From the NCBI GenBank assembly GCA_022071945.1, contig JAJVIN010000051.1, positions 20,528 to 84,527 of the forward strand: a stretch of 64,000 nucleotides of DNA, given 5' to 3'. The position numbers and the translations under genes were made by a program. Numbering within the stretch: position 1 is the stretch's first letter; each line of letters starts with the position of its first letter. The notes under the pieces are model-generated. The model was given only the letters and a program-made list of their open reading frames with translations. It did no database searches and was not told the origin of the DNA. Source of the stretch: Thermoanaerobaculia bacterium (lineage in GTDB: Bacteria; Acidobacteriota; Thermoanaerobaculia; UBA5066). Positions 1 through 64,000 of the stretch are shown in pieces.

Positions 1-306
1 AAGGGGAGGCCGGGCCCGCAGGCCCGGGAGGGGTCAGCGCCCTCTCCCTCGATCCACCCGCTCCTTCCGGCTGACCCCGTGGACCCCTCCGGCGCTCACG
101 CGCCACCTCCCCTTCGTAAGGGGAGGCCCGGAGGGCCCCTTCGGCACCGCCAGCACATATGTAGCTGCATATGTAGCTGCACACGTCGCTGTCCGTCCCC
201 GCGTCGCATCGCGGGTGGACTCCGTGCGGCCGACGTGCCCCGTCAGCTGATCTCTCGCCGGGAACCTCCGGGCTCGATCCCGCCTGGGGGTCTCCCAAAC
301 CCTTCG
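1..306. repeat. ~310-bp repeat unit, copy A (left end cut by window)
   Basis: This is the first of five near-tandem copies of one unit. Each unit opens with a short palindrome (CCTCCCCTTGCGAAGGGGAGG type), then a GC hairpin and GGGAGGGGTC, about 100 bp of spacer, an inverted counterpart ending in CCTCCCCTTCGTAAGGGGAGG, and a ~150-bp tail ending in TCTCCCA. In this copy the tail holds a small internal duplication of ATATGTAGCTGC near 158-181. Any reading frame through it is produced by the repeat and is not a credible gene. Confidence 0.85.
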
Positions 307-619
307 CCTCCCCTTGCGAAGGGGAGGCCGGGCCCGCAGGCCCGGGAGGGGTCAGCGCCCTCTCCCTCGATTCGCCCGCTCCTTCCGGCTGACCCCGTGG
401 ACCCCTCCGGCGCTCACGCGCCACCTCCCCTTCGTAAGGGGAGGCTCGGAGGGCCCCTTCGGCACCGCCAGCACATATGTAGCTGCACACGTCGCTGTCC
501 GTCAACGCGTCGCATCGCGGATGGACTCCGTGGGGCCGACGTGCCGCGCCAGCCGATCTCTTGCGAGGGACCCGGGCTCGATCCCCCATGAGGTCCCCGC
601 TGCCTCCCCAGTCCCGGTG
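307..619. repeat. ~310-bp repeat unit, copy B
   Basis: This copy follows copy A directly and has the same order of parts: palindrome at its start, inverted palindrome near 423-444, and a tail with CACATATGTAGCTGCAC. Its tail end has diverged and lacks the clean TCTCCCA found at the end of copies A, C and D. The high identity between copies suggests recent amplification or gene conversion. Confidence 0.85.
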
Positions 620-916
620 CCTCCCCTTGCGAAGGGGAGGCCGGGCCCGCAGGCCCGGGAGGGGTCAGCGCCCTCTCCCTCGATCCACCCGCTCCTTCCG
701 GCTGACCCCGTGGACCCCTCCGGCGCTCACGCGCCACCTCCCCTTCGTAAGGGGAGGCTCGGAGGGCCCCTTCGGCACCGCCAGCACATATGTAGCTGCA
801 CACGTCGCTGTCCGTCAACGCGTCGCATCGCGGATGGACTCCGTGGGGCCGACGTGCCGCGCCAGCTGATCTCTCGCCGGGAACCTCCGGGCTCGATCCC
901 CCATGAGGATCTCCCA
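620..916. repeat. ~310-bp repeat unit, copy C
   Basis: This is the third copy, almost identical to copy B over the central part. It ends in TCTCCCA at 910-916, just before the DUF559 gene region. The same heptamer recurs at 1377-1383 on the other side of that gene. Confidence 0.85.
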
Positions 917-1002
917 GCCCAGGAAACGGCGTTCGGTTCAGCGGCACATTCGATGAGAAGATCTCGAGCGCCTTGACAAAGCTCTTCAATAGATCCGTCA
1001 AC

Positions 1003-1344
1003 ATGGCGGTGAGGCGCAAGCTCCGCAAGGAGACAACACCCGCAGAGCAGCGGCTTTGGAGCCAAATCCGGCGTGTTCAGCTCGAAGGCCTTCGCTTCAG
1101 GCGGCAGTTCGGAATCGGACCCTTCATCGTGGATTTCTACTGTCCCCAGGCACGCCTGGCGATCGAGGTAGACGGACCTAGTCACTACGAAGAAGGCGCT
1201 CAGGAGTCAGACCGATCCCGGCAGGCTTTCCTGGAGCGTCGCGGCATTCGCGTGCTGAGATTCACGAACCGAGAGGTCCACGAACAAATCGAAGGCGTGC
1301 TCTCTGCCATCCAAAGAGCACTCGGTGACATGTCGAGTCAGTAG
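1003..1344 (+). CDS. DUF559 domain protein (Vsr/PD-(D/E)xK-like endonuclease)
   Basis: The product is about 113 residues and is predicted to be a small PD-(D/E)xK-fold nuclease of the DUF559/Vsr-like family. Family hallmarks are visible: an N-terminal RRKLRKETTPAEQRLW segment, RFRRQFGIGPFIVDFYC, and the active-site-like AIEVDGPSHYE followed by RGIRVLRFTN. I chose ATG 1003 because family members normally begin just before this basic segment; an in-frame TTG at 973 would add ten residues. The gene sits between repeat copies C and D, and TCTCCCA occurs on both sides (910-916 and 1377-1383), as if a ~460-bp cassette had been inserted at the end of a repeat unit. Its cellular role is unknown; repair or selfish nuclease are both possible. 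Confidence 0.8.
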   Translation: MAVRRKLRKETTPAEQRLWSQIRRVQLEGLRFRRQFGIGPFIVDFYCPQARLAIEVDGPSHYEEGAQESDRSRQAFLERRGIRVLRFTNREVHEQIEGVLSAIQRALGDMSSQ

Positions 1345-1376
1345 GGCCAGACTCCTCCTCGATCGGAACAAGCCCG

Positions 1377-1700
1377 TCTCCCAAACCCTTCGCCTCCCCT
1401 TGCGAAGGGGAGGCCGGGCCCGCAGGCCCGGGAGGGGTCAGCGCCCGCTCCCTCGATTCGCCCGCTCCTTCCGGCTGCCCCCCCGTGGACCCCTCCGGCG
1501 CTCACGCGCCACATCCCCTTCGTAAGGGGAGGCTCGGAGGGCCCCTTCGGCACCGCCAGCACATATGTAGCTGCACACGTCGCTGTCCGTCAACGCGTCG
1601 CATCGCGGATGGACTCCGTGCGGCCGACGGGCCCCGTCAGCTGATCTCTCGCCGGGAACCTCCGGGCTCGATCCCGCCTGGGGGTCTCCCAAACCCTTCG
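1377..1700. repeat. ~310-bp repeat unit, copy D, with tail end of the preceding unit
   Basis: Bases 1377-1392 are the exact tail end (TCTCCCAAACCCTTCG) seen after copies A and D, so they belong to a unit whose body is missing. A complete unit then runs from 1393 to about 1700. This arrangement supports a break of the array by the DUF559 cassette. Confidence 0.8.
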
Positions 1701-1858
1701 CCTCCCCTTGCGAAGGGGAGGCCGAGCCCTCAGGCCCGGGAGGGGTCAGCGCCCTCTCCCTCGATCCACCCGCTCCTTCCGGCTGACCCCGTGGACCCCT
1801 CCGGCGCTCACGCGCCACCTCCCCTTCGTAAGGGAAGGCTCGGAGGGGCGCCCCGTGC
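1701..1858. repeat. Half-length repeat copy E (150-bp inverted-repeat element)
   Basis: Only the first half of the unit is present: the opening palindrome, spacer, and inverted closing palindrome near 1817-1838 with one change (AAGGGAAGG). It lacks the 150-bp tail. The same half occurs alone at 6396-6545, so this ~150-bp inverted-repeat-bounded block looks like the basic mobile or amplifying element. Confidence 0.75.
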
Positions 1859-1925
1859 GAGAATCAGGGGTTCCGGACCTCGTGCCCTTTCGCCGGTGCG
1901 ATGGATTCCCCACGGAGAGAACAGA

Positions 1926-3995
1926 GTGATCCCATCCCTCAATCAAGAGATCGCGAGCGCCATCAACGCCTCGTGCCATAAGCTCTTCGGGACGCTGCCG
2001 CCGAGGCTCGTCCTGGAAACGCCGCCGAAGGTCGAGCTCGGCGATGTGGCCATCCCGGCCGCCTTCGAGCTCGCCAAGGTCCTGAGACGGCCTCCGCGCA
2101 AGATCGCCGAGGACCTCGCTTCGGCACTCGAACTCCCGGAGTTCGTCAGGGAACGCCGGGTCGAGGGGGGCGGGTACATCAACCTCTTCCTCGACCGGCC
2201 CCGGACGATGGCCCTTCTTCTCGCCCCGAGGCCGCCCCGGACGCCCGAGGGCCCGAAGACCATCATCGAGCACACCAACATCAACCCCAACAAGGCGGCG
2301 CACATCGGCCACCTGCGAAACGCCGTTCTCGGCGACGTCCTCGTCCGGACGCTCCGGCACCTCGGCCGCCGTGTCGAGGTCCAGAACTACCTCGACGACA
2401 CAGGCGTCCAGGTCGCAGACGTCGTGGTCGGTCTCGCCCATGCCAAGGAGCTCGTCGACTCGGGCCGGGCCGCCGCCATGGCCCGCGAGATCGAGGAGAT
2501 CCTCGACGCCTTTCCCCACGACCTGCCCGGCGTTCCCGCCCGGCAGCTCGGCGACCTCACGTGGGACCTCTACGCCCTCGTCGGACGCACCTACACGCAG
2601 GACCCGTCCCTCGAGAGCGAGCGCAAGAAGACTCTCCACATCGTGGAATCGGCTGCCCTGGGGCGGGAGCTTTCAGGAGAAGAGGCTCGTCTGGCGAGGC
2701 TCGGAGTGCGGCTCGCCGAGGCCATCGTGCGGTGCCACCTCCTGACCATGGCCCGGCTCGGCGTCTCGTACGACGTCCTGCCGAGAGAGAGCGACATCTT
2801 GGCCCGGCGCTTCTGGGATCGCGCCTTTTCCCTCCTGAAGGAGGCGGGAGCCGTCCAGCTGGAAACCGAGGGAAAGAACGCCGGATGCTGGGTGATGAAA
2901 CTCGAGGGCTCCTCCGAGTTCGCCGGCATGGAGGATGCCGACAAGATCCTCGTCCGCTCCAACGGTACCGTCACCTACACCGGCAAGGACGTCGCCTACC
3001 AGCTCTGGAAGTTCGGCCTTCTGGGAAGCGACTTCGAATACGAGCCGGCTCCCTACGTCGACATCGACGGCCAGCCGCTGTTTCACGCCTCGGACGGCAT
3101 CTCGCCGCTCTACCGGTCCCGCCATGACGAGACGGGCGCCGACCCGTCTGCCCGCGGCCGCTTTGGCAAGGGGGAAACCGTCATCAACGTCATCGACGTG
3201 AGACAGAGCTACCCGCAGAAGGTCGTGAAGGAGGCCGTCCGGCGGGCCGGGTTCCCCGAGGCCTCGAGCCGCTCCATCCACTTCTCCTACGAGATGGTGG
3301 CGCTCACGCCGGCCGCCGCGACGGAGATGGGATTCGAGCTCTCCGAGGACGACCAGAAGCGGGCCTTCGTCGAGATGTCGGGAAGGAAGGGCCTCGGCGT
3401 GAAGGCCGACGACCTCCTGGATCAGCTCGTCGAGAAGGCTCACGAGCAGATCGCCGCCCGCTCGGGTGGCGAGCCCGTCGAGCCCGGACGTGCAGAGGCG
3501 ATCGCCATCGGGGCGCTGCGCGTTTACATGACGCGGTTCTCGCGCAACAAGGTCATCGCCTTCGACTTCGACGAGGCGCTGGCCTTCGAGGGAGACACCG
3601 GCCCCTACCTCCAGTACGCCGCCGTTCGCGCCAACAACATCTTCCGCAAGCTGGCCTCCCAGGGACTTGCCGGCAGGCTCTCGAGCGGGGAGAGGACGGG
3701 GCTCGCCACGCGCCCCGCCGCCCAGTGCGACGACAACCTCTGGGACGTCGTCCGCACGTGCGCCAGGACCGCGGAAACCTTCGAGAAGGTGGGCGACTCC
3801 CTGGAGGTCTCCTTCCTCGTCCGTCACGCTCTCGCGCTGGCGCAGGCCTTCCACCACCTCTATCACACGCACCCCATCCTCCAGGCCCCAGACGACGCGA
3901 CGCGCCTCGCCCGGAGGGCGGCACTCGAGCTCGTCCTCTCGACCCTGGAGGAAATCCTCGACGTCATCGGCGTCCCCATTCCGGAACGGATGTGA
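1926..3995 (+). CDS. argS: Arginyl-tRNA synthetase
   Basis: This class I synthetase attaches arginine to tRNA-Arg in the cytoplasm. The 689-residue product has the N-terminal additional domain (to about residue 90), a HIGH signature as HIGHLRNAVLGD after NPNKAA, the KMSKS-loop equivalent MSGRKGLGVKADDL, and a C-terminal DALR anticodon-binding domain (FSRNKVIAFDF, then a helical end). I chose GTG 1926 because GGAGAG lies just upstream and the family's N-terminus starts here; the longer frame upstream runs through repeat DNA. At 689 residues it is longer than the usual 550-600. The extra length lies mainly in an insertion about 150-260 residues in, after the HIGH motif. GTG 3992 overlaps its stop, but the next gene more likely starts at 4025. 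Confidence 0.95.
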   Translation: MIPSLNQEIASAINASCHKLFGTLPPRLVLETPPKVELGDVAIPAAFELAKVLRRPPRKIAEDLASALELPEFVRERRVEGGGYINLFLDRPRTMALLLAPRPPRTPEGPKTIIEHTNINPNKAAHIGHLRNAVLGDVLVRTLRHLGRRVEVQNYLDDTGVQVADVVVGLAHAKELVDSGRAAAMAREIEEILDAFPHDLPGVPARQLGDLTWDLYALVGRTYTQDPSLESERKKTLHIVESAALGRELSGEEARLARLGVRLAEAIVRCHLLTMARLGVSYDVLPRESDILARRFWDRAFSLLKEAGAVQLETEGKNAGCWVMKLEGSSEFAGMEDADKILVRSNGTVTYTGKDVAYQLWKFGLLGSDFEYEPAPYVDIDGQPLFHASDGISPLYRSRHDETGADPSARGRFGKGETVINVIDVRQSYPQKVVKEAVRRAGFPEASSRSIHFSYEMVALTPAAATEMGFELSEDDQKRAFVEMSGRKGLGVKADDLLDQLVEKAHEQIAARSGGEPVEPGRAEAIAIGALRVYMTRFSRNKVIAFDFDEALAFEGDTGPYLQYAAVRANNIFRKLASQGLAGRLSSGERTGLATRPAAQCDDNLWDVVRTCARTAETFEKVGDSLEVSFLVRHALALAQAFHHLYHTHPILQAPDDATRLARRAALELVLSTLEEILDVIGVPIPERM

Positions 3996-4024
3996 GCCCC
4001 CGGGAGAGGAGCGAGGAGAGTCGC

Positions 4025-4534
4025 GTGCTCGAGTCCACGCTGGAAGTCGAGGTGCTTTCCCGAGGGGATGTGGAGAGAGTCTGGCCTCTTCTGAAGAAAG
4101 TTCTCATCGACGAGCACCGGCTCATGCCAGAGAGATCCCTCCGGACGCTCTGGGAGGGAGAGACGCGCTCGGCGGGGACCGAGATTCTCGTGTCCGGGCG
4201 GACGGAAGACCCGGCGGGGTGTCTCGTTCTCAGTGAGGGTCCCGCCCTCCCGGTGAGGACCGCCCTGGTCTCGCTGTGGGCGGTCGATCCCGACCGGCGC
4301 GGACACGGGGCCGGACGGGAGCTCCTCAGGGTCGCGATCGCCAGAGTCCGGCAGAAGGGGATCCCTTGCCTCCGCGTCCGGACGTTCGCGACGCTGACGA
4401 GCCCGGTCCGGGTGCTCTGGTCATTGGGATTTCGGGTCCGGGGACTGGATGTGCTCGCCGCCGAGCCGTCCCGGGAACTCCTCGTCTTCGAGAGGGCCCT
4501 GGGAACGGGAAGCGATGAGAGGGAAGGAGGCTGA
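4025..4534 (+). CDS. GNAT family N-acetyltransferase
   Basis: The 169-residue product fits the GNAT fold, which uses acetyl-CoA to acetylate an amine; its substrate cannot be told from sequence. Visible hallmarks are a beta strand TALVSLWAVDPDRR, the acetyl-CoA loop RRGHGAGRELLRVAI (Q/RxxGxG/A pattern) and a C-terminal LWSLGFRVRGLD. GTG 4025 is preferred because GGAGAGGAGCGAGGAGAG ends five bases before it; GTG 3992, overlapping the argS stop, is possible. It lies 29 bp after argS and overlaps the region that codes the ribosome-binding site of the next GNAT, so the three genes are probably one transcript. Confidence 0.8.
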   Translation: MLESTLEVEVLSRGDVERVWPLLKKVLIDEHRLMPERSLRTLWEGETRSAGTEILVSGRTEDPAGCLVLSEGPALPVRTALVSLWAVDPDRRGHGAGRELLRVAIARVRQKGIPCLRVRTFATLTSPVRVLWSLGFRVRGLDVLAAEPSRELLVFERALGTGSDEREGG

Positions 4535-4538
4535 CGCC

Positions 4539-5093
4539 GTGCTGAGCGGGTCTCTCGTGCGTCTGCGGCCCGTTCGCGAGGAGGACGTCGACTGGCTCGT
4601 CGAGGAGTCGGGCAAGCCGGCAGGCCTCGGCGAGTTCGAGCCGTTCACCTTCGGCCGTTCCGAAATGCTCCGGTGGGAGTTCCAGGAAAGCCGGCTCCTC
4701 TCCTCCGACAACACCCGGCTCATCATCGAGGAGCGGTCTGGCGGCCGCAGGATCGGTGTCGCCGCGATCGAGGAGCTCGAGTGGCACGCGCGCACCGCCC
4801 GCATCAGGGCCACGATCCTCGACCCGCACGAGCGCGGCAAGGGCTTCGGGACGGATGCCCACAGGCTCCTGGTTTCCTACCTTTTCAGGCACCTCGGACT
4901 CGTGCGAATAGAAGCCTTCGTGGCGGCCGGGAACCTGGCCGCGCAGAGCGTTCTCAGAAAGCTCGGATTCCAGGAGGAGGGGCGGCTCCGGGCCCGGCTC
5001 TTCGCCCACGGACAGCGCCACGACATCCTGGTCTTCGGCCTTCTCTCCGACGAGCACAAGAACCAGTCGGGACGCGAGATCATCCTGATCTGA
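4539..5093 (+). CDS. GNAT acetyltransferase, RimJ/RimL-like
   Basis: The 184-residue product has the features of the RimJ/RimL branch of GNATs, which acetylate protein N-termini, antibiotics or small amines. It opens with GSLVRLRPVREEDVDWL, carries the acetyl-CoA loop HERGKGFGTDAHRLL and ends with AAQSVLRKLGFQEEGRLR, the typical last strands. GTG 4539 is chosen because GGAAGGAGG at 4522-4530 is an excellent ribosome-binding site at the right distance; ATG 4515 in the same frame has no such site. Four bases separate it from the preceding GNAT gene, so the two are co-transcribed. Confidence 0.85.
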   Translation: MLSGSLVRLRPVREEDVDWLVEESGKPAGLGEFEPFTFGRSEMLRWEFQESRLLSSDNTRLIIEERSGGRRIGVAAIEELEWHARTARIRATILDPHERGKGFGTDAHRLLVSYLFRHLGLVRIEAFVAAGNLAAQSVLRKLGFQEEGRLRARLFAHGQRHDILVFGLLSDEHKNQSGREIILI

Positions 5094-5233
5094 AGTTCTT
5101 GCCGGGGCTCTACATCCGGACTCCTGCCCGTCTTCCCGGTGCTAGCATGACTGGCACATTCGTCATCAGGGCTCGGTCCTGCCGAGAAAACGCCCGAGCG
5201 CGGTGTGAATGGACAGGAAGGAGAGACAGCAGG

Positions 5234-6028
5234 ATGACGGGACTCGACACGACACGCGGCGGACGGCCTCGCCTGTTGGCCGCAACCGCCATGGCCCTGT
5301 GCTTTCTATCGATAGTCGCAGTGGCCGCCCCCAAGGTTGACCCGGAGGCTGACAAGGTGCTCCGGGCCATGGCGAAGTACGTCGGAGGGCTGCAGGCCTT
5401 CAGCTTCAGCCTCGACCTCGACAACGAGATCCTCGACACGGCCGGTCAAAAGCTGCAGCTGAGCAGCTCGTCGAAGATAGCCGTGGAGAGGCCCAACAAG
5501 CTCTACATCTACCGGCAGGGCACGCTCGCCGACTCCGAACTCTTCTTCGATGGCAAGGCCGTGACGCTGTTCAGCAAGGAGAAGAACTTCTACTTCCAGC
5601 TCCAGAGCCCCGGGACAATCGACGACGCGATCAACGCGGTGCGGTCCCAGACGGAGATCGACGCGGCTGGAGCCGACCTCCTCTATGCCGACCCGTACCC
5701 GGGCCTGACGACCGACCTCGTGTCCGGACAGTACTTGGGCCGTTCCTTCGTCCACGGCGTCGAGTGCCACCACCTCGCCTTCCGGGCCGACAAGGTCGAC
5801 TGGCAGATCTGGGTGCGAGACGGCGACGCGCCCGTGCCGATGAAGTACGTCATCACGACGAAGTGGGTGACGGGCGCGCCCCAGTACAGTATCCGGTTCC
5901 GTGACTGGGACACGAAATCAAAGGCTCAGCCCGAGAGGTTCAAGTTCACGGCTCCAGCAGGAGCCAAGCTCTTGAAGGCGATCTCGGCGGACGCGATCGG
6001 CGAGCTCTTCGCCGAGGAGGAGAAGTGA
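5234..6028 (+). CDS. Secreted DUF2092-family protein
   Basis: The 264-residue product begins with a signal peptide (basic RPRLL, then a hydrophobic stretch ending in VAVAAP near residue 34) and continues as a DUF2092-type beta-rich periplasmic protein related to the LolA/LolB fold. Family features seen are DKVLRAMAKYVGGLQAFSF, IAVERPNKLYIYRQG, SELFFDGKAVTLF and FVHGVECHHLAFR. The exact function of the family is not established; a lipid- or lipoprotein-binding role is inferred from the fold. ATG 5234 follows GGAAGGAGAG. The stop overlaps the start of the next gene by one base, so the two are translationally linked. Confidence 0.85.
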   Translation: MTGLDTTRGGRPRLLAATAMALCFLSIVAVAAPKVDPEADKVLRAMAKYVGGLQAFSFSLDLDNEILDTAGQKLQLSSSSKIAVERPNKLYIYRQGTLADSELFFDGKAVTLFSKEKNFYFQLQSPGTIDDAINAVRSQTEIDAAGADLLYADPYPGLTTDLVSGQYLGRSFVHGVECHHLAFRADKVDWQIWVRDGDAPVPMKYVITTKWVTGAPQYSIRFRDWDTKSKAQPERFKFTAPAGAKLLKAISADAIGELFAEEEK

Positions 6029-6342
6029 TGAGGCCCACCGTCAGGAAGACTCGCGCCGCCCTGGTTCTTCTGGCCGCCGCCCTGACGTGTGACGCCTGGC
6101 TGCCCGGAGCTCCGGCCGCGAAAGAGGCCGAAGCCGTCGTGGGCCGGCCGATGACGCCCGCCAGCGTCGCGGGAGTCGCGCGCCGCACGACCCGGCGGAC
6201 GATCCGCCGAACCTCCATGTACGTGGCTTCCCTCCCTCCGAACTGCACGACCATCGTCATCGAGGGTATGACCCTGCAGCAGTGCGGGGGTACCTACTAT
6301 CAGCCCTCCGGCAACCAGTACGTCGTCGTGATCGTGGACTGA
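6028..6342 (+). CDS. Small secreted protein of unknown function
   Basis: The 104-residue product has a signal peptide (RKTRAALVLLAAALTCDAW) and a short mature part ending in NCTTIVIEGMTLQQCGG and YYQPSGNQYVVVIVD. Two cysteines flank a predicted hairpin, and the ending resembles small periplasmic proteins that often follow DUF2092 genes. Its ATG shares one base with the stop of the DUF2092 gene, so the pair probably works together at the cell envelope. No catalytic motif is visible. Confidence 0.7.
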   Translation: MRPTVRKTRAALVLLAAALTCDAWLPGAPAAKEAEAVVGRPMTPASVAGVARRTTRRTIRRTSMYVASLPPNCTTIVIEGMTLQQCGGTYYQPSGNQYVVVIVD

Positions 6343-6395
6343 CACCCAGACGCCGCGGCACCTTCTCCCTGGGGGAGAAGGGAGGAAAGAGGGGC

Positions 6396-6545
6396 GCCTC
6401 CCCTTCGTAAGGGGAGGCCGGGCCCTCAGGCCCGGGAGGGGTCAGCGCCGTTCTTGTTGGCCGACCCGCGCCATCCGAGGTATCCCCGCGGACCCCTCCG
6501 GCGCTCACGCGCCTGCCTCCCCTTCGTAAGGGGAGGCAAGGACCT
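6396..6545. repeat. Solitary half-length repeat copy F
   Basis: This is a lone copy of the 150-bp inverted-repeat block from 1-1858, with palindromes CCTCCCCTTCGTAAGGGGAGG at both ends. Its inner spacer has diverged, but the GGGAGGGGTCAGCGCC and GACCCCTCCGGCGCTCACGCG segments are kept. It lies between convergent genes. The rest of 6343-6608 holds a short hairpin (CCTTCTCCCTGGGGGAGAAGG) and nothing else I can support. Confidence 0.8.
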
Positions 6546-6608
6546 CCAGACCCGGGGATCACCTCGCCGGCGAGGCGCGCGTTGCCCGGCGGTGGAAGCC
6601 GCCGGGGC

Positions 6609-8297
6609 TCACGCTTCGTCCTCGACGGGATCGAAACGGTCTCCCAGGGACAGCGGGGAAAGGCGAATCCCCGCTCCGTCCTCGATCTCGATGACGACCT
6701 TGTCGTCGCTCGTGAACCCCGCGATCTCGAACTTCGTCGAGCCCGAGATGCGCTCCGGGAGCCGGGAGGAGAACGCGGGTTTCGGCCGGAGCTTCTGCCC
6801 GGTCCGATAGGGCCCCAGCTCCGCTCGCGAGGTCAGGAGGAACGTCCCGTTGCCCAGAGCATCCGGGATGAACTGCCGTCTCGGAACCGCGGGTGCCGGG
6901 TCGGGCGCCTCGGGCGCTGCCGGCGCCGGAGCCGGAGGCTCTGAGACCGGCGGCGGCGGTGGAGGCGGAGCCGGCCTGGGCGGTGGAGGCGCGGGTGGAC
7001 GCGAGAACTCGTGATGCCATTGCCTCTCCGAGATCCCGATGGCGTCGAGTTGGTCGTTGAGCTTCTGGATGTCCTCGTCCCTGGCGAGCTTGTCCGTGTA
7101 GAAGTAGCCGAGGGCCCTGAGAACGACATCCTTCGGATTCTCGACGACGGTCACCGCCCCTCCCGATGCCCGGTTCACCAGCCGGATGTCCTCGAGATAG
7201 GCGAGGAACTCGATCAGCGTCCGCCGCGTGAAGACGAGCCGCTCGCGCCCCTCGCGGCCGATCTCCCGCCTCCTCGCCATCCCCTCGGCGGTCGCATGAA
7301 AGCGTGCGAGCTTCGCGAGGAATCCGCGCATCCCCTGGATCGCCTTCAATTTCGGGAACCGCGAGTCGACCGGGTCTCCGCCGTAGGACACGCCGTTTCT
7401 CCGGAAGGAGGGGATCTCGCCGAAGACCATCAGGGTCAGCATCTGTGCGTACTCGGTCTCCGCCGGAGCCGGCACGTACTTGTAGGCGGTGAAACGGTCC
7501 TTGTACGCGGGGGAGAGCGGCGAGCGGCCGGATGTCTCGGCCGGATTCATCGTCGCGAAGATGCGAAAGCCAGGATGGACCGGCGGCCCCCCCGGCCGCC
7601 CGATCGTGGCCCCTCCGTTCTCGGGAACGGTCAGCGAGGGGTGCTTTTCCAGGACGGGGTTCAGCCGCTCGAGGATCTGGGGTTCCGCAAGGTTGACCTC
7701 GTCAAGGATCAGCCACTGCCCCTTCTCCATGGCCTCGGGAACGGCTCCGTTCTGCCAGCGCCAGTCGGGGATCGAAAGCTCTTCTTCCTTCGCGATCCGC
7801 TGCGACTCGACGAGAGAAAGGCCTCGCCCCTCCCGCCGGGCTCGCTCGACGATCTCGCGTGAAGCGTCCTTGAGGAGTCTCGTGTCGGCGACGAGCTGCC
7901 CGAAGCCCGACGCCAGGAGCCCGTCGTTGGGCACGAATTTCCCGATCAGATCGGAGGTGTCCGTCTGTCCGCTCAGGTTGATCCGGACGAGAGGGTTTCC
8001 CGATCGCATCGCGAGGTACTCGATGGAGCTGGTCTTCGACGTCGACGTCTCGCCCTCGAGAAGGCACGGCTCCCGAAGCCTGACGGCCGTCGCGAGCTTC
8101 TCGAGAAGGGCCGCCGTCCTCTCGTCGATCGCGAAATGAGTGAAGGCCGAGGCGGGCGGGACGAGGGGACTCGCCTCGGGGCACCTTTCGATCTCCACCT
8201 CGAGAACGTGGAGGAAGCGGCCGTCGGCCGTCTCGGCGACCGGCGGCACCGGGCCGCGTCCCGCCCGGCGTCTGTCAGTGAGAGGGAGAGGCGGCAT
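6609..8297 (-). CDS. MoxR/midasin-like AAA+ ATPase
   Basis: The 562-residue product is a AAA+ ATPase of the MoxR/dynein-midasin type, which usually remodels targets together with a VWA partner; the neighbour at 8875-10701 is a fitting one. The P-loop is GETSTSKT at residues 82-89, with serines at positions where GETGTGKT would have glycines. Walker B is LILDE (196-200), followed by a sensor region FRIFATMNPAETSGR. A proline-rich linker (near residues 395-445) leads to a C-terminal domain I do not recognise, ending in IEIEDGAGIRLSPLSLG. ATG 8297 follows GAGGAG. It is the last gene of the minus-strand run, separated from the VWA gene by 577 bp holding a repeat element, so it may have its own promoter. 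Confidence 0.85.
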   Translation of the reverse strand: MPPLPLTDRRRAGRGPVPPVAETADGRFLHVLEVEIERCPEASPLVPPASAFTHFAIDERTAALLEKLATAVRLREPCLLEGETSTSKTSSIEYLAMRSGNPLVRINLSGQTDTSDLIGKFVPNDGLLASGFGQLVADTRLLKDASREIVERARREGRGLSLVESQRIAKEEELSIPDWRWQNGAVPEAMEKGQWLILDEVNLAEPQILERLNPVLEKHPSLTVPENGGATIGRPGGPPVHPGFRIFATMNPAETSGRSPLSPAYKDRFTAYKYVPAPAETEYAQMLTLMVFGEIPSFRRNGVSYGGDPVDSRFPKLKAIQGMRGFLAKLARFHATAEGMARRREIGREGRERLVFTRRTLIEFLAYLEDIRLVNRASGGAVTVVENPKDVVLRALGYFYTDKLARDEDIQKLNDQLDAIGISERQWHHEFSRPPAPPPPRPAPPPPPPPVSEPPAPAPAAPEAPDPAPAVPRRQFIPDALGNGTFLLTSRAELGPYRTGQKLRPKPAFSSRLPERISGSTKFEIAGFTSDDKVVIEIEDGAGIRLSPLSLGDRFDPVEDEA

Positions 8298-8354
8298 GCT
8301 TCACTCCTCGATTCTGGGATGCGGCGTCCATGTTCGCAGAAGATCGTTCTCAAG

Positions 8355-8665
8355 CCCCCTCTTTTGCAAAGAGGGGGTTGGGGGAGTTAGAGCGGGACGG
8401 GGGACGAGCCGCTGATGCTCGTCGCCGTTGAGGCGATCCGTCGGCGGTCAAGCCGGCAATCAGACGGTCGAGCCCCCCTCTGTCGTGAAGAAGGGGCTTT
8501 CCGGGTTGCGCTGATCTTCTGACACGTGCGGCGATGTGGTGACGAGCGAGGCTCGAAAGACGAGCTCCTGGCGTTTCCGGCACGGGAGTGGGAGGGGATG
8601 AAGGGAAGGCGGGAGACAGCCTTCTCGCTCTAACTCCCCCAACCCCCTCTTTACAAAAGAGGGGG
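8355..8665. repeat. MITE-like element bounded by inverted 40-bp repeats
   Basis: The ends are inverted copies of one ~40-bp sequence: 8355-8394 starts with a palindrome (CCCCCTCTTTTGCAAAGAGGGGG) and ends GGGGGAGTTAGAGC, while 8626-8665 is its reverse complement with few changes. A further copy is at 21753-21790. The ~230 bp between the ends has no supported gene. The element splits the MoxR gene from the VWA gene and could act as a terminator, attenuator or RNA-stability hairpin. The flanks (8298-8354 and 8666-8874) show no gene. Confidence 0.75.
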
Positions 8666-8874
8666 CGACTGGCGCTTCGCGCCGGTTCTGCAAATGAGAT
8701 GCTGCATCGCGTCCGGACGCCAGACGGGCTCAACATCGGGCACCTTCTCGAGTGGGGGCTTCGGAGGCTCCCGATTCATGAAGTGGCGAAGCCGAGAACC
8801 GGGCAGCCGGCTCGATCAACGATGGCCCCCCACCCGCACTCAGCGATTCGCCAGGTGCTTCACATCCAGCCGCC

Positions 8875-10701
8875 CTACCTCTCCGGCGACCCGAGAACGT
8901 CCACTAGAAGGGCCGCGAGCCGCTCCGGGAGTTCCTCGGCCCGGATCCCTGGAAGGGCGATCGGGTAGAAGTCCGCGACGTGATCCGTCCCCGGACCGAG
9001 CCCGAGGCCGACGAGGATCTGGTCCGTCGTCGACAGAATCGACCGAACCGCCTCCCTGAGCTCGGCCTCGCCGCTTCTCCTGCCGGCCGGGATCCCGTCC
9101 GAAAGAACGAGCAGGAGCTTCCGAGAAGAAGCCTGTCCCTTCAGGTGCTCGGATGCGGCGAGCAAGCAGGGTCCGTCATCGTTGAAGGCGGCCTGATTGT
9201 GACCGCCGGGATTCGAGTTCCTGACCTCGGCGAGCATGCCGGAAAGCCTGCCCCTGACCGCCGCCCCCAGTTCGTCGTCCCATTCCTTGAAGACGATCAG
9301 GTCGTCCTGGAACCCCAGGATCTCGTGCGGAATCCCGAGCCGGCTTAGGACCTCGGTGAAAAGGACGACGGCCTTGAAGGTCTCCTCGATCCTCCCTTCC
9401 ACGGACATCGATCCCGACAGATCGACCAGGAGCGTGATCGAGAAGTCCCGTTTCCCGGGGAGGTTCCGGGTCGAAAAGATCCTGTCATCCGTTCGCGAGG
9501 CGCCCGCTCTGCGGGCCGCGTCTCGCCGGAACACCGCGGAAAGGACGAGGCGCGCCCCGGTCGCCGTTCTCCGGCTTCTCTCCGCCGAGGTGGGGCGGAA
9601 GATCTCCTCGAGCTCGCGGGTGAGCTCCTCGTCGAGGTGCCGGACGGAGCGATAGGCCTCCTCGTAGGGTCCCGGGGCCGCGAGGACCGCCTGCCGGGTC
9701 GCGATCTCGCCGAGTTCCTCCCGGAGGCGGCTCTCCTCGCGCTCGCGCTCCCGCCGCGATTCGAATTCCCCCCGGCTCTCCGGCCGCAGCGAGTCCAGAC
9801 CCCCGTCCCGCTCGGCAACGACCGCACTCTCGATCTCGGCGAGCGCTGCGAGCGCGGCCTCCTCCAGCCTCTGTCTTTGCCCCTCGGGAAGCGCCTCGAG
9901 GGACGGCCGGGCCGAGGGGACCGCGCGGGCTCCCCTCCCTCCGCTCGCCGGGCTCGCACGCAGAACTCGCCGCTCGCATTCCCGCCGGAGGTCTTCCGAG
10001 AAGAGGCGCCGCGCCTTCGGCCAGATCTCCTCGTAGAGGATGCGGTACCGCTCGATGGCCGCTTGGCGGATCTCGCTCTCCGGCGCGTCCTCGGCGGGCA
10101 GAGTCCTCTCGAGCCGCAGGAGGGGGGCTTCGATCTCGTCGTAGGCGTCACGCACCGCCAATGCGACGCCGTCGAGCGAACCGAGATAGGGACGGTAGAC
10201 GATGAGGTCACAGAGCTTAAAGAACTCCGGGATCTCGCCCGGACGGCGTGCCTCGCCCACGGCCTCGAGGGCCTGCCGCACGGAGTCCCGCCGCGCCGCC
10301 TCGAGCCACGCACCGGCCCCCGGGTAGCGCTCGGCGACGACACGATCCGTGGGCCGCTCCTCGACAGAGCTCGCGAGAGCGTGGAACCCCGGCTCGTGGA
10401 GGACCTCATCGGGAATGAAGGAGCCGTGCCTCGTGATGGCCACGTGCCCCGCCTCGTGCGCGGCCTTGCCCTTGGCGACGTCCTCGGATGCCTCGAGGAT
10501 TCGGGACGGGATGTGGACCCACGTTCGCAGGACCCGGTCGCGGTCTGCGGGATCTGTTTCGGTCATCGTGAACCACGTCTCTTCCTGGCCGGGGGGAACG
10601 CGGCTCTCGTCCGTCATCACCTCGAGGTCGTCGCGCCGGCTGATCTTCTTGACGATCAACGCGAGACGCGACAGGAGGAGGGCCCTCTCATCGCGAGCCA
10701 T
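8875..10701 (-). CDS. VWA-domain protein with N-terminal HEAGH motif
   Basis: The 608-residue product ends in a VWA domain with an intact metal-ion-dependent adhesion site (DLSGSMS, residues 427-433), the usual partner of MoxR ATPases and similar in layout to CobT-type subunits. The N-terminal part carries HEAGH at 82-86, the zinc-binding signature of gluzincin-like peptidases; a downstream third ligand is not obvious, so peptidase activity is only a possibility. Residues 270-370 are strongly charged and probably helical. The start overlaps the end of the PurA-like gene by 14 bp, which ties the two in one transcript. An alternative view is that HEAGH is a structural metal site. Confidence 0.85.
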   Translation of the reverse strand: MARDERALLLSRLALIVKKISRRDDLEVMTDESRVPPGQEETWFTMTETDPADRDRVLRTWVHIPSRILEASEDVAKGKAAHEAGHVAITRHGSFIPDEVLHEPGFHALASSVEERPTDRVVAERYPGAGAWLEAARRDSVRQALEAVGEARRPGEIPEFFKLCDLIVYRPYLGSLDGVALAVRDAYDEIEAPLLRLERTLPAEDAPESEIRQAAIERYRILYEEIWPKARRLFSEDLRRECERRVLRASPASGGRGARAVPSARPSLEALPEGQRQRLEEAALAALAEIESAVVAERDGGLDSLRPESRGEFESRREREREESRLREELGEIATRQAVLAAPGPYEEAYRSVRHLDEELTRELEEIFRPTSAERSRRTATGARLVLSAVFRRDAARRAGASRTDDRIFSTRNLPGKRDFSITLLVDLSGSMSVEGRIEETFKAVVLFTEVLSRLGIPHEILGFQDDLIVFKEWDDELGAAVRGRLSGMLAEVRNSNPGGHNQAAFNDDGPCLLAASEHLKGQASSRKLLLVLSDGIPAGRRSGEAELREAVRSILSTTDQILVGLGLGPGTDHVADFYPIALPGIRAEELPERLAALLVDVLGSPER

Positions 10702-12109
10702 CGAGGAGCCCTCCAGGAACGATCAGCTTCTCTTTCGCCGTGGGCCCCACGGAGACAAGCGCGACCGGGATCCCAAGTCCGTCGTCCGACGCGAGGAACG
10801 TGAGAAACCTCCTCGCGGCCACGGGTAGCTCCTGAACGTCCCGGCACCCGGTCAGGTCTTCGTCCCATCCCGGAAGCTCCGTGAAGACCGGACGGCACTC
10901 TGGGAGAAGCCGGGTTCGCGCGGAGATCTTCTCCCCTCCCCGGCGAGGAACCTTCATCGAACGGGCGGTTTTCGCAGGGGATCCTTCGACGCGGAAGAAC
11001 TCGGAAGCCCCTGGCGGCACCTCGTACGCCGTGGCGACCCTCACCGATGGCAGGCCCGAGAGCCTGTCGAGGTTCGTGACCGCGAGGGCATCGACCCCGC
11101 CGGCAACTCTCAGGGCGTAGCGGAGCATGACGAGATCGAGCCAGCCCGCCCGCATCGGCCCCTGCCACTCGTTGGGGACATTGTGGACCTCGGGCAGGCT
11201 GGCCGTCAGTCCGGCGTCCTCCGTCACGAACGGTCCGGCGCCGTGCCGCGTCGCGTAGGCACGCAGAACGCCGATCCTCACGGGCCGCCTTCCGCCGGGT
11301 CTTGGGATGCCCGAGAACGTCGTGTCCGACTTCGTGACGTGTGGAACGAAACCGCGCGTCGCATCGAGGAGGACACCGTGGGCCCCCTCGAAAACGACAG
11401 CTCCTCCGCGAGCGCTTCCCCCGAGGGAACCTGCCGGTTCGATCCAGAGTCCCGATGCGGACGCCAGACCGTGGATCTCCTCGGCGATGCTGGGGACGTC
11501 CATCCGCTCGAGAAGCCCGAGCCGCTCGTCGACGGGCCCTCTCTTCGGGCTGCCTTCCACGAGTTGCTCGGCCAGGTCGATCTTGAGCCGCCAGAGAAAC
11601 TCGAGCTTTCGCTTCAAGAGAGACAGGTTTTGCAGATCGCCGGCACGGACGGCCGCGGGACCGAGGCGGGAGGCATCCCCCGCGGCCTCTCCCACTCCAC
11701 GGCCGCAGCTCCCGTGCCTCTCGTCGCCACGCGAGAGCTCGCGAATCTGGTTGACGAGCTTGTGGAACGGCAGAACGACGGGACAGCGAGGATCGATCGT
11801 CAGCTTCCGTAAGGGAGCGGAAACGCCGCAGGCTTCGAGATGAGAGGCCTCGCGAGCGAGAGCCAGGGGATCGACGAGCATCCGTTCACAGAGGACGGTT
11901 TCCGCTCCGTCAGCGAGCATCCCGGAGCCGAACTGCGCGAAGCAGTGGGTGATCCCTTCCGGGGTGACGACGTGGTGGGCCGCCTGCGGCCCGCCGTTCC
12001 AGCGTACGACGAGATCCGCTCCGGTCTCTCTGGCCAGGAAGTCGACGATGGTTCCCTTCCCCTCGTCCCCGAAGCCGAGTCCGATGACGGCCCAGGCCGG
12101 ATGGTTCAC
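10688..12109 (-). CDS. Divergent adenylosuccinate synthetase-like (PurA-like) enzyme
   Basis: The 473-residue product has the PurA fold signatures: GDEGKG at residues 14-19 with the catalytic Asp, a GGPQAAHHVV segment where PurA has GGxNAGHTVV, CGRGVGEAA in place of TGRGIGP, FEGAHGVLLDATRG where the family has FEGAQGTLLD, and IPVALVSVGPTAKEKLI at the C-terminus. PurA joins IMP and aspartate using GTP. The substitutions at substrate-facing positions (for example Q to H in FEGAQG) suggest a paralogue acting on another nucleotide or acid. GTG 12109 overlaps the stop of the upstream gene as GTGA. No purB or other purine gene is near, which argues against a housekeeping role. Confidence 0.8.
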   Translation of the reverse strand: MNHPAWAVIGLGFGDEGKGTIVDFLARETGADLVVRWNGGPQAAHHVVTPEGITHCFAQFGSGMLADGAETVLCERMLVDPLALAREASHLEACGVSAPLRKLTIDPRCPVVLPFHKLVNQIRELSRGDERHGSCGRGVGEAAGDASRLGPAAVRAGDLQNLSLLKRKLEFLWRLKIDLAEQLVEGSPKRGPVDERLGLLERMDVPSIAEEIHGLASASGLWIEPAGSLGGSARGGAVVFEGAHGVLLDATRGFVPHVTKSDTTFSGIPRPGGRRPVRIGVLRAYATRHGAGPFVTEDAGLTASLPEVHNVPNEWQGPMRAGWLDLVMLRYALRVAGGVDALAVTNLDRLSGLPSVRVATAYEVPPGASEFFRVEGSPAKTARSMKVPRRGGEKISARTRLLPECRPVFTELPGWDEDLTGCRDVQELPVAARRFLTFLASDDGLGIPVALVSVGPTAKEKLIVPGGLLDGSR

Positions 12110-13029
12110 TCCTCCCCGCCGGCCTCCCAGATCTCGCGGTAGGCATCCCAGGCGGCCATCGCCTCCTTGAAGAAGCGCTGACACAGGCCGTCGCTCAGCA
12201 TGAAGTGCCGGTAGCCGAAGGTTTCCATGAGCCTGAGGTCGGAGATGTCGCCCATCGTCACGGCCCCCCCCTTCTGCTCGATTCCCTGAAAGATCCGCGA
12301 GGCGAGGATGGCATCGGGGTCCTTCTCGATCAGGAGCTTCAGCGCGGGGAGCATCGCGGCCTTGTTGTCTCCGATGTTGATCATCAGGTCGTCGCGCGCG
12401 GCCATGAGCTGGCAGTTCGCGAGTGTTTCCGCGGAGGCATCGCGAATGAACTGAAGCCCCCTCGGCGATTCGATCTTCAGGACGCAGCGGGCTTCTGGAA
12501 GTCTCTCGCGAACCGCCGCGATGTCGCTCTCTTCCTCGACGAAGGAGAGCATGACCCTCTCGATTCCGAGTTCGTTGCAGGCATCAAGGAACTCTTCGTC
12601 TTCTGGCGTGAGGTACCCCTTGATCCTCAGGTTCTTTCCGTGAACGTTGACCGCCTGACCGGCACCGACGGCGGAAGGCGGCTGGGGATCGACGTAGACC
12701 CGGTTCCCCCTCACCTCCACGATCTCGGACCACTCGTTGCCGCGGAAGAAGATCCGCGCCGGAGTCTCGACCTCGAGCTCGTGATTGAGGACGATGTCGC
12801 CGAACGTGGGGACGGCCCACTGGAGGATGCGGAGCTGGCGCCCCTTGATGTCGACCCAGAAGAGCTTTCCGGCCGCCTCGGTGAGCTCGATCAGGCGCTG
12901 GAGAGTCTCGAGCGGAGAGAACGGGGACCGCGCGCCGACGTTGTACCTCACGCCGTGGACCGACGGGTGCTCGACGATCTCGCGAATGAGCCGGGTCTGG
13001 TGAGCGGCAGGGAGGGTCGCGATCAACAT
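12106..13029 (-). CDS. Pyruvate-kinase-like TIM-barrel protein
   Basis: The 307-residue product resembles the barrel of pyruvate kinase: VDIKGRQLRI matches the LDTKGPEIRT strand, YLTPEDEEFLDACNELGIERVMLSFVEE would match the strand around the SFVR motif, VLKIESPRGLQ matches SKIENxEG, and MAARDDL matches MVARGDLG. The metal-binding Glu and Asp of the superfamily therefore appear kept. The insert where the B domain sits is short and the C-terminal regulatory domain of true pyruvate kinase is missing. It probably belongs to the wider phosphoenolpyruvate/pyruvate barrel superfamily with an unknown substrate. Its stop overlaps the PurA-like start by four bases, so the two proteins are likely made together. 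Confidence 0.7.
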   Translation of the reverse strand: MLIATLPAAHQTRLIREIVEHPSVHGVRYNVGARSPFSPLETLQRLIELTEAAGKLFWVDIKGRQLRILQWAVPTFGDIVLNHELEVETPARIFFRGNEWSEIVEVRGNRVYVDPQPPSAVGAGQAVNVHGKNLRIKGYLTPEDEEFLDACNELGIERVMLSFVEEESDIAAVRERLPEARCVLKIESPRGLQFIRDASAETLANCQLMAARDDLMINIGDNKAAMLPALKLLIEKDPDAILASRIFQGIEQKGGAVTMGDISDLRLMETFGYRHFMLSDGLCQRFFKEAMAAWDAYREIWEAGGEE

Positions 13030-13104
13030 GGGGCCTCACCCCGGTTGCCGGCACGCTTCCGGCAGAGAGGGGCAGGGGTGTCGATCGTTGCCGCCCCCGG
13101 ATCC

Positions 13105-13160
13105 TTCCCCTCGCCCCGCGTCAGCGGGGAGAGGGTGGCCGCAGGCCGGGTGAGGGGTCT
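13105..13160. repeat. Palindromic extragenic repeat, third type
   Basis: This 56-bp sequence sits in the 188-bp gap between the barrel gene and the VWA/DUF2135 gene. It contains CCCCGC/GCGGGG (13114-13119 and 13124-13129) flanked by CCCTC and GAGAGGG, then GGCCGGGTGAGGGGTC. It matches the general style of the other repeats here (palindrome followed by a G-rich tail). It may modulate expression inside the operon. Confidence 0.55.
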
Positions 13161-13217
13161 CTTCGGGCCGCTTTTGCATTCGCGCCCGATCCCCTTCAGA
13201 CAGGACATCACCGTTTC

Positions 13218-14675
13218 TCACAACCGCTTCGTCTTGCCGCCCCGCTTCTTCTCCGGCGGTTTGGCGATGACGAGGGGCTGGGAGACCTTGACGATCGAGG
13301 AGGAGGCCGCGAGCGCGCCCAGCGCCTCGGCCGTCTGCTTCTTTCGTCCCGTCGTCTGGCCGCGTTCGTCCATGTGGGTGAGGTACTCGTCCAGGTCGCG
13401 GCCCCCGCTGAGCGCGAGGGCTCCGAGGATGATGTCGGCGATCGCTTTCGGATCCTCGATGATGAGGATGTTCTCGGGCGGGATGACCGACGCCCACTGG
13501 GCCTTGATCGTGGCGTCCTGATAGCCCGCGTAGGCCGCGGTCGCCGCCTCGTCCATGGGCCTGGCCGCGGGATCGTAGTCGAACGAGAAGCACTGCACGT
13601 CGCTGCCTTCGCCTGTTTCCCCGCCCTTGGAGATGACACCGGAGAAGTGCTCGACCTTGCCATTCACTTCCAGCTCGACCTTGAAGGAAGTCGGGGCCGG
13701 ACTCTCGTGAAAGCGGTAATTGCGGACCCAGACCCTGTACCGTCCCTTCGGGGCCGTTCCCTTCGCCCACCGTGTGTTCTCGACGGGCTTGGTCGTCTCG
13801 CCGTTCACGTTGCGGTCGACGTCCAACTCGCCGCCGCACGAGGCCCTCTTGCTGCCGAAATAGATGTGCTCGTTTCCGGGGGTCATCACGTGGAGATCGA
13901 GGTCGTTTCTGTTGTTCCAGATGAGCGAGGCGCGGATGTCGACGCCTCCGTGCATGCCCCCGGCGGCCAGGACACGGCTCCGGATCTCGGCGTCGATGTC
14001 GTCCTTGCGCTCTTCCCACGTCTTGTGCGGGTAGATGAAGAAGACGTGGAACCGCTCCTGAAGCTCCCGGAAGATTTCCTTGCTGTCGATGTCGGCGCGA
14101 AGGGTGTCCCCGATGATGCGCTGAACATGGTCTTTGGAGACCTTCGGGTAGAAGCCCTCGTCACCGATGAAGAAGAAGTAGCCCTTCTGGCCGCGGCTGA
14201 GCGACTCGAGCTTGGTGTGGCGGGCATAGAAGTACGCGGCGAGCTCGTATGTTTCCTGCCCCGTGCCGCCTCCGCCCTCCTCGAGCCACATGTTCTGCAA
14301 GACGGCGTCGAGGCGGTTGTCGGCCTCGAACTGTCCGACCTGCAAGGGTGCCTGGTCGACAGTCGCGTCCCCGATCGCGGCGAAGCTGATCGCGGGACCG
14401 GGCACGTAGGCCCGCATGTTGACCTGCCCCATCAGCATCGGCATCTTGTCGTAGACGTACTTGGCGTCCTTGCCGCGAGAGCGCGTCACGTCGAAGGCGA
14501 CGACGATGGGCGTCTCGTTCATGCACTCGCGGATCTTCCCGAGCGGGTTCAGCTCGGGGTGGACTTCACGCCGCGCGGCGTCAGTCCCGCTGGGCACTCC
14601 GCCAAAGGTGAACGCATCCTCCCGGCTCGACCGGGCCCTTTCGGCGACATCGCCGTCGTAGAAACCGCCTCCCAT
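13218..14675 (-). CDS. VWA-like protein with DUF2135/YfaP-like domain
   Basis: The 485-residue product opens with a VWA-like domain in which the metal site has decayed: the DxSxS motif reads DVTRSRG. Middle residues (about 250-330) form a beta-sandwich with SLIWNNRNDLDLHVMTPGNEH and GRYRVWVRNY, the signature of DUF2135/YfaP-like domains. A Lys/Arg-rich tail (PPEKKRGGKTKRL) ends the protein. A role as a scaffold or target-recognition subunit for the MoxR/VWA machine is inferred. ATG 14675 follows GGAGAG. It lies 22 bp after the kinase-like gene, in the same transcript. No signal peptide is seen, so it is cytoplasmic. Confidence 0.75.
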   Translation of the reverse strand: MGGGFYDGDVAERARSSREDAFTFGGVPSGTDAARREVHPELNPLGKIRECMNETPIVVAFDVTRSRGKDAKYVYDKMPMLMGQVNMRAYVPGPAISFAAIGDATVDQAPLQVGQFEADNRLDAVLQNMWLEEGGGGTGQETYELAAYFYARHTKLESLSRGQKGYFFFIGDEGFYPKVSKDHVQRIIGDTLRADIDSKEIFRELQERFHVFFIYPHKTWEERKDDIDAEIRSRVLAAGGMHGGVDIRASLIWNNRNDLDLHVMTPGNEHIYFGSKRASCGGELDVDRNVNGETTKPVENTRWAKGTAPKGRYRVWVRNYRFHESPAPTSFKVELEVNGKVEHFSGVISKGGETGEGSDVQCFSFDYDPAARPMDEAATAAYAGYQDATIKAQWASVIPPENILIIEDPKAIADIILGALALSGGRDLDEYLTHMDERGQTTGRKKQTAEALGALAASSSIVKVSQPLVIAKPPEKKRGGKTKRL

Positions 14676-14697
14676 TGTGACTCTCCTTTCTCGTCTC

Positions 14698-15801
14698 TCA
14701 CATCGGAAGTTCGATGAATCCCCTGTGCCCGAAGACGTCCTGCCGAAGCTGCGAGAGCTCCCTGTGCATCTCCCACGCGTCCTGGGCCCGCATCCGGGGG
14801 GCCGTGATGAGCATGAAGTCGAGGTATCTCTTGAGCCTGTCCGGCACGGAAGGGGGAACTGTTCCCGTCTCTGGGTTGCCCCCGAGGAGCTCGACCATGC
14901 ACTTGGCCGCTGAATAGAGGTCCGACGCCGGCACGGGGGGCTTTCTTTCCGCGGCTTCCGGCGGACTGTAGAGCTCGTTGACCGTCCGGAACCCCTCTCC
15001 CGTACGGGCGGGCTCGACGGCCGCGTAGCTCCAGTCGATCAAGAAAACGTTGTGGTCTCTTGGCCGGACCATGACGTGCGCGGGCTCGACATTGCAGTGG
15101 ACGATTCCCTTGCTGTGCGCGAATCCGAGGACCGACAGGAGTCGATGGAGGATCCAGCCAACGTGCGCCGGATCGATCCCTGCCGGGTACTTCTCGAGGA
15201 TTGTCGGGATGTCGTGAGCGTCGATCTCGCGGAGCACGAGGGCTTGCTTGCCCTCGGTCTTGAACTGGTCGAGCAGGACGGGCAGGTGCTTGCTGCCGCT
15301 CCCGAGGTCGAGCCAGAGACGAGTCAGAACCCTGATCTCGTTTCTGACGAGGTCGTTGTCCGCGGGCTCCTTGGCGACCTTCACGACGATCCTGGCCGGA
15401 TCTCCCTCACCGCCGGCCACCGTGCCCCGGAACACGTAGCAGAGGTCGCCTTCCGCCAGGGGCGTCGTGGAGATCCGGTAGCGGTGCTTGGCGGTCTCGA
15501 TCTCCGTGAAACCCGAGGCCGGGGCGTCGTCCGAGGGAGCCTCGCGCTCCCCGTACGTCTTGCGGGCGAGCTTTCTTTCGGCCCGCTCTCGCATGTCGTT
15601 GAGTTTCTGGAACGCCTCCTGGGCGAGCTCTCTGGCCTCCGGATCGCCGTTGAAGCGGTCCGGGTGGCACCCCCTGGCCATCTGACGGAAGACCGCCGCC
15701 AGGGCCTCTCCCTCGTCCGGCCCGGTCAGGACCCCGAACACGTCCTCCGGGCAGACGGCCTGCGTCACGGCTTCATACACCCGGGCCAGCTCACTATCCA
15801 T
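14698..15801 (-). CDS. J-domain plus protein-kinase-like fusion (probable pseudokinase)
   Basis: The 367-residue product joins a degenerate DnaJ domain (residues about 17-80, HPD kept at 46-48) to a protein-kinase fold (from about 107). The kinase part keeps the ATP-anchoring lysine (VVKVAK, K141) and an Asp in DWS (256-258, normally DFG), but the catalytic loop reads HCNVEPAH (235-242) instead of HRDxKPxN, so both the catalytic Asp and the metal-binding Asn are replaced. It is therefore probably a pseudokinase or an unusual kinase. It is the first gene of the minus-strand run and would be a natural input module for the system: Hsp70 recruitment by the J domain and signal reception by the kinase fold. 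Confidence 0.8.
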   Translation of the reverse strand: MDSELARVYEAVTQAVCPEDVFGVLTGPDEGEALAAVFRQMARGCHPDRFNGDPEARELAQEAFQKLNDMRERAERKLARKTYGEREAPSDDAPASGFTEIETAKHRYRISTTPLAEGDLCYVFRGTVAGGEGDPARIVVKVAKEPADNDLVRNEIRVLTRLWLDLGSGSKHLPVLLDQFKTEGKQALVLREIDAHDIPTILEKYPAGIDPAHVGWILHRLLSVLGFAHSKGIVHCNVEPAHVMVRPRDHNVFLIDWSYAAVEPARTGEGFRTVNELYSPPEAAERKPPVPASDLYSAAKCMVELLGGNPETGTVPPSVPDRLKRYLDFMLITAPRMRAQDAWEMHRELSQLRQDVFGHRGFIELPM

Positions 15802-15854
15802 CAGGAGGTCCCTTCTGCCTTTCTATGGGCGCAGTCTATCGGTCGGGGAGATCG
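15802..15854. promoter_or_regulatory. Divergent intergenic control region
   Basis: Only 53 bp separate the start of the kinase-like gene (minus strand) from ATG 15855 of the NUDT9-type gene (plus strand). Promoters for both must lie here or within the coding ends, so the two transcription units are likely co-regulated. No clear -35/-10 pair or operator is visible by eye. Confidence 0.4.
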
Positions 15855-16676
15855 ATGGGAACCGCCGCCCCCGCCGATCTGAGTGAGAATGGTCACGTGA
15901 GCGACGCGAAGAGACTCCTCGCCGGTCCCCACGTCACCGCGCGGACCGAACGCCCTCCCTCCTACCCGCCCCGCTTCCCGGTGCCCGACGACAAGGTCGC
16001 CTGGGAGACTGCCTTTGCGGGCTACGACCCGCCCTACCACGTCGACCTCGTCGTCCTGGAAAACGACCGGTCCACGAATCCGCGGGGCTGGGCGGATCCC
16101 GAGAACCTCGACCACGTCACTCGCGCGTTCTACAGCCTGGAAGGAGTCGTGAGATTCGACGAGCTCGGACGTCCCCGGAACCCTCTGGGACGGACGGGAA
16201 TCTGCGGCCGCGGCCTTCTGGGAAAGTGGGGGGCCAACTTCGCCGCCGACCCCCTCATCACGCGCGAGGCGCAGGCGGGCGGCCCGCTCGAGGTGCTCGT
16301 CATCGAGCGCGCGGACAGCGGCCTATGGGCCTTTCCCGGCGGGATGGTCGACGCCGGTGAGAGCGCGACGGACGCCATGACCCGCGAGCTTTTCGAGGAG
16401 ACGGGCGTCAGGATCGACATGTCGGGCGCGTCGATCGTCTACCGCGGCTATGTCGATGGCCGGCGGAACACCGACAACGCCTGGCTCGAGACCATCGCCG
16501 GTCACGTCCATCTCGGCGAAGCCGGGCGGGACGCCATCCCGAACGCCGGGGATGATGCCCGTTCAGCCCGCTGGGAACCCGTCACTCCCGAGCTCATCGC
16601 GAGAATGCACAAGACGCACGGCCGGATCCTCGCGGACGCGGTGAAGCGGGCCGGTTTCGTCATCGCCGGTTCGTAG
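15855..16676 (+). CDS. NUDT9-type ADP-ribose pyrophosphatase
   Basis: The product (about 273 residues) belongs to the Nudix superfamily and matches the NUDT9 subtype, which splits ADP-ribose into AMP and ribose-5-phosphate. NUDT9-specific segments are present before the Nudix box: RFPVPDDKVAWE, GYDPPYHVDLVVLENDR, WADPEN, and NPLGRTGICGRGLLGKWG followed by ADPLITR. The Nudix box is GGMVDAGESATDAMTRELFE then ETGV, with the REx2EE-type glutamates kept. ATG 15855 follows GGGGAG; ATG 15825 and GTG 15897 are also in frame. It is divergent to the VWA/MoxR run, which suggests that ADP-ribose or a similar nucleotide matters to that system. Confidence 0.88.
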   Translation: MGTAAPADLSENGHVSDAKRLLAGPHVTARTERPPSYPPRFPVPDDKVAWETAFAGYDPPYHVDLVVLENDRSTNPRGWADPENLDHVTRAFYSLEGVVRFDELGRPRNPLGRTGICGRGLLGKWGANFAADPLITREAQAGGPLEVLVIERADSGLWAFPGGMVDAGESATDAMTRELFEETGVRIDMSGASIVYRGYVDGRRNTDNAWLETIAGHVHLGEAGRDAIPNAGDDARSARWEPVTPELIARMHKTHGRILADAVKRAGFVIAGS

Positions 16677-16700
16677 GATTCGAGGACCTCGGGGAGACGG

Positions 16701-17153
16701 TCAGGGCTCCGGGCGGGCAAGCTTGACGATCTGGGCTTCATCCGCCTCGAGAAGGCGGGTCAGGTCGAGGAGCACCCGGTCCTCTCCCCCTGCTCGGACG
16801 GCGCCCGAAAGGAGCCCCTTCATGGCGTTCGGCAGTCCGGCCGGGTCCGGGGAGTCGCACGTCTCCGCGGCGAGGATTCCGTCGATCTCCGAGACGGCGA
16901 GCGCCGCGGGGACGCCCCCGAAGCTGCCCGCGAGAAGATAACGGAGCTCGTCCGCGTCTCCTCTCGAGAAGAGCCGGGCCGCCACGTCCACGACGGCGAG
17001 AACCCGGGAGCGGTACCTCACGAGACCGATGATGTGCTCCGGGGCCGCGGGCGCGGGGAGGAGTTCCTCCATCGGGAGGATCCGCTCGACCTCCTCCGTC
17101 CACGCCGCGGCGCGGATCTTCCCGGCGCGAAAGGCGACCACCTTTCCGGTCAT
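16701..17153 (-). CDS. CheW-like chemotaxis coupling protein
   Basis: The 150-residue product has the CheW fold, which links chemoreceptors to the CheA kinase. Visible features are [21 protein letters not shown], matching the family's GxxxxRGxxxPVIDL core, and a C-terminal [14 protein letters not shown]. It overlaps the upstream chemoreceptor gene by four bases, so receptor and coupler are made from one mRNA and probably form a dedicated pair. No cheA, cheR or cheB is in the window. Confidence 0.85.
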
Positions 17154-18883
17154 GCGGGCCTCAGGGTGGCGTTGCCGGTCCGGAATCGTCCGACCTCGTC
17201 CTCGAGGGTCGCGGCGAGAGTCTCGAGCGCCGCGGCCGCGTCCTCGACCGAGGCCGCCGACTCGAGCGTCTCGCGATGAGCGGCTGCGACCTCACCAAGG
17301 ACGGCCTTCAGGCGCTGCCCCTCGACCGCCTGCTGGTTGACGGCCGCCTGGATCTCGTGAATGAGGGCGAGCGATCTCTCGGCCGCGGTCGAGATCTGGC
17401 TCGCCGCGCTCTTCTGCTCGTGGACGGTCCTCTCGACAAAGCCGGAGAGGTCGTTGACGGAGACGACGAGGCCACGGATTCGTTCGACCTCGCTCGCGTT
17501 CTTGCGTCCCTGGGCCGCCAGGGATTCGAAGTTCTGCCTCACCTTGCCGATCGAGGCGGTCGTGCCGTTGAGCGCGACCGTTTGTTCCGTGGCGACCTGG
17601 TGGATCGCCGCCGCTGCGGACTCCGCCTGGCGGGCGGCGGTTTCAATGGCCTGCAACGAGAGGGAGGCCTTGTCCGCCGTGGCGAGTCCCACTTGGACGA
17701 GGCGAGTCTGCTCCTCGGCCGCCATCCGGGCCGCGTCGATCTCCTCGCGGATGCCCCCGATCAGCTCGGCGATTCCCCTCGCGCCCCCCTCGGTCCGCTC
17801 GGAGAGCTTTCGGATCTCGCCCGCCACGACCGAGAAGCCCCGGCCGTGCTCCCCTGCCCGGCCCGCCAGGAGCGACGCGTTGAGGGCCAGAAGATTCGTC
17901 TGCCGGGCGACCTCCTCGATCACGGTCAGGATCCGGCCGATCTCGCGCGAGCGGCTGTCGAGCCTCACGACGATGTCGCGCAGCGATTCCGCCGATTCCC
18001 GGATCTCGGTGACGGAGCCGTGCATCTCGGAGATGACGCCCGTCCCCGCCGTCCCCTGGGTCGCCACCCGGGCCGCCTGGGCCCTGGCCTCCATGGCCGA
18101 GGCCGCCACGAGGGAGAGGGACTCCTGGTTCTTCTGCGAGGCCGTCGTCAGCTCGTCGGCCCAGATCGCGAGGCCAGACAGGGTGGAGTCGAGGACGGAG
18201 GCGCCCTCGACGAGGGAAGCCACGGCCAGGGCCCCCTCGTTCGCGGCCTGGTGGAGGCCCTCCGTCCGTGTCAGGAGGTGCGTCAGGGACCGGTCGACCT
18301 GAGAAACCGCCACCGCCGTCTCCTCCGAGCCGCTCGAGAGGTTCTCGACGCTCTCGGCGATCCCCGACAGGGCCGTGTCGAAGCTCTGGACCGCCCGGGA
18401 GGCGGTGTCGATCCGTCCGAGGGCGACGTTGGCTCGCTCACGCGTCTGGATGGAGGACGTCCGGAGGATCGCGATCAGGCGATTGAGCTGCCCCTGCTCT
18501 CTCCTGATCGACATGAGCAGCTGGGAGGCACTCGACCCAACGGCGTTCAGGAGACGCCCCAGCGCCCCGGACATTCCGGTCGTCTCGGGAGCCCGTGCCC
18601 AGAGGTCGCCTTCCGCCATGTGCCTTGCCGTCTCGAACGCGCGGGCCATCTTGCCGGCCGGCCTCTGGGCCAGGACCGTGATGAAGCCTCCGGCGAGAAG
18701 GGCCAGGATGAACGAGGCCAGGAGCCCGTAATCGAAAGTCCTCGTGAAGATGAGGGAAGGGCTCAATCCATGGCTTGCCCACGCGGCCGCAAAGGACCCG
18801 GCGGCGCCGGAAAAGAAGACGAGCAGCGCTGCCGCTAGAGCTCCGGGAAAGACGAGCCGGTCCGGTTCCTGGATGGAGACCAT
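17150..18883 (-). CDS. Methyl-accepting chemotaxis protein with minimal outer domain
   Basis: The 577-residue product has two membrane segments near the N-terminus (about residues 11-36 and 52-72) separated by only some 15 residues, so there is no periplasmic sensor domain. A HAMP-like linker and a long helical signalling domain follow. The conserved hairpin tip is present as [19 protein letters not shown] followed by [18 protein letters not shown] (around residue 330). It may sense membrane state or partner proteins rather than a periplasmic ligand. It is co-transcribed with the CheW-like gene. Confidence 0.9.
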
Positions 18884-19004
18884 GGGCGAAGTCTACTGTT
18901 TCCGGCGGAGCTTCGTGATGCACCCGCCTCCGGGGGGCCTCACGTCAGAGCCGGTGATTTCGGGACCGACCGGGCTTTGGGTGTGAGACGCGAGCTCCCT
19001 CCCC

Positions 19005-19628
19005 TCAGTTCGCGGAGGTCGAACGGGGATGTCCTCGCGATCGTCCAGGCACGGCGTATCGCCTCCGCTTGCCGTACTCCAGGAGGGCCGGCTCCAGGAG
19101 GCGGCGTCCCCTGTACAGACGCGACATCACGGTCCCGAGGGGGATGCCGAGGGTCTTCGAGATCTCCCGGTAGCTCAGGTCGTAGAGGTCCGAGAGTTCC
19201 ACGACGGCCCGGAACTCCTCCGGAAGGCTCCGGAGGGCCTGGGCGATGCCGGCATCGAGGGACTTCTCGAGAAGGACCGCCTCGGGGGTCTCGGGGTCTT
19301 CCAGGATCGGACCCTGGGTGTCCGACGCGGAGACCGCGACCGGCGTGCCGAGCTTCTCGGAGACGAGCCGCTGGCGCCGGTAGCTGTTGATGAACGTGTT
19401 CTTGAGGATCCGGAAGAGCCAGGCGCGCAGGTTGGTCCCCTCCTCGAACCCTCCGTAGTGGGCGAAGGCCTTGAGGTAGGTGTCCTGGACGAGGTCTTCC
19501 GCGTCCTGGCGGCTCCCCGTCAGCCTCAAAGCGGCGCTGAGGAGGTGACGAGCGAAGGGAAGCGGCCCCTCGTCAAAGTCCCACTTTCCCCTCGTCTCGA
19601 AACCGTCGAGCGCGGACGCGTGCCCCAT
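19005..19628 (-). CDS. ECF-family RNA polymerase sigma factor
   Basis: The 207-residue product directs RNA polymerase to alternative promoters. Region 2 is seen in [18 protein letters not shown] and [20 protein letters not shown], and region 4 in [22 protein letters not shown] then [16 protein letters not shown], a helix-turn-helix that reads the -35 element. The sequence is closest in style to SigR/RpoE-like ECF factors. No anti-sigma gene with a zinc-binding motif is next to it, so its control is unclear. The 120 bp downstream (18884-19004) shows nothing. Confidence 0.9.
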
Positions 19629-19702
19629 GCGAACCTGAGATGGAATCTCCGTGCCAGGGGTTTGGTGTCCACATTTCGCGCCGATCTGGCGCCAGAAAAG
19701 AC

Positions 19703-19724
19703 AAAACCCCGGCCGAAGCCGGGG
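19703..19724 (-). terminator. Rho-independent terminator after atpE
   Basis: Read on the minus strand, a seven-base-pair stem CCCCGGC/GCCGGGG with a four-base loop is followed by TTTTG. It lies about 30 bp past the stop of the F0 c-subunit gene and would end the AtpZ-I-B-E transcript before the sigma-factor gene. Confidence 0.75.
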
Positions 19725-19753
19725 CTGGATAGCCAGAACGGGTGCCCGGGGGA

Positions 19754-20074
19754 TTACTTGCCCTGGACGACGAAGGCGATGACGAGGGCGTAGATGACCA
19801 GGGACTCGATGAGGACGAGGCCGAGGAACGCCATGCCCCGAATCTGGCCCGCCGCTCCCGGGTTGCGCGCCATGCCGTCACAGGCCGCGACCGAGGCCTT
19901 GGCCTGCGAGAGCGCGCCGGCCGCCGCCGCGACACCGAGGACGATGGCCGCGGAAAGGTGGCCCCACCCGGCGCCACCGGAGGCCTTGGCGGCTTCCTCG
20001 GCAGCGAGGGCGAGGTTCGGCAGGAGAAGGGCGAGCGCGGTGACCAGGCCGGCGGGAACGAACTTCTTGAGCAT
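19754..20074 (-). CDS. atpE: F0F1 ATP synthase subunit c
   Basis: The 106-residue product forms the proton-carrying ring of ATP synthase. An N-terminal hydrophobic stretch ending in LALAAEE (residues 1-27) looks like a cleavable leader. Two membrane helices follow: the first with the glycine/alanine pattern AAAAGAL, then the polar loop ARNPGA (69-74), and the second with the proton-binding glutamate E90 in [12 protein letters not shown]. It follows the a-subunit gene by about 105 bp, consistent with separate tuning of c-ring dosage. Confidence 0.95.
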
Positions 20075-20180
20075 TCTGGGGAACTCCTTTCGGTGTTGAA
20101 AGCCTCTTTGGGGCCTGAATTCGTGACTCTTCTCTAAAGAGGGCCGGGCCAGGGGTCCGGACCCTTGATTCTATTTCTTC

Positions 20181-20978
20181 TCAGTGATCGTGGGACGTGG
20201 CCTCGCCAATGTAGACCGTCGTCAGCAGGGTGAAAACGTAGGCCTGCAAGAACGCCGTGAAGATCGAGAGGGCGTTCATCGGGAACGGGACGAGGATCGG
20301 ACAGAGGTCGACGAAGTTCGACGTGGCCGTGTGCTCACCGAAGATGTTGCCGTAGAGCCGCATCGCCAGCGAGAGCATGCGCGCGGTGTTGCCGATGATC
20401 TCGATCGGGAAGACGAGGATCGCGAGCGCGAGACTCGGCCCCATGAACCTCTTGAGGTACCCGATCGGTCCGTGCATCTTGATGCCGATGGCGTTGTACA
20501 GGATGAAGCACGTGATCGACAGCGCGAACGTCACGTTCAGATTCGCCGTCGGCGGCTGGAGGAAGAAGAAAAAGCCGCAGAGGTTCGAGAGCGTGATGAA
20601 GAAGAAGAACCCCCCGGCCAGCGCCAGATAGTGCTCGGGGTGATGGTGGATGTTCTCCTTGGCCACGCCTCTCAGGAAGTCGACGAAGAGCTCGAGGAGA
20701 TTCTGGACGCCTCCCGGAGCTCCCTTCTGGAACGCCCGGCTCGCCAGCGGGAAGAAGATCGCGCTGAGCAAGAGGACAAAGAGCGCCATGATGACGTGGT
20801 CGGGGAGCCACCCGAGAACTTCGCCGTGCTCTCCGCGAGGCGCGATTCCGGCGATGTGGAATCCCCCGATCGAGACGCCGTCGAGCCACCAGGAGGGCGC
20901 GGCATGGGCGGGATCCCCAAAAAGACTGGCCAGGATCTTGTTTACGATTTCGAAGAGAATCGAAACGCTATGGTGCAT
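20181..20978 (-). CDS. atpB: F0F1 ATP synthase subunit a
   Basis: The 265-residue product is the stator channel subunit that passes protons to the c ring. It is rich in membrane segments and contains the essential arginine in LSLAMRLYGNIFGEH, plus NLCGFFFFLQPPTANLN and a C-terminal AYVFTLLTTVYIGEA, all characteristic of the family. A long N-terminal segment faces the periplasm. It lies 41 bp after the AtpI-like gene. F1 genes and subunit b are not in this window. Confidence 0.95.
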   Translation of the reverse strand: MHHSVSILFEIVNKILASLFGDPAHAAPSWWLDGVSIGGFHIAGIAPRGEHGEVLGWLPDHVIMALFVLLLSAIFFPLASRAFQKGAPGGVQNLLELFVDFLRGVAKENIHHHPEHYLALAGGFFFFITLSNLCGFFFFLQPPTANLNVTFALSITCFILYNAIGIKMHGPIGYLKRFMGPSLALAILVFPIEIIGNTARMLSLAMRLYGNIFGEHTATSNFVDLCPILVPFPMNALSIFTAFLQAYVFTLLTTVYIGEATSHDH

Positions 20979-21019
20979 GTGTCACTCTACGGAATTGGTC
21001 CGGCGGCCCTAGTCCCTGA

Positions 21020-21430
21020 TCATGCCCCCGGAACGTCTCGTCTGGCCTCCCTCTCGCGACGAATCTCGAAAAACTCCTCGACAACCGCTCCAACTACCGC
21101 TGTCGAGAGACCTGCGAGGGCCCACGGAACCTTGTCTGGTAGGACGGCCACGATTCCGTAGATTGCAAGACCGAGGAAGGCGTAGCGGAGGACGGCACCG
21201 AGAGCGAACTTGACGCCCAGCTTTTCTCGCGACTTTCTGTCGGGTGTCAGGAACCGCCCGGCCAAAGAGCCGAGCCAGGCGACCGACACAATAGCCACGG
21301 CAGATCCCAGAGTCAAGGCGATGGCCTCCCGGAACCAGCCGAGAGCGCCGAGCAGCGTCGCGGCGGACGCGGCCAGGAGTACGGTCCGTCTCACCGCTCC
21401 GCCCCCCATGCGCCCGAATTTCGCCGTCAC
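21020..21430 (-). CDS. AtpI-like F0 accessory membrane protein
   Basis: The 136-residue product has four predicted hydrophobic segments (RRTVLLAASAATLL; AIALTLGSAVAIVSVAWLG; FALGAVLRYAFLGLAIYG; WALAGLSTAVVGAVV) and a charged C-terminus, the layout of ATP synthase I-chain proteins that help assemble the c ring or move ions. GTG 21430 overlaps the stop of the AtpZ gene as GTGA, which decides the start; a longer upstream frame would run antisense-free through AtpZ and is unlikely. The sequence itself is poorly conserved, so the call rests largely on topology and context. Confidence 0.7.
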   Translation of the reverse strand: MTAKFGRMGGGAVRRTVLLAASAATLLGALGWFREAIALTLGSAVAIVSVAWLGSLAGRFLTPDRKSREKLGVKFALGAVLRYAFLGLAIYGIVAVLPDKVPWALAGLSTAVVGAVVEEFFEIRREREARRDVPGA

Positions 21431-21654
21431 GGGTCTCGATTCTCTCCCCCGGCGATCCGCTTCGCGGCCCGGAACACCTCGAAGAGCCCCCCGGCAAACC
21501 CGAGAAGTCCCAGGACCGCGAGCAGGACGGGGGCCGTCCCGAAAAGCCGGTCGAGGAGCCACCCAAGTCCGGCGCCCGCAGCGATCGCCGACGGCAAAAC
21601 CCACCCGAAGCTCAGGACGTCAGCGAAGAAGCGGTCGCCTGACGGCCTGGTCAC
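21427..21654 (-). CDS. AtpZ/AtpI-family membrane protein
   Basis: The 75-residue product has two membrane helices: FGWVLPSAIAAGAGLGWLLD and APVLLAVLGLLGFAGGLFEVF, joined by RLFGT. This is the AtpZ pattern (first helix with glycine-rich face, then G..GLxxVFR), found at the head of atp operons and linked to Mg/Ca import or c-ring assembly. GTG 21654 follows GGGGAG. It is the first gene of the F0 group. Confidence 0.75.
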   Translation of the reverse strand: MTRPSGDRFFADVLSFGWVLPSAIAAGAGLGWLLDRLFGTAPVLLAVLGLLGFAGGLFEVFRAAKRIAGGENRDP

Positions 21655-21752
21655 GCGCTCCCCATCTCGAGAAAGTGCCCTGCATCACACCCATGTGGCG
21701 CCCAGGCGCGATGGACCCTTTCATTCGAAGAACCGGCGCGAAGCCCCGGGTG

Positions 21753-21790
21753 CCCCCTCTTTTGTAAAGGGGGGGTGGGGGGAGTTAGAG
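21753..21790. repeat. Solitary copy of the CCCCCTCTTTTG repeat
   Basis: This matches the 40-bp ends of the element at 8355-8665, including the palindrome and the GGGGGAGTTAGAG tail. The similarity continues upstream (GAACCGGCGCGAAGC near 21729), as it does beside the 8626-8665 copy. It lies between the end of nuoN and the AtpZ gene; the rest of 21655-21855 holds nothing else I can support. Confidence 0.7.
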
Positions 21791-21855
21791 CCCTCCGGAT
21801 GGGATACGTCTCCATCTCGGCCGTCAGCCCGGGGCGGGCGCGCCCGCCCCCACTT

Positions 21856-23304
21856 TCAGTTCAGAAGACACGCCTTCGCCCAGCTCACGAGCGGCTGGGG
21901 CAGGATTCCGAAGAGGAGCGTACCGGCCAGACAGGCGATGACGGCGGCGCTCACCGCCGGTTCTTCCTTCCAGCGCAACTCGCCCTCTCCATCGACGAGG
22001 TACATGGCCCTGACGATGCGGAAGTAGTAGAAGAGGCTCACGGCCGACATCAGAACGCCGAGGAGGGCGAGCCAGAACCACCCGGCCTTCATGGCCGAGG
22101 TGAAGAGGTAGTACTTGCCGATGAAGCCCACCGTCGGCGGGATGCCCGTCAGGGACAAGAGGAAGACGAGCATCGCGGCCGCGGCCGTCGGGTTCTTCCT
22201 GGCGAGCCCGTTGAAGTCGTCGACGCTCTCCCCCGCATAACCCTTCGTCTCGAGCATCACGACGAGGCCGAACGCCCCGAGGGTCATCAGGGCGTACGAC
22301 GCCAGATAGATCATGAGCGCCGGCAGACCGAAATCGGTTCCGTATCCGAGGAATCCCATGAGCGCGTAGCCCGCGTGTCCGATCGACGAGTAGCCCAGAA
22401 GCCGCTTGACGTTCTCTTGCATCAGCGCGCCGACGTTCCCGACGACCATGGTCAGGGCGGCCGAGGCCGCGACGATCACTGTCCAGTCCGCGGAACCCGG
22501 ACCGAAGCCCGAGTAGAAGATCCGGGCGAAGATCGCATAGGCCGCGAGCTTCGGACCGACCGCGAAGAAAGCCGCGATCGGAGTCGGGGCCCCCTCGTAA
22601 ACGTCGGGCGCCCAGACGTGGAACGGCGCCGAGGCGATCTTGAAGAAGAGCCCGCACGCCACCAGGATGATCCCGAGGATGAAGAGAGGCGCCTTCGGGC
22701 TGGCCGCCAGGGCCTGGGCGACGCCCGTAAGCGTCAGCGTCCTCGCCGCGCCGTAGACCAGGGACAGCCCATAGAGGAGGACTCCCGAGGAGAACGCACC
22801 GAGGACGAAGTACTTGGCCGCCGCCTCGATCGACTTCGTCTCTTGCTTGAAGTAGCCCGCCAGGACGTACTGCGAAAGGGCCATCAACTCGAGGGCGATG
22901 TAGATCGACACGAGGTGGACGCCGGAAACCATGAACAGCATCCCGACTGTTGTCAGGAGGATCAGGCAGTAGTACTCGCCGCCCGGATACGGAGAGCTCC
23001 CGATGAACCGGAGCGAGAAGAGGATCGTCACCGCCGCGGCCGCCAGGATGAGGATCTTGAAGAAGAGCGAGAACTTGTCGACCGCGAACATCCCCGCGAA
23101 CCCGATCTGCGGCAGGGACGTGACGGAGGAGAACGGCACGAAGAGGAGAACACCGGTCAGGACGAGGGCGGCCAGCGCCATCCAGGCGATCGCTCCCTCC
23201 TTCTCGCGGGAGACCACGGTGGCGTAGATGAGCAGACCCAGGGCGACCGCCGTCAGGAAGAGTTCCGGGACGATCAGGATGAGATCGGAAACCGGAAATG
23301 GCAT
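21856..23304 (-). CDS. nuoN: NADH-quinone oxidoreductase subunit N
   Basis: The 482-residue product is an antiporter-like membrane subunit of Complex I that takes part in proton pumping. It is a chain of about 14 membrane helices with the family's YIALELMALSQYVLAGY, FKIASAPFHVWAPDVYEGAP (with the proton-path lysine) and LTGIPPTVGFIGKYY. It is the last gene of the nuo run, three bases after nuoM. Confidence 0.95.
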   Translation of the reverse strand: MPFPVSDLILIVPELFLTAVALGLLIYATVVSREKEGAIAWMALAALVLTGVLLFVPFSSVTSLPQIGFAGMFAVDKFSLFFKILILAAAAVTILFSLRFIGSSPYPGGEYYCLILLTTVGMLFMVSGVHLVSIYIALELMALSQYVLAGYFKQETKSIEAAAKYFVLGAFSSGVLLYGLSLVYGAARTLTLTGVAQALAASPKAPLFILGIILVACGLFFKIASAPFHVWAPDVYEGAPTPIAAFFAVGPKLAAYAIFARIFYSGFGPGSADWTVIVAASAALTMVVGNVGALMQENVKRLLGYSSIGHAGYALMGFLGYGTDFGLPALMIYLASYALMTLGAFGLVVMLETKGYAGESVDDFNGLARKNPTAAAAMLVFLLSLTGIPPTVGFIGKYYLFTSAMKAGWFWLALLGVLMSAVSLFYYFRIVRAMYLVDGEGELRWKEEPAVSAAVIACLAGTLLFGILPQPLVSWAKACLLN

Positions 23305-23307
23305 GGC

Positions 23308-24936
23308 TCAGTTCCCCCGCGGGGCTTCGGTCGCGGCGACTGCCCCGGCCGGAGCGGCCTTCGGGGCCGCCGTCGCCATCCGGGGCGCCTCGGCCCTCGC
23401 CTTGGCCGCCACGTTGGCCGCCACGATCTTCTCGGTCGACTTCGCCGTCATCTCGAAGAACGGCTTCGGGTACAGACCGATCCAGAAGCAGAGGACGATG
23501 AGGGGAGCGAGTGTCAGGATCTCCCTGAGGTTCACGTCCTGGAGTTCCTTGTTCTCCTCGTGCTTGATCTCGCCAAAGAAGACCCGCTGGTAGAGCCACA
23601 ACATGTAGGCCGCTCCCAGGACGATTCCGAGCGCCGCCCAGGCCGCCCAGCGCCAGTTCACGATGAAGGCGCCGACCAGGATCGTGAACTCCCCGATGAA
23701 TCCGTTGAGCAGCGGGAGACCGATCGAGGCGAGCAGGATGATCATGAACAGGGTGGCGTAGATGGGCATCTGGTGCGAGAGCCCGCCGTAGTCCGCGATC
23801 ATGCGGGTGTGGCGCCTCTCATAGACGATCCCGACGAGCAAGAACAACCCGCCGGTGGAGAGCCCGTGGTTGATCATCTGGAGGATGCCCCCCTGCACGC
23901 CCGCGTTGTTGAGCGCGAAGAGCCCGAGCATCACGAAGCCCAGGTGCGCGACGGAGGAATACGCGACGAGCTTCTTCATGTCGGGCTGGACCATCGCCAC
24001 CATCGAGCCGTAGATGATGCCGACGATCGAGAGGAGAACCACCCAGCCGATCGTGGTCAGTCCGAGGAAGGTCGCGCTCGACTGGATGCCATCAGGGAAC
24101 ATCGGCATCGAGAACCTCACGAAGCCGTAGGTCCCCATCTTCAGCAGGACGCCCGCCAGGATGACCGAGCCGGCCGTCGGAGCCTCGACGTGGGCGTCCG
24201 GCAACCAGGTGTGGAAGGGGAACATCGGGACCTTGATCGCAAAGCCCAGGAAGAACGCCCAGAAGAGCCAGATCTGCAGGTCGGCCGGTAGCTGCGAGGC
24301 GATCTGGTGGTAGTGCAGGATGTCGAACGTCGGCGAGTTGCCGAGCCCTTGCCACCAGAGGAAGCCCGTCGTGTTCACGAAGTAGAGGGCGATGATGCCG
24401 AGCAGCATGATCACCGAGCCGAAGAGCGTGTAGAGGAAGAACTTGATCGCCGCGTAGAGCTTCCTCGGTCCTCCCCAGACGCCGATCAGGAAGTACATCG
24501 GGACGAGCATCACTTCCCAGAACACGTAGAAGAGGAAGAAGTCGAGGGCGCAGAAGACCCCGATCATCCCGACTTCCAGAAGGAGCAAGAAGATGTAGTA
24601 CTCCTTCTCACGCTTCTGGATCGCCGTGAACGAACAGTAGACCGAGATGAAGGTCAGAAGCGTCGTCAAGAGGATCAGGAGAGCCGCGATGCCGTCGACG
24701 CCGAGGGAATAGCGCGCGCCGAGGGACGGGATCCAGTCGATGTCCTCGCGGAAGTAGAAGTCGCCGTTCTGGCGGAACCCCTGGTGGAACCAGAGCGGCA
24801 GCGAGAGCACGAACGTGACCCCGGAGAAGAATGTCGTCGCCCACTGCAGAACCGCGGACTTCTCCTTCGGCACGAAGAGCAGGACGATCGCCCCCACGAG
24901 GGGTGTGAAGATCAGGAGTGAAAGAAGACCACTCAT
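23308..24936 (-). CDS. nuoM: NADH-quinone oxidoreductase subunit M
   Basis: The 542-residue product is the second antiporter-like subunit of Complex I. Hallmarks include FYVFWEVMLVPMYFLIGVWG, KVPMFPFHTWLPDAHVEAP and SSVAHLGFVMLGLFA. The last 40 or so residues form an alanine/proline-rich tail (AAPKAAPAGAVAATEAP) beyond the normal end, similar in composition to the extension on NuoC here. It lies 15 bp after nuoL. Confidence 0.95.
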   Translation of the reverse strand: MSGLLSLLIFTPLVGAIVLLFVPKEKSAVLQWATTFFSGVTFVLSLPLWFHQGFRQNGDFYFREDIDWIPSLGARYSLGVDGIAALLILLTTLLTFISVYCSFTAIQKREKEYYIFLLLLEVGMIGVFCALDFFLFYVFWEVMLVPMYFLIGVWGGPRKLYAAIKFFLYTLFGSVIMLLGIIALYFVNTTGFLWWQGLGNSPTFDILHYHQIASQLPADLQIWLFWAFFLGFAIKVPMFPFHTWLPDAHVEAPTAGSVILAGVLLKMGTYGFVRFSMPMFPDGIQSSATFLGLTTIGWVVLLSIVGIIYGSMVAMVQPDMKKLVAYSSVAHLGFVMLGLFALNNAGVQGGILQMINHGLSTGGLFLLVGIVYERRHTRMIADYGGLSHQMPIYATLFMIILLASIGLPLLNGFIGEFTILVGAFIVNWRWAAWAALGIVLGAAYMLWLYQRVFFGEIKHEENKELQDVNLREILTLAPLIVLCFWIGLYPKPFFEMTAKSTEKIVAANVAAKARAEAPRMATAAPKAAPAGAVAATEAPRGN

Positions 24937-24951
24937 TTCGGGCCCTTCCTC

Positions 24952-27207
24952 TTACGACAGAATCAGGTAGATACAGACGAGGCCGAAGATTCCGAACGTC
25001 ATGGCGAGGGCGTACCCCTGCGTCTGCCCGCTCTGAAGGGAACGGTGTCCGCGCCATGCCGTCTGCAGCACATTCGCGACCCCATTCACCGCCCCGTCCA
25101 CGAAGACCTTGTCAAACCAGCTGGAGACGTGAGCCCCGCCCACCGTCAGGTGGCGAGAGCCGTTGACGGCTCCGTCCACGAACCGGGCGTCGACCTCCCA
25201 GAGGAACCGCCCGAACTTCTTGATGAGCCTGTCGACGAAGAGCCACTCGTAGGCTTCGTCCACGAAGTACTTGTTGCGCACCCAGCGGTAGAGACCCGGA
25301 AGCGCGCCGGCGATCTTCCCGGGTGTGGCGAACGGGTAGGCCCCGCTGTAGAAGGCCCATCCGAGCGCGATGCCGATGCCGGCGACGACGACCGACGTCA
25401 TCATCAGGCCCCACTCGAGCGCGTGCGAGGCGTGGTGCGGCTCCGGCATCCAGCCGGCCGCCAGTGGCGGGAAGATCGGTTCGAGGAACTTCTCCCAGGC
25501 GTTCTCCTTGCCGAGGATGAACTTCGGGATGCCGAGGTAGCCCGCCACGATCGCGCCGCCCGCGAGAATCCAGAGCGGGATGGTCATCGTCGCGGGAGAC
25601 TCGTGAACGTGCGCCAGTTCCTCTTTCGTCCCGCGGAACTCGCCGTAGAACGTCATCTTGACGAGCCGGAACATGTAGAAGGCCGTCAGCCCGGCCGTCA
25701 GGACGGCCAGCGCCCACAGGATGGGGTGGCCGTTGATGAACGTCTCGGCCAGGATCGCGTCCTTCGAGAAGAAGCCCGACAGGAACGGAACGCCCGCGAT
25801 GGCCAGCGTCGAGATGAACATGGTCCGGTAGGTGTGCGGGACCAGGTTCTTCAACCCGCCCATCCGCGTCATCTCCTGCTCTCCCGAGAGCGCGTGGATG
25901 ACCGAACCGGATCCGAGGAAGAGACAGGCCTTGAACCAGGCGTGGGTGAACACGTGGAACATTCCCGCGCCGAAGGCCAGCGAGCCGCAGCCGAGGAACA
26001 TGTAGCCGAGCTGCGAGACCGTCGAGTAGGCGAGGACCTTCTTGATGTCCGTCTGGGCAAGACCGATGGTCGCCGCGAAGAAGGCCGTCACGCCTCCAAC
26101 AACGGCGACGACATACGACGCGTCGTGGGTCAGCATCGCGAAGACCGAGGCGTTCTCACCGAGCGTCTTGACGGCCCACTCGTGTGAGATCCGGAAGAGA
26201 ACGTTGCACCTGGCAACCATGTAGACGCCCGCCGTCACCATCGTGGCGGCGTGGATGAGGGCGGAGACCGGAGTCGGGCCCGCCATCGCGTCCGGGAGCC
26301 AGACGTAGAGGGGGATCTGAGCGCTCTTGCCGCAGGCTCCGATGAAGAGCGCGATGCAGGCGGCGGTCACGGCACCACCGGCGGCGTAGGTTCCCGGGTC
26401 CTTGGCGGCCGCCTCGAACATCTTCGTGAAGTCGATCGTGCCGAACATCGCCGTGCAGGCGAAGAGCCCCAGGATGAAGCCGACGTCCCCGATGCGGTTC
26501 ATGACGAAGGCCTTCTTCCCGGCGTCCGCCGCGAAGTCCTTCTGGTAGTAGTAGCCGATCAGGAGGTACGAGCAGAGCCCGACGCCCTCCCAGCCGACGA
26601 AGAGGATGCCCAGGTTGGCCCCGAGGACCAAGACCAGCATCGAGAACATGAAGAGGTTGAGGTAGGCAAAGAACCGCCCGTAGCCCTCGTCATGGCCCAT
26701 GTAGCCGACCGAATAGACGTGGATCAGGGTCCCGATGAACGAGACGAACCCGATCATCAGCGCCGTGAGCGGGTCGATCCGGAAGGCGACGTCGAACTCG
26801 AGGGTCTTGGCGCCGAACCAGGTCAGGTTCTCGCCCGCGGGGACCCAAGTCCAGAGCTTGACCACGATCTCGTGATGCCCGCCGGTCTCCTGCCACCAGG
26901 CCAGGATGGCGAGGAGCGAGAAGAGGCAGGAAAGGCCCGATGCGATCGGACCCACGAGCGAGTGAACGGCCTTGAACGGGATGTCGACATGGCCTCCGTG
27001 GCCGTGCCCGCCCCCGTGGCTGTCGTGGCCATCATGGCTGGCGGCATCGTGGCCGTGGGAGTCGTGGCCTTCTCCGTGCCCGTGGCTCCCCTTCGGCGCG
27101 TCCTTGTCTCCCATCTTCGAGTGGGAAACGAGGTAGAGGAGCCCGTTGATGAGGAACCCGATGAAGGGGAAGAGCGGGATCCAGGGAAGAAACGTCTCGG
27201 CCTTCAT
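24952..27207 (-). CDS. nuoL: NADH-quinone oxidoreductase subunit L, with His-rich loop
   Basis: The 751-residue product is the terminal antiporter-like subunit of Complex I with a long lateral helix at its C-terminal side. Family motifs are WEGVGLCSYLLIGYYY, GACGKSAQIPLYVWLPDAM and HAATMVTAGVYM. It is longer than the usual ~610-650 residues. Unusually, the first loop (about residues 41-74) is a Gly/His/Asp-rich stretch with eleven histidines, a plausible metal-binding or pH-sensitive loop on the periplasmic or cytoplasmic face. The gene starts three bases from the nuoK stop. Confidence 0.95.
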   Translation of the reverse strand: MKAETFLPWIPLFPFIGFLINGLLYLVSHSKMGDKDAPKGSHGHGEGHDSHGHDAASHDGHDSHGGGHGHGGHVDIPFKAVHSLVGPIASGLSCLFSLLAILAWWQETGGHHEIVVKLWTWVPAGENLTWFGAKTLEFDVAFRIDPLTALMIGFVSFIGTLIHVYSVGYMGHDEGYGRFFAYLNLFMFSMLVLVLGANLGILFVGWEGVGLCSYLLIGYYYQKDFAADAGKKAFVMNRIGDVGFILGLFACTAMFGTIDFTKMFEAAAKDPGTYAAGGAVTAACIALFIGACGKSAQIPLYVWLPDAMAGPTPVSALIHAATMVTAGVYMVARCNVLFRISHEWAVKTLGENASVFAMLTHDASYVVAVVGGVTAFFAATIGLAQTDIKKVLAYSTVSQLGYMFLGCGSLAFGAGMFHVFTHAWFKACLFLGSGSVIHALSGEQEMTRMGGLKNLVPHTYRTMFISTLAIAGVPFLSGFFSKDAILAETFINGHPILWALAVLTAGLTAFYMFRLVKMTFYGEFRGTKEELAHVHESPATMTIPLWILAGGAIVAGYLGIPKFILGKENAWEKFLEPIFPPLAAGWMPEPHHASHALEWGLMMTSVVVAGIGIALGWAFYSGAYPFATPGKIAGALPGLYRWVRNKYFVDEAYEWLFVDRLIKKFGRFLWEVDARFVDGAVNGSRHLTVGGAHVSSWFDKVFVDGAVNGVANVLQTAWRGHRSLQSGQTQGYALAMTFGIFGLVCIYLILS

Positions 27208-27210
27208 GCG

Positions 27211-27513
27211 TCACCCCTTCATCTCGGCCGCGTCGTCGAGGTTGACCGACCCCTTGAGCCGGTACAGGGACACGATGATGGCGAGACCGATGGCCGCTTC
27301 ACCCGCGGCCACGGTGATGATGAAGATCGCGAAGAGGTGACCGTTGAGGTCGCCGAGCTGGCGGGAAAACGCGATCAGGTTCAGGTTCACGGCGTTCAGC
27401 ATCAGCTCGATGGACATCAGGACCGTGAGCAGGTTCCTGCGGATGAGGACTCCGGTCACGCCGATCGAGAAGAGGAGGAACGAGAGGCCGACATAGTGAG
27501 TGAGGGTGATCAT
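27211..27513 (-). CDS. nuoK: NADH-quinone oxidoreductase subunit K
   Basis: The 100-residue product is a three-helix Complex I membrane subunit. The conserved glutamates of the second and third helices are present in MSIELMLNAVNLNL and AAGEAAIGLAII. The start shares one base with the nuoJ stop (TGATG), which fixes the start at 27513. Confidence 0.95.
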   Translation of the reverse strand: MITLTHYVGLSFLLFSIGVTGVLIRRNLLTVLMSIELMLNAVNLNLIAFSRQLGDLNGHLFAIFIITVAAGEAAIGLAIIVSLYRLKGSVNLDDAAEMKG

Positions 27514-28073
27514 CAGTCGAACTTCTCCAGGCTCCGTTTCCCGAGCACCACGGCGCCGATCATCGCGACGAGCAGGAAGACGGAGGCGACCTCGAAGGGA
27601 AGGAGGTAGTCGCGGTAGAGACCCCACGCGACAGCCTCGCTGTTTCCGGGGACGACCACGCGCGCCGTCGAATTCTCGATCACGGTGGTCTTCAGCGCCG
27701 CCGGGTCGGCGGGCGGCCCCTTCTTGACGAGGGCCGGTCCCGTCAGGACGCCCCCGACGAGGAGGAAGAGGAAAAAGCCCGCCAGGACGGCGATGCCGGC
27801 GCGCCTGTTGACGAACGGCTCCTTCGCCTGACGGCGGACGTTGACGAGCATGATGGTGAACAGGAAGAGCACCATGATGCCGCCCGCGTAAACCAGGACC
27901 TGCACCGCGGCCAGGAACTCCGCATGCTGGAGGATGAAGAGCCCGGCGACTGCGAGGAAGGTCAGGAGAAGGAAGAGCGCGGAGTGGAGGGGCTGGCGCA
28001 TCGTGATGACGCCCAGCGCCCCCACGACCGTGATCGCGGCGAACACCCAGAAGAAGAAGACCGATGGATCCAC
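27513..28073 (-). CDS. nuoJ: NADH-quinone oxidoreductase subunit J
   Basis: The 186-residue product is a Complex I membrane subunit with the helix-3 pi-bulge segment QVLVYAGGIMVLFLFTIML, which couples quinone chemistry to proton movement. The C-terminal helix LPFEVASVFLLVAMIGAVVLG is also typical. It lies 16 bp after nuoI. Confidence 0.95.
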   Translation of the reverse strand: MDPSVFFFWVFAAITVVGALGVITMRQPLHSALFLLLTFLAVAGLFILQHAEFLAAVQVLVYAGGIMVLFLFTIMLVNVRRQAKEPFVNRRAGIAVLAGFFLFLLVGGVLTGPALVKKGPPADPAALKTTVIENSTARVVVPGNSEAVAWGLYRDYLLPFEVASVFLLVAMIGAVVLGKRSLEKFD

Positions 28074-28089
28074 GCGGCAAACCCCCTTG

Positions 28090-28557
28090 TCACTTCTCGG
28101 GGCGGGGCGTGAAGGGTTTCACGTTCGAGTCCCAGCTCGTCAGCTTGACGATGTCGAGGTAGAGGGCCTCGTTCCGCTCGTAGGTCGACAGTTCGTACGT
28201 TTTCGTCTTCAGCCAGATCGACTTCGGGTTCGTCGGACAGGCGTCCTCGCACAGACCGCAGAACATGCATCTCTTCATGTCCACGTCGAAGCGGTCGAGG
28301 ACCTTGACCGACTTGCCCTCTTCGTTCTTCTCGCTGTGCCAGTCGATGTAGATGATGTTGATGGGGCACTCGATGGCGCAGAGCGTGCACTTGATGCAGC
28401 GCTCCTCGTCGAGCTTGAACATCCCGCGGAACCTCTCGGACGGCTCCTTGGCCCTCTCCGGGTACTCGACGGTGTCGGCCGGACGTCCCGCGTGCGTGAG
28501 CGTCAGCTTCAGGCCGCCGAAGATGTCGGTCAGCATCACCATGTTGAGAAGACTCAT
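28090..28557 (-). CDS. nuoI: NADH-quinone oxidoreductase subunit I
   Basis: The 155-residue product carries two [4Fe-4S] clusters that pass electrons toward the quinone site. The two ligand sets are CIKCTLCAIECP (54-65) and CMFCGLCEDACP (98-109). The second cluster motif and the IYIDWHSEKNEEG insert are standard. ATG 28557 overlaps the nuoH stop by four bases. Confidence 0.95.
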   Translation of the reverse strand: MSLLNMVMLTDIFGGLKLTLTHAGRPADTVEYPERAKEPSERFRGMFKLDEERCIKCTLCAIECPINIIYIDWHSEKNEEGKSVKVLDRFDVDMKRCMFCGLCEDACPTNPKSIWLKTKTYELSTYERNEALYLDIVKLTSWDSNVKPFTPRPEK

Positions 28558-29714
28558 GCGGGCACCTCCGTGGGCCGGGACTTTTCGATCACCGTCAGAC
28601 GCTTGGGGGGAACCCTGAAGGCCAGGAAGATCCCGGCGGCAAACGCGATCGTCAGAATCGTGCCGAGGACCGTCAGGCCCGTCTTGCCCCAGAGGGCCGC
28701 GATGGCCACCAGCACGATGTTCCCCAGGGAGAGGGGAATGAGGAACTTCCACCCGAGCGCCATGAGCTGGTCGAACCGGTACCGCGGGAACGTCCCGCGG
28801 AACCAGATGTAGACGAACATGAAGAACGAGACCTTCAGGAGGAACCAGATGATGGGCGGGATGAAGTCGAGGAACGATAGGAAGGCGACGTTCGGGAACG
28901 GCCGGAGCCAGCCCCCGAAGAAGAGGGTCGTGGCGATCGCCGAGACCGTGACCATGTTGGCGTACTCGGAGAGGAAGAACATCGACCACTTGAAGCCCGA
29001 GTACTCGGTGTGGAAGCCGGCGACGAGCTCGCTCTCGGCTTCCGGCAGGTCGAACGGGGTCCGGTTCGTCTCCGCCACTCCCGAAACGAAATAGAGGAAG
29101 AAGGCCACGAGGCCCGGGAAGATGAACCAGAGGCCCATCCGCTTCTGCGCCTCGATGATCTCGACGAGCGAGAGCGTCTGCCCCATCACGATGATGGCGG
29201 CGACCGCGAAACCCATCGGGACCTCATAGCTGATCAGCTGCGCGGCGGATCGGAGTCCGCCGATGAGGGAGTACTTGGAGTTCGACGACCAGCCGGCCAG
29301 GATGACGCCGTAGATCCCGATCGTCGTGACGGCCAGGACGAACAGGAGCCCGATGTTGACGTCCATCGCGTAGAGCGGCGTCTTGATCCCGAAGAACGAG
29401 ACCTCGGGGCCCCACGGCAGGACGGCGAAGACCGTCATCGCCGGGATGATGATGAAGAGCGGGGCGAGGTAGTGGACCACCTTGTCCGCCTTGGCGGGGA
29501 CGATGTCCTCCTTGAAGAGGAGCTTGAACGTGTCGGCCACCCACTGCAGGGACCCTTCCCAGCCGACCCTGTTCGGTCCCTTGCGCACCTGGAGAAGCGC
29601 CAGGAGGCGCCGCTCGAAGAGCGTCAGGACCCCGGCCGCCGTTGCCATCACGAGGACGATGACCACCGCCTTGATGGCGGGGATCACGCCGTAGTAAAGG
29701 ATGCTCTCGGACAT
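28554..29714 (-). CDS. nuoH: NADH-quinone oxidoreductase subunit H
   Basis: The 386-residue product is the membrane subunit that forms the quinone-binding chamber with NuoB and NuoD. Conserved parts are ERRLLALLQVRKGPNRVG, the charged loop RSAAQLISYEVPMGFA, and ETNRTPFDLPEAESELVAGF. ATG 29714 is chosen over longer frames because the family starts here. In most gene orders nuoG lies between nuoD and nuoH; here nuoH follows nuoD after only 16 bp. Confidence 0.95.
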   Translation of the reverse strand: MSESILYYGVIPAIKAVVIVLVMATAAGVLTLFERRLLALLQVRKGPNRVGWEGSLQWVADTFKLLFKEDIVPAKADKVVHYLAPLFIIIPAMTVFAVLPWGPEVSFFGIKTPLYAMDVNIGLLFVLAVTTIGIYGVILAGWSSNSKYSLIGGLRSAAQLISYEVPMGFAVAAIIVMGQTLSLVEIIEAQKRMGLWFIFPGLVAFFLYFVSGVAETNRTPFDLPEAESELVAGFHTEYSGFKWSMFFLSEYANMVTVSAIATTLFFGGWLRPFPNVAFLSFLDFIPPIIWFLLKVSFFMFVYIWFRGTFPRYRFDQLMALGWKFLIPLSLGNIVLVAIAALWGKTGLTVLGTILTIAFAAGIFLAFRVPPKRLTVIEKSRPTEVPA

Positions 29715-29730
29715 TTCGCGACCGCCTCCC

Positions 29731-30897
29731 CTACCGGTCCACTTCACCCAGGACGATGTCGATCGTGCCGATGAGAGCGACGAGGTCCGACACCAGGTGC
29801 CCTCGAGCCATCTCGGGGAGCGCCTGCAGGTTGATGAAGCTCGGCGGACGGACGTGGAGCCGGTACGGCTTGTTGCCGCCATTGGAAACGAGGTAGAAGC
29901 CGAGCTCGCCCTTGGGCGCCTCGACCGCCGCGTAAGCGTCGCCCGCGGGGGGCTTCATGACGCGCGGCACCTTTGCGCGGACCTCGCCCTCCGGGTTTTT
30001 CAGGAGCCAGTCGCAGCACTGCGCCACGATCCGCTGGCTCTGCCTCAGCTCCGCCACGCGAACGATGTACCGGTCGTAGGTGTCGGCGTTCTTGCCCGTC
30101 GGAATCTCGAAGTCGAGCTCGGGGTAGCACTCGTACGGGATCGCCTTGCGGATGTCCCAGGCAAGGCCCGCGGCCCGAAGCGTCGGTCCCGTGACCCCCC
30201 ACTCGATGCACTGCTCCTTGGTGAAGACGCCGATGCCGATCGTTCGCTTCTTCCAGATCCGGTTCTCGGTCAGAAGGTCTTCGTACTCGTCGTACTTGGC
30301 GGGGAGCGTCGCGTTGAACTCCGCCACCCGCTGGACCCACCCTTCCGTCAAGTCGAGGGGAAGCCCGCCGATCTTCATGCAGTTGAGGGTGAGGCGGGCG
30401 CCGCAGTACTCCTCGAAGAAGTCGAGGATCACCTCCCGCTCGCGGAAGGTGTAGAAGAACGGCGTGATGGCTCCGAGGTCGATGGCGGCCGTCGCCAGCC
30501 ACAGGAGGTGCGACGAGATCCGCTGCAGCTCGTCGAGAAGGACGCGGATGTACTGGCCCTTCTTCGGGACCTGCAACCCGAGCATCTTCTCGGCGACGAG
30601 GCAGAAGGCGTGGTTGTTGGTCGCCGACGCCACGTAGTCCATCCGGTCGGTGTGCGGCACGACCATCGGGTAGGTCTCGGTCTCGAAGAGCTTCTCGGTT
30701 CCCCGGTGGAGGTACCCGACGTCGGGGCGGGCCGAGATGATCTTCTCTCCGTCGACCTTGAGCACAAGCCTGAGGACGCCGTGGGTGGACGGGTGCTGCG
30801 GCCCGAAGTTGAGCTCCATCTCACGCAGCCCGAAGAGCGGCGGGCCGCCCTCGGTCACCTGCGCGACGGTTCCGGGAGGCAGAGGATGCTCGCTCAT
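29731..30897 (-). CDS. nuoD: NADH-quinone oxidoreductase subunit D
   Basis: The 388-residue product is the 49-kDa-type subunit that, with NuoB, forms the quinone site. NFGPQHPSTHGVLRL and DVGYLHRGTEKLFE mark the N-terminal part, and the C-terminal ALIGTIDIVLGEVDR is the family ending. The start shares one base with the nuoC stop. In eukaryotes the homologue is methylated by a MidA-type enzyme; a MidA gene lies at 34861-35919. Confidence 0.95.
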   Translation of the reverse strand: MSEHPLPPGTVAQVTEGGPPLFGLREMELNFGPQHPSTHGVLRLVLKVDGEKIISARPDVGYLHRGTEKLFETETYPMVVPHTDRMDYVASATNNHAFCLVAEKMLGLQVPKKGQYIRVLLDELQRISSHLLWLATAAIDLGAITPFFYTFREREVILDFFEEYCGARLTLNCMKIGGLPLDLTEGWVQRVAEFNATLPAKYDEYEDLLTENRIWKKRTIGIGVFTKEQCIEWGVTGPTLRAAGLAWDIRKAIPYECYPELDFEIPTGKNADTYDRYIVRVAELRQSQRIVAQCCDWLLKNPEGEVRAKVPRVMKPPAGDAYAAVEAPKGELGFYLVSNGGNKPYRLHVRPPSFINLQALPEMARGHLVSDLVALIGTIDIVLGEVDR

Positions 30898-31820
30898 CAG
30901 GACACCACCTTCCGGTTCGAGTCATCCGGGGCGGGGCCGCCGCCCTCGGGGAAGCGGTCCGGGTAGATCGCGGCGCCCGTGTCGATCCCCTCCACGGGGA
31001 AGTCCTTGCGAAGCGGGTGCCCCTGAAAGCCATCCCACGTCAAGATGCGCCGCAGGTCCGGATGGGCCGAGAACCTCACGCCGAACATGTCGAAGACTTC
31101 CCTTTCCATCCAGTTCGCGGTCTTCCAGACGCCCGCGACGGACGGGCATTCGCTCCCCTCGGCGACGCGGGTGCGCAGGCGCAGGCGCTCGCTGTTCTTC
31201 GGGAACGAATGGAGCCAGTAGACGACCTCGAACCGGGGGGCCTTTTCCTTCCAGTGGCCGGCGGTCAGATCGACGAGGTAGTCGAACTTCTCGACCGTCT
31301 TCATGTGCTGGCAGGTCTCGACGATCTTCGCCGGGTCGATCTCGATCGAGAGCTCACCAAAGAACTCGGTCGCGGCCACAACGGCGCCCGGAAGGGCCGC
31401 CTTGAGGGCAACGACGACGGGCTTGTCCGAGGCGTCGGTGGGTGCCGGAGCCTTCGGTTTCGGCGCCGCGGCGGCGGCCGGCTTGGCGGCTCCGGCGGCG
31501 GCCGCTGGCTTGGCGGCTGCTGGTTTCGGGGCAGCCGGCTTGGCCTCGCCCTCGGCGGGGGCTCCCTCGGCGAGGGCTCCCTCGGCCGGTGCCGCTGGCT
31601 TGACGGCCGCAGCCGGGCGAGGAGCGGCCGGCTTGGGAACCGCAGCCGGTTTGGCCTCGGCCGGCGCCCCAACTGCGGCTGGCGCGCCAACTGTGGCTGG
31701 CGCCCCTTCGGCGGGGGCGGGCTTCTCGACCGTGACGGGCTTGGTCTCGCTCCCGGCGGGCTCCGCCGGCGGGGCGGGCGATTCTGGTTTCTTGTCTGGG
31801 GGATTACCTTCTGCAGACAT
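30897..31820 (-). CDS. nuoC: NADH-quinone oxidoreductase subunit C with Ala/Pro-rich extension
   Basis: The C-terminal ~180 residues are the 30-kDa-type Complex I subunit, with ERLRLRTRVAEGSECPSVAGVW, ANWMEREVFDMFGV and DLRRILTWDGFQGHPLRKDFP. The first ~130 residues are a low-complexity Ala/Pro/Lys/Glu region with repeated GAPA, AAKPA and AAPKPA units, which normal NuoC lacks. The region's repeats are also visible in DNA as GCTGGCGC runs near 31670-31700. It may be a flexible linker or surface tail. The gene lies ten bases after nuoB. Confidence 0.92.
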   Translation of the reverse strand: MSAEGNPPDKKPESPAPPAEPAGSETKPVTVEKPAPAEGAPATVGAPAAVGAPAEAKPAAVPKPAAPRPAAAVKPAAPAEGALAEGAPAEGEAKPAAPKPAAAKPAAAAGAAKPAAAAAPKPKAPAPTDASDKPVVVALKAALPGAVVAATEFFGELSIEIDPAKIVETCQHMKTVEKFDYLVDLTAGHWKEKAPRFEVVYWLHSFPKNSERLRLRTRVAEGSECPSVAGVWKTANWMEREVFDMFGVRFSAHPDLRRILTWDGFQGHPLRKDFPVEGIDTGAAIYPDRFPEGGGPAPDDSNRKVVS

Positions 31821-31830
31821 CAGATCCTCT

Positions 31831-32316
31831 TCAGGAGGCGCGCCTGAGGACCCGCATCTTCTGGATCTTCTTCTGAAGCTCCATCAGACCGTACAGGAGG
31901 GCCTCCGGGCGCGGGGGGCAGCCAGGGACGTAGACGTCGACGGGAACGATCCGGTCGACGCCCTGCGTGACGGCGTAGGTGCGGTAGGGCCCGCCGCAGG
32001 TGGCGCAGGAGCCCATGGCCAAGACCCACTTCGGATCCGGCATCTGGTCATAGAGACGCTTGACGATCGGGGCCATCTTCTCGGTCACGGTCCCGGCGAC
32101 GAGCATGAGGTCGCTCTGGCGCGGCGAACCGCGGAAGACCTCGGCGCCGAAGCGCGCCATGTCGTGGCGGCTGTCGACGACGGCCATCATCTCGATGGCG
32201 CAGCAGGCAAGGCCGAACTGCATCGGCCAGATGGAGCTCTTACGAGCCCAGCCGATGACGGCGTCGACGCTCGTCGTGATGAAGTTCTCGGGCAGGGCGT
32301 TTTCGATCAGGCCCAT
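31831..32316 (-). CDS. nuoB: NADH-quinone oxidoreductase subunit B
   Basis: The 161-residue product holds the last iron-sulfur cluster (N2) of Complex I. The cluster cysteines are visible as [18 protein letters not shown] and [15 protein letters not shown] 32316 lies inside the end of nuoA (10-bp overlap), giving translational coupling; longer upstream frames are antisense-free but unlike the family. Confidence 0.95.
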
Positions 32317-32663
32317 GTGAGCGCTCCCCGCTTCCAGACATAGACGTATCCGATCACCAGGATGCCGAGGAAGATGACCATCTCGATCAAGCCGAAAAGC
32401 AGGAGCTTCTGGTACATGACCGCCCAGGGGAAAACGAAGATGGTCTCGACGTCGAAGACCACGAAGAGGACCGCGATCAGGTAGTAACGCACCGAGAACC
32501 GGTGGTCCCAGGCCTCGGAGGTTGGCTCCACGCCGCACTCGTAGGGCGAGAGCTTGATCGGGTCGGGTTTGCTGGGCCGGAACAGGGCCATGATCCCCAG
32601 ACCGGCGACGGGCAGGATCGCGGCCATCACCGCGAAGAAGAGAACGGGAATGTAGTCAGCCAT
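32307..32663 (-). CDS. nuoA: NADH-quinone oxidoreductase subunit A
   Basis: The 118-residue product is a three-helix Complex I subunit with the conserved loop SPYECGVEP and the segment [26 protein letters not shown] 32663 is preferred over a longer frame because GGTGG/GGAG lies before it and the family starts with this hydrophobic helix. It heads the eleven-gene nuo run (A-B-C-D-H-I-J-K-L-M-N). Confidence 0.95.
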
Positions 32664-32970
32664 TCTTGGGACTCCACCACCCTTTTTGATGCCTGGCGCC
32701 ACCCCGGAGAGCGGCACCCCGGGGATCATAAAGTCCCGTCAACCCCTTCCGGACCGGACTGAATCATAAAAACCCCGAAATGAGTAATTCGGACCATCCC
32801 CCCCGGCTCATCCGGCTCACCCCGCGCACCTGAGCGCCCCCGGAACACCCCCTCCTCGCACAAAACACACCCGAACAAGCCTCCGGCGCCACCAAAGCGC
32901 CACCTCGCGCAACAGGCTCAAGGCGATGAGACTCCTGGCCCGGTGAGGCAACCGCACGAGAGAAGAGACG

Positions 32971-32998
32971 GAGCCCGGGAAACCGGGCTCTTTGTGTT
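32971..32998 (+). terminator. Rho-independent terminator-like hairpin 1
   Basis: A perfect stem GAGCCCGG/CCGGGCTC with loop GAAA is followed by TTTGTGTTT on the plus strand. There is no plus-strand gene just upstream, so it probably ends a short untranslated transcript. Confidence 0.65.
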
Positions 32999-33116
32999 TC
33001 AGAGGAGCTCGCGACACCGACTGCCTCCCGGCTTGACTTCCGGGGTGCCGGGACCGATATTCCTCCCAGGCCCGCGTAAGGCCCGGACAAACCTCGTCAC
33101 GGTTTCCGTGGCGCTA

Positions 33117-33160
33117 GCTCCCCAGTGAGCCGGACACAGGCCCCGGGGAGCGGGCTTTTT
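33117..33160 (+). terminator. Rho-independent terminator-like hairpin 2
   Basis: GCTCCCC (33117-33123) pairs with GGGGAGC (33145-33151), and CGGGCTTTTT follows. It ends just before the stop of the minus-strand DUF3800 gene. The loop is long (21 bases) and may fold further. Confidence 0.55.
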
Positions 33161-33166
33161 CCCTTC

Positions 33167-33826
33167 TCAGGAGCTTCCCACCTCTTTCACTTCGACCGGA
33201 ATCCCGCCCTTCTGGAGGATCTCGAGATAGCACGCCTCGCCCTGGACCGCGGCCGCAGCGATCGCGCCCGTAACGAAGTCCGCAACCTGTAGCTCAGGGA
33301 CTCGAGCAGAGTCTCTGGCCCGAAGCGTGATCCTCGGGAAGCGGGGTGGAGTAAGCCACGAGAAGAACGACCTCAGAAAACGCGGCCCCCCGTCCACGGT
33401 CAACCAGACCCGCTTCCCGGGTCCCGATAGGTCGTTCGAGCTCGGAGTCTCTCCGAGTACTCTCCCAGACTCCAACGCCGCCATGGCCACGGACCCGTAG
33501 AGATCGGGCCCCCACGGGCCGCCCTCGCGTTTCATCGAGAATCCAGCCGAGATCCCTGCGACCAGGGCCGATTCGCGTACGAGCTCCCGGAGGACCGCCT
33601 CCCGCACCTCCGGCGGACTCAGACTCCACTTCATCTCACCAGAGTGTGGACGCCGCTTCTCGGTTCGTCCCCGCCGAGCCCTGAGGCGAACGCGTTTGAT
33701 GACCCGCGAAAGGGGAGCCTCCGCTTCCAGATGAAGGACGGCCACAACAAGAGCAAGGGACCCGCCGGGCCCCCTCCCTGGATCGCCGCTCTCATCGAGG
33801 AAAAGGAAGCTCCCCGGAAGAGTCAT
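33167..33826 (-). CDS. DUF3800 domain protein
   Basis: The 219-residue product begins FLFLDESGDPG, the RNase-H-like strand with catalytic-type acidic residues that marks DUF3800, and has VWLTVDGGP in the middle and the late motif ELQVADFVTGAI with its conserved Asp. The family is often found near mobile elements and defence genes, but its activity is not firmly known; a nuclease fold is inferred. It stands alone here. The sequence 33827-34239 downstream of its start has only fragmentary frames and no supported gene. Confidence 0.75.
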   Translation of the reverse strand: MTLPGSFLFLDESGDPGRGPGGSLALVVAVLHLEAEAPLSRVIKRVRLRARRGRTEKRRPHSGEMKWSLSPPEVREAVLRELVRESALVAGISAGFSMKREGGPWGPDLYGSVAMAALESGRVLGETPSSNDLSGPGKRVWLTVDGGPRFLRSFFSWLTPPRFPRITLRARDSARVPELQVADFVTGAIAAAAVQGEACYLEILQKGGIPVEVKEVGSS

Positions 33827-34239
33827 CGGGCGATCTTCTCACCGGCCGGAGTTCCGCTCGCCGAGCAAAGACCTCATCGCCGTGGCCAGGGCCGCGGCGG
33901 CACTCGGAATCCTGCCGCCGAAATTCGTTCGCCACGCTTTCAGCAAGAAACCTGACGTTGTGCTGGCCGCCGCAGAGAAACCGAAGGCCTCGGCCACCGC
34001 TCAGGGATGGCTCGATCGCAACCCGCTACCGGCCCACTCCGTTCCGAAACTCAAGAAACCGCAACAGAAGACCCGTTTCAATCCCTCGGGGGGACTCTGG
34101 GGCACGGACGAGGAGGCTCACCGGCCAAGGGAATTCCTTGACACGTCAGGGCACAGGCTGCAGATTGGTTGTCTGAAGCATGTGGCCCACCGGCTTCTGA
34201 GCAGGACTGGCCCGAGGCCAGGACTCTTGGAGGTTGTGA

Positions 34240-34793
34240 ATGAAACGAGTCGTCAAGTGGCTCGGGGCTTGCCTCGCTCTCTCGGCCGTTCTTCTACTGT
34301 CGCCCTGGCCGGACCCGGCGACGGCCCGGCCCCAGGCAGGTCCCATCACGACGGCCCTGAACGTGATCCGGACGTTCGCCCATCACGAGCTGACGAATCT
34401 CAACAACGCGAGGATCGGCGGCTACGTTCCCGCCGTCCTCTCCAAGAACGGGGGCGTGGCCCTCTTCCAGGTCGCCTCGGGACTCACCCCGGCGACCTCC
34501 ATCCACATCTGGTCGGTCGGCGCGGATGGCTCCGGGCAGCGGGAAACGAGACGGCAGCCACCAGATGGCGCTCGTGGAGATGAACCCCGCCTCCCTGGGC
34601 CAGGCCCCAGGCGTCTGGGAACCCTCGCTCACCCCGGAGTGGGTCATCAACGAGTGGAAGACGGCAGCCACACAGAAAGCAAGGGTGTCCACCAGTCAAG
34701 TTCAAGGTGCTGAGGACAGGGATCGTTTACACGTTTACACGTCCCGCCGGATCCGTCTGCGGGCTCGCGGACGGGACGACCGTCAAGAAGTAG
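34240..34793 (+). pseudogene. Secreted protein gene broken by two frameshifts
   Basis: The first frame gives a signal peptide (KWLGACLALSAVLLLSPWPD, residues 6-25) followed by NVIRTFAHHELTNLNNARIGG and ends sensibly near 34535. The text continues in a second frame as SHQMALVEMNPASLGQAPG and WEPSLTPEWVINEWKTA up to about 34690, then in a third frame as FKVLRTGIVYTFTRPAGSV to a TAG at 34791-34793. Each piece reads like protein while the other frames there do not. The gene is therefore either inactivated or affected by base-call errors. I do not recognise the family; it would be a small exported protein. Confidence 0.6.
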
Positions 34794-34860
34794 CGCGCCG
34801 CTCGACCGGGGGGCACCGCCCGGTGCCTCCCGGCTCCGGCCGCTCGAGCCAGGGGACCCG

Positions 34861-35919
34861 TCATCGCCGCGCCGTCAGAACCCTGATCGTCTCTCCCATT
34901 CCCCCCGGGGCGAAGAGTCTCGCGATCTTCTGTCTCTCGTTCCAGGCCTGAGGGTCGGCGCCCGGCTCCGGTGAGGGTCCGGGGAGCTCTTCGGCGATGC
35001 CGTTCTCGACGAGGAACCGAGACTGCGTGATGAGGGGATCCACGCTCAGACCGTCCCCGGCAAGGGCCTGTTCGAGCTCCGTGAAGTCGACCCAGGCCGT
35101 GATGTCGCGGCCGCCAGGGTCTCTCAGGACATCGCGGGTGACCCGGTGGCCGGTAAAGGCCTCGAGCGTCCCGTTCTCACGGGCAGGTCCGTAGAGGGCG
35201 CGGGTCGAGGCTCCGTAATCGAAGAGGCTGATCTGTCCCGCCGCGAGTTTTGCGGCGAGGGAGCGTACGAGTTTCGCGGCTCCGGGCCTGACCTCGAAGA
35301 GTTGCTGGGGAGAAAACGAGGCCCCGCGTTTCCAGAGGGGCGTGAGAACGGCGGAGGGATCCGGCACCTCGAAGGCGACGAACACCAGGCTGCCGTCCCC
35401 TGAAGCGCCGACCCGCCGCTCGAAGAGCAGCCCCTCGTCATCGAAGGCGTAGGAGCAGACGGGCAGGGCATCGACGAGCTCGTATCCGAAGATCCACCCC
35501 CTCACGGGGCTCTCGAGCGTCTCGAGGAACCGGGCCTCGGGGACCCTCTTGGCCGCGATCTTCCGGCGCACGGGTGAACGTTCGACCCCGAGGAGCGCGA
35601 TCCCCGGCTCGTCCACGAGGGCGTCGGCCATGAACCGGAGCAAGGCTCCGTCGCCACACCCGAAATCCACGAAGCTGACGGGCGGTCCGAGGCGATTCTT
35701 CATCCCGCGAAGGTGACGGACGAGGCACCTGGCGAAGGCGGGATGCCACGACGGGCCGGTGACGAAATCGCCCTCCTCTCCGATACGGCCCGGGCGGTTG
35801 TAGTAGCCCTCTTCCGGGTCATAGAGCGCGAGCTCGAAGAACCGGTCGAACGGGATCGGGCCCGAAGCGGCGATCTCCTCGAGAATCCTCTGGTGGAGCG
35901 GCGAGGCCAACGGGTGCAT
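34861..35919 (-). CDS. MidA/NDUFAF7-family SAM-dependent methyltransferase
   Basis: The 352-residue product matches the MidA family, whose eukaryotic member methylates an arginine of the 49-kDa Complex I subunit during assembly. Seen are PFDRFFELALYDPEEGYY, GDFVTGPSWHPAFARCLV, the SAM-binding loop VDFGCGDGALLRFMADAL, GYELVDALPVCSY and SLFDYGA. Its position 2.2 kb from nuoA is compatible with a role in assembling this Complex I, through NuoD. It is divergent, by 40 bp, from the small gene at 35960. Confidence 0.9.
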   Translation of the reverse strand: MHPLASPLHQRILEEIAASGPIPFDRFFELALYDPEEGYYNRPGRIGEEGDFVTGPSWHPAFARCLVRHLRGMKNRLGPPVSFVDFGCGDGALLRFMADALVDEPGIALLGVERSPVRRKIAAKRVPEARFLETLESPVRGWIFGYELVDALPVCSYAFDDEGLLFERRVGASGDGSLVFVAFEVPDPSAVLTPLWKRGASFSPQQLFEVRPGAAKLVRSLAAKLAAGQISLFDYGASTRALYGPARENGTLEAFTGHRVTRDVLRDPGGRDITAWVDFTELEQALAGDGLSVDPLITQSRFLVENGIAEELPGPSPEPGADPQAWNERQKIARLFAPGGMGETIRVLTARR

Positions 35920-35959
35920 TATCGTCCCCTGGCATCTCTTCTCGAGGAGGATTCGCGGA

Positions 35960-36370
35960 GTGAGCTACGAGATCAAGAAGAACGACCAAGGCTCCGAGGT
36001 TTCGATTCAGGCGGCGGATCGGGCTTCCCTGTTCAAGGATGCGGTCACGGCGTACCTGGAGGTGATCTACAGGCCGCTCCCCTCGATTCCGGATCCAGAC
36101 GGCCGGGCCTTCCCGGTGCAGGTTTCGGGAACGAACGACAAGGATCTCCTCGAGGACATTCTCGACGCCGTGGGAGATGCCGCCGCCTCTCATGCCATGG
36201 CTTTCCTGGCTCCCCGGTGGGTTTCCTTCGATCAGGGCCGGGCCACGGTCAACCTGCCCCTGGCGAAAAAGGAGTCCGAGCCCCGTCTTTCGCGCCTCAT
36301 CGCCGCCCGCGACCTCGCCATCGAGCAATCGGGGGCGACCGCGAGACTGCAGTTTTCGCCCGGCGCCTGA
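35960..36370 (+). CDS. Small conserved protein, possibly archease-like
   Basis: The 136-residue product shows VSIQAADRASLFKDAVTAYLEVI, NDKDLLEDILDAVGDAA and a C-terminal EQSGATARLQFSPGA, an alternation of helices and strands reminiscent of archease, a cofactor of RNA-modifying enzymes. The match is weak and I would accept 'hypothetical protein'. GTG 35960 follows GGAGG at 35946-35950. It starts 40 bp from the divergent MidA gene, so they share a control region. Confidence 0.6.
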   Translation: MSYEIKKNDQGSEVSIQAADRASLFKDAVTAYLEVIYRPLPSIPDPDGRAFPVQVSGTNDKDLLEDILDAVGDAAASHAMAFLAPRWVSFDQGRATVNLPLAKKESEPRLSRLIAARDLAIEQSGATARLQFSPGA

Positions 36371-36428
36371 GCCGCTTGCCGGACGCGGCCCTTTACCTTT
36401 GGGGCCCCGGCATCGGATCATTCCAGCC

Positions 36429-37382
36429 ATGAAGCGACTTCTCGCGCTTTCCCTTGCTGCTTTTCTCGCCGCTCCCGCCTTCGGAGCCGACGTTGTCTTC
36501 AAGCTGAAGGACCCTCGCGGGGATGACAACGGCGATGGCAACATGATCTACCCCCAGCGTGACGACATCCAGCCGGGCGAGCTCGACATCGTCGAGTTCA
36601 GCGCGTCGCAGGAAGAAGACGGGACGTGGTTCAGCGTCGCGTTCGCCCGGCCGGTGGCCAAGCCCGATGTCCGGGTGGTCGACAGCCTGGGCCTGCGCCT
36701 CGACCAGCTCGCCAAGTACGGTTTCTACAACTTCAACATCGACATCTACATCGACACCGACCGCAAGCCGGGTTCCGGGAACACCGAGACCCTGCCCGGG
36801 CGCAAGGCGACGATCGATTCCTCGACCGCCTGGGAGCGGCTGGTCTGCCTGACGCCGCGGCCCCAGGAGGCCTGGGACATCATGAAGGCCTACCTCCTCC
36901 AGCGGGAGAGGGCGATCGCGGAGAAGGAAGCCGGGGGCCGGCTCCTGACCGAGGAACGCAAGGAGCTCGACAAGAAGCTGAAGGCCGAGCTGATCACCTC
37001 CATCTTCATGCCGACAAAGACCAGGGTCGCCGGAAACAAGGTGTCGTTCTTCGTTCCGATGAGCTTCCTGGGCGGTCCGGTCAAGGCGGACTGGGCGTAC
37101 GTCGTCGCGGTCACCGGAGCCGACTACCTGCAGCGCATCAGCGCGCTTTCAGCCTTCGGCCTCATCGATCGCGAGAACCGGCTTTTCAACTTCCCGATCG
37201 AACCGGGCGGAAAGTACCAGCACGCCTTCGGCGGCGGCCGCGAGGACGACCCCTTCCAGACGCCGATCGTCGATCTGATCGTTCCGTCGGACACCACCCA
37301 GAAGAAGGTCCTGGCCGAGACAGGGGGCCGCAACACGCGTCCGTCCTCTCTGCCGGGCGTTGTTCCGGCCCAGCAGAAATAG
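36429..37382 (+). CDS. Secreted glucodextranase C-terminal-domain-like protein
   Basis: The 317-residue product has a signal peptide (LLALSLAAFLAAPAFGAD) and a single domain like the C-terminal binding module of glucodextranases: VVFKLKDPRGDDNGDGNM, YPQRDDIQPGELDIVEFSA, YGFYNFNIDIYIDTDRKPG and WAYVVAVTGADY. Such modules bind the cell surface or carbohydrate. The alpha-amylase gene lies 340 bp away on the other strand, which supports a role in extracellular glucan use. ATG 36429 is clear. Confidence 0.8.
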   Translation: MKRLLALSLAAFLAAPAFGADVVFKLKDPRGDDNGDGNMIYPQRDDIQPGELDIVEFSASQEEDGTWFSVAFARPVAKPDVRVVDSLGLRLDQLAKYGFYNFNIDIYIDTDRKPGSGNTETLPGRKATIDSSTAWERLVCLTPRPQEAWDIMKAYLLQRERAIAEKEAGGRLLTEERKELDKKLKAELITSIFMPTKTRVAGNKVSFFVPMSFLGGPVKADWAYVVAVTGADYLQRISALSAFGLIDRENRLFNFPIEPGGKYQHAFGGGREDDPFQTPIVDLIVPSDTTQKKVLAETGGRNTRPSSLPGVVPAQQK

Positions 37383-37406
37383 GCGGGCTCGCGGGGGTGG
37401 CGGTGT

Positions 37407-37709
37407 CTATCGCTTCTCCTTGTATTCCCGGCACCACCGCTCCCACTCGGCCCCCAGGAGAGACCGGTCCAGCTCGCGGGTGACGCCCAGGGCCCATTCG
37501 ATCCCTGCCCGAACCCCGCGAGCGATCGAGAGCCGCTTTTCCTTCGTGAGGCGGGCCGGGATCTCGGGCAAGGAGAGAACCTCCTCCACCATCTCGTCCT
37601 CGAACTTCTTCAGCATGACGACCATGTCGAGCATCTCTCCGTGGTTTCGCACGCTGATGACGGGATTCGTCTGGCTGCTGGGGGGAATCGGGTTTCGGTT
37701 GTCGGCCAC
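37407..37709 (-). CDS. Small hypothetical protein
   Basis: The 100-residue product is soluble and mostly helical (HGEMLDMVVMLKKFEDEMVEEV, ARLTKEKRLSIARGVRAGIEWAL). I recognise no family. It follows the alpha-amylase gene by 12 bp on the same strand and is probably co-transcribed with it. Confidence 0.6.
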   Translation of the reverse strand: MADNRNPIPPSSQTNPVISVRNHGEMLDMVVMLKKFEDEMVEEVLSLPEIPARLTKEKRLSIARGVRAGIEWALGVTRELDRSLLGAEWERWCREYKEKR

Positions 37710-37721
37710 GGCGGGTCCTCC

Positions 37722-39419
37722 TCAGTTCTTCAGTCGCCAGATTCCCGTTGTACGGGGGGGAAGCGAGACCAGGATACTTCCGGATGGTCCGGAGGGATCG
37801 CTGACGCTCGAGTCGGCAAAGAGTCGCTCGAACGACGAGACGGCGATGTTGAGGGGGCCGGCGGAGGCAAAGCCGTCGGTGACGTTGTGCGCGACGAGGA
37901 CCCTCTCACCCTGGTAGGACCGGATGAAAACGAGGAGCCGCGCCGGCGACGAGAGGCTCGAGAGAAGCTCGATGCCGCCCCTAGTCAGGGCGGGCGAGGA
38001 CTTCCGGGCTCGGATGAGCGCCCGGTAGCGCGAGAGCAGGGAATCCACATCCCCCGTCTGGGTCGCCACGTTGGCGGTTTCCCGGCCCGAGGAGAAGGCG
38101 AACCAGGGCGTCCCTGACGTGAAACCGCCTCCGGGACCGTTGTTCCAGGGCATGGGAGAGCGCTTGTTTTCATCGCCGCCCCCGTTGCCATTCAAGAGAC
38201 CGACCTCTTCTCCGTAGTAGATGAAGGGGGCCCCGGGCATCGTCAAGAGAACGGACGCGGCGTTCTTGAGCCTGGCCGTGTTCCCGGCCAGGCGGGTCGC
38301 CACCCTCGTCCCGTCGTGGTTCGTCAAGAACGGAGCATCGTTGACGCCCTTCGGGTAGAGCCGGGACATCTCGTCGAGTTTCCTGGCAATGCCGCCCGAG
38401 TCCCCGCCGTTGACGCCGTTGATGATCTCCTCGGCGAGCGGGAAGTTGAAGTTCATCGGGATTTCATCTCCCTCGGGGATCGTCTCCGTGGAACCGTAGT
38501 AGGGAGCGATGTTTCTGGTTTCGGTCCAGTTCTCCGCCACGATCGTCGCGTCCGGCCTGGCCTGCCGGACGTACCCGGCGAACTCCTTGAGGAACGCGTG
38601 AGTCTCAGGGGTGTCCGCCTGCCCGGCTCCTCCGCTCGTCTCGATCAGGTACCGGGTCGCGTCGAGGCGGAATCCGCTCGCCCCCCTGTCGAGCCAGAGC
38701 GAGGCGAGCCGCTTGGCGTTCTCCCGCACTGCCGGATTCATGTAGTTGAGGTCCGGCATGCCGCTCCAGAAGACGCCGTAATAGTAGGCGCCGTTCATGA
38801 AGTGCCAGGTTTTCGCGCCCGTGTAGATGTTCCAGGGTTGCTTCCAGCCGAGGTCGACGTCGCTCCAGACATACCAGTCCCGCCGGGGGGAGTTCACGCT
38901 GGCCGCCGACTCGACGAACCAGGGATGGCCGGGCGAGGGAGGGTTCTCCTGGGGACCCGCCGAATGGTTCAAAACCAAGTCCAGGATGACGCGGATGCCC
39001 CGCTTGCGGCACTCCTCCGTGAGGACGAGGAAGTCCTGATTGGTTCCGTAATCCCTCTCGATCTGTTCATAATCCAGGGTGTCGTAGCCGTGATAGCTCG
39101 GAGACTCGAAAACCGGCATGAGCCAGAGGGCGTCCACACCGAGGTCCGTGGTGGTCTCGGGATTGCCGTCGTTGAGGTAGTCGAGCTTCTCGATCAACCC
39201 CTGGAGATCTCCGATCCCGTCTCCGTCCGAGTCCCGGAAGCTGCGGACGAAGATCTCGTAAAAGACCGCCCCTTTCGACCAGTCGTGTTTCCAGACTCCC
39301 TCGGCCGGCCGGGCCGGGATGGGCGTGGATTCGATCCCGCTCGCTGATGGACCCGCCAAGAGCGCCGCGATCACGAGGGACCTCGACAGGAAGAGCGAAG
39401 CAGCTTGGGAGCGGATCAT
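37722..39419 (-). CDS. Exported alpha-amylase family glycoside hydrolase (GH13)
   Basis: The 565-residue product hydrolyses alpha-glucan links. After a signal peptide (SLFLSRSLVIAALLAGPSASG) the GH13 regions are visible: VILDLVLNHSA (region I), GFRLDATRYL with the nucleophile Asp (region II), VAENWTE with the acid/base Glu (region III) and FLTNHDGTRVA with the third Asp (region IV). All three catalytic acids are therefore present. The opening FYEIFVRSFRDSDGDGIGDLQG is typical of this group. ATG 39419 is used because the leader starts there. It lies 64 bp from the divergent ParB-like gene. Confidence 0.93.
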   Translation of the reverse strand: MIRSQAASLFLSRSLVIAALLAGPSASGIESTPIPARPAEGVWKHDWSKGAVFYEIFVRSFRDSDGDGIGDLQGLIEKLDYLNDGNPETTTDLGVDALWLMPVFESPSYHGYDTLDYEQIERDYGTNQDFLVLTEECRKRGIRVILDLVLNHSAGPQENPPSPGHPWFVESAASVNSPRRDWYVWSDVDLGWKQPWNIYTGAKTWHFMNGAYYYGVFWSGMPDLNYMNPAVRENAKRLASLWLDRGASGFRLDATRYLIETSGGAGQADTPETHAFLKEFAGYVRQARPDATIVAENWTETRNIAPYYGSTETIPEGDEIPMNFNFPLAEEIINGVNGGDSGGIARKLDEMSRLYPKGVNDAPFLTNHDGTRVATRLAGNTARLKNAASVLLTMPGAPFIYYGEEVGLLNGNGGGDENKRSPMPWNNGPGGGFTSGTPWFAFSSGRETANVATQTGDVDSLLSRYRALIRARKSSPALTRGGIELLSSLSSPARLLVFIRSYQGERVLVAHNVTDGFASAGPLNIAVSSFERLFADSSVSDPSGPSGSILVSLPPRTTGIWRLKN

Positions 39420-39483
39420 GGACGGAGTCCTCCAGGAACAGCCCCGGATGAAACTCCGGGGCGGCAAGGAAGAATAACGCCAG

Positions 39484-40365
39484 ATGAGCCGGTTCGATGA
39501 GGCCAGGCGTGCCGCCCTGATGCACGACATGCTGGCCGTTCTCACGGGTGAACCCCTCGACCTCTTGCCCTTCGATGCCGTCTGGGAGAGGTTGAAGCTG
39601 AAGCGAATGGTCGACCGCGGGGTCGAGGAGGTGCCTCTTTCCCGGATCGTCGGAACGGTCGGAAGAGAGCGGGATTTCAACCGCGTCTTCCTCCCTCGCA
39701 AGGAGGCTCTTCGAAGAAGGTGGAACGACATGGTGAGGCTCCTGGAGAGCCAGGCGGGCTACCCTCCGGTGGAGCTCTACCGGGTCGGCGACGCCGACTT
39801 CGTGGTGGACGGCCATCACCGGGTGTCCGTCGCCCGCTCCCTGGGGGCCCCGTCCATCGAGGCGCGCGTCAAGGAGTTCGTCACCCCCGTGCCACTCCCC
39901 GCGAACGCCTCCATCGAGGACGTGCTGCTGCGAGAGGGGCTGGCTGACTTTCTCGACGCCACGGGCCTCGTCCCCGAATCGGGAGACGACTACCGCGTGA
40001 CGACTCCCAAGGGGTACGAACAGCTCCTCGAACACATCAGTGTTCATCGCTACTACCGGGGTATCGAGCTTCACCGTCCCGTCACGTGGGAGGAGGCCGT
40101 CGCGTCCTGGAGAGACTCGGTCTACAAGCCCATGGTCGAGAGGATCCAGAAGAGCGGGATCCTCGAGGACTTCCCCGACCGCACCGTGACGGACCTTTAC
40201 CTCTACACGATGGAGCACCGTCACCACCTCCGTCAGCGGTACGGCCGCGCCGCGGACAAGCCCCCTCGCGCCGTGCGGCACTTCGCCCTCACCGAGGCGA
40301 GAAAACGTCGCAAGAAGGGCGGCCTTCTGGAGTGGTGGCGCAGAAGGCGGGAACGCTTCTTCTGA
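39484..40365 (+). CDS. ParB/Srx-like DNA-binding or nuclease-fold protein
   Basis: The 293-residue product contains a ParB/sulfiredoxin-like core: VEEVPLSRIVGT, RRRWNDMVRLLE, then VGDADFVVDGHHRVSVARSLG, where DGHHR matches the GxxR nucleotide-binding motif of ParB-like folds. The C-terminal half (residues 180-293) resembles DUF4032-type helical domains and ends in a very basic stretch. Its partner and target are unknown; it is not in a parAB operon. Confidence 0.65.
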   Translation: MSRFDEARRAALMHDMLAVLTGEPLDLLPFDAVWERLKLKRMVDRGVEEVPLSRIVGTVGRERDFNRVFLPRKEALRRRWNDMVRLLESQAGYPPVELYRVGDADFVVDGHHRVSVARSLGAPSIEARVKEFVTPVPLPANASIEDVLLREGLADFLDATGLVPESGDDYRVTTPKGYEQLLEHISVHRYYRGIELHRPVTWEEAVASWRDSVYKPMVERIQKSGILEDFPDRTVTDLYLYTMEHRHHLRQRYGRAADKPPRAVRHFALTEARKRRKKGGLLEWWRRRRERFF

Positions 40366-40388
40366 CTTCCGTCGACCTCGGCGTCCCG

Positions 40389-40430
40389 TTCCCACTCGCC
40401 CCGGGGCGGCACCCGCGGGGCGAGTGGGAA
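40389..40430. repeat. Strong 14-bp hairpin
   Basis: TTCCCACTCGCCCC (40389-40402) pairs perfectly with GGGGCGAGTGGGAA (40417-40430) around a 14-base loop. It lies between the ParB-like gene and the NDH-2 gene. There is no T-run, so it is a palindromic repeat or Rho-assisted terminator or RNA-stability element. Confidence 0.55.
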
Positions 40431-40516
40431 GAGACATCCTGGCGCCAAACCCCGCCGGGCCCGGCACCGCCGTGGACCGGTTCCTGGTATGTTTTCGACC
40501 CCTCAAGGAGGTCCCG

Positions 40517-41773
40517 ATGTCCGACATGAAAGACGCGCGGAAGAAACCCAGACTCGTGCTCCTCGGCTCGGGATTCGCCAGTATCACCCTGCTCGACCAC
40601 ATCGACCGGAAGCTGTTCGACATCACCGTCGTCAGCCTGCGCAATCACTTCCTCTTTACCCCCCTGCTTCCCAGCACCACGGTGGGAACGATCGAGTTCA
40701 GGAGCGTGATCGAGCCGGTCCGGCACAACCGCCCCGGCGTCAAGTTCCTCCTCGCCGAGGCATCCTCGCTCGACACGCGGGAACGGAGGGTCATCTGCAG
40801 GGAACGGGAAACGCGGAGCGAATTCAGCCTCTCCTACGACCTCCTGGTCATCAGCGTCGGGGCCGTGAACAACACGTTCGGGACACCGGGAGTCGAGGAG
40901 CACGCCTTCTTCCTGAAAGAGGCCCGTGACGCCCGCAAGATCCGCAACCGGATCATCTCCTGTCTCGAACAGGCGTGCCTGCCCGAGACGTCCGGGGAAG
41001 AGCGCAGGCGGCTCCTGAGCATCGCCGTCGTCGGCGGCGGCCCCACCGGCGTCGAGTTTGCCGCCGAGCTCAACGACCTTCTCGACGAGGACCTGAAGAA
41101 AGCCTACCCAGAGATCTCGGGCCAGATGAAGATCACGCTCTTCGAGGCCGGGAAGGAGATCCTGGGCGCCTTCGACTCGGAGCTGAGCTCCTACACCCGG
41201 GACCACTTCAGGCGTCAGGGGATAGACGTCCGGCTGGAAACGCCGGTCGCCGAGGTCCGCGCCCGCTCCCTCGTCCTGAAAAACGGCGAGGAGATCCCGG
41301 CCGGCCTCGTCGTCTGGTCGACCGGGTACAGCCCCACGGGCTTCGTCGCCCGGCTGAAATTCGAAAGGGACCGCGCGGGGCGCCTCCTTCTGGACGAGTT
41401 CCTCAGGATCCCCGATGCCCCGGGTGTCTACGCCGCGGGCGACTGCGCCCAGATCGGAGGCAAGTCCCTCCCCCAGACCGCCCAGGTGGCCATGCAGCAG
41501 GGGAAGTACCTCGCTCGAGCCTTCGTTCGCCAGCAGAAAGGGAAGAAGGTCGAGCCGTTCAAGTTCGTCAATCTCGGGATGCTGGCCTACATTGGCGAAA
41601 ACGAAGCCCTTGCCGAGATCCCGAAGGCGGGCGTATCCGCGCGAGGCGTCTTGACCTACATGTTCTGGCGATCGGCCTACCTGACCCGCCTCGTGAGCCT
41701 GAAGAACAAGGTCCTCGTCCTCTTCGACTGGTCGAAGGCCCTGGTCTTCGGGCGGGACCTCTCGAAGTTCTGA
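40517..41773 (+). CDS. Type II NADH dehydrogenase (NDH-2)
   Basis: The 418-residue product is a single-subunit, non-pumping flavoprotein that oxidises NADH and reduces quinone at the membrane. Two dinucleotide-binding folds are seen: LVLLGSGFASITLLDHI at the start for FAD and IAVVGGGPTGVEFAAEL mid-way for NADH, with the FAD-contacting VYAAGDCAQI and a C-terminal membrane-binding part (YMFWRSAYLTRLVSLKNKVLVL). AAGGAGG at 40505-40511 sets ATG 40517. It offers an electron route that bypasses the nuo complex. Confidence 0.92.
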   Translation: MSDMKDARKKPRLVLLGSGFASITLLDHIDRKLFDITVVSLRNHFLFTPLLPSTTVGTIEFRSVIEPVRHNRPGVKFLLAEASSLDTRERRVICRERETRSEFSLSYDLLVISVGAVNNTFGTPGVEEHAFFLKEARDARKIRNRIISCLEQACLPETSGEERRRLLSIAVVGGGPTGVEFAAELNDLLDEDLKKAYPEISGQMKITLFEAGKEILGAFDSELSSYTRDHFRRQGIDVRLETPVAEVRARSLVLKNGEEIPAGLVVWSTGYSPTGFVARLKFERDRAGRLLLDEFLRIPDAPGVYAAGDCAQIGGKSLPQTAQVAMQQGKYLARAFVRQQKGKKVEPFKFVNLGMLAYIGENEALAEIPKAGVSARGVLTYMFWRSAYLTRLVSLKNKVLVLFDWSKALVFGRDLSKF

Positions 41774-41853
41774 CCCCGCGACCAAGAGCTTCCTTCGTCT
41801 CGACGCGAACCGGCCGCCCTCGGCGGGCGTAGGTTCGTCACCAGAGACGAGAC

Positions 41854-43305
41854 ATGAGAGCCGACGACAGAGACCCAGTACCTCCAGCCGATCCCGGGGA
41901 ACCTTTCTCGCCGGCCCCTCTCCACGGTCTCGTCACCCGGCACATCGAATCCCTCGGCGAGCGCTTCTTTTTCCACGAGGGCACCTGGAACGGGGCCGAG
42001 ACTCTCCTCGATCCATCGCGGCGCTGGGAAGAGACTCTCGGCTCCACGCTCGTCCCGGGCGACCGGATCCTCGTGGCGGCCCGGCCGGCCCCGGCGGTCC
42101 TCTCCCTCCTGCTCGCCGCGATGAAGCAGGGCCTGACGATCGCTCTGGCGGGCGAGAGAGAGGACCTCTCGCTCCTGGCGGGCGAGGTCGATGCCCGCGC
42201 CGTGTTCGCGGATCACGACCCTCTGTTCGCGATCGCCTCCGAACGGGCCGGTTCGCGAGACCGCCCGGTTTTCCAGACGCGGGAGTCCCGGTTTCCGCCC
42301 TCCCCGCGGGCGCGTTTTCTGATCCGGACGTCGGGGACCTCCGGGGGCGCTCGCTGGGTTGCCCTCTCGGAGAGAAACGTCGTGGCGGTTCTCGAAAGCC
42401 ACGTTCCGCGCCTCGGCCTTCAGGGCGGGACTGTCCTCTCCTCGCTCCCGTGGGCACACTCCTTCGGGCTCGTCCTCGAGCTTCTCGCGGGGCTTTCGGG
42501 CGGAGCGCGGATCGTCCGGGCCCCCGATTTCGGGCGCGATCCCGAGACTCTCATCGAGCTCGCCGCCTCCCATCCCGTGACTCACTTCAACGCCGTTCCC
42601 CTGGCGATCGAGCGCCTGGCGGGGCGGCCGGGGGGACGGGCCTTCCTGGCGAAGCTACAAGGCGGGATCGTCGGCGGCGCGCCCATCACGCCCCGGGTCG
42701 CCAGGGTCCTTTCGGGCACGCGCCTCTGCGCCGGGTATGGACAGACCGAGGCCTCGCCGGGGATCGCTCTCGGGGATCCGGGAGAGTTCTCTCCGAACTG
42801 GCTGGGCCGGCCCGCCGGCTGCGAGGCCTGGATAGGTCCCGGCGGTGTTCTCACCTTCAGGGGCGACAACGCGTGCCTGGGTACCTGGGACCCTTCTCTG
42901 GGGCTTCGTCTTCTCGACCCTGGCCGCTCTGTCCCGACGGGAGACCTGGCACGTTCCGAGCGGGGAGGCTTCGTCTTCGAAGGCCGTGCCGCTGCCTCGT
43001 TCAAGCTCGCGAATGGACGCTTCGTCGAAGCCGCCCGGATCGAGCAGAGTCTGATCTCTCGTGGCGGCGCCCAGGCCGCGCTCCTGCGCTCGAGAGACGG
43101 ACGATCGCTCGAGCTCATCCTCACGACCGGGGACGGCCGGACTCCCCCTGCCGAGACGCTCGCCGCCTGCCTCGGGCCGCTCATGTCCCTGCCACTCACC
43201 CTCTCGATGGTCGACGGCGCCTTCTGGATCCGGACGAGAAAGGGCGAGATCGACAGAATGAAACTGAAAATGCTTGACGCATCCACAATGAAGCCCGCCG
43301 CGTAG
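41854..43305 (+). CDS. AMP-forming acyl/aryl-CoA ligase-like protein (ANL superfamily)
   Basis: The 483-residue product activates a carboxylic acid with ATP. The A3 loop is RTSGTSGGARWVALS, the A5 motif GYGQTEAS, the A7 motif VPTGDLARSE, and the catalytic lysine region RTRKGEIDRMK. It is shorter than typical CoA ligases (500-550), mainly at the N-terminus. The acid it uses is unknown. In known photoactive yellow protein loci a p-coumarate:CoA ligase sits beside pyp, and a PYP-like gene lies 1.3 kb downstream here, so an aromatic acid is a reasonable guess. Two genes downstream on the same strand may be co-regulated. Confidence 0.85.
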   Translation: MRADDRDPVPPADPGEPFSPAPLHGLVTRHIESLGERFFFHEGTWNGAETLLDPSRRWEETLGSTLVPGDRILVAARPAPAVLSLLLAAMKQGLTIALAGEREDLSLLAGEVDARAVFADHDPLFAIASERAGSRDRPVFQTRESRFPPSPRARFLIRTSGTSGGARWVALSERNVVAVLESHVPRLGLQGGTVLSSLPWAHSFGLVLELLAGLSGGARIVRAPDFGRDPETLIELAASHPVTHFNAVPLAIERLAGRPGGRAFLAKLQGGIVGGAPITPRVARVLSGTRLCAGYGQTEASPGIALGDPGEFSPNWLGRPAGCEAWIGPGGVLTFRGDNACLGTWDPSLGLRLLDPGRSVPTGDLARSERGGFVFEGRAAASFKLANGRFVEAARIEQSLISRGGAQAALLRSRDGRSLELILTTGDGRTPPAETLAACLGPLMSLPLTLSMVDGAFWIRTRKGEIDRMKLKMLDASTMKPAA

Positions 43306-43340
43306 AGAGGGAGCCTGCGGGCCGTCCCTCCAAAAGGAAC

Positions 43341-43369
43341 TCGACGTGAAACTCCGAGGCTCACGTCGA
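43341..43369. promoter_or_regulatory. Palindrome before the receiver/DUF4388 gene
   Basis: TCGACGTGA and TCACGTCGA form a perfect 9-bp inverted repeat spaced by 11 bases, 32 bp before GTG 43401. The spacing suits a regulator operator or a small RNA hairpin. No matching second copy was seen. Confidence 0.35.
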
Positions 43370-43400
43370 TCGGACAGCTCAGAAACGGTGTGCGGGAACT

Positions 43401-44552
43401 GTGTCTGGAGAACTCATCGTCCTGACGGGCGCCGATGACGGCGTGCGAGATCAGATCGCGGCCGCCCTCCACGGCGAGGGCTACAAGGTCTTCAACGTCC
43501 CTTCCGAGGAAGCCGCCGTGGCCTCGCTCGGTGTGATGAATCTCGTGTCTCCCGACCTGGTGCTGACGGCACTCCAGGGCGAGGGGACGCCTCCGCTCGT
43601 GGCTCACTTGCGGGCGAATCCTTTGACGGAAGACGTCCCGATCCTCCTCTTTGCGAACGGCACTCACGAGGAACGCCGGCGGGCGCTGCGGCTCGGGATC
43701 CTCGACCTTCTCCAGAGGCCCTACGACCCGGAAGACGTACTGCTGATGGTCCGCCTCGCCCTGGAGCGAAGCCGGGAGAAGCGCCGCTCGGGCCAGGGCC
43801 TCAGAGGGACGCTCTCGATGCTCCCGCTCGCGGAACTCCTCCAATCGCTGGAAGCGGGCCGTCGGAGCTGCCTCGTGGAGCTTTCCGACCGGGGCCGCAC
43901 CGCCACGTTGTGGGTCCGCGAGGGACGCGTCATCGAGGCCGAGTCGAGCGACGGACGCCGGGGCGAGGAGGCCGTTTACGCGCTCTTCCTGTGGAGCGAG
44001 GGCACCTTCACCGTCACGTACGGTCCGGTCCTCGTCCCGGAGAAGATCAACGTCTCCACCACCGGACTCCTCCTGGAGGCGGCAAGGAGAGCGGACGAGG
44101 AGTCGCAGGCCGGTCAGCAGCCGCCGTTCGCTTCGATCCCCGATCCCCCGCCGGCTCCCCCCGTCGAGTTGATGGCCGCCCACAGGGCCGTGACTCTCCT
44201 GAACATCTCGAGCGCGTACGCCGCGAACCTCATCCAGCCGTCGATGCTCGCCTCTGCCCTGGAGGAATCACGCCAGAAGAGCATCGCCGGCGGGCACTCC
44301 ATCCTCGACGCCTTCGAGGTCCTCGAGGGCGGGCAGATCTCCATCCGGGGCCCCGCTTCATCTGTCGAGGAAGCCTCCAGGCTGATCTCCGGGGCGGCGA
44401 AGTGGCTGCTCGATTTCTTCGCCCGGATGAACCGTGCTTTCCCGGGGCACTTCGAACCTTCCCGGCTCGTTTCACTCTCCGAGGCCGTCCGCGACGACAT
44501 GGAATCGCTCGGCTTCTATTCCGCCCTGGGACTGTCCGGCAAGGACGCGTAA
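43401..44552 (+). CDS. Receiver-like domain plus DUF4388 (PATAN) regulator
   Basis: The 383-residue product begins with a receiver-like domain (LIVLTGADDGVRDQIAAAL; VSPDLVLTALQ with an Asp at the phosphorylation strand; late RPYDPEDVLLMVRLAL) that lacks the normal acidic pair at its start. A DUF4388/PATAN domain follows (about 135-225: GTLSMLPLAELLQSLEAGRR, LWVREGRVIEAES, LWSEGTFTVTYG), used in gliding and output signalling in Myxococcota and cyanobacteria. The C-terminal third is a helical domain I do not recognise. GTG 43401 has only a weak ribosome-binding site. It leads into the PYP-like gene 22 bp on. Confidence 0.75.
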   Translation: MSGELIVLTGADDGVRDQIAAALHGEGYKVFNVPSEEAAVASLGVMNLVSPDLVLTALQGEGTPPLVAHLRANPLTEDVPILLFANGTHEERRRALRLGILDLLQRPYDPEDVLLMVRLALERSREKRRSGQGLRGTLSMLPLAELLQSLEAGRRSCLVELSDRGRTATLWVREGRVIEAESSDGRRGEEAVYALFLWSEGTFTVTYGPVLVPEKINVSTTGLLLEAARRADEESQAGQQPPFASIPDPPPAPPVELMAAHRAVTLLNISSAYAANLIQPSMLASALEESRQKSIAGGHSILDAFEVLEGGQISIRGPASSVEEASRLISGAAKWLLDFFARMNRAFPGHFEPSRLVSLSEAVRDDMESLGFYSALGLSGKDA

Positions 44553-44574
44553 GACCGACATGGAGGATTCATTG

Positions 44575-45552
44575 ATGACCGACCTCTCGCGCCTTTCGCC
44601 CGCGGAGATCGACGCCCTGCCCTTCGGCTTCATCGGCCTCTCCCGCGAGGGGACGATCCGGAAATACAACCGCTATGAGGCCGACCTCGCCCGGATGAAC
44701 CCCGAACGGGTCCTCGGGAAGAACTTCTTCCGTGAGGTCGCTCCCTGCACCCAGGTGAAGGAATTCGAGGGGCGCTTTCGGGACTTCGCCTCGGGGGAGA
44801 TCGCCGATCCGGCGCTCTCGTTCGAGTTCGTCTTCTCGTTCCGCCACGGGGCGCAGCGCGTCAGGATCGGCCTCGTCAAGAGCCCGCTGCCCGACGAGAT
44901 CATCGTCACGGTCAACCGGGTTCTGAATGTCGACCTCCCGCTGTCGGCCGAGATCCGCCACGACCCCGCGCGCCAGCTCTTGCTCGACTCTTCAGACCAG
45001 CGGGTCGTCGCCCTCGGTGGCGACTTCTGGCGGGCCCTCGACCGCGGGCTCGGCGGCATGCCCTCGCAGGCCCGCGCGGACACCCTGCGGCTGGCTGGAT
45101 TCGACTGGGGCATCAACCACGCCCTCAGGGTCGAGGCCCTGGTCCAGAAGACCCACAAGCTCGCCCTGCGCGAGACGGAGCTCTACGTCGCCCTCGAGTA
45201 CCTGTCAGGATCGATCGGCGTTCTCGGCATGGGCCGCTTCGAGCTCGACCTCTCCCACCGCAAGCGCGGCCTGATGGTCGTCCATCACTTCGACAGCCCG
45301 CTCGTTACGGCCAGCGAGGGAAACGGGAGCTGCTGCGCTCTCCTCGAGGGCCTCCATGCGGGACTCCTGAGCCATCTCGCGGGCCGGTCGCTCACCGCGC
45401 GCGAGGTCACCTGCAGCCGCAACCCGAAGGAACCCTGCCGGTTCATCGCGGGAACCCCTTCCCGCCTCGAGAAGCTCTTCCACCCCACCCCGGGATCCTC
45501 CGACGCGGACCTCCTCGCGTCGTTCGGCGTCACCCCTCCGGTGCAGGGATGA
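44575..45552 (+). CDS. Photoactive-yellow-protein-like PAS domain fused to V4R
   Basis: The 325-residue product opens with a PAS domain whose sequence follows photoactive yellow protein (PYP): LPFGFIGLSREGTIRKYN, then GKNFFREVAPCTQVKEF. PYP's chromophore cysteine (C69) aligns with C58, its Tyr42 with Y31 and its Glu46 with E35; Thr50 is an alanine. Binding of p-coumaric acid is therefore possible. The second half (about 150-310) is a V4R domain (SCCALLEGLHAGLLSHLAG; EVTCSRNPKEPCRFI), a small-molecule-binding domain. ATG 44575 is preferred to 44560 because GGAGG at 44562-44566 serves it. Its role is probably sensory, acting through the receiver/DUF4388 protein upstream or the small gene downstream. 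Confidence 0.85.
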   Translation: MTDLSRLSPAEIDALPFGFIGLSREGTIRKYNRYEADLARMNPERVLGKNFFREVAPCTQVKEFEGRFRDFASGEIADPALSFEFVFSFRHGAQRVRIGLVKSPLPDEIIVTVNRVLNVDLPLSAEIRHDPARQLLLDSSDQRVVALGGDFWRALDRGLGGMPSQARADTLRLAGFDWGINHALRVEALVQKTHKLALRETELYVALEYLSGSIGVLGMGRFELDLSHRKRGLMVVHHFDSPLVTASEGNGSCCALLEGLHAGLLSHLAGRSLTAREVTCSRNPKEPCRFIAGTPSRLEKLFHPTPGSSDADLLASFGVTPPVQG

Positions 45553-45752
45553 AAGACGAGAGGAGGAGCTCACGTCCCGTCGCGGATGAGATGGAGGCCG
45601 TCGCCTGGGGCTACGACCCAGACGACGACTTCATCTCGCCCCTCATCAAGACCGCGTCCTTCTTCAAGACGATGCCGTGGGAGGGAGAAGAGGACCCCGG
45701 GAGGCCGCTCACTCGCGGCCCCCGGGAAGAGGACAGCGAGAAGAGCGGGTGA
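45549..45752 (+). CDS. Small acidic protein overlapping the PYP-like gene
   Basis: The 67-residue product starts in ATGA shared with the stop of the PYP-like gene, so it is translationally coupled. It has VAWGYDPDDDFISPLIKTASFFK and an acidic tail, with no recognisable domain. The coupling suggests a partner of the PYP-V4R protein. It converges with the coiled-coil gene. Confidence 0.5.
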   Translation: MKDERRSSRPVADEMEAVAWGYDPDDDFISPLIKTASFFKTMPWEGEEDPGRPLTRGPREEDSEKSG

Positions 45753-45760
45753 CGGCCTCG

Positions 45761-46111
45761 TCAGCCCACCTTTCGCTCGACGGCGGCAAGGCGATCCTCG
45801 AGCTTTCTGATCCGGGCCTCCTGTTTCAGGATGTCCGTCAGCTTCTCTTTCATTTCGAGGAAAGCGCCCCGCATGGCGACGACTTCCGTGGCGACTCGCA
45901 TCTCGGACTCCGCGATCCGGTCTCCCACGGCCCGTAATTCAGCCCTGAACTCCAGTCGCGTCTCCTCGAGCCGCTCATTCGTCGCGTCGAGCCTCGCATT
46001 GGTGGCATCGAGACGCGAATTCGTCGCATCGATCCGGGACCCCAGGTTCTCTCCCAGGTTCTTGATCTCTTGCCAGATCAATTTGAGGGTTTCAACCGTT
46101 TCGTCCGCCAT
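45761..46111 (-). CDS. Coiled-coil protein with heptad repeats
   Basis: The 116-residue product is almost all helix. Residues 26-47 repeat RLDATNx as RIDATNS-RLDATNA-RLDATNE, an exact heptad pattern, and the rest continues the coil to RKLEDRLAAVERKVG. It starts 41 bp after dinB on the same strand, so it may belong to that operon. No enzyme motif is present. Confidence 0.7.
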   Translation of the reverse strand: MADETVETLKLIWQEIKNLGENLGSRIDATNSRLDATNARLDATNERLEETRLEFRAELRAVGDRIAESEMRVATEVVAMRGAFLEMKEKLTDILKQEARIRKLEDRLAAVERKVG

Positions 46112-46152
46112 GAGCTCATTCTAGCTCCATCTCGCACGAAAATTGCATGAAG

Positions 46153-47271
46153 TCAGAGTTCCTCGAACAGGGAGAGCTGATCGTCTTTCCCTGACGGTTC
46201 GAACGGGCTCGTCGAAAACCCGTGGACCGATACTCCGAGCAGCCTTACGGGACGCGCGCCCGCCTCGGTCTTGCCGAGGAGCGCGACCGCGCGCTCCCGG
46301 ATCTCGCTCGCGGACCTCAGCGACGGGAAGCGGGTGTCGCTGCGCGTCACCGTCGTGAAGCCCGCGTACCGGACCTTCAGGGTCACGGTCCGGGCGAAGA
46401 GGCCCCTCCGCTCGAGCCACGCGGCTATTCGCGCCGAGAGCGAGGCCACTTCTGCCTCCATGCGGGGGATCTCCGTCAGGTCGGAATCGAATGTTCGCTC
46501 CGCCCCGCACGATTTCGCCGGCCGGTCGGGCACGACGGGCCTCTCGTCGCGGCCAAAGGCCAGTTCCCGCAGGCCCTCCGCCCAGCTCCCGACAGCCTTC
46601 CGCAGCTCTTCCTCCGGAAGAGTCCGGATCTCGACGAGCCTCGTGACGCCGATGGCGTGGAGCCTCGCCGCCGTCACCTTGCCGACTCCCCAGAGGGCCT
46701 CGACCGGTAGCCCTTCGAGGAACTTCTCGACGCGCTCGGGAGCGATGACGGTGAGCCCATCTGGCTTCCGCCACCCGGAGGCGATCTTGGCCAGGAACTT
46801 GTTCGGCGCGACACCGGCCGAGGCGGTCAGCCGCGTGGCCGCCTTGATCTCGTCCTTGACCTTTCGCGCCACGTTCACCCCGAGGGTCTCTCCCCAGCTG
46901 TTCTCCGTAACATCCAGGTAGGCCTCGTCCAGGGAGAGGGGCTCGACGAGGGGCGTCACCGATCGAAAGATCGAGAAGACCTGGCTCGACGCGGCCTTGT
47001 AGCGAGAGAAGTCGGGCCTGACGATGACGAGGGACGGGCAGAGCTGAACGGCCCGCGCCATCGGAAGCGCGGAGCGGACGCCGAATTTCCGCGCCTCGTA
47101 GCTCGCGGCCGCGACGACACCCCGCCGGTTCGGGTCGCCCCCGACCGCCACGGGCCGTCCTCGGAGCGACGGGTCGTCCCTCTGCTCGACGGACGCGAAG
47201 AAGGCGTCCATGTCGACGTGGACGATCTTCCGAACCGCGGGATGCCCCGCGGTCTCCGCGGCGGAAGACAC
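46153..47271 (-). CDS. dinB: DNA polymerase IV (Y-family)
   Basis: The 372-residue product copies past DNA lesions. Signatures are IVHVDMDAFFASVEQ with the catalytic aspartate, GVVAAASYEARKFGVRSAMP-like text (reads ALPMARA here), EPLSLDEAYLDVT with the other two acids, the helix-hairpin-helix VEALWGVGKVTAARL, and a C-terminal clamp-binding tail QLSLFEEL. ATG 47271 is directly adjacent to the stop of the FtsK-like gene, so it is part of that operon rather than a stand-alone SOS gene. Confidence 0.95.
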   Translation of the reverse strand: MSSAAETAGHPAVRKIVHVDMDAFFASVEQRDDPSLRGRPVAVGGDPNRRGVVAAASYEARKFGVRSALPMARAVQLCPSLVIVRPDFSRYKAASSQVFSIFRSVTPLVEPLSLDEAYLDVTENSWGETLGVNVARKVKDEIKAATRLTASAGVAPNKFLAKIASGWRKPDGLTVIAPERVEKFLEGLPVEALWGVGKVTAARLHAIGVTRLVEIRTLPEEELRKAVGSWAEGLRELAFGRDERPVVPDRPAKSCGAERTFDSDLTEIPRMEAEVASLSARIAAWLERRGLFARTVTLKVRYAGFTTVTRSDTRFPSLRSASEIRERAVALLGKTEAGARPVRLLGVSVHGFSTSPFEPSGKDDQLSLFEEL

Positions 47272-49125
47272 CTAGGCTCCTCCCAGCTGCCTCAACTCCT
47301 CCGTCGTCACGAGGGGCGACTGCAGACGTTCCGGCTCGCCCGTCACGAGGAGAAAGAGGTCCCCGCGCCCCGCGAGATGCTCCGCGCCCCGGCGGTCGAG
47401 GATGATGGACGACTCTCGCCAGTCGGTGACCCGAAACGCCACCCTGCCCGTCAGATTCGCCTTGATCGTGCCCGTCACGACCGACTTCGACGGACGCTGA
47501 GTGGCGAAGACCAGGTGGATCCCCGAGGCCCGCGCCTTCCCCGCCAGCCGCGAGAGCCGCATCTCGACGTGCTGTCTCATCCTCGCGCTGACGGCCACCA
47601 GATCGAAGAACTCGTCGCACACGCAGACGATTCGGGGGTAGGGCGCCTTCCCGATCCGTTCCTCGAGCTCGCCGGTCTCGCTGACTCCCTCTTCCGAGAG
47701 GATCCGGAAACGGGCCTCCATCTCCTGGATCAGCTCGTCGAGGATCTCGAGGACGGGCGTGTCCTCGGGGTGGACGACGGGCCGCTCCAGAAACGCGGAC
47801 CCCTCCAGGCACCCGAACGCTGTCCGCTTCGGATCGATCAGCACGAGCTTGAGGGTCTCGGGAGTGTTTGCCGAAAGAAGGCTCGCGACGATCGACCGCA
47901 GCCACTCGCTCTTGCCGCTCCCGCTCGTCCCCGCGACCAAGAAGTGCGCGCTCTCGGGCGCGGCGAGGTCGACCCATCGGAGCCGCCCGTCGACGGCCAC
48001 CCCCGCGGGGAACTTCGAGACCGAGAACGGCGAGCGCGCCGGCAGGAAACGCTCGAGGTCGCGCCACCAGACCGGCTGCGGATCGGTCCGGGGCAGGTCG
48101 ATGGCCACCTCGCCCTTGACGATCGAGTACTGCGCCCTGAAGTTGAGCTTCAGGGCAAGCCAGAGGTTCTCCGTGACCTTTCTGATCTGGGCCTCGTTGA
48201 CTCCCTTTCCCGCCGTCGCCAGGAGTCTGATGTGGGAAGGCCCGGCGAGGATCTCGGGCGAGAACTTGAGGGGAACTGAGGCTCCCTCGTACAAGCGCCG
48301 GACTTGATGACGCAGGTCCTCCCAGGCCGGCGGCACCGGGAAGACCAGCCGCTCGTCGGACGTCGACACGGGGCTCGCATCCGCGACTCCAGCCAGGGCC
48401 CCGATCAGGTCCTTAAGCCTCCCTTCGAGCTCCGCCAGCTGAGCCGCCCGGTAGACGGCCTCGTGCCGCTCGCCGCCGAAGTGGATCAGGACGACATCGG
48501 GCTCCGGGCCGAGCTGCCGTCGCGGCCCCCGTCCCCCGAGCGCGAGCCTGTAGAGCGCGGCCTGACAGAGATCCAGCTCCGGTACTCCCGCGCCGAGCTT
48601 GATCTCGCCGACACAGAGATTTCCCGTCACGGGATTACGGAACAGCGCGTCTATTCTCCCCTTCAAGAGAACGCTCACCTTCCAGCCCGGCTCGTGGATC
48701 TCCCGCTCGACCTCCCGTTCGTGGTCCTGGAAGATCTCGCTCCTGAACTCCTCGAGAGTCCGCCCCGGGGCACGATCGGCATCCGACAGGGCCACGATCC
48801 AGCCGCAGAGGCTCTCGACGGCCCTCCAGAACTCGAGAACCGCCGCCCCCTGACCGGAGAGCATCTGCCGGTTGGCGAGGAGCAGAGGCGCCACCAGAAG
48901 CCGGTAGGCGTGCGCCCGGAGGCCGCTCGTCATGTCCGCAAGCGACGCGCTCGCATCCCCGAGCGGCCGCACGAAGTTGAGTGCCGGGTCGGATCCGGTG
49001 AGCTTGCCGAAGATCTCGTGGAACGCCTGCCCCAGAAACGGCGTGACCGGGGACTCGGGCCGGCTCACGGGCAAGACCCTGTGGAGATTCCGGCGGATCT
49101 CGGAAATGGAGAGGATCCGGCTCAT
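47272..49125 (-). CDS. PD-(D/E)xK nuclease-FtsK/SpoIIIE ATPase fusion
   Basis: The 617-residue product joins an N-terminal RecB/Cas4-type nuclease domain (FLGQAFHEIFG with H36; GRIDALF with D159; GEIKLG with E174 and K176; QAALYRL with Q188) to a C-terminal FtsK-type DNA-pumping motor. The motor has Walker A GTSGSGKS (400-407), Walker B VCVCDEF (501-507) and GIHLVFATQRPS then IKANLTGRVAFRV, which is typical FtsK. It lacks FtsK membrane helices and the gamma DNA-reading domain. The gene starts two bases after the AAA+ gene stop. A motor that both moves along DNA and cuts it fits defence or repair. Confidence 0.85.
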   Translation of the reverse strand: MSRILSISEIRRNLHRVLPVSRPESPVTPFLGQAFHEIFGKLTGSDPALNFVRPLGDASASLADMTSGLRAHAYRLLVAPLLLANRQMLSGQGAAVLEFWRAVESLCGWIVALSDADRAPGRTLEEFRSEIFQDHEREVEREIHEPGWKVSVLLKGRIDALFRNPVTGNLCVGEIKLGAGVPELDLCQAALYRLALGGRGPRRQLGPEPDVVLIHFGGERHEAVYRAAQLAELEGRLKDLIGALAGVADASPVSTSDERLVFPVPPAWEDLRHQVRRLYEGASVPLKFSPEILAGPSHIRLLATAGKGVNEAQIRKVTENLWLALKLNFRAQYSIVKGEVAIDLPRTDPQPVWWRDLERFLPARSPFSVSKFPAGVAVDGRLRWVDLAAPESAHFLVAGTSGSGKSEWLRSIVASLLSANTPETLKLVLIDPKRTAFGCLEGSAFLERPVVHPEDTPVLEILDELIQEMEARFRILSEEGVSETGELEERIGKAPYPRIVCVCDEFFDLVAVSARMRQHVEMRLSRLAGKARASGIHLVFATQRPSKSVVTGTIKANLTGRVAFRVTDWRESSIILDRRGAEHLAGRGDLFLLVTGEPERLQSPLVTTEELRQLGGA

Positions 49126-49126
49126 C

Positions 49127-51088
49127 TCACGCCTCCGTCACCGAGGAAGGCCTCAAGAAGACCACCCCTGGCACGCCGCCGATGAGGGCCGCGGGGGCGG
49201 ACGGATCAGCCAGGAGCCGTTCGAGATCGGCCTTCGCGATCCCCGTTTCCCGGGTCACGGTTTCGAGATCCAGGAGGAACCGTCCCTCCAGGAGTTCCAG
49301 CAAGGGCTCGAAGTCGGGCCGGGGCCCGGTCGTCTCCCCTTCCGGGAGGAGGGTCGAGAGCGCGGACTCGAGGGCCTCGGGACAGCCGGCCGCCAGCCAC
49401 TTCTTCAGGTCTTCCACCTCGATCGGCTTCTCGCCGTCCGAGAGGTCTCCCGACGCCGCGGAATCCAGGAGCCTCTTGGCCGCAAGGAGCGCGGAGCGGG
49501 CCGCGGAGTCGATCCACGTGAAGGAGTGGCCGGCCTTCTGCAGGGCGGAGAGCTCCTCGCGGACGACCCTCGCCGTCTTCTTGAGAGGCAGGCGCTCGTC
49601 ACGCGCCAGGACGAGCGCGCCGCGCGACGTGTCCGGGTAGCTCTTGTGGATCCGCTTCAACCTCGCGGCGAGGCTCGTCAAGTTCTGCTCGGTCAGAAAG
49701 CCCACGCGCGTCGTCCTGCCGCCGGAGGTGGTCTCGACGTCCAGGTCGGAACGCTCCAGGATCCTGGCGGACCGCTCCGATAGCGAGGGCGTCACCATGA
49801 GGGCCTTGACGAGGGCATCCGAAAGCACCCCTCGCTCCGGCGAAGGCGATGAGGAGTGGGTCTGATCCTCCAGCACGTCCTCCCAGACATCGGAGAGGGT
49901 TCGCGGTTCCGGACGATGTTCCTCGCGGCCGCACTGGACCTCGAACTGGAGGCGGGCCGCATCGATGATGTCGCGGATGGCCCTCCCGCCGAGGTGAACC
50001 ATCTCCCTCACGCTTCGCTCGTTCAGGGGCCAGAGCGGGTCGGTGATCTCGAGGTAGAAGCGGGCCGTTTGCAGGTCGTCGTGACGCCTCATCCGCTCTT
50101 TCAGGAGCAGCGCGATCTCGTTTCTGTCCCGGATCAGCTGGAGAGCCGCCTGGTCATGAGCGAGACGGTCGAAGTCCGCTTTCCTGACACTCGCCTGCAG
50201 GTCGGGGACGAAGGACACCTGTGAACACGAGATGACGAGGAGGCTCGGAATGGACGAGATGAGGGTCGCCACCATCCCGCCGTAGACCTCGAGCTGGTCT
50301 CGCACTTCCCTCCTCGGCAGGAGACCCTCCAGCTGGTCGAACGCCAGGACGTCGACGGAGCTCCCTGGAGACAGGGACAGGAGGGCCCGAATCACCCCCA
50401 GCGCCTCTTCCTCCGTCTCGATATTCGCGGGGATCCCCAGACCCGCGAGCCCGTCCTCGGGAACGGACCGGGCCGAGAGCCACTGGAATGCCGGGGTCCG
50501 GTGGTGCCTCGCCAGGAGGTGCTCGATGGCACGGACGACGTTGGCATCCAGGCCGAGCTCGAACGCGATCTCCTCGAACGACTCGGAAAGATACGAAAAC
50601 AGAGCGGCCCCGGGACTCACCTCGCCGGTCAGCGACGCCCAGAAGCTCGCGATCTCGGCCCTCGCCGCGGGTTTCCTCTGCCGCTTCTTCTCGAAGAGCA
50701 GCCCGGCCGCGGAGGCCTCGAGCTGCGTCAGCCCCGCCTCGTCTCGCTGCTGCAGGTCGTAGGCCAGCTGGGCGAGCAGGTGGCGCACCATCCGGTCCGG
50801 CGCCGACGAGGGCCTGATGAAGGCGAAGAGCCCGGCCGGCTGGGACAGGACATGAGTTCTGAGCCGGTGAAGGATGTGAGTCTTTCCGCTCCCCCGCTCG
50901 CCGTAGACGAGGAGGCCCGACGAGATCCTCGTCTCGCGGACGCGCTCGATCGCCCTGAGGATTCTCTCGAAGACGGTCCGGTTGATCTCGGCGATGTCGA
51001 GGAGGCCCGCGGCCCAGGCACTGTCCACCCGGTTCTCGTCGAACGGGTTGCGAAGCACTTCGAGAAGCTGCTCCCGGGAGTTCCTCAT
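49127..51088 (-). CDS. Large AAA+/STAND-like ATPase
   Basis: The 653-residue product has Walker A GERGSGKT (63-70) in an ORC/Cdc6- or STAND-like P-loop domain, Walker B as VDVLAFDQLEGL (about 240-250) and a sensor strand LLVISCSQVSF. Its middle and C-terminal parts are helical with winged-helix-like stretches (TRETGIAKADLERLLADPSAP) that I cannot assign. It reads like the ATP-driven sensor/loader of the operon. It lies four bases after the winged-helix gene. Confidence 0.75.
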   Translation of the reverse strand: MRNSREQLLEVLRNPFDENRVDSAWAAGLLDIAEINRTVFERILRAIERVRETRISSGLLVYGERGSGKTHILHRLRTHVLSQPAGLFAFIRPSSAPDRMVRHLLAQLAYDLQQRDEAGLTQLEASAAGLLFEKKRQRKPAARAEIASFWASLTGEVSPGAALFSYLSESFEEIAFELGLDANVVRAIEHLLARHHRTPAFQWLSARSVPEDGLAGLGIPANIETEEEALGVIRALLSLSPGSSVDVLAFDQLEGLLPRREVRDQLEVYGGMVATLISSIPSLLVISCSQVSFVPDLQASVRKADFDRLAHDQAALQLIRDRNEIALLLKERMRRHDDLQTARFYLEITDPLWPLNERSVREMVHLGGRAIRDIIDAARLQFEVQCGREEHRPEPRTLSDVWEDVLEDQTHSSSPSPERGVLSDALVKALMVTPSLSERSARILERSDLDVETTSGGRTTRVGFLTEQNLTSLAARLKRIHKSYPDTSRGALVLARDERLPLKKTARVVREELSALQKAGHSFTWIDSAARSALLAAKRLLDSAASGDLSDGEKPIEVEDLKKWLAAGCPEALESALSTLLPEGETTGPRPDFEPLLELLEGRFLLDLETVTRETGIAKADLERLLADPSAPAALIGGVPGVVFLRPSSVTEA

Positions 51089-51092
51089 CCGG

Positions 51093-51932
51093 CTACATCC
51101 TGAGTCCGGCGGCGATGAAGTAGCTCCCGCGGCCGTTCGGGATCAGGCCTTCTCTCTCTTCATCGGTCAGGTCGGACGGTCTGTCGTGCGACTGGAGCTG
51201 GATCGTCCCTTCCTCCGCGAGGGCGAGAACGGCCTCGTCGAAGGCCTTCTTGTCCGGGCAGAGCGGCCTCGCCGCCTCCCGCCAGTCCCGGATGAAGACG
51301 AGCGCCCCTCCCGAAACCTGCGGGTTCACCTCAGTGAGGAACCTGATCAGCCGGTCCGGCACCGGTTTCTCGTGGCTCGGGCCTGGCGGCGTGCCGGCCG
51401 TCAAGATCGCGCCGAATCGAACGAACGCTTCCGCCACGCCCTCCTTCCCGAAGAGCTCCAGAAAGGGAGCCACGACTCTCCGCAGCGCGGGTTCGAGGTA
51501 GTCGAGGGGATCAGGAGGGGCGAGCCCGACGGCGAGCGGCCGCCCCTTTGCTTTCGGGTGCTCGAAGACCTTTCCACTCGCGACGAGGGGCGCCAGGATC
51601 GCGTCGAGGACGGGCCGCGCGGGCCGGGGCAGCTTTGCCCTCAGGGTGAGCCGCGGGAGCGGGCTCTTCGCCCGGAGAAGGCTCAACACCTCCTCGGTCA
51701 TCGAATCGAGAAAAACCGTCAAGGCGAGGAGGTTCCCGGGCCAGGGGTGGATGCGACCCTCTGCGAGCAAGGACGACACGGCCCTGTCGAGCTCTGGCCG
51801 GCGCTTTTTCTGGACCTTCAGGGCACGCGCCAGTTCGCGGATCGACAGCGCCTGGCCCGACCTTCCCAAGAGGTCGAGGACCGCTTCCGTAAGCGGCCGT
51901 TCTTCCTGAGTCGATTCCCTCTCCGTGTCCAT
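51093..51932 (-). CDS. Winged-helix-containing protein, first gene of the nuclease-FtsK operon
   Basis: The 279-residue product contains a clear winged-helix segment early (LTEAVLDLLGRSGQALSIRELA and VQKKRRPELDRAVSSLL) and a second helical half with no family I know (VNPQVSGGALVFIRDWREAARPL). GGGAGG five bases before ATG 51932 decides the start; an in-frame GTG 52019 would read through an 18-bp tandem repeat. It may regulate the operon or bind DNA ends for the downstream ATPases. Confidence 0.7.
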   Translation of the reverse strand: MDTERESTQEERPLTEAVLDLLGRSGQALSIRELARALKVQKKRRPELDRAVSSLLAEGRIHPWPGNLLALTVFLDSMTEEVLSLLRAKSPLPRLTLRAKLPRPARPVLDAILAPLVASGKVFEHPKAKGRPLAVGLAPPDPLDYLEPALRRVVAPFLELFGKEGVAEAFVRFGAILTAGTPPGPSHEKPVPDRLIRFLTEVNPQVSGGALVFIRDWREAARPLCPDKKAFDEAVLALAEEGTIQLQSHDRPSDLTDEEREGLIPNGRGSYFIAAGLRM

Positions 51933-51984
51933 CCGAACCTCCCGATCCCGTCGCGGCGGTCTTTCATTATCGCGAGATGAGGTC

Positions 51985-52035
51985 TTCCGCGCGCCAACCA
52001 CGGCTGGCGCGCCAATCACGGCTGGCGCGCCGCCG
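51985..52035. repeat. 18-bp tandem repeat in a divergent promoter region
   Basis: GCGCGCCAACCACGGCTG is followed by GCGCGCCAATCACGGCTG and a third partial GCGCGCC. It lies between the divergent winged-helix gene and the kinase-receptor gene, a place for regulator binding. The function is unknown. Confidence 0.55.
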
Positions 52036-52075
52036 CGTTGACCCCGCCTTGTCCCCGGCGCAACATGGCTCCCCG

Positions 52076-55000
52076 ATGAGGCGAGAACTCCGAAAGGCGA
52101 AGAGGATGGCGGCCGCGGGGCTCGCCTTCTTTCTCGCGCCCGCCGTTGTCGCTCCCGAGGCCCGCGCGCTCGATCCGACGCGGGCCCCCACCCAGTACGT
52201 CCAGGACGTTTGGACCCAGAGAGACGGGCTCCCCCAGAACTCCGCCAACGCCATTCTCCAGACCCGGGACGGCTACCTGTGGATCGGAACCGAGGAAGGG
52301 CTCGTTCGCTTCGATGGCGTCCGCTTCACCGTCTTCGACAAGCGGAACACACCCGCCATCCGCAACAACTTCATCATGGCCCTCGCGGAGGACTCCGAGG
52401 GGGCCCTCTGGATCGGGACATTCGGCGGGGGCCTCGTCCGGCTCCGCGACGGCGCCTTCGAGAGCTTCGGGGATGACGTCACCGGCCAGCGGATCCGGAC
52501 CCTGTACCGGGACTCGAAGGGAGCGATCTGGATCTCGACGGGAGGGGGCGGGCTGAGCCGCTATCAGAACGGGACGTTCACGAAGTGGAGGGTCAAGGAC
52601 GGCCTCGGGTCCGACCGTGTCTGGTCGGTCGTGGAGGACGGGAAGGGGGGAATCCTCGTTGGGACCTACGGGGGCGGGCTCCAGCGGTTCGAAAACGGAG
52701 CTTTTTCTCGAATCGAGCTCGGCCCCAGGCCCGAGAGCAGCCTCATCCGGCCCCTCCGGGCCGACCGGGAGGGGAACATCTGGATCGGGACGGACGGCGG
52801 CGGACTTTACCGGCTGAAGGACGGCGTGGTGACCGCTTTCGACAGCACCAACGGGCTGCCCAATCCCTTCATCCGCGACCTCTGGGTGGACCGCGACGGG
52901 AACCTCTGGATCGCAACCGACGGCGCCGGGGTGTTCCGCCACAGCAACGGGACCTTCTCACCGTTCTCGACCCGGCACGGCCTGTCGAACGACTTCACGC
53001 TCTCGCTGTTCGAGGATGAGGAGGCAAGCCTGTGGATCGGGACGTCCGGAGGCGGCCTCTTCAGGCTCCGGGACGGCGCCTTCACGAACATCACGACGCG
53101 GGACGGCCTGGCCAGCGACGTCGTCCGCTCGGTTCTCGAGAGCCGCGACGGCTCTCTCTGGATCGGCACGACGGGGGGCGGCGTGACCCGGATCACGAAT
53201 GGAGAGCCGGTCACCCTTCGCGCCGCGGACGGGCTCGCGAGTGATCTCGTCTTCTCTCTCCACGAAGACGAGAAGGGCCAGATCTGGATCGGAACCGACG
53301 GCGCCGGGGTGAACGTCCTGTCGGGCAAGACGATCAAGAAGCTCACGACCCGGGACGGACTCATCAACGACCGCGTCCGGACGATAACCGGGGACCGGTC
53401 GGGCACCCTCTGGTTCGGGACGACCAATTTCCTTTCCCGGTTCGCGAATGGACGGTTCGAGTCCTTCACCCAGGACGACGGCGTTCCCGGCAGCAGCATC
53501 CGGAGCCTCATCCCGGCCCGCGACGGCGGGATCTGGATCGGCTCGGACGGAGGGGGCATTGCCCATCTGAAGGACGGGGTCTTCACGGTCTGGAAGACGG
53601 CGGACGGACTCTCGAGCAGCCGCGTCTTCTGTCTTTTCGAGGACGAGCGCGGTGTCTTGTGGGCCGGAACGTCCGGCGGCGGGCTGAACCGCATCGCCGG
53701 CCGGAAGGCCGTCCCGATCACGACGAAGGACGGCCTCTACGACGACGTCGTCTTCTCCATCGTCGAGGACGATGCCGGCTGGCTCTGGATGACGTGCAAC
53801 AAGGGGGTCTTCCGAGTCTTGCGGCAGGAGCTCGACGACGTCGCCGCGAAGAAGATCCCGGCCGTGCGCTCTTCTTCCTTCGGAACGGCCGACGGGATGC
53901 GCAGCGCGGAGTGCAACGGCGGCTCCCCCGCTGCCTGGAAAGCGAAGGATGGACGGCTCTACTTTTCGACCATCCTCGGCCTCACGTCGATCGACCCCAA
54001 GAGATTCCGGACGAACGAGCGTCCGCCACCGGTTCGAATCGAAGGCCTCGTCGTCGACAAGGAAAGCCTGCGTCCCGAGAACGGGATGGTCATTCCGCCC
54101 GGCGGGGAGCAGTTCGAGTTCCACTACACCGCCCTGAGCTTCCTCGTGCCCGAACGCGTCCGCTTCCGCTACAAGCTCGAGGGCTTCGACCGGAACTGGA
54201 TAGACGCCGGCACCCGAAGAACCGCCTACTACACGAATCTGCCGCCCGGCGGCTACACGTTCCGGGTGAGGGCCTGCAACAACGACGGTGTCTGGAACGA
54301 GACGGGTGCGACGCTCTCGCTGACCCTGACGCCGTTCTTCTACCAGACCCGATGGTTCCTCTTCACGTGTGTGGCCGCGGCTCTCCTCTCGGCCTTCGGA
54401 GCGTTCCGGCTGAGACTCCAGGGGCTGAAGAGAAGGGAGCGGGACCTGGAACGCCTCGTCTCCGAGAGGACGAGCCAGCTCGAGGAGCGGACGAGCGCTC
54501 TCTCGAGAGCTCAGGAGCAGCTCGAGAAACTGTCGAACACCTCCGCCAGCGTCCTCGAGGACCCGGCCGCGTGGGCCCGGTCGGTCGCCAGGGAGATGGC
54601 GCGGTCGATCGGCGCGAAGGAGATCGGCGTCTGGGTCGTCGAGGGCAACAGCTTCGTCCCCCTCGCCTCCAGCACGTTGAAGACCCCCGACTGGGCCCTC
54701 TTGCAGAAGGCCCAGAAGAGCGACGGCTTTCTTCGGGAGGTCTCGGGTTCCGTCGTTCCCGTTCTCGGCATGACGGGCGAACCCCGCGGGATCCTCGTCG
54801 TCGACGGCCCGGATGTCGTCTGGGGGGACGTGCAGAAGAGGATCGTCTCGAACCTGGCGCGCCACCTCGGGACCGCCCTCGATCTCCGCTCACTCCGGGA
54901 ACGGCTGGCCACGTCCGAAAACCAGCGGGCGGCGAGCCGCCAGCAAATGCACCAGAAGGGCATCCAGCTGGCGGCCTTCTGCCACACCTGTCACCGCGTC

Positions 55001-55966
55001 TTCGAGGATGGCGTCACGCGCTGCGCCGTCGACGGGACTCCCCTCGACTGGTCCCGGCTCTTCCCGCTGGTCCTGGGGGGCCGGTACCGCCTCCTGCGGG
55101 TTCTGGGCGAGGGCGGGATGGGGATGGTCCTGCGCGCCCGCGACGAGCGCCTCCACAGAGAGGTGGCGGTGAAGGTGATCCGCTCCGAGCACCTGCGCGA
55201 CGTCAGCGTCCGGCTCCGGTTCGAGAGAGAGGCGCGTCTCATCGCCCACATCCAGCACCCCGGCGTGGTCGCGGTCTTCGACAGCGGCGAGCTCGAGGAC
55301 GGCTCGGGCTTCCTCGTCATGGAAGACCTCAAGGGACTCAACCTCGCCGACCTCATCAGACATCACGGACCCGGGACGCCCCGGCAGGTCGCCCTCCTGA
55401 TTCGCCAGACGGGGGAGGCTCTCTTCGAGGCGCACCGGGCGGGCGTGGTCCATCGCGACATCAAGCCCCCCAACATCTTCCTCGTCCCGGCTCCCCAGGG
55501 CTTTCAGGCCAAGCTCCTCGACTTTGGAATCGCCAAGTCCTCCGAACCCGACAGCCAGCTCACCCGGACGGGAATGATCGTCGGCACGCCCGCCTACATG
55601 GCTCCCGAACAGGTCACGGGCGAGAACGTCGATGCCCGTTCGGACCTCTACTCGTTCGCCACCGTGGCGTACGAGGCACTCACCGGCAGGGCGATGGTTC
55701 GCGCCATCGACGTCGCCCGCATCTTCTTCGAGGTCCTCCACAACGAGCCGGAACCGCCCTCGGCCCTCGTCGAAGGCCTCGGCCCCGATGTGGACAGGGT
55801 CTTCGCCCTTGCCCTGAAGAAGCGGCCCGACGAGCGTCCCGGCGACGTCCTGACATGGGTCAACCAGGCGGTCAGCGCTCTGGCGGACCTTCCAGCACCT
55901 CCGGGAAACACCGGCTGGCCGGACCCCCTGCCTCTCGCCACCCGGGCCGACGGACCGGCGACCTGA
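52076..55966 (+). CDS. Secreted-sensor Ser/Thr kinase: two-component-type propeller, Y_Y_Y, TM, GAF-like, protein kinase
   Basis: The 1296-residue product has a signal peptide (KRMAAAGLAFFLAPAVV), about a dozen propeller repeats of the two-component-regulator type (LWIGTxGGGLxR; residues about 45-640), a Y_Y_Y-type domain (about 690-755), one membrane helix (about 760-780), a coiled coil and a GAF-like domain (about 785-950), a zinc-ribbon-like CHTCH...CAVDG (about 968-987) and a Ser/Thr kinase with K1033, HRDIKPPN (1126-1133) and DFGIAKS (from 1149), all active-looking. Propeller/Y_Y_Y sensors usually end in a histidine kinase; here the output is a Hanks-type kinase. ATG 52076 and ATG 52106 are both possible starts. 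Confidence 0.9.
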   Translation: MRRELRKAKRMAAAGLAFFLAPAVVAPEARALDPTRAPTQYVQDVWTQRDGLPQNSANAILQTRDGYLWIGTEEGLVRFDGVRFTVFDKRNTPAIRNNFIMALAEDSEGALWIGTFGGGLVRLRDGAFESFGDDVTGQRIRTLYRDSKGAIWISTGGGGLSRYQNGTFTKWRVKDGLGSDRVWSVVEDGKGGILVGTYGGGLQRFENGAFSRIELGPRPESSLIRPLRADREGNIWIGTDGGGLYRLKDGVVTAFDSTNGLPNPFIRDLWVDRDGNLWIATDGAGVFRHSNGTFSPFSTRHGLSNDFTLSLFEDEEASLWIGTSGGGLFRLRDGAFTNITTRDGLASDVVRSVLESRDGSLWIGTTGGGVTRITNGEPVTLRAADGLASDLVFSLHEDEKGQIWIGTDGAGVNVLSGKTIKKLTTRDGLINDRVRTITGDRSGTLWFGTTNFLSRFANGRFESFTQDDGVPGSSIRSLIPARDGGIWIGSDGGGIAHLKDGVFTVWKTADGLSSSRVFCLFEDERGVLWAGTSGGGLNRIAGRKAVPITTKDGLYDDVVFSIVEDDAGWLWMTCNKGVFRVLRQELDDVAAKKIPAVRSSSFGTADGMRSAECNGGSPAAWKAKDGRLYFSTILGLTSIDPKRFRTNERPPPVRIEGLVVDKESLRPENGMVIPPGGEQFEFHYTALSFLVPERVRFRYKLEGFDRNWIDAGTRRTAYYTNLPPGGYTFRVRACNNDGVWNETGATLSLTLTPFFYQTRWFLFTCVAAALLSAFGAFRLRLQGLKRRERDLERLVSERTSQLEERTSALSRAQEQLEKLSNTSASVLEDPAAWARSVAREMARSIGAKEIGVWVVEGNSFVPLASSTLKTPDWALLQKAQKSDGFLREVSGSVVPVLGMTGEPRGILVVDGPDVVWGDVQKRIVSNLARHLGTALDLRSLRERLATSENQRAASRQQMHQKGIQLAAFCHTCHRVFEDGVTRCAVDGTPLDWSRLFPLVLGGRYRLLRVLGEGGMGMVLRARDERLHREVAVKVIRSEHLRDVSVRLRFEREARLIAHIQHPGVVAVFDSGELEDGSGFLVMEDLKGLNLADLIRHHGPGTPRQVALLIRQTGEALFEAHRAGVVHRDIKPPNIFLVPAPQGFQAKLLDFGIAKSSEPDSQLTRTGMIVGTPAYMAPEQVTGENVDARSDLYSFATVAYEALTGRAMVRAIDVARIFFEVLHNEPEPPSALVEGLGPDVDRVFALALKKRPDERPGDVLTWVNQAVSALADLPAPPGNTGWPDPLPLATRADGPAT

Positions 55967-56025
55967 CGGGACTGGTAGGCTTCGCCGAGTCCAGCCTGAA
56001 AACACCCCCTTCGCGAGGTCCCGTG

Positions 56026-57783
56026 ATGCTCTTCGCTTCCTCTCCCCTGGATGACCGGTTCTGGCCCGTTGCGGCCTTTCTCTGTCTCGTGGCTCTCGCG
56101 GCCACGGGTGCTCCCGGCGCTCTCGCCGATTCCTGGAGGATCACCCGCTCGCAGGGCTTCCACATCAACGACGTCTGGGGGAGCTCGGAGAAGGATGTCT
56201 TCGCCGTCGGGGAGAACGGGACCATCCTTCACCACGACGGCACCACGTGGACCCCGATGGAGAGCGGAACATCCGTGACGCTCTTCGGTGTCTGGGGAAC
56301 GGGCCCGCGCGAGGTCTTCGCCGCGGGCACGGAGGGGACGATCCTCCGCTTCGACGGCACCGCGTGGAAGCCGATGAAGAGCGGCGTCAGGGAACGGCTC
56401 TACCGGATCTGGGGCACGAGCGGGACCGACCTCTTCGTCGTCGGATACAACGGGACCATCCTCCACTACGAAGGGGAGAGGTGGAGCGTTCAGGCCGGGA
56501 AGCCCGGGTGGGGTGACCGGGGCGATGGCGGTCCCTGGATGCAGGGCATCTGGGGCGCCTCGCCGCGCCAGGTCTTCGCTGCCGGCAGTCAAGGCACCCT
56601 CCTGCGCTACGACGGCCGGACCTGGTCCCCGATGGCTAGCGGAACGACGGCCACGCTCACGAGTGTCTGGGGAACCTCGGCCAGGAACGTCTTCGCCGCC
56701 GGACAGGACGGCACGATCCTGCGCTTCGACGGATCCTCGTGGAAGCCGATGGACTCCGGCGCTCCCGGTGTCCTCCTGGGGGGCCTCTCCGGTTCCTCGG
56801 AGTCTCGGGTCTTGGCCGTTGGACGAGGGACCATTCTGCGGTTCGACGGCGTTCGCTGGAACAGGGAGAACGTTCCCCCGGACCGGACCCTGACGTCCGT
56901 CTGGGTCAGCCCATCCGGTAGCGCGGTCGCCGCGGGCCTTCTCGGAACGATCCTTCAGTCGGGGGGAACCGCGCCCGCCGCCCCCGCCACGACTCGAGAG
57001 ACGCTCTACGCGATCTGGGCCAGTCCCGAGGGCGAGGCTCACATCGTCGGATCGGCCGGAATCTCCCTCAGAAACGCCGGCGGCTCGTGGCAGATCACGC
57101 CCACCGGGACGAAGTCGATCCTGTACGACGTGTGGGGGGCCTCGCCCTCCTTCGTCCTGGCCGTGGGCGCGGGCGGGACGATCCTGCGCTTCGACGGCAG
57201 CAGCTGGACACCCATGGAGAGTGGAACGGCGAAGAACCTGAGGGGGGTCTGGGCCGCCTCCGAAAGGGAAGCCTACGCGGCCGGAGCGGAGGGCACCCTT
57301 CTGCGGTTCGATGGCAGCTCGTGGGCGCCGGAAGCGAGCGGAACCCTGGCCGAATTGCGGTCGGTCTTCGGAGACGGGAGGGGGAACGTCTTTGCCGTCG
57401 GCGAGAGGGGGACGATTCTTAGCCGTTCCGGCCCCGGACACTGGAGCGTCGAGGCGAGCCCGGCCTCGGGCCCCCTGACGAAGGTCTGGTGCGCGCCAGA
57501 TGGCGCTGTCTTCGCGGTGGGAGCGATTGGGACCGTCCTCCGCCGCGCTGGCGGAGCCTGGGAGGCCATGAGAACGCCCACCGGACACCCTCTCGAGGGG
57601 GCCGGGGGCCGCTCGAAGAGCGATGTTTACGCGGTGGGCCGCGAGGGGACCGTCCTCCACTTCGACGGCGAATCGTGGAGGACCCTCGGCCGGGCTCCGG
57701 CTCAGCTCCAGGACGTCTGGTGCTTTTCTGACGGGAAGGTCCTGGCGATCGGAGCCTTCGGTACGATGCACACCATCAAATGA
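56026..57783 (+). CDS. Secreted propeller-type repeat protein
   Basis: The 585-residue product has a signal peptide (VAAFLCLVALAATGAPGALA) and about a dozen repeats of about 45 residues with the pattern VWG..xxVFAVGxxGTILRFDG and WxPMxSGT, forming a beta-propeller or solenoid. It has no enzyme motif. It lies 59 bp after the kinase receptor and may be its extracellular or periplasmic partner. ATG 56026 follows GAGG. Confidence 0.8.
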   Translation: MLFASSPLDDRFWPVAAFLCLVALAATGAPGALADSWRITRSQGFHINDVWGSSEKDVFAVGENGTILHHDGTTWTPMESGTSVTLFGVWGTGPREVFAAGTEGTILRFDGTAWKPMKSGVRERLYRIWGTSGTDLFVVGYNGTILHYEGERWSVQAGKPGWGDRGDGGPWMQGIWGASPRQVFAAGSQGTLLRYDGRTWSPMASGTTATLTSVWGTSARNVFAAGQDGTILRFDGSSWKPMDSGAPGVLLGGLSGSSESRVLAVGRGTILRFDGVRWNRENVPPDRTLTSVWVSPSGSAVAAGLLGTILQSGGTAPAAPATTRETLYAIWASPEGEAHIVGSAGISLRNAGGSWQITPTGTKSILYDVWGASPSFVLAVGAGGTILRFDGSSWTPMESGTAKNLRGVWAASEREAYAAGAEGTLLRFDGSSWAPEASGTLAELRSVFGDGRGNVFAVGERGTILSRSGPGHWSVEASPASGPLTKVWCAPDGAVFAVGAIGTVLRRAGGAWEAMRTPTGHPLEGAGGRSKSDVYAVGREGTVLHFDGESWRTLGRAPAQLQDVWCFSDGKVLAIGAFGTMHTIK

Positions 57784-57799
57784 GTGGAGGCTCGCGACC

Positions 57800-58579
57800 G
57801 TGACCCTCATCGAACCGCAGACCGCAGTGACGGCGTTTCGTCCCTCCGCAATCGCTGGGAACCGGTGGCGCGGGAAGGGAGAACCCGCTCTGGTCTCGCT
57901 TCTGGACGAGCATCCAGCGGTCGTCCTGAGAGGAGCGATGCCGGGCGAAGAGGCCGCCGGACTGGCTTCTCGCGTCCTTTCGGCGCGGGCAGATTGGACA
58001 CCCGACTTCGGCGGCGACCAGTTCGCTCTCGGACGGGCCTTCTACACGCACCTCGAAACCGGGAAGTCCAGGGAGTACTTCGCGGGAGCCCGCGCCTCGG
58101 ACGCTCTTCTCGAGAGAGTCCTGCCCGGGCTGCAGGCGCGAACCCTGGACCTGATGGGCCGGCTCCTCGGCGGAGAGGTTCGACAGCGTCCCGGTTTTTG
58201 CGGACCGGGCGTTCACGTCTTCCCGGCGTCCGGCAAGGTCGCTCGGGAGGGAGGCGTCGTCCACTTCGACCTGGAAGGCCTGACCGAGTACCAGAAGGCC
58301 ACGGGAGCGCCGTCGGTTTCTCTCGTCTGGACGCTTCAGCCGGGCGTCTTTGGCGGGGGGCTGCGGCTCTGGGAAGTCCTTTACGAAGGGATCCCCGACT
58401 CCGAGGTCGAGCCGTGCGAGTACCGCCACGCGACGGTACGGTCGGAAGCGGGCGACGCGCTCTTTTTCGACAGCCTTCGCCTCCACCAGATCCGGCCGTT
58501 CCGAGGAGAGCGGGACCGGATCTCGGTCACCGCTCACGCCGTCGCGGTCGACCGGGGAGTCTGGGAAGTCTGGTTCTGA
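57800..58579 (+). CDS. 2-oxoglutarate/Fe(II)-dependent oxygenase-like protein
   Basis: The 259-residue product shows the iron site of this superfamily: H155-F-D157 and H229 (in DSLRLHQIRPF), with R238/R240 as the likely 2-oxoglutarate anchor. The rest of the fold (FGGGLRLWEVL; ALFFDSL) fits. The substrate is unknown. GTG 57800 follows GTGGAGG at 57784-57790. It converges on the minus-strand run that starts at 61444. Confidence 0.75.
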   Translation: MTLIEPQTAVTAFRPSAIAGNRWRGKGEPALVSLLDEHPAVVLRGAMPGEEAAGLASRVLSARADWTPDFGGDQFALGRAFYTHLETGKSREYFAGARASDALLERVLPGLQARTLDLMGRLLGGEVRQRPGFCGPGVHVFPASGKVAREGGVVHFDLEGLTEYQKATGAPSVSLVWTLQPGVFGGGLRLWEVLYEGIPDSEVEPCEYRHATVRSEAGDALFFDSLRLHQIRPFRGERDRISVTAHAVAVDRGVWEVWF

Positions 58580-58607
58580 AGGGTGTGTGGCGGGCCGGGT
58601 CGATCCG

Positions 58608-59183
58608 CTACCGGTCCTCGATCATCCGCAGGTACTGGAATTTGCGGTCCGTGAGGTCCTCGGCTGTGAGACCCCAGCTTTCGTCGCCAGGGATGACGTA
58701 GAAGACGTCCGACTTCACCGCGGCGAAGTTCATGACGCCGAGGCCGCTCAGGATCTTCACGAAGGTCTGCTTTTTCCAGAGCAGGTTCTCGGGGACCTCG
58801 CACAGCTTCGCCACGTCCCGGGCACATTGAGAACCGGCGTCCATGAGGAAGGACATCGTGAAAGTCATGAAGCGTGGCTCGCCGTGGCGCCTCGGGGCGC
58901 CCGAGGCCTCCTTGCGCGCCCCCTCGCGGGTGATCATGCCGTTGCACCACATGTCGTAGTCCTTCAGCGCGCGCTCGTTGTCGTCGAAGAAGTCCCAGCA
59001 TCCCCTGACGAATGCATCCTGGTTGGCCACGAGAATCTGGACGGCCGACCTCAACATCTGCCACTTCTTGCCAGGGCTACTGATCGCCGGGTGCTCGGCG
59101 ACGAGGGCTCTCAATTCGGACCAGAGCTCGCTATCGGGCGCCAGTTCCAGACAGAGTTCGAGGGCGAAGATGGCGTGGTTCAC
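58608..59183 (-). CDS. Hypothetical protein of the hydroxylase/ATP-grasp cluster
   Basis: The 191-residue product is soluble and mixed helical, with four cysteines (LELCLEL, RGCWDFFDD, MWCNGMI, QCARDVAKLC). I recognise no family. It is the third gene of a minus-strand run (61444 to 58608), 30 bp after the membrane-anchored protein gene, and probably acts with it. Confidence 0.65.
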   Translation of the reverse strand: MNHAIFALELCLELAPDSELWSELRALVAEHPAISSPGKKWQMLRSAVQILVANQDAFVRGCWDFFDDNERALKDYDMWCNGMITREGARKEASGAPRRHGEPRFMTFTMSFLMDAGSQCARDVAKLCEVPENLLWKKQTFVKILSGLGVMNFAAVKSDVFYVIPGDESWGLTAEDLTDRKFQYLRMIEDR

Positions 59184-59213
59184 GGGACTTCCTCCGCGTT
59201 TCTTCCGAAACGT

Positions 59214-60581
59214 TCAGCCACTCCAGCCTCCCGAGAACCGGTTCTGCGATCCCCTTCGGCCGAGAGCGGCCGCCATCACGAGCCCCGAGCCCCCCACCAT
59301 GACGGCGACGTTCCCGAGGCTCTCGGGGGTCGTGGCGGCCGCCGTGCTCCTCGAAATGAACGAGTACCGGCTGGCATCCGACGCCTTGAATGCCGTCGAC
59401 TGATCCAGGGTCGGAGTGAACGATGAATCATAGGGGTAGGCGATCCAGAAGGTGGCGTCGGTCTCGGCGGAACCCCCGAAGTAGAGGGGCGACGGTCCCG
59501 AGGTCACCGCCGTCGTGCCGAAATCCGTCAGGGCGAGCGCCCTGACGGCCACTGTCTGGGGTTCGGGATAGGCGGGCGCCAGGACGGCGTTGATGTCGTC
59601 GGGCTCCGGGAGCGCCGCGGGTGAGGCAACGACGTAGAGGAGCGCCTGGATCTCGTCCTGGGCCAGCGCCGAGAGCCGGGGGGCCCTCGCGTAGTACCGG
59701 TTGTCGAAGCGGTCCGACTCCTCGGAGTAGGCCGACATCCGTCTGCGGTCCAGGAGGAATAGGGGCCGGGCCGAGCTCCGCAGGTTCTTCTGCTCCGCGA
59801 AGCGGGGCTGATAGTAGGCGAGAGCGGCCAGGGTCTGGTGTGTCGGGACGACCCCGACCGGATGCGGCCAGTTGTCGAACAGGAGGACGGGCTCGAAGAC
59901 CGAGCAGGCTCCCGCGGCGAAGGCGACGCACTCGGGTCCCGGCAGGTCGGCCAGGATGGCGAGGGAGCGGCGCCCCGAGCAGAGACGCGCGAGAGCCTCG
60001 CCCGCCCGATAGGCCTTTTCCATCTCCGGGGTCACGATGGGGAGGATGACCTCCGACAGCGTCTTGAAGGGTGGGAGCGCCGGAGCCGTCGTCCCCGCCG
60101 CTGGCGCCGGAAGCGCGGCGGCGGGCTGGGCCTTCAGGGACATCGGCAGGGTGTTCACGTAGTACTTCGCGTTGTAAGCGGGAAGCATCACGTCGGGTAG
60201 CTGATCGAGATCCGCCCGGACGAAGGGCTTCTCCGAGACTCCGTTGAAGACGAGGGGCTTGCCCCGCGCGCCGAAATCCCAGCCGAACTGCCGCTGCATC
60301 TCGAGGGAGCGGCGTGTGTCGACGGTCTCGCTCGGTCCCGAGAAGATCTTCGAGATCCCGTATCCCGCCATCCCGATCGCGCCGAGAACGCCTCCGGCCG
60401 CGATGAGGCCGACCAGGACGTGGCGGCGTTCGACCGTGCTGTCCTGGGAGGCGAGGGCCTTGTGCCACCAGCGGGCACCGACGATCCCCTCGTCGTTCAG
60501 TTCGACGTCGCGCTCGAACTCCTGTCCCGAGCCGGACCCCGAGCCGGGAGGTTTTGGAGGAGGGGGAACGGGGGTGGTCAA
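59214..60581 (-). CDS. Membrane-anchored protein of unknown function
   Basis: The 455-residue product has a proline/glycine-rich cytoplasmic start, one membrane segment (VLVGLIAAGGVLGAIGMAGYG, about residues 55-75) and a large outer part. Its middle half reads AGEALARLCSGRRSLAILADL and AYYQPRFAEQKNLRS, and a C-terminal hydrophobic stretch (ESLGNVAVMVGGSGLVMAAAL) may be a second anchor. I recognise no domain. TTG 60581 overlaps the stop of the hydroxylase-like gene (TTGA) and has AGGAGG just upstream, which decides this unusual start. Confidence 0.7.
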   Translation of the reverse strand: MTTPVPPPPKPPGSGSGSGQEFERDVELNDEGIVGARWWHKALASQDSTVERRHVLVGLIAAGGVLGAIGMAGYGISKIFSGPSETVDTRRSLEMQRQFGWDFGARGKPLVFNGVSEKPFVRADLDQLPDVMLPAYNAKYYVNTLPMSLKAQPAAALPAPAAGTTAPALPPFKTLSEVILPIVTPEMEKAYRAGEALARLCSGRRSLAILADLPGPECVAFAAGACSVFEPVLLFDNWPHPVGVVPTHQTLAALAYYQPRFAEQKNLRSSARPLFLLDRRRMSAYSEESDRFDNRYYARAPRLSALAQDEIQALLYVVASPAALPEPDDINAVLAPAYPEPQTVAVRALALTDFGTTAVTSGPSPLYFGGSAETDATFWIAYPYDSSFTPTLDQSTAFKASDASRYSFISRSTAAATTPESLGNVAVMVGGSGLVMAAALGRRGSQNRFSGGWSG

Positions 60582-61444
60582 GGCTGCCTCCTGTAGCGCT
60601 CCACGAGCGTCTGACGAAACTCGGGAGTGAAGACTCCGTCCACGCGGATCGAGTAGCGGAAGTAGGGGTCCGCGTGGACTCCGTGGTAGTCGTAGTCGTT
60701 GAACCAGATCACTCGTCCCTCGACGGTGATCTTCTCGCCCGTTTCCGGATCGAGGACATAGAGCCTCTTGCCGGGCACGGGAGAGATGGTCAGGAAGTGG
60801 TCGGGCTCGTCCTGTTCGTGAGGCTCGCCGTCGCGGTGCACCGTGCCGTGGTCGTGGGCCTCGAGCCCCATGATGTTGCAGCGGCCGATGTGGGTGAAGG
60901 GGAGTTTCTTGACGAACGCAATCGTCTTCGGGAGAAAGGTCTGGGCCTGCCGGGTGAACCTCTTGCCCTCGGGGTTGCTCTTGTCCTCCCACCGCAAGTT
61001 GGGGATGAGCTCCGCGTAGACCTTCCAGGGAAAGTAGACGCGGTGACGCATCTTCAGCCAGAGCATCTGGCGCATCGAGAGGGGAACATCGCGCTCTTCT
61101 CCGTACTGCACGCCCTGGCGATCGCCGGGATCGATGGAGTCCGGGTCGTCCGAGAGAGACCGGAAGATCGCGAACTGCGCGGAGTCGAGGCTCCGGATGA
61201 CTTCCTGGTAATCGACCAGCGCCTCGTCCTCCATTCCGGGGGGCATGATGCCCATCGAACGGTGGCTGCCCCCCGTGTAGGCGACGGGCATCCCCGAGAG
61301 AGCGAGGCACACCTCGTCATGGATGGCGTCGAGGGAGGAAAGGTCGAAAAGATCGTCGAGGGTGACGAAGGGCCTTCCGAAGACGCCACGAATGGCTCCC
61401 GCTACTCCTCGAACTTTCGCGTCCGGGACCGTGACGGCGTTCAT
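60578..61444 (-). CDS. HxD...H hydroxylase-like protein, paralogue 1
   Basis: The 288-residue product shows an iron-type site H203-R-D205 (in DHGTVHRDGEP) and H254 (in DYDYHGVHADP), with R267 close after it, a layout like Asp/Asn hydroxylases and other 2-oxoglutarate oxygenases. It is clearly paralogous to the gene at 63680-64000: FNDYDYHGV versus FNDMDYHGV, and FRYSIRVDGVF versus FRYSIRIDGVF. The family name is not certain. It is the first gene of the minus-strand run and is divergent, by 54 bp, from the DUF350 gene. Confidence 0.7.
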   Translation of the reverse strand: MNAVTVPDAKVRGVAGAIRGVFGRPFVTLDDLFDLSSLDAIHDEVCLALSGMPVAYTGGSHRSMGIMPPGMEDEALVDYQEVIRSLDSAQFAIFRSLSDDPDSIDPGDRQGVQYGEERDVPLSMRQMLWLKMRHRVYFPWKVYAELIPNLRWEDKSNPEGKRFTRQAQTFLPKTIAFVKKLPFTHIGRCNIMGLEAHDHGTVHRDGEPHEQDEPDHFLTISPVPGKRLYVLDPETGEKITVEGRVIWFNDYDYHGVHADPYFRYSIRVDGVFTPEFRQTLVERYRRQP

Positions 61445-61498
61445 CTGAGGCGCAGAGGATAGCAGTCTCCCTGAAACGCTCGGATAGAATCCGGCGCC

Positions 61499-62356
61499 GT
61501 GCAATCCGAAACACTGATCCGCGCGGGGTTCGCGACGGGTACGACCGTCGGCCTTCTCGTCATGTTCCACGGTCTTCAGAAGATCGTGTCGCCGCAGCAC
61601 ACCCTGATCGGGGACATGCGCGGCAAGAATCCGGCCTACCAGTTCGTTCAGGTCGGGCACGCCCTCGCGGTGCTCCTCTTGATCCCCGGAGTGGTCCGCG
61701 AGGCCCTCGGGGAGCCGACGCTGGGGATAGGCGCGATCTGGGCCGCCGTCTTCTCGCTCGCGGGCGTCGTCCTCATCCAGATCGTCGGCTCCCTGGGGAT
61801 CCGGCTTCTCCTGCGCTCGACTCTGACGGCCGAACTCGACAGCGGCAACGCCGCCGCTGGAATCGCCGGGGGCGTCAACTACGTCGCCATCGGCATCCTC
61901 GCCTCCCGCGCCGTCGCCGGCAGCGACTTGAGGGGACTGGGTCTGGCCGTCGTCTTCTTCTGTCTCGCCGTCGTCACGCACGCGGTCTTCGTCGCCCTGT
62001 TCCGCGCCCTGACCGCCTACGACGACTCCGAGCAAATCCAGGGCGAGAACCTGGCCGCCGCGCTCAGCTATGCGGGCGTCACCGTCGCCGTGGCCCTCAT
62101 CCTCGCCCGGGCCCTGGAGGGCGACTTCACGGGCTGGGCGAGCTCCCTCACCGGATTCGGCTGGGTGGCCGCCGCCGTGCTCGCCCTCTATCCGGTCCGG
62201 CAGATCATCGTTCAGGGCCTCATCCTCGGCCGCGCCCCGACTCTTCGGGGCGGCGCCCTCGACGACTCGATCGGCGCCGAGCGAAATTCAGGGATGGCCG
62301 CGATGGAAGCTCTCACCTACCTGGCCGCCGCGTTCGTCATCGTGAGCCTGGTGTGA
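61499..62356 (+). CDS. DUF350-type membrane protein
   Basis: The 285-residue product is a polytopic membrane protein with about eight helices in two similar halves (GFATGTTVGLLVMFHGL; TAELDSGNAAAGIAGGVNY; LSYAGVTVAVALILARAL). DUF350 (YjfL-like) proteins are regularly found beside glutathionylspermidine-synthase-like ATP-grasp genes, as here. Their role is unclear; a transporter or membrane partner is inferred. The stop overlaps the start of the ATP-grasp gene by four bases. Confidence 0.8.
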   Translation: MQSETLIRAGFATGTTVGLLVMFHGLQKIVSPQHTLIGDMRGKNPAYQFVQVGHALAVLLLIPGVVREALGEPTLGIGAIWAAVFSLAGVVLIQIVGSLGIRLLLRSTLTAELDSGNAAAGIAGGVNYVAIGILASRAVAGSDLRGLGLAVVFFCLAVVTHAVFVALFRALTAYDDSEQIQGENLAAALSYAGVTVAVALILARALEGDFTGWASSLTGFGWVAAAVLALYPVRQIIVQGLILGRAPTLRGGALDDSIGAERNSGMAAMEALTYLAAAFVIVSLV

Positions 62357-63732
62357 CCGTCCTTCCCGCCCCGGCCGGCACCCAGACCTACGACGAGTTC
62401 GCGCGGCGCGTCGTCGAATCCGGCATCCTCCTCGACCCCTGGCTGGACGGCGAGCCGCGCCTGTCCATGACACCCCTCGTCCTCGGCCCCCACCGTTATC
62501 GCGATCTGGCGAGGGCCGGAGAGGACGTCGCCGAGCTCTACAACGAGGCCTGCCTTCTCGTCGAGGACGACGACGAGCTTCTCGAGAGTTTCTTCGGGCT
62601 GTCACCCGTCCAGCAGCTGATGTGGAACGTGTCGCGGCCCCTCTGGCACGGTCTGGCGCGCGCCGACGTCTTCGAAACCCACGAGGGTTACGTCATCAGC
62701 GAGCTGAACTGCGACACCCCCACGGGCGAGGCCGAGGCCGTCGTCTTGGGCGAACTCTCGGCCCGGGACCATCCGGAGCTCGTCGACCCGAACCGGAACC
62801 TCGAACCCCGGTTCGGCGCCATGGTCGAGATCCTCATGGACCGGCTCCTCGACCGCCCGTTCAAGAAGGTGATCGGCATCGTCTACCCGACGGAGTTCAC
62901 CGAGGACCTGTCGGTGATCCGCCTCTATCGGAAGTGGCTGGAGAAGGCCGGATTCGAGGTCGTCCTCGGCTCGCCCTACAACCTCGGAGCCGACGGCGAG
63001 GGGAGGGCGACGCTCTTCGGCCGGCCCATCTTCGCCATGCTCCGGCACTACAAGACGGACGGGTGGGGCGAGCGCGTCAGCGCCTGGGACGACGAGACGC
63101 TCCCCGACTCGCTCCCGCTCGGCGCTCCCCTCTCCGTCGCCCTGAAGGCGAGCGTGGAGAGAAAGACGGCCGTCATCAACCCGTTCGGCGCGGTCGTCCC
63201 GCAGAACAAGCGAATCATGGCCTTCATGTGGGAGCACATCCACCGCTTCTCCACTCGCGCCCGCGCCCTGATCGAGAAGTACGTCCCCTACACGTCGCGC
63301 CTCGAGACGATCCATCAGGAGAGAGTCCTGGCCGACCGGGAAGGATGGGTTCTGAAGAGCGACTACGGCGCCGAGGGCGAAGAGGTCATCATCGGGCGTC
63401 TCACCGACGAGAAGACCTGGGCGGAGTCCGTCAAGCACGCGCGTCCCGGGCGGTGGGTCGCCCAGCGCTACTTCGAGGCCCTTGGCGAGGGGATGGAAGA
63501 CGGAGCGGGGCAGGGCAAGGAACAAGCCGAAGCGGCAGTCGCCGTGAGCCCCTCTCCCGTTTCTGGCGTCCAGCCCCTCAACTACGGCGTCTTTCTCGTG
63601 GGCGGCCAGGCCAGCGGCCTGTACGTCAGACGGCAGGCCGGCGCCACCGACGACCACGCCGTCAGCGTGCCCGTCCTCGTCAGGCCCCCCGCGCCGCCCG
63701 CGCGCGAAGAGACTCCACGAACCCCGGCCTGA
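62353..63732 (+). CDS. Glutathionylspermidine-synthase-like ATP-grasp amide ligase
   Basis: The 459-residue product has the pre-ATP-grasp/ATP-grasp layout of this family: YVISELNCDTPTGEAEAVV, IGIVYPTEFTEDLSVI, VLKSDYGAEGEEVIIG, RWVAQRYFEA and NYGVFLVGGQASGLYVR. Such ligases join an amine to a carboxylate with ATP; whether glutathione and spermidine are the substrates is unlikely to be read from sequence. A short low-complexity insert (about residues 383-405) is unusual. The last 53 bases overlap the convergent hydroxylase-like gene. Confidence 0.85.
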   Translation: MTVLPAPAGTQTYDEFARRVVESGILLDPWLDGEPRLSMTPLVLGPHRYRDLARAGEDVAELYNEACLLVEDDDELLESFFGLSPVQQLMWNVSRPLWHGLARADVFETHEGYVISELNCDTPTGEAEAVVLGELSARDHPELVDPNRNLEPRFGAMVEILMDRLLDRPFKKVIGIVYPTEFTEDLSVIRLYRKWLEKAGFEVVLGSPYNLGADGEGRATLFGRPIFAMLRHYKTDGWGERVSAWDDETLPDSLPLGAPLSVALKASVERKTAVINPFGAVVPQNKRIMAFMWEHIHRFSTRARALIEKYVPYTSRLETIHQERVLADREGWVLKSDYGAEGEEVIIGRLTDEKTWAESVKHARPGRWVAQRYFEALGEGMEDGAGQGKEQAEAAVAVSPSPVSGVQPLNYGVFLVGGQASGLYVRRQAGATDDHAVSVPVLVRPPAPPAREETPRTPA

Positions 63733-64000
63733 AGACGCCGTCGATCCGGATGGAGTAGCGGAAGAACGGGTCGTCCAGGACGCCGTGGTAGTCCATGTCG
63801 TTGAACCAGTAGGCGCGCGCCTCAACGACGAGGGGCTCGTCCTCCGGATGGTTCTGGAGGTAGAAGCGCTTGTCGCCGCGGGGGCAGAGGGTGATCTCCT
63901 GCGGGACGCCGAGCGCGACCCCGGGCTCGGTGTCGCGGTGCAGCGGCGCGTGGTCGTTCGGCTCGATCCCGAAGATCACCGCCCGGCCGATTTCCGCGAA
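63680..64000 (-). CDS. HxD...H hydroxylase-like protein, paralogue 2 (partial, cut by window end)
   Basis: The C-terminal ~106 residues are visible and the frame stays open to the edge. They repeat the paralogue at 60578-61444: IGRAVIFGIEPNDHAPLHRD (with H-R-D), FNDMDYHGV, FRYSIRIDGVF. The gene overlaps the 3' end of the convergent ATP-grasp gene by 53 bp. The start is outside the window. Confidence 0.75.
   Translation of the reverse strand, partial: FAEIGRAVIFGIEPNDHAPLHRDTEPGVALGVPQEITLCPRGDKRFYLQNHPEDEPLVVEARAYWFNDMDYHGVLDDPFFRYSIRIDGVFRPGFVESLRARAARGA

Follow-up and report, generated by a model that had tools for sequence, protein, structure and literature searches.

Here we describe a compact gene module in a 64,000-nucleotide stretch of Thermoanaerobaculia (Acidobacteriota) DNA (the window), which we interpret, with a probability of about 0.6, as a three-protein blue-light-responsive signalling module made up of a PYP-V4R protein, a pseudo-receiver-PATAN protein and a small protein bearing a pair of tryptophan motifs. 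At the level of sequence, this interpretation draws on an intact PYP pocket, a V4R fold with its zinc ligands, a pseudo-receiver, the co-conservation of the module and natural fusions between its parts. The 2025 survey of PYP proteins (PMC12826048) counts the relay of their signal among the gaps still to be filled, and the fusions and strict co-occurrence reported below name two directly testable partner proteins, the first candidate for a PYP-V4R relay.

Three closely packed genes on the forward strand span window positions 43401-45752 in the order receiver-DUF4388, PYP-V4R and small gene, with a gap of 22 nt between the first two and an overlap of 4 nt (ATGA) between the PYP-V4R stop and the small gene. 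An earlier note on this DNA had described these three together with an AMP-forming ligase; all four genes were recovered at the coordinates below, and Pfam and NCBIfam matches agree with their domain calls. The features of the locus are as follows.

41854-43305, + strand: AMP-binding ligase P0002 (PF00501; no class ortholog), a neighbour probably outside the module
43341-43369, no strand: inverted repeat TCGACGTGA-N11-TCACGTCGA, between ligase and module
43401-44552, + strand: P0003, 383 aa, pseudo-receiver, DUF4388 (PATAN-like) and helical C-terminal domain (DUF4388 match, PhoB-structure match, fusions)
43569-43571, + strand: Ala57 codon, at the site of the receiver phospho-acceptor (phmmer alignment to PhoB)
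44575-45552, + strand: putative PYP-V4R photosensor gene (P0001), 325 aa from ATG 44575 (domain matches, Shine-Dalgarno, relatives' starts)
44578-44922, + strand: PYP domain, P0001 residues 7-121 (TIGR02373, VIA-align)
44665-44748, + strand: chromophore residues Tyr36 (44665-44667), Glu40 (44677-44679) and Cys63 (44746-44748), kept in 5/5 unfused homologues
44923-45483, + strand: helical segment and V4R domain, P0001 residues 122-308 (DmpR/MopR/PoxR fold; zinc ligands C259, E282, C285, C293)
45549-45752, + strand: small two-tryptophan-motif protein P0004, 67 aa (no family; homologue downstream of PAS-V4R in relatives)

Residue numbers of P0001 follow the translation read from 44560, but ATG 44575 is the more likely start, being preceded at 8 nt by a GGAGG Shine-Dalgarno sequence and agreeing with the starts of relatives. 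When the entire genome was scanned with the PYP family model, no second PYP copy came up. The inverted repeat is a possible operator or boundary; it occurs once in the genome, and on this ground a genome-wide regulon built around it was rejected.

We take the PAS domain of P0001 to be a real PYP, and reject a chance PAS domain, on the strength of its sequence and predicted structure. It matches TIGR02373 (photo_yellow) with E 4e-28 and 97.9 bits, short of the 143.05-bit cut-off of what is a strict equivalog model and not the literature definition of the PYP family; comparison with solved PYP/Ppr gave E 1e-21, and the AF2 model superposes on 1mzu and 2phy with Z of about 18 and rmsd of 1.7-2.0 (VIA-align). 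The claim that the Cys, Tyr and Glu of PYP are present at the chromophore site holds in full and extends to the rest of the pocket: Y36, E40 and C63 of P0001 correspond to PYP Y42, E46 and C69, Cys63 sits in a chromophore loop, EVAPCTQ, bearing the APC(T) motif of PYP Cys69, and 9/9 pocket residues are present (I25, Y36, E40, F56, V60, A61, P62, C63 and F92, for PYP I31, Y42, E46, F62, V66, A67, P68, C69 and F96, a list taken from PMC12826048). Fold and chromophore pocket are as in Halorhodospira halophila PYP and Rhodospirillum centenum Ppr. Whereas H. halophila PYP has Thr50 and Met100, the window PYP has Ala50 and His100, both common to 5/5 unfused homologues; Ala50 is the consensus of the PYP family, and absorption at 435-465 nm is given for four PYPs that have it (PMC12826048). 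Pigment formation would then be expected, with the PYP domain binding p-coumaric acid via Cys63 and passing through a PYP-type photocycle.

The second half of P0001 was confirmed as the V4R domain proposed for it, and it has the fold of an aromatic sensor: the predicted structure of residues 120-327 aligns with the phenol sensors DmpR, MopR and PoxR at Z of about 15 (VIA-align), and the Pfam V4R match (30.6 bits) falls just below the cut-off of 31. In a profile alignment C259, E282, C285 and C293 are in register with the C-E-C-C residues of MopR, which we take to be its zinc ligands, and these four positions are invariant across 14 homologues. Of the two phenol-contacting MopR residues, His106 and Trp134, the former is not kept at the aligned position, where Ser/Gly stands, in an alignment that is weak in the pocket. 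Although fold and zinc ligands are the same, the window V4R differs from DmpR, MopR and PoxR in lying C-terminal to a PYP domain and in being without AAA+ or DNA-binding domains. Such a zinc-stabilised DmpR/MopR-fold domain would dimerise and may also take up a small ligand of hydrophobic or phenolic nature, and PYP-V4R may in this way combine light with a chemical cue.

Full-length PAS-V4R proteins of this kind occur in 14 of 149 genomes of the class, the named relatives in the class being Thermoanaerobaculales and Holophagales MAGs; an alignment-based search for related loci among genome contigs gave only three, each of which was reached through these genomes as well. P0004 has no family match in Pfam/NCBIfam profile searches, and a homologue with two W motifs (W[DE]Y followed by FFxxFPWE) is encoded directly 3' of the PAS-V4R gene in 13/13 loci checked, against a background of about 1 in 190 other genes tested; together with the spread of PAS-V4R over 14 genomes, this places the module beyond chance. 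In the fourteenth genome (G070), outside the 13/13 count, a similar protein of 85 aa is encoded at a later point in the cluster, and no W-motif protein was found beside the other DUF4388 genes of the window's genome. We regard the small gene as a conserved component not described before. The V4R domain, the DUF4388 regulator and the small gene had all been put forward as new companions of PYP; the conservation of the latter two makes them meaningful companions, but the V4R fusion is already known (PMC12826048).

In nine genomes the receiver-DUF4388 and PAS-V4R proteins are joined in a single polypeptide, about 700 aa long and co-linear with the two window proteins, and in the remaining 5/14 they are separate but adjacent. 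Such natural fusions argue strongly for a joint action of the two proteins. The conservation of the chromophore-site cysteine, which the earlier note had named among the tests of its reading, divides along the same line: Tyr, Glu and Cys are kept in all five unfused proteins (five genomes, four families; about 49-56% identical to that of the window), and in 9/9 fused proteins the Cys is lost and Glu46 is replaced by Gly. A tree built from the V4R half unites the nine fused proteins in one clade (97/97) and places the Cys-bearing protein of G070 next to it as sister, with moderate support (84/86). Read most simply, light sensing came first and disappeared when the fusion arose, a direction of change that we only infer, since the root of the tree is weak. 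Where checked, fused forms stand in chemotaxis clusters, as at locus L012 with MCP, CheA, CheW, CheY and CheB, and CheA is on the same contig as the fused form in G048, G051 and G126.

These fused relatives also suggest a different account, in our judgement an improbable one, by which the PYP domain of the window protein would be a relic or apo form without chromophore and the protein mainly a chemical sensor acting through V4R, presumably as they are. They retain V4R with its zinc ligands in every case despite the loss of Cys and Glu46, and neither a TAL nor a credible adjoining p-coumarate ligase was identified for the window protein; on the other hand, a whole pocket kept in five such diverged unfused proteins is not expected without use, and TAL is missing from most pyp operons anyway, being present in 7 of 113 (PMC12826048). 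We keep to a light-responsive PYP-V4R, for which the Cys-less fused relatives offer a natural control of light dependence.

PYP-V4R fusions were published in December 2025 by Dohmen et al. (PMC12826048), with 20 cases and no apparent relay domain; like the window protein they have an N-terminal PYP with Cys69 and a C-terminal V4R. The suggestion that the window encodes a blue-light or aromatic-acid sensor of a new kind thus survives in its intact blue-light site and its V4R of aromatic-sensor fold, but not in its novelty. What the present locus adds to that account, whose main text does not mention DUF4388, is the pseudo-receiver-PATAN partner, together with the small protein and fused forms that lack the Cys. 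To our knowledge these, the natural fusions with their loss of the chromophore site, and the gas-vesicle association described below are undescribed. Other arrangements of PYP were also seen in the class. Two genomes encode an EAL protein with a C-terminal PYP domain (L014:5818-6999 and L016:5545-6681), PYP being at the N-terminus in published GGDEF/EAL-PYP proteins. An operon in G006, of the same family (L015:4201-9569), holds a V4R protein in its own right, a pair of PYPs that both have the Cys, an ORF resembling the C-terminal domain of P0003, a weak match to Roadblock/LC7 and an EAL protein. PYP-V4R on plasmids was considered and dropped, as only PYP without V4R was found there.

The partner protein P0003 contains a DUF4388 domain (Pfam E 2e-22, 79.8 bits) preceded by a receiver that scores 21.2 bits, below the Pfam cut-off, and matches PhoB structures in fold. 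PhoB Asp53 aligns with Ala57 of P0003 (phmmer), marking the receiver as degenerate, and relatives have Gln, Glu or Pro at this site, with Asp in none in which the receiver domain is present. Signalling should therefore bypass phosphorylation; moreover, neither G101 (99% complete) nor G100 (82% complete) yielded a CheA, and the unfused module in these genomes therefore has to do without one. The receiver fold also matches FrzS of Myxococcus (2i6f), which lacks DUF4388, PYP and V4R, and whose receiver works without phosphorylation in surface motility. For the C-terminal helical domain no fold match was found, the Foldseek matches listed covering the receiver only. The literature searched held nothing relevant on DUF4388, which, following InterPro naming, is probably the PATAN domain of the cyanobacterial motility regulators PixE and PixG; a DUF4388 match in a Synechococcus control was used in support.

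The same idea of a cytoplasmic blue-light sensor with a receiver-PATAN partner is embodied in PixD-PixE of Synechocystis (PMC7690835). In the window module PYP-V4R replaces BLUF and the receiver lacks a phospho-acceptor, and P0003 differs from PixE in its order, receiver then DUF4388, and in its extra helical domain. With PixE-PixD binding as the model, the pseudo-receiver-PATAN protein, not phosphorylatable at the usual site, would bind PYP-V4R and directly read its state, and the small two-tryptophan-motif protein would dock on one or the other of them. A more far-reaching proposal, which we advance tentatively and consider somewhat less probable than its opposite, is that these proteins make up a light-signalling complex of a new, phosphorylation-independent class, a pseudo-receiver-PATAN effector and a tryptophan-motif peptide both being gated by PYP-V4R. 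The same scaffold would have become a light-blind sensor in one lineage, through fusion and loss of the chromophore site, and been recruited to gas-vesicle control in another.

Regarding output, PixE, the PATAN protein bound by the BLUF photoreceptor PixD, reportedly binds in its turn to PilB1, the pilus motor (PMC7690835, PMC5812497). PilT-family ATPases were present in 8/8 genomes tested. This precedent, the PATAN assignment and the presence of PilT make pilus motility the leading candidate; the likely output is control of motility by type IV pili, or of some other function at the cell surface, with no phosphorelay involved. No pilus or motility genes lie within the window module. MCP and CheW genes stand side by side at window 16701-18883, 26 kb from it.

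The unfused module of G070 has a different setting. There PYP-V4R and receiver-DUF4388 head a gas-vesicle cluster (L055:8611-18282) that further includes a V4R-like protein without zinc ligands, ParA, a small double-W protein, a possible Hsp20-like protein, a CDC48-type AAA, GvpL/F, GvpA and a GvpN-like AAA. The module might accordingly regulate ParA- or gas-vesicle-type cell organisation, light setting buoyancy or organelle positioning and not pili, a view to which the pairs of V4R proteins found together with ParA and CDC48 in G196 would also lend themselves. We think this unlikely as a general account, because GvpA was detected in just one of the eight genomes tested, that of G070 itself, and as the output in the window's genome gas vesicles were discarded, GvpA not being found there with G070 as positive control. 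Pilus motility remains our preferred output for the window module, and its leading a gas-vesicle cluster elsewhere suggests that it may act as a plug-in that supplies light input to different outputs. In the G196 stretch (L099:7085-13245) the genes for two V4R proteins precede those for a ParA-type ATPase and an AAA ATPase of CDC48 type, as in the G070 cluster, and no Gvp genes were noticed in it; the literature searched contained nothing relevant on V4R with gas vesicles.

The locus departs from the classical pyp-pCL-TAL operon, there being no TAL beside the window pyp; in contrast to H. halophila PYP/Ppr, the module is without both TAL and pCL. The ligase P0002 is a divergent enzyme (PF00501, E 3e-26, 92.6 bits) and on sequence grounds probably lies outside the module. 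That it should activate p-coumarate or another aromatic acid for PYP, ligase and sensor forming one functional operon, is favoured by their common strand, the 95-nt gap between them and the pCL genes found in 42 of 113 pyp operons (PMC12826048), but we judge it the least probable of the alternatives raised here. No ortholog was found at E<=1e-30 in the 149 class genomes, a motif scan revealed no AMP-binding gene beside PAS-V4R at the 13 relatives' loci, and BLASTP against the pyp-adjacent ligase of Caballeronia SBC2 gave no significant similarity (E 4.8). The PDB matches at E<=1e-5 included no 4-coumarate ligase structure, the C-terminal catalytic-lysine motif, by eye, reads GE for GK (KGEIDR), and the unique inverted repeat stands between ligase and module. 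The resemblance to the p-coumarate:CoA ligase of known pyp loci, on which the earlier note had built, is accordingly not upheld, and we continue to treat the sensor and its two partners as the module.

The tyrosine ammonia-lyase for which that note had suggested a search was likewise not identified in the genome. The two MIO lyases present score as histidine-type, one HutH-like (C1:95859-97250) and one a HAL-like paralogue with an unusual GACGD motif (C46:1911-3284), and neither reached the cut-off of the TAL-specific model. As TAL is rare in published pyp operons too, uptake of p-coumarate from outside is possible. The HAL-like enzyme (L101:1788-3359 on C46) carries Ala-Cys-Gly instead of the common Ala-Ser-Gly, and its Asn-His stands at the position of Ser-His in the HutH-like enzyme.

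Elsewhere in the window, at 47272-55966, a row of genes on the reverse strand encodes an SspH-like FtsK/HerA ATPase, whose N-terminus may be nuclease-like, together with an AAA ATPase and a protein resembling winged-helix proteins, and is adjoined on the forward strand by the gene for a protein of 1329 aa that has a kinase domain at its C-terminus; this is perhaps a defence or DNA-processing locus.

Follow-up and report, generated by a model that had tools for sequence, protein, structure and literature searches.

We describe a conserved set of eight genes, A to H, that varies a known module consisting of an ATP-grasp ligase and a DUF350 membrane protein. The set occupies 57.8–64 kb of the window (the whole stretch of 64,000 nucleotides analysed) and continues for 1.7 kb past its edge. 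In the model that we favour, and whose chances as a whole we put at about even, ligase F would ligate a polyamine to the C-terminal tail of the membrane-anchored protein C, and the oxygenase-like proteins A, D, G and H would oxidise the tail or the amine; the set would then be a mobile, mostly myxobacterial form of a bacterial peptide-polyamine ligase module.

A first-pass annotation of the window had described a glutathionylspermidine-synthase-like ligase with a DUF350 partner, facing a minus-strand run of a hydroxylase-like, a membrane-anchored and a hypothetical protein, with a paralogue of the hydroxylase at the window edge. This layout was confirmed (Table 1). The minus-strand run corresponds to D, C and B, in which the stop codon of D (TGA) overlaps a TTG start of C, and the edge paralogue is G, which runs past the edge. 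The reading frames of E and F likewise share 4 bp. Extension beyond position 64,000, which that annotation had proposed, completed G and added the Rieske gene H. Plus-strand gene A and, past the edge, gene H had been overlooked. Beyond the set lie pfkB and then a TetR-TolC-AcrA-AcrB operon (named from sequence); pfkB was considered as a ninth member and ruled out, since no D or G locus contains it. Gene B has no relative in Pfam, NCBIfam, PHROG or the PDB, and PDB profile searches with A, B, C and D/G returned chance-level matches only.

Table 1. Features of the eight-gene set, in window positions unless a position on L003 is given
Feature	Position	Strand	Basis and remarks
Gene A, 2OG-Fe(II)-oxygenase-like	57800..58579	+	Weak PF13640/PF13759; start uncertain
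Gene B, orphan of 191 aa	58608..59183	-	In 24/28 D loci, adjoining C
Gene C, membrane-anchored orphan	59214..60581	-	Short conserved N-terminal segment with GARWW, RR and hydrophobic anchor, alpha/beta core, Gly/Ser/Arg tail
C-terminal tail of C, GRRGSQNRFSGGWSG, proposed ligase acceptor	59217..59261	-	Invariant residues; similar tails at ligase neighbours
Gene D, oxygenase-like	60578..61444	-	HxD...H...R
Gene E, membrane protein with two DUF350 units	61499..62356	+	PF03994 above cut-off
Gene F, GSP_synth-type ATP-grasp ligase	62353..63732	+	PF03738 above cut-off
Gene G (part), paralogue of D	63680..64000, completed at L003:7208-8050	-	43% identity to D
Gene H, Rieske oxygenase	L003:8064-9203, just past window edge		GbcA/carnitine-monooxygenase-like

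Both halves of the ligase–DUF350 pair were identified with confidence. F matches GSP_synth (PF03738) with an E-value of 5e-12 and 46.1 bits (cut-off 29.3), and E matches DUF350 (PF03994) over two stretches (E-value 5e-27; 95.1 bits; cut-off 26). Aligned with E. coli GspS, YgiC and YjfC and with plasmid and phage ligases, F keeps, like the other ligases in the alignment, the GspS residues R316, D318, E330, N332, E392, K498, K533, Q568 and R598, which we take to be the oxyanion, magnesium, spermidine and ATP residues. A profile including F together with E. coli YgiC and YjfC retrieves GspS as well as the solved structures of these two E. coli enzymes. Judged from these residues, F is a predicted amide-forming ligase of the GspS/YgiC/YjfC type with its ligase residues intact. 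It shares the invariant residues of the synthetase domain with GspSA, and differs from it in aligning with the synthetase part only, without the N-terminal amidase domain, and in lying beside a putative protein substrate. No export signal was noticed in F, which is taken as cytosolic. Regarding the amine, Spermine_synth-type genes are present in 6/6 genomes tested, although this is a broad family and a match does not prove spermidine synthesis. YgiC and YjfC bear the RefSeq name "peptide--spermidine ligase", and for this activity PMC12568646 cites Pederick 2023.

HxD...H...R is the usual signature of 2OG/Fe(II) enzymes, and it is invariant both in A (H156xD158, H230 and R241; 17 orthologues) and in the D/G family (H202, D204, H253 and R266; 53 proteins). 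Profile matches of A to PF13640/PF13759 stay below cut-off (E-value about 8e-4 to 9e-4). Asp_Arg_Hydrox (PF05118) matches 3 of the 53 D/G members, also below cut-off (best E-value 0.008), and was not significant in a profile comparison with five of them. The first-pass label "hydroxylase" for D and G is thus backed by the invariant pattern and confirmed by no profile, and we call these proteins putative, oxygenase-like enzymes on the strength of that pattern. H keeps CxHR and CPYHGW (Rieske cluster) and NFQESHHF..VHP (mononuclear iron), and has 40 PDB relatives. Its nearest group is that of the carnitine and glycine-betaine monooxygenases CntA and GbcA, yet its score of 120.6 bits is far under the curated cut-off of 670. 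Carnitine and glycine-betaine monooxygenases act on amines, and by analogy this kinship would fit a polyamine substrate for H. The earlier proposal of an amide-forming ligase combined with two oxygenases stands as regards the co-occurrence of a GspS/YgiC/YjfC-type ligase, oxygenase-like genes and membrane proteins; the oxygenase-like genes number four.

We searched 84,980 genomes with a joint D/G profile and obtained 52 loci, in which the partner genes recur. This recurrence excludes a chance association. The outcome that would have counted against the first-pass annotation, genes unlinked in relatives, was not observed. The loci are labelled as myxobacteria, several metagenome-assembled genomes being named only "delta proteobacterium", "Deltaproteobacteria" or "Proteobacteria". 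Among the 28 D loci, C was found in 26, B in 24, E in 24, F in 23, G in 18, A in 15 and H in 13, all of them lower bounds since many contigs are short. Eight sampled loci hold the complete eight-gene set. Two D loci have no C: L027, a true exception, and L013, whose contig stops right behind D. The 4-base overlap of D and C is repeated in the loci of 13 relatives, and some loci carry E, F and G (and H) but no C on that contig, which weighs against our model. The copy number of D/G is exactly two in 15/15 genomes, even where the set is split, as in Minicystis rosea, where the two copies lie 8.7 Mb apart. The D/G tree has two main clades, each with about one member per genome, with one exception (the D protein of L028, which branches off basally on the G side). 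No further gene recurs with A to H, the recurrent neighbours inspected being a Ser/Thr kinase, an ABC ATPase and a sensor kinase, and our search of open-licence papers found no name for the gene set.

Since the host belongs to a phylum other than Myxococcota, the set was probably acquired horizontally. D was not found in 99 close relatives of the host, D/G occurs in 0/296 other genomes of its phylum, and in the trees the window's D and G each fall inside the myxobacterial sequences. The AcrB encoded downstream on the same contig has 81-84% identity to same-family genomes, and in G003 and G005 the efflux operon is kept while the cluster upstream of it is missing. Contamination or mis-binning is ruled out by the AcrB identity, together with the absence of D/G from those 296 genomes. 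Acquisition from a myxobacterium is thus the most likely origin of the set.

The protein at the centre of our model is C. In 26 orthologues, the tail residues R442, G444 and R448 are invariant; the typical end reads RSGSWNRxSGGxGG, with invariant Arg positions and frequent Asn and Trp. The window's C has no Pfam match. A relationship to DUF1190 (PF06693) was ruled out by Pfam comparison, as this family matched 0/26 C proteins, and no DUF1190 protein was found in genome G000. Comparison of the structure model of C with PDB folds gave no convincing match (best Z 4.1), a negative to which we attach no weight. Hydropathy suggested a further membrane helix ahead of the tail, but the structure model draws strands there and does not support it. 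With one N-terminal anchor and a cytosolic ligase, the tail of C would lie outside, and unless this topology is wrong it would need to be modified ahead of export; the RR preceding the anchor would allow a putative Tat-like route.

Similar tails accompany GSP_synth ligases well beyond this set. In E. coli, YgiB ends in RGGFGES...RSMGG and YjfM in RGGYGRSSSARGHWGG; no search made revealed kinship of either protein to C. In the class to which Sorangium belongs, a search identified a second, very divergent C-like clade, whose members mostly end in RGGFG...GG. An F-like ligase adjoins in all 20 divergent-C or extra loci retrieved, and none of the four oxygenases lies near the divergent C-ligase loci. 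Because of this absence, the oxygenases look like an add-on to a simpler ligase-tail module. Further, in 15/16 YjfC-like loci on plasmids and phages, a neighbouring protein ends in a Gly/Ser/Arg tail. Tail proteins stand at ligases in Rhizobium, Vibrio, Arthrobacter, Leptolyngbya, Virgibacillus and five phages, and many are small and lipoprotein-like or secreted. Their bodies differ, belonging to DUF1190 in Proteobacteria and to other proteins in Arthrobacter, Leptolyngbya, Virgibacillus and the phages.

This pairing of ligase and tail is supported statistically. A tail rule, written after the tails of the first loci had been seen, was matched by 15/67 genes at most two genes from the ligase versus 1/68 farther away (p = 1e-4), the sole far match, in phage phiAS4, being a tail-bearing protein encoded four genes away from the ligase. 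The background among myxobacterial ORFs was 2/457. With the same rule fixed beforehand, 7/10 held-out loci have a tail within 1.5 kb (ORFs with a tail: 7/70 near versus 1/125 far, p = 0.004), these loci being in part kin to those used first, through DUF1190 and T4-like phages, and so not fully independent. One more held-out locus has an obvious tail that narrowly fails the rule, which is strict, YgiB and 6/26 C proteins failing it as well. Because such a C-terminal tail is common to unrelated neighbours of the ligase, C is likely to be a protein substrate of F, a better reading than that of a bystander, and the tail is the candidate acceptor.

From these observations, the following sequence of events may be proposed. 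With ATP, F would activate the C-terminal carboxylate of the Gly/Ser/Arg-rich tail and form an amide bond between the tail and an amine, for which spermidine or a polyamine akin to it is the most likely candidate. The acceptor would be the tail of the membrane-anchored C of the same set, and E and B may help at the membrane. Before or after ligation, A, D, G and H would oxidise tail residues or the polyamine, and the end product would be an envelope protein bearing a modified cationic cap. More broadly, GSP_synth ligases of bacteria and phages may form a widespread, hitherto unrecognised system of protein tagging that caps RGGFG...GG-type C termini of envelope proteins with polyamines, the myxobacterial branch adding four dedicated oxygenases that would hydroxylate or otherwise oxidise tail or polyamine; we put this forward tentatively, as somewhat more doubtful than not.

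Several other readings have to be weighed against this model. GspS, whose substrate is glutathione, and trypanothione synthetase act on soluble thiol peptides. By extension from these relatives, F might ligate a soluble peptide or an amino acid with a polyamine, with A, D, G and H tailoring the conjugate, which C, E and B would export or sense. Four oxygenases do look like a natural-product pathway, and H is nearest to Rieske enzymes for small quaternary amines. Such a small-molecule pathway would leave unexplained why unrelated ligase neighbours have a C-terminal tail in common; moreover, the set has no recurring gene for a carrier, NRPS, transporter or precursor, and the amidase domain of GspS is missing from F. 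We therefore consider it unlikely, while according it real weight. The tail could also be a structural or targeting element only, serving disorder, polyanion binding or docking of a ligase that modifies another molecule. Gly/Ser/Arg ends are of low complexity and could arise repeatedly, and those of L015, L016, L021, L117, L121 and L122 terminate in Ser instead of Gly, a feature that also weighs against our own model. Against a structural role, the tail forms the very C terminus of unrelated proteins, shows an RGGFG-like motif time and again and is overrepresented next to the ligase, and a purely structural role appears quite unlikely to us.

The remaining alternative concerns the oxygenases, which might form a separate pathway and merely neighbour the ligase module. 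Their absence near the divergent C-F loci would agree with this, as would the several genomes in which D-C-B(-A) and H-G(-F-E) are on different contigs or megabases apart. In these split sets, however, D keeps C and G often keeps F, so that the halves interlock, and both the repeated D/C overlap and the constant presence of D together with G argue against a separate pathway. We regard a separate pathway as distinctly improbable, and retain the model in which the oxygenases act on the tail or polyamine handled by F.

The set can be related to known systems. The E. coli loci yjfIJKLMC and ygiBC likewise place a GSP_synth ligase (YjfC, YgiC) beside a tail-bearing protein, there of the DUF1190 family (YjfM, YgiB), and the yjf locus also has a DUF350 protein (YjfL) in common with the set. 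In contrast to these loci, C is not a DUF1190 protein, and the set gains B and the four oxygenase-like genes. Unlike yjfIJKLMC and PSP-type operons, it has no recurring homologue of PspA, YjfI (DUF2170) or YjfK (DUF2491). The excerpts of Ravi et al. 2024 (PMC11237479) that we consulted describe PSP-associated ATP-grasp/DUF350 operons with a DUF1190 lipoprotein, CesT/Tir-PspA partners, and DUF4247/DUF2617 variants. Those operons have the ligase and DUF350 protein of the present set; oxygenases, C and the tail rule are not mentioned in these excerpts.

In conclusion, the tail offers a concrete candidate, at the level of sequence, for the substrate of peptide-spermidine ligases, and several protein families, as well as phages, have it independently. 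The tail rule is general and testable, and no paper naming such a tail was found in the open-licence literature searched. If our reading is true, the envelopes of bacteria would contain a novel type of modification at protein C termini, on which the myxobacterial set would put an oxidative layer.

The efflux operon on the downstream side of the cluster is conserved among same-family genomes from which the cluster itself is absent. In relative G003, a homologue of the long upstream protein lies near this same operon.

Features flanking the cluster (L003, host genome DNA running past the window edge)
Feature	Coordinates	Remark
Very long protein, by appearance a beta-propeller sensor-Ser/Thr kinase fusion	window 51977-55966	
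TetR-TolC-AcrA-AcrB-like efflux operon	L003:10269-16219	directly downstream

Sorangium So ce26 carries, besides the full set, a second locus (L093) with a minimal arrangement of the orphan protein B, the tailed membrane-anchored protein C and the ligase F, without oxygenases. GSP_synth ligases also occur in phages of several kinds (L123-L126, L128, L145-L148), where the adjoining gene, often lipoprotein-like, has the same type of tail; in phage Motura, a homospermidine synthase gene lies near the pair. In Polyangia genomes (L094-L112), the neighbours of F-like ligases are C-like proteins of a second, divergent clade, usually with the tail RGGFG...GG, and oxygenases and B are absent. These Polyangia loci look like a simpler form of the ligase and tail-protein module.
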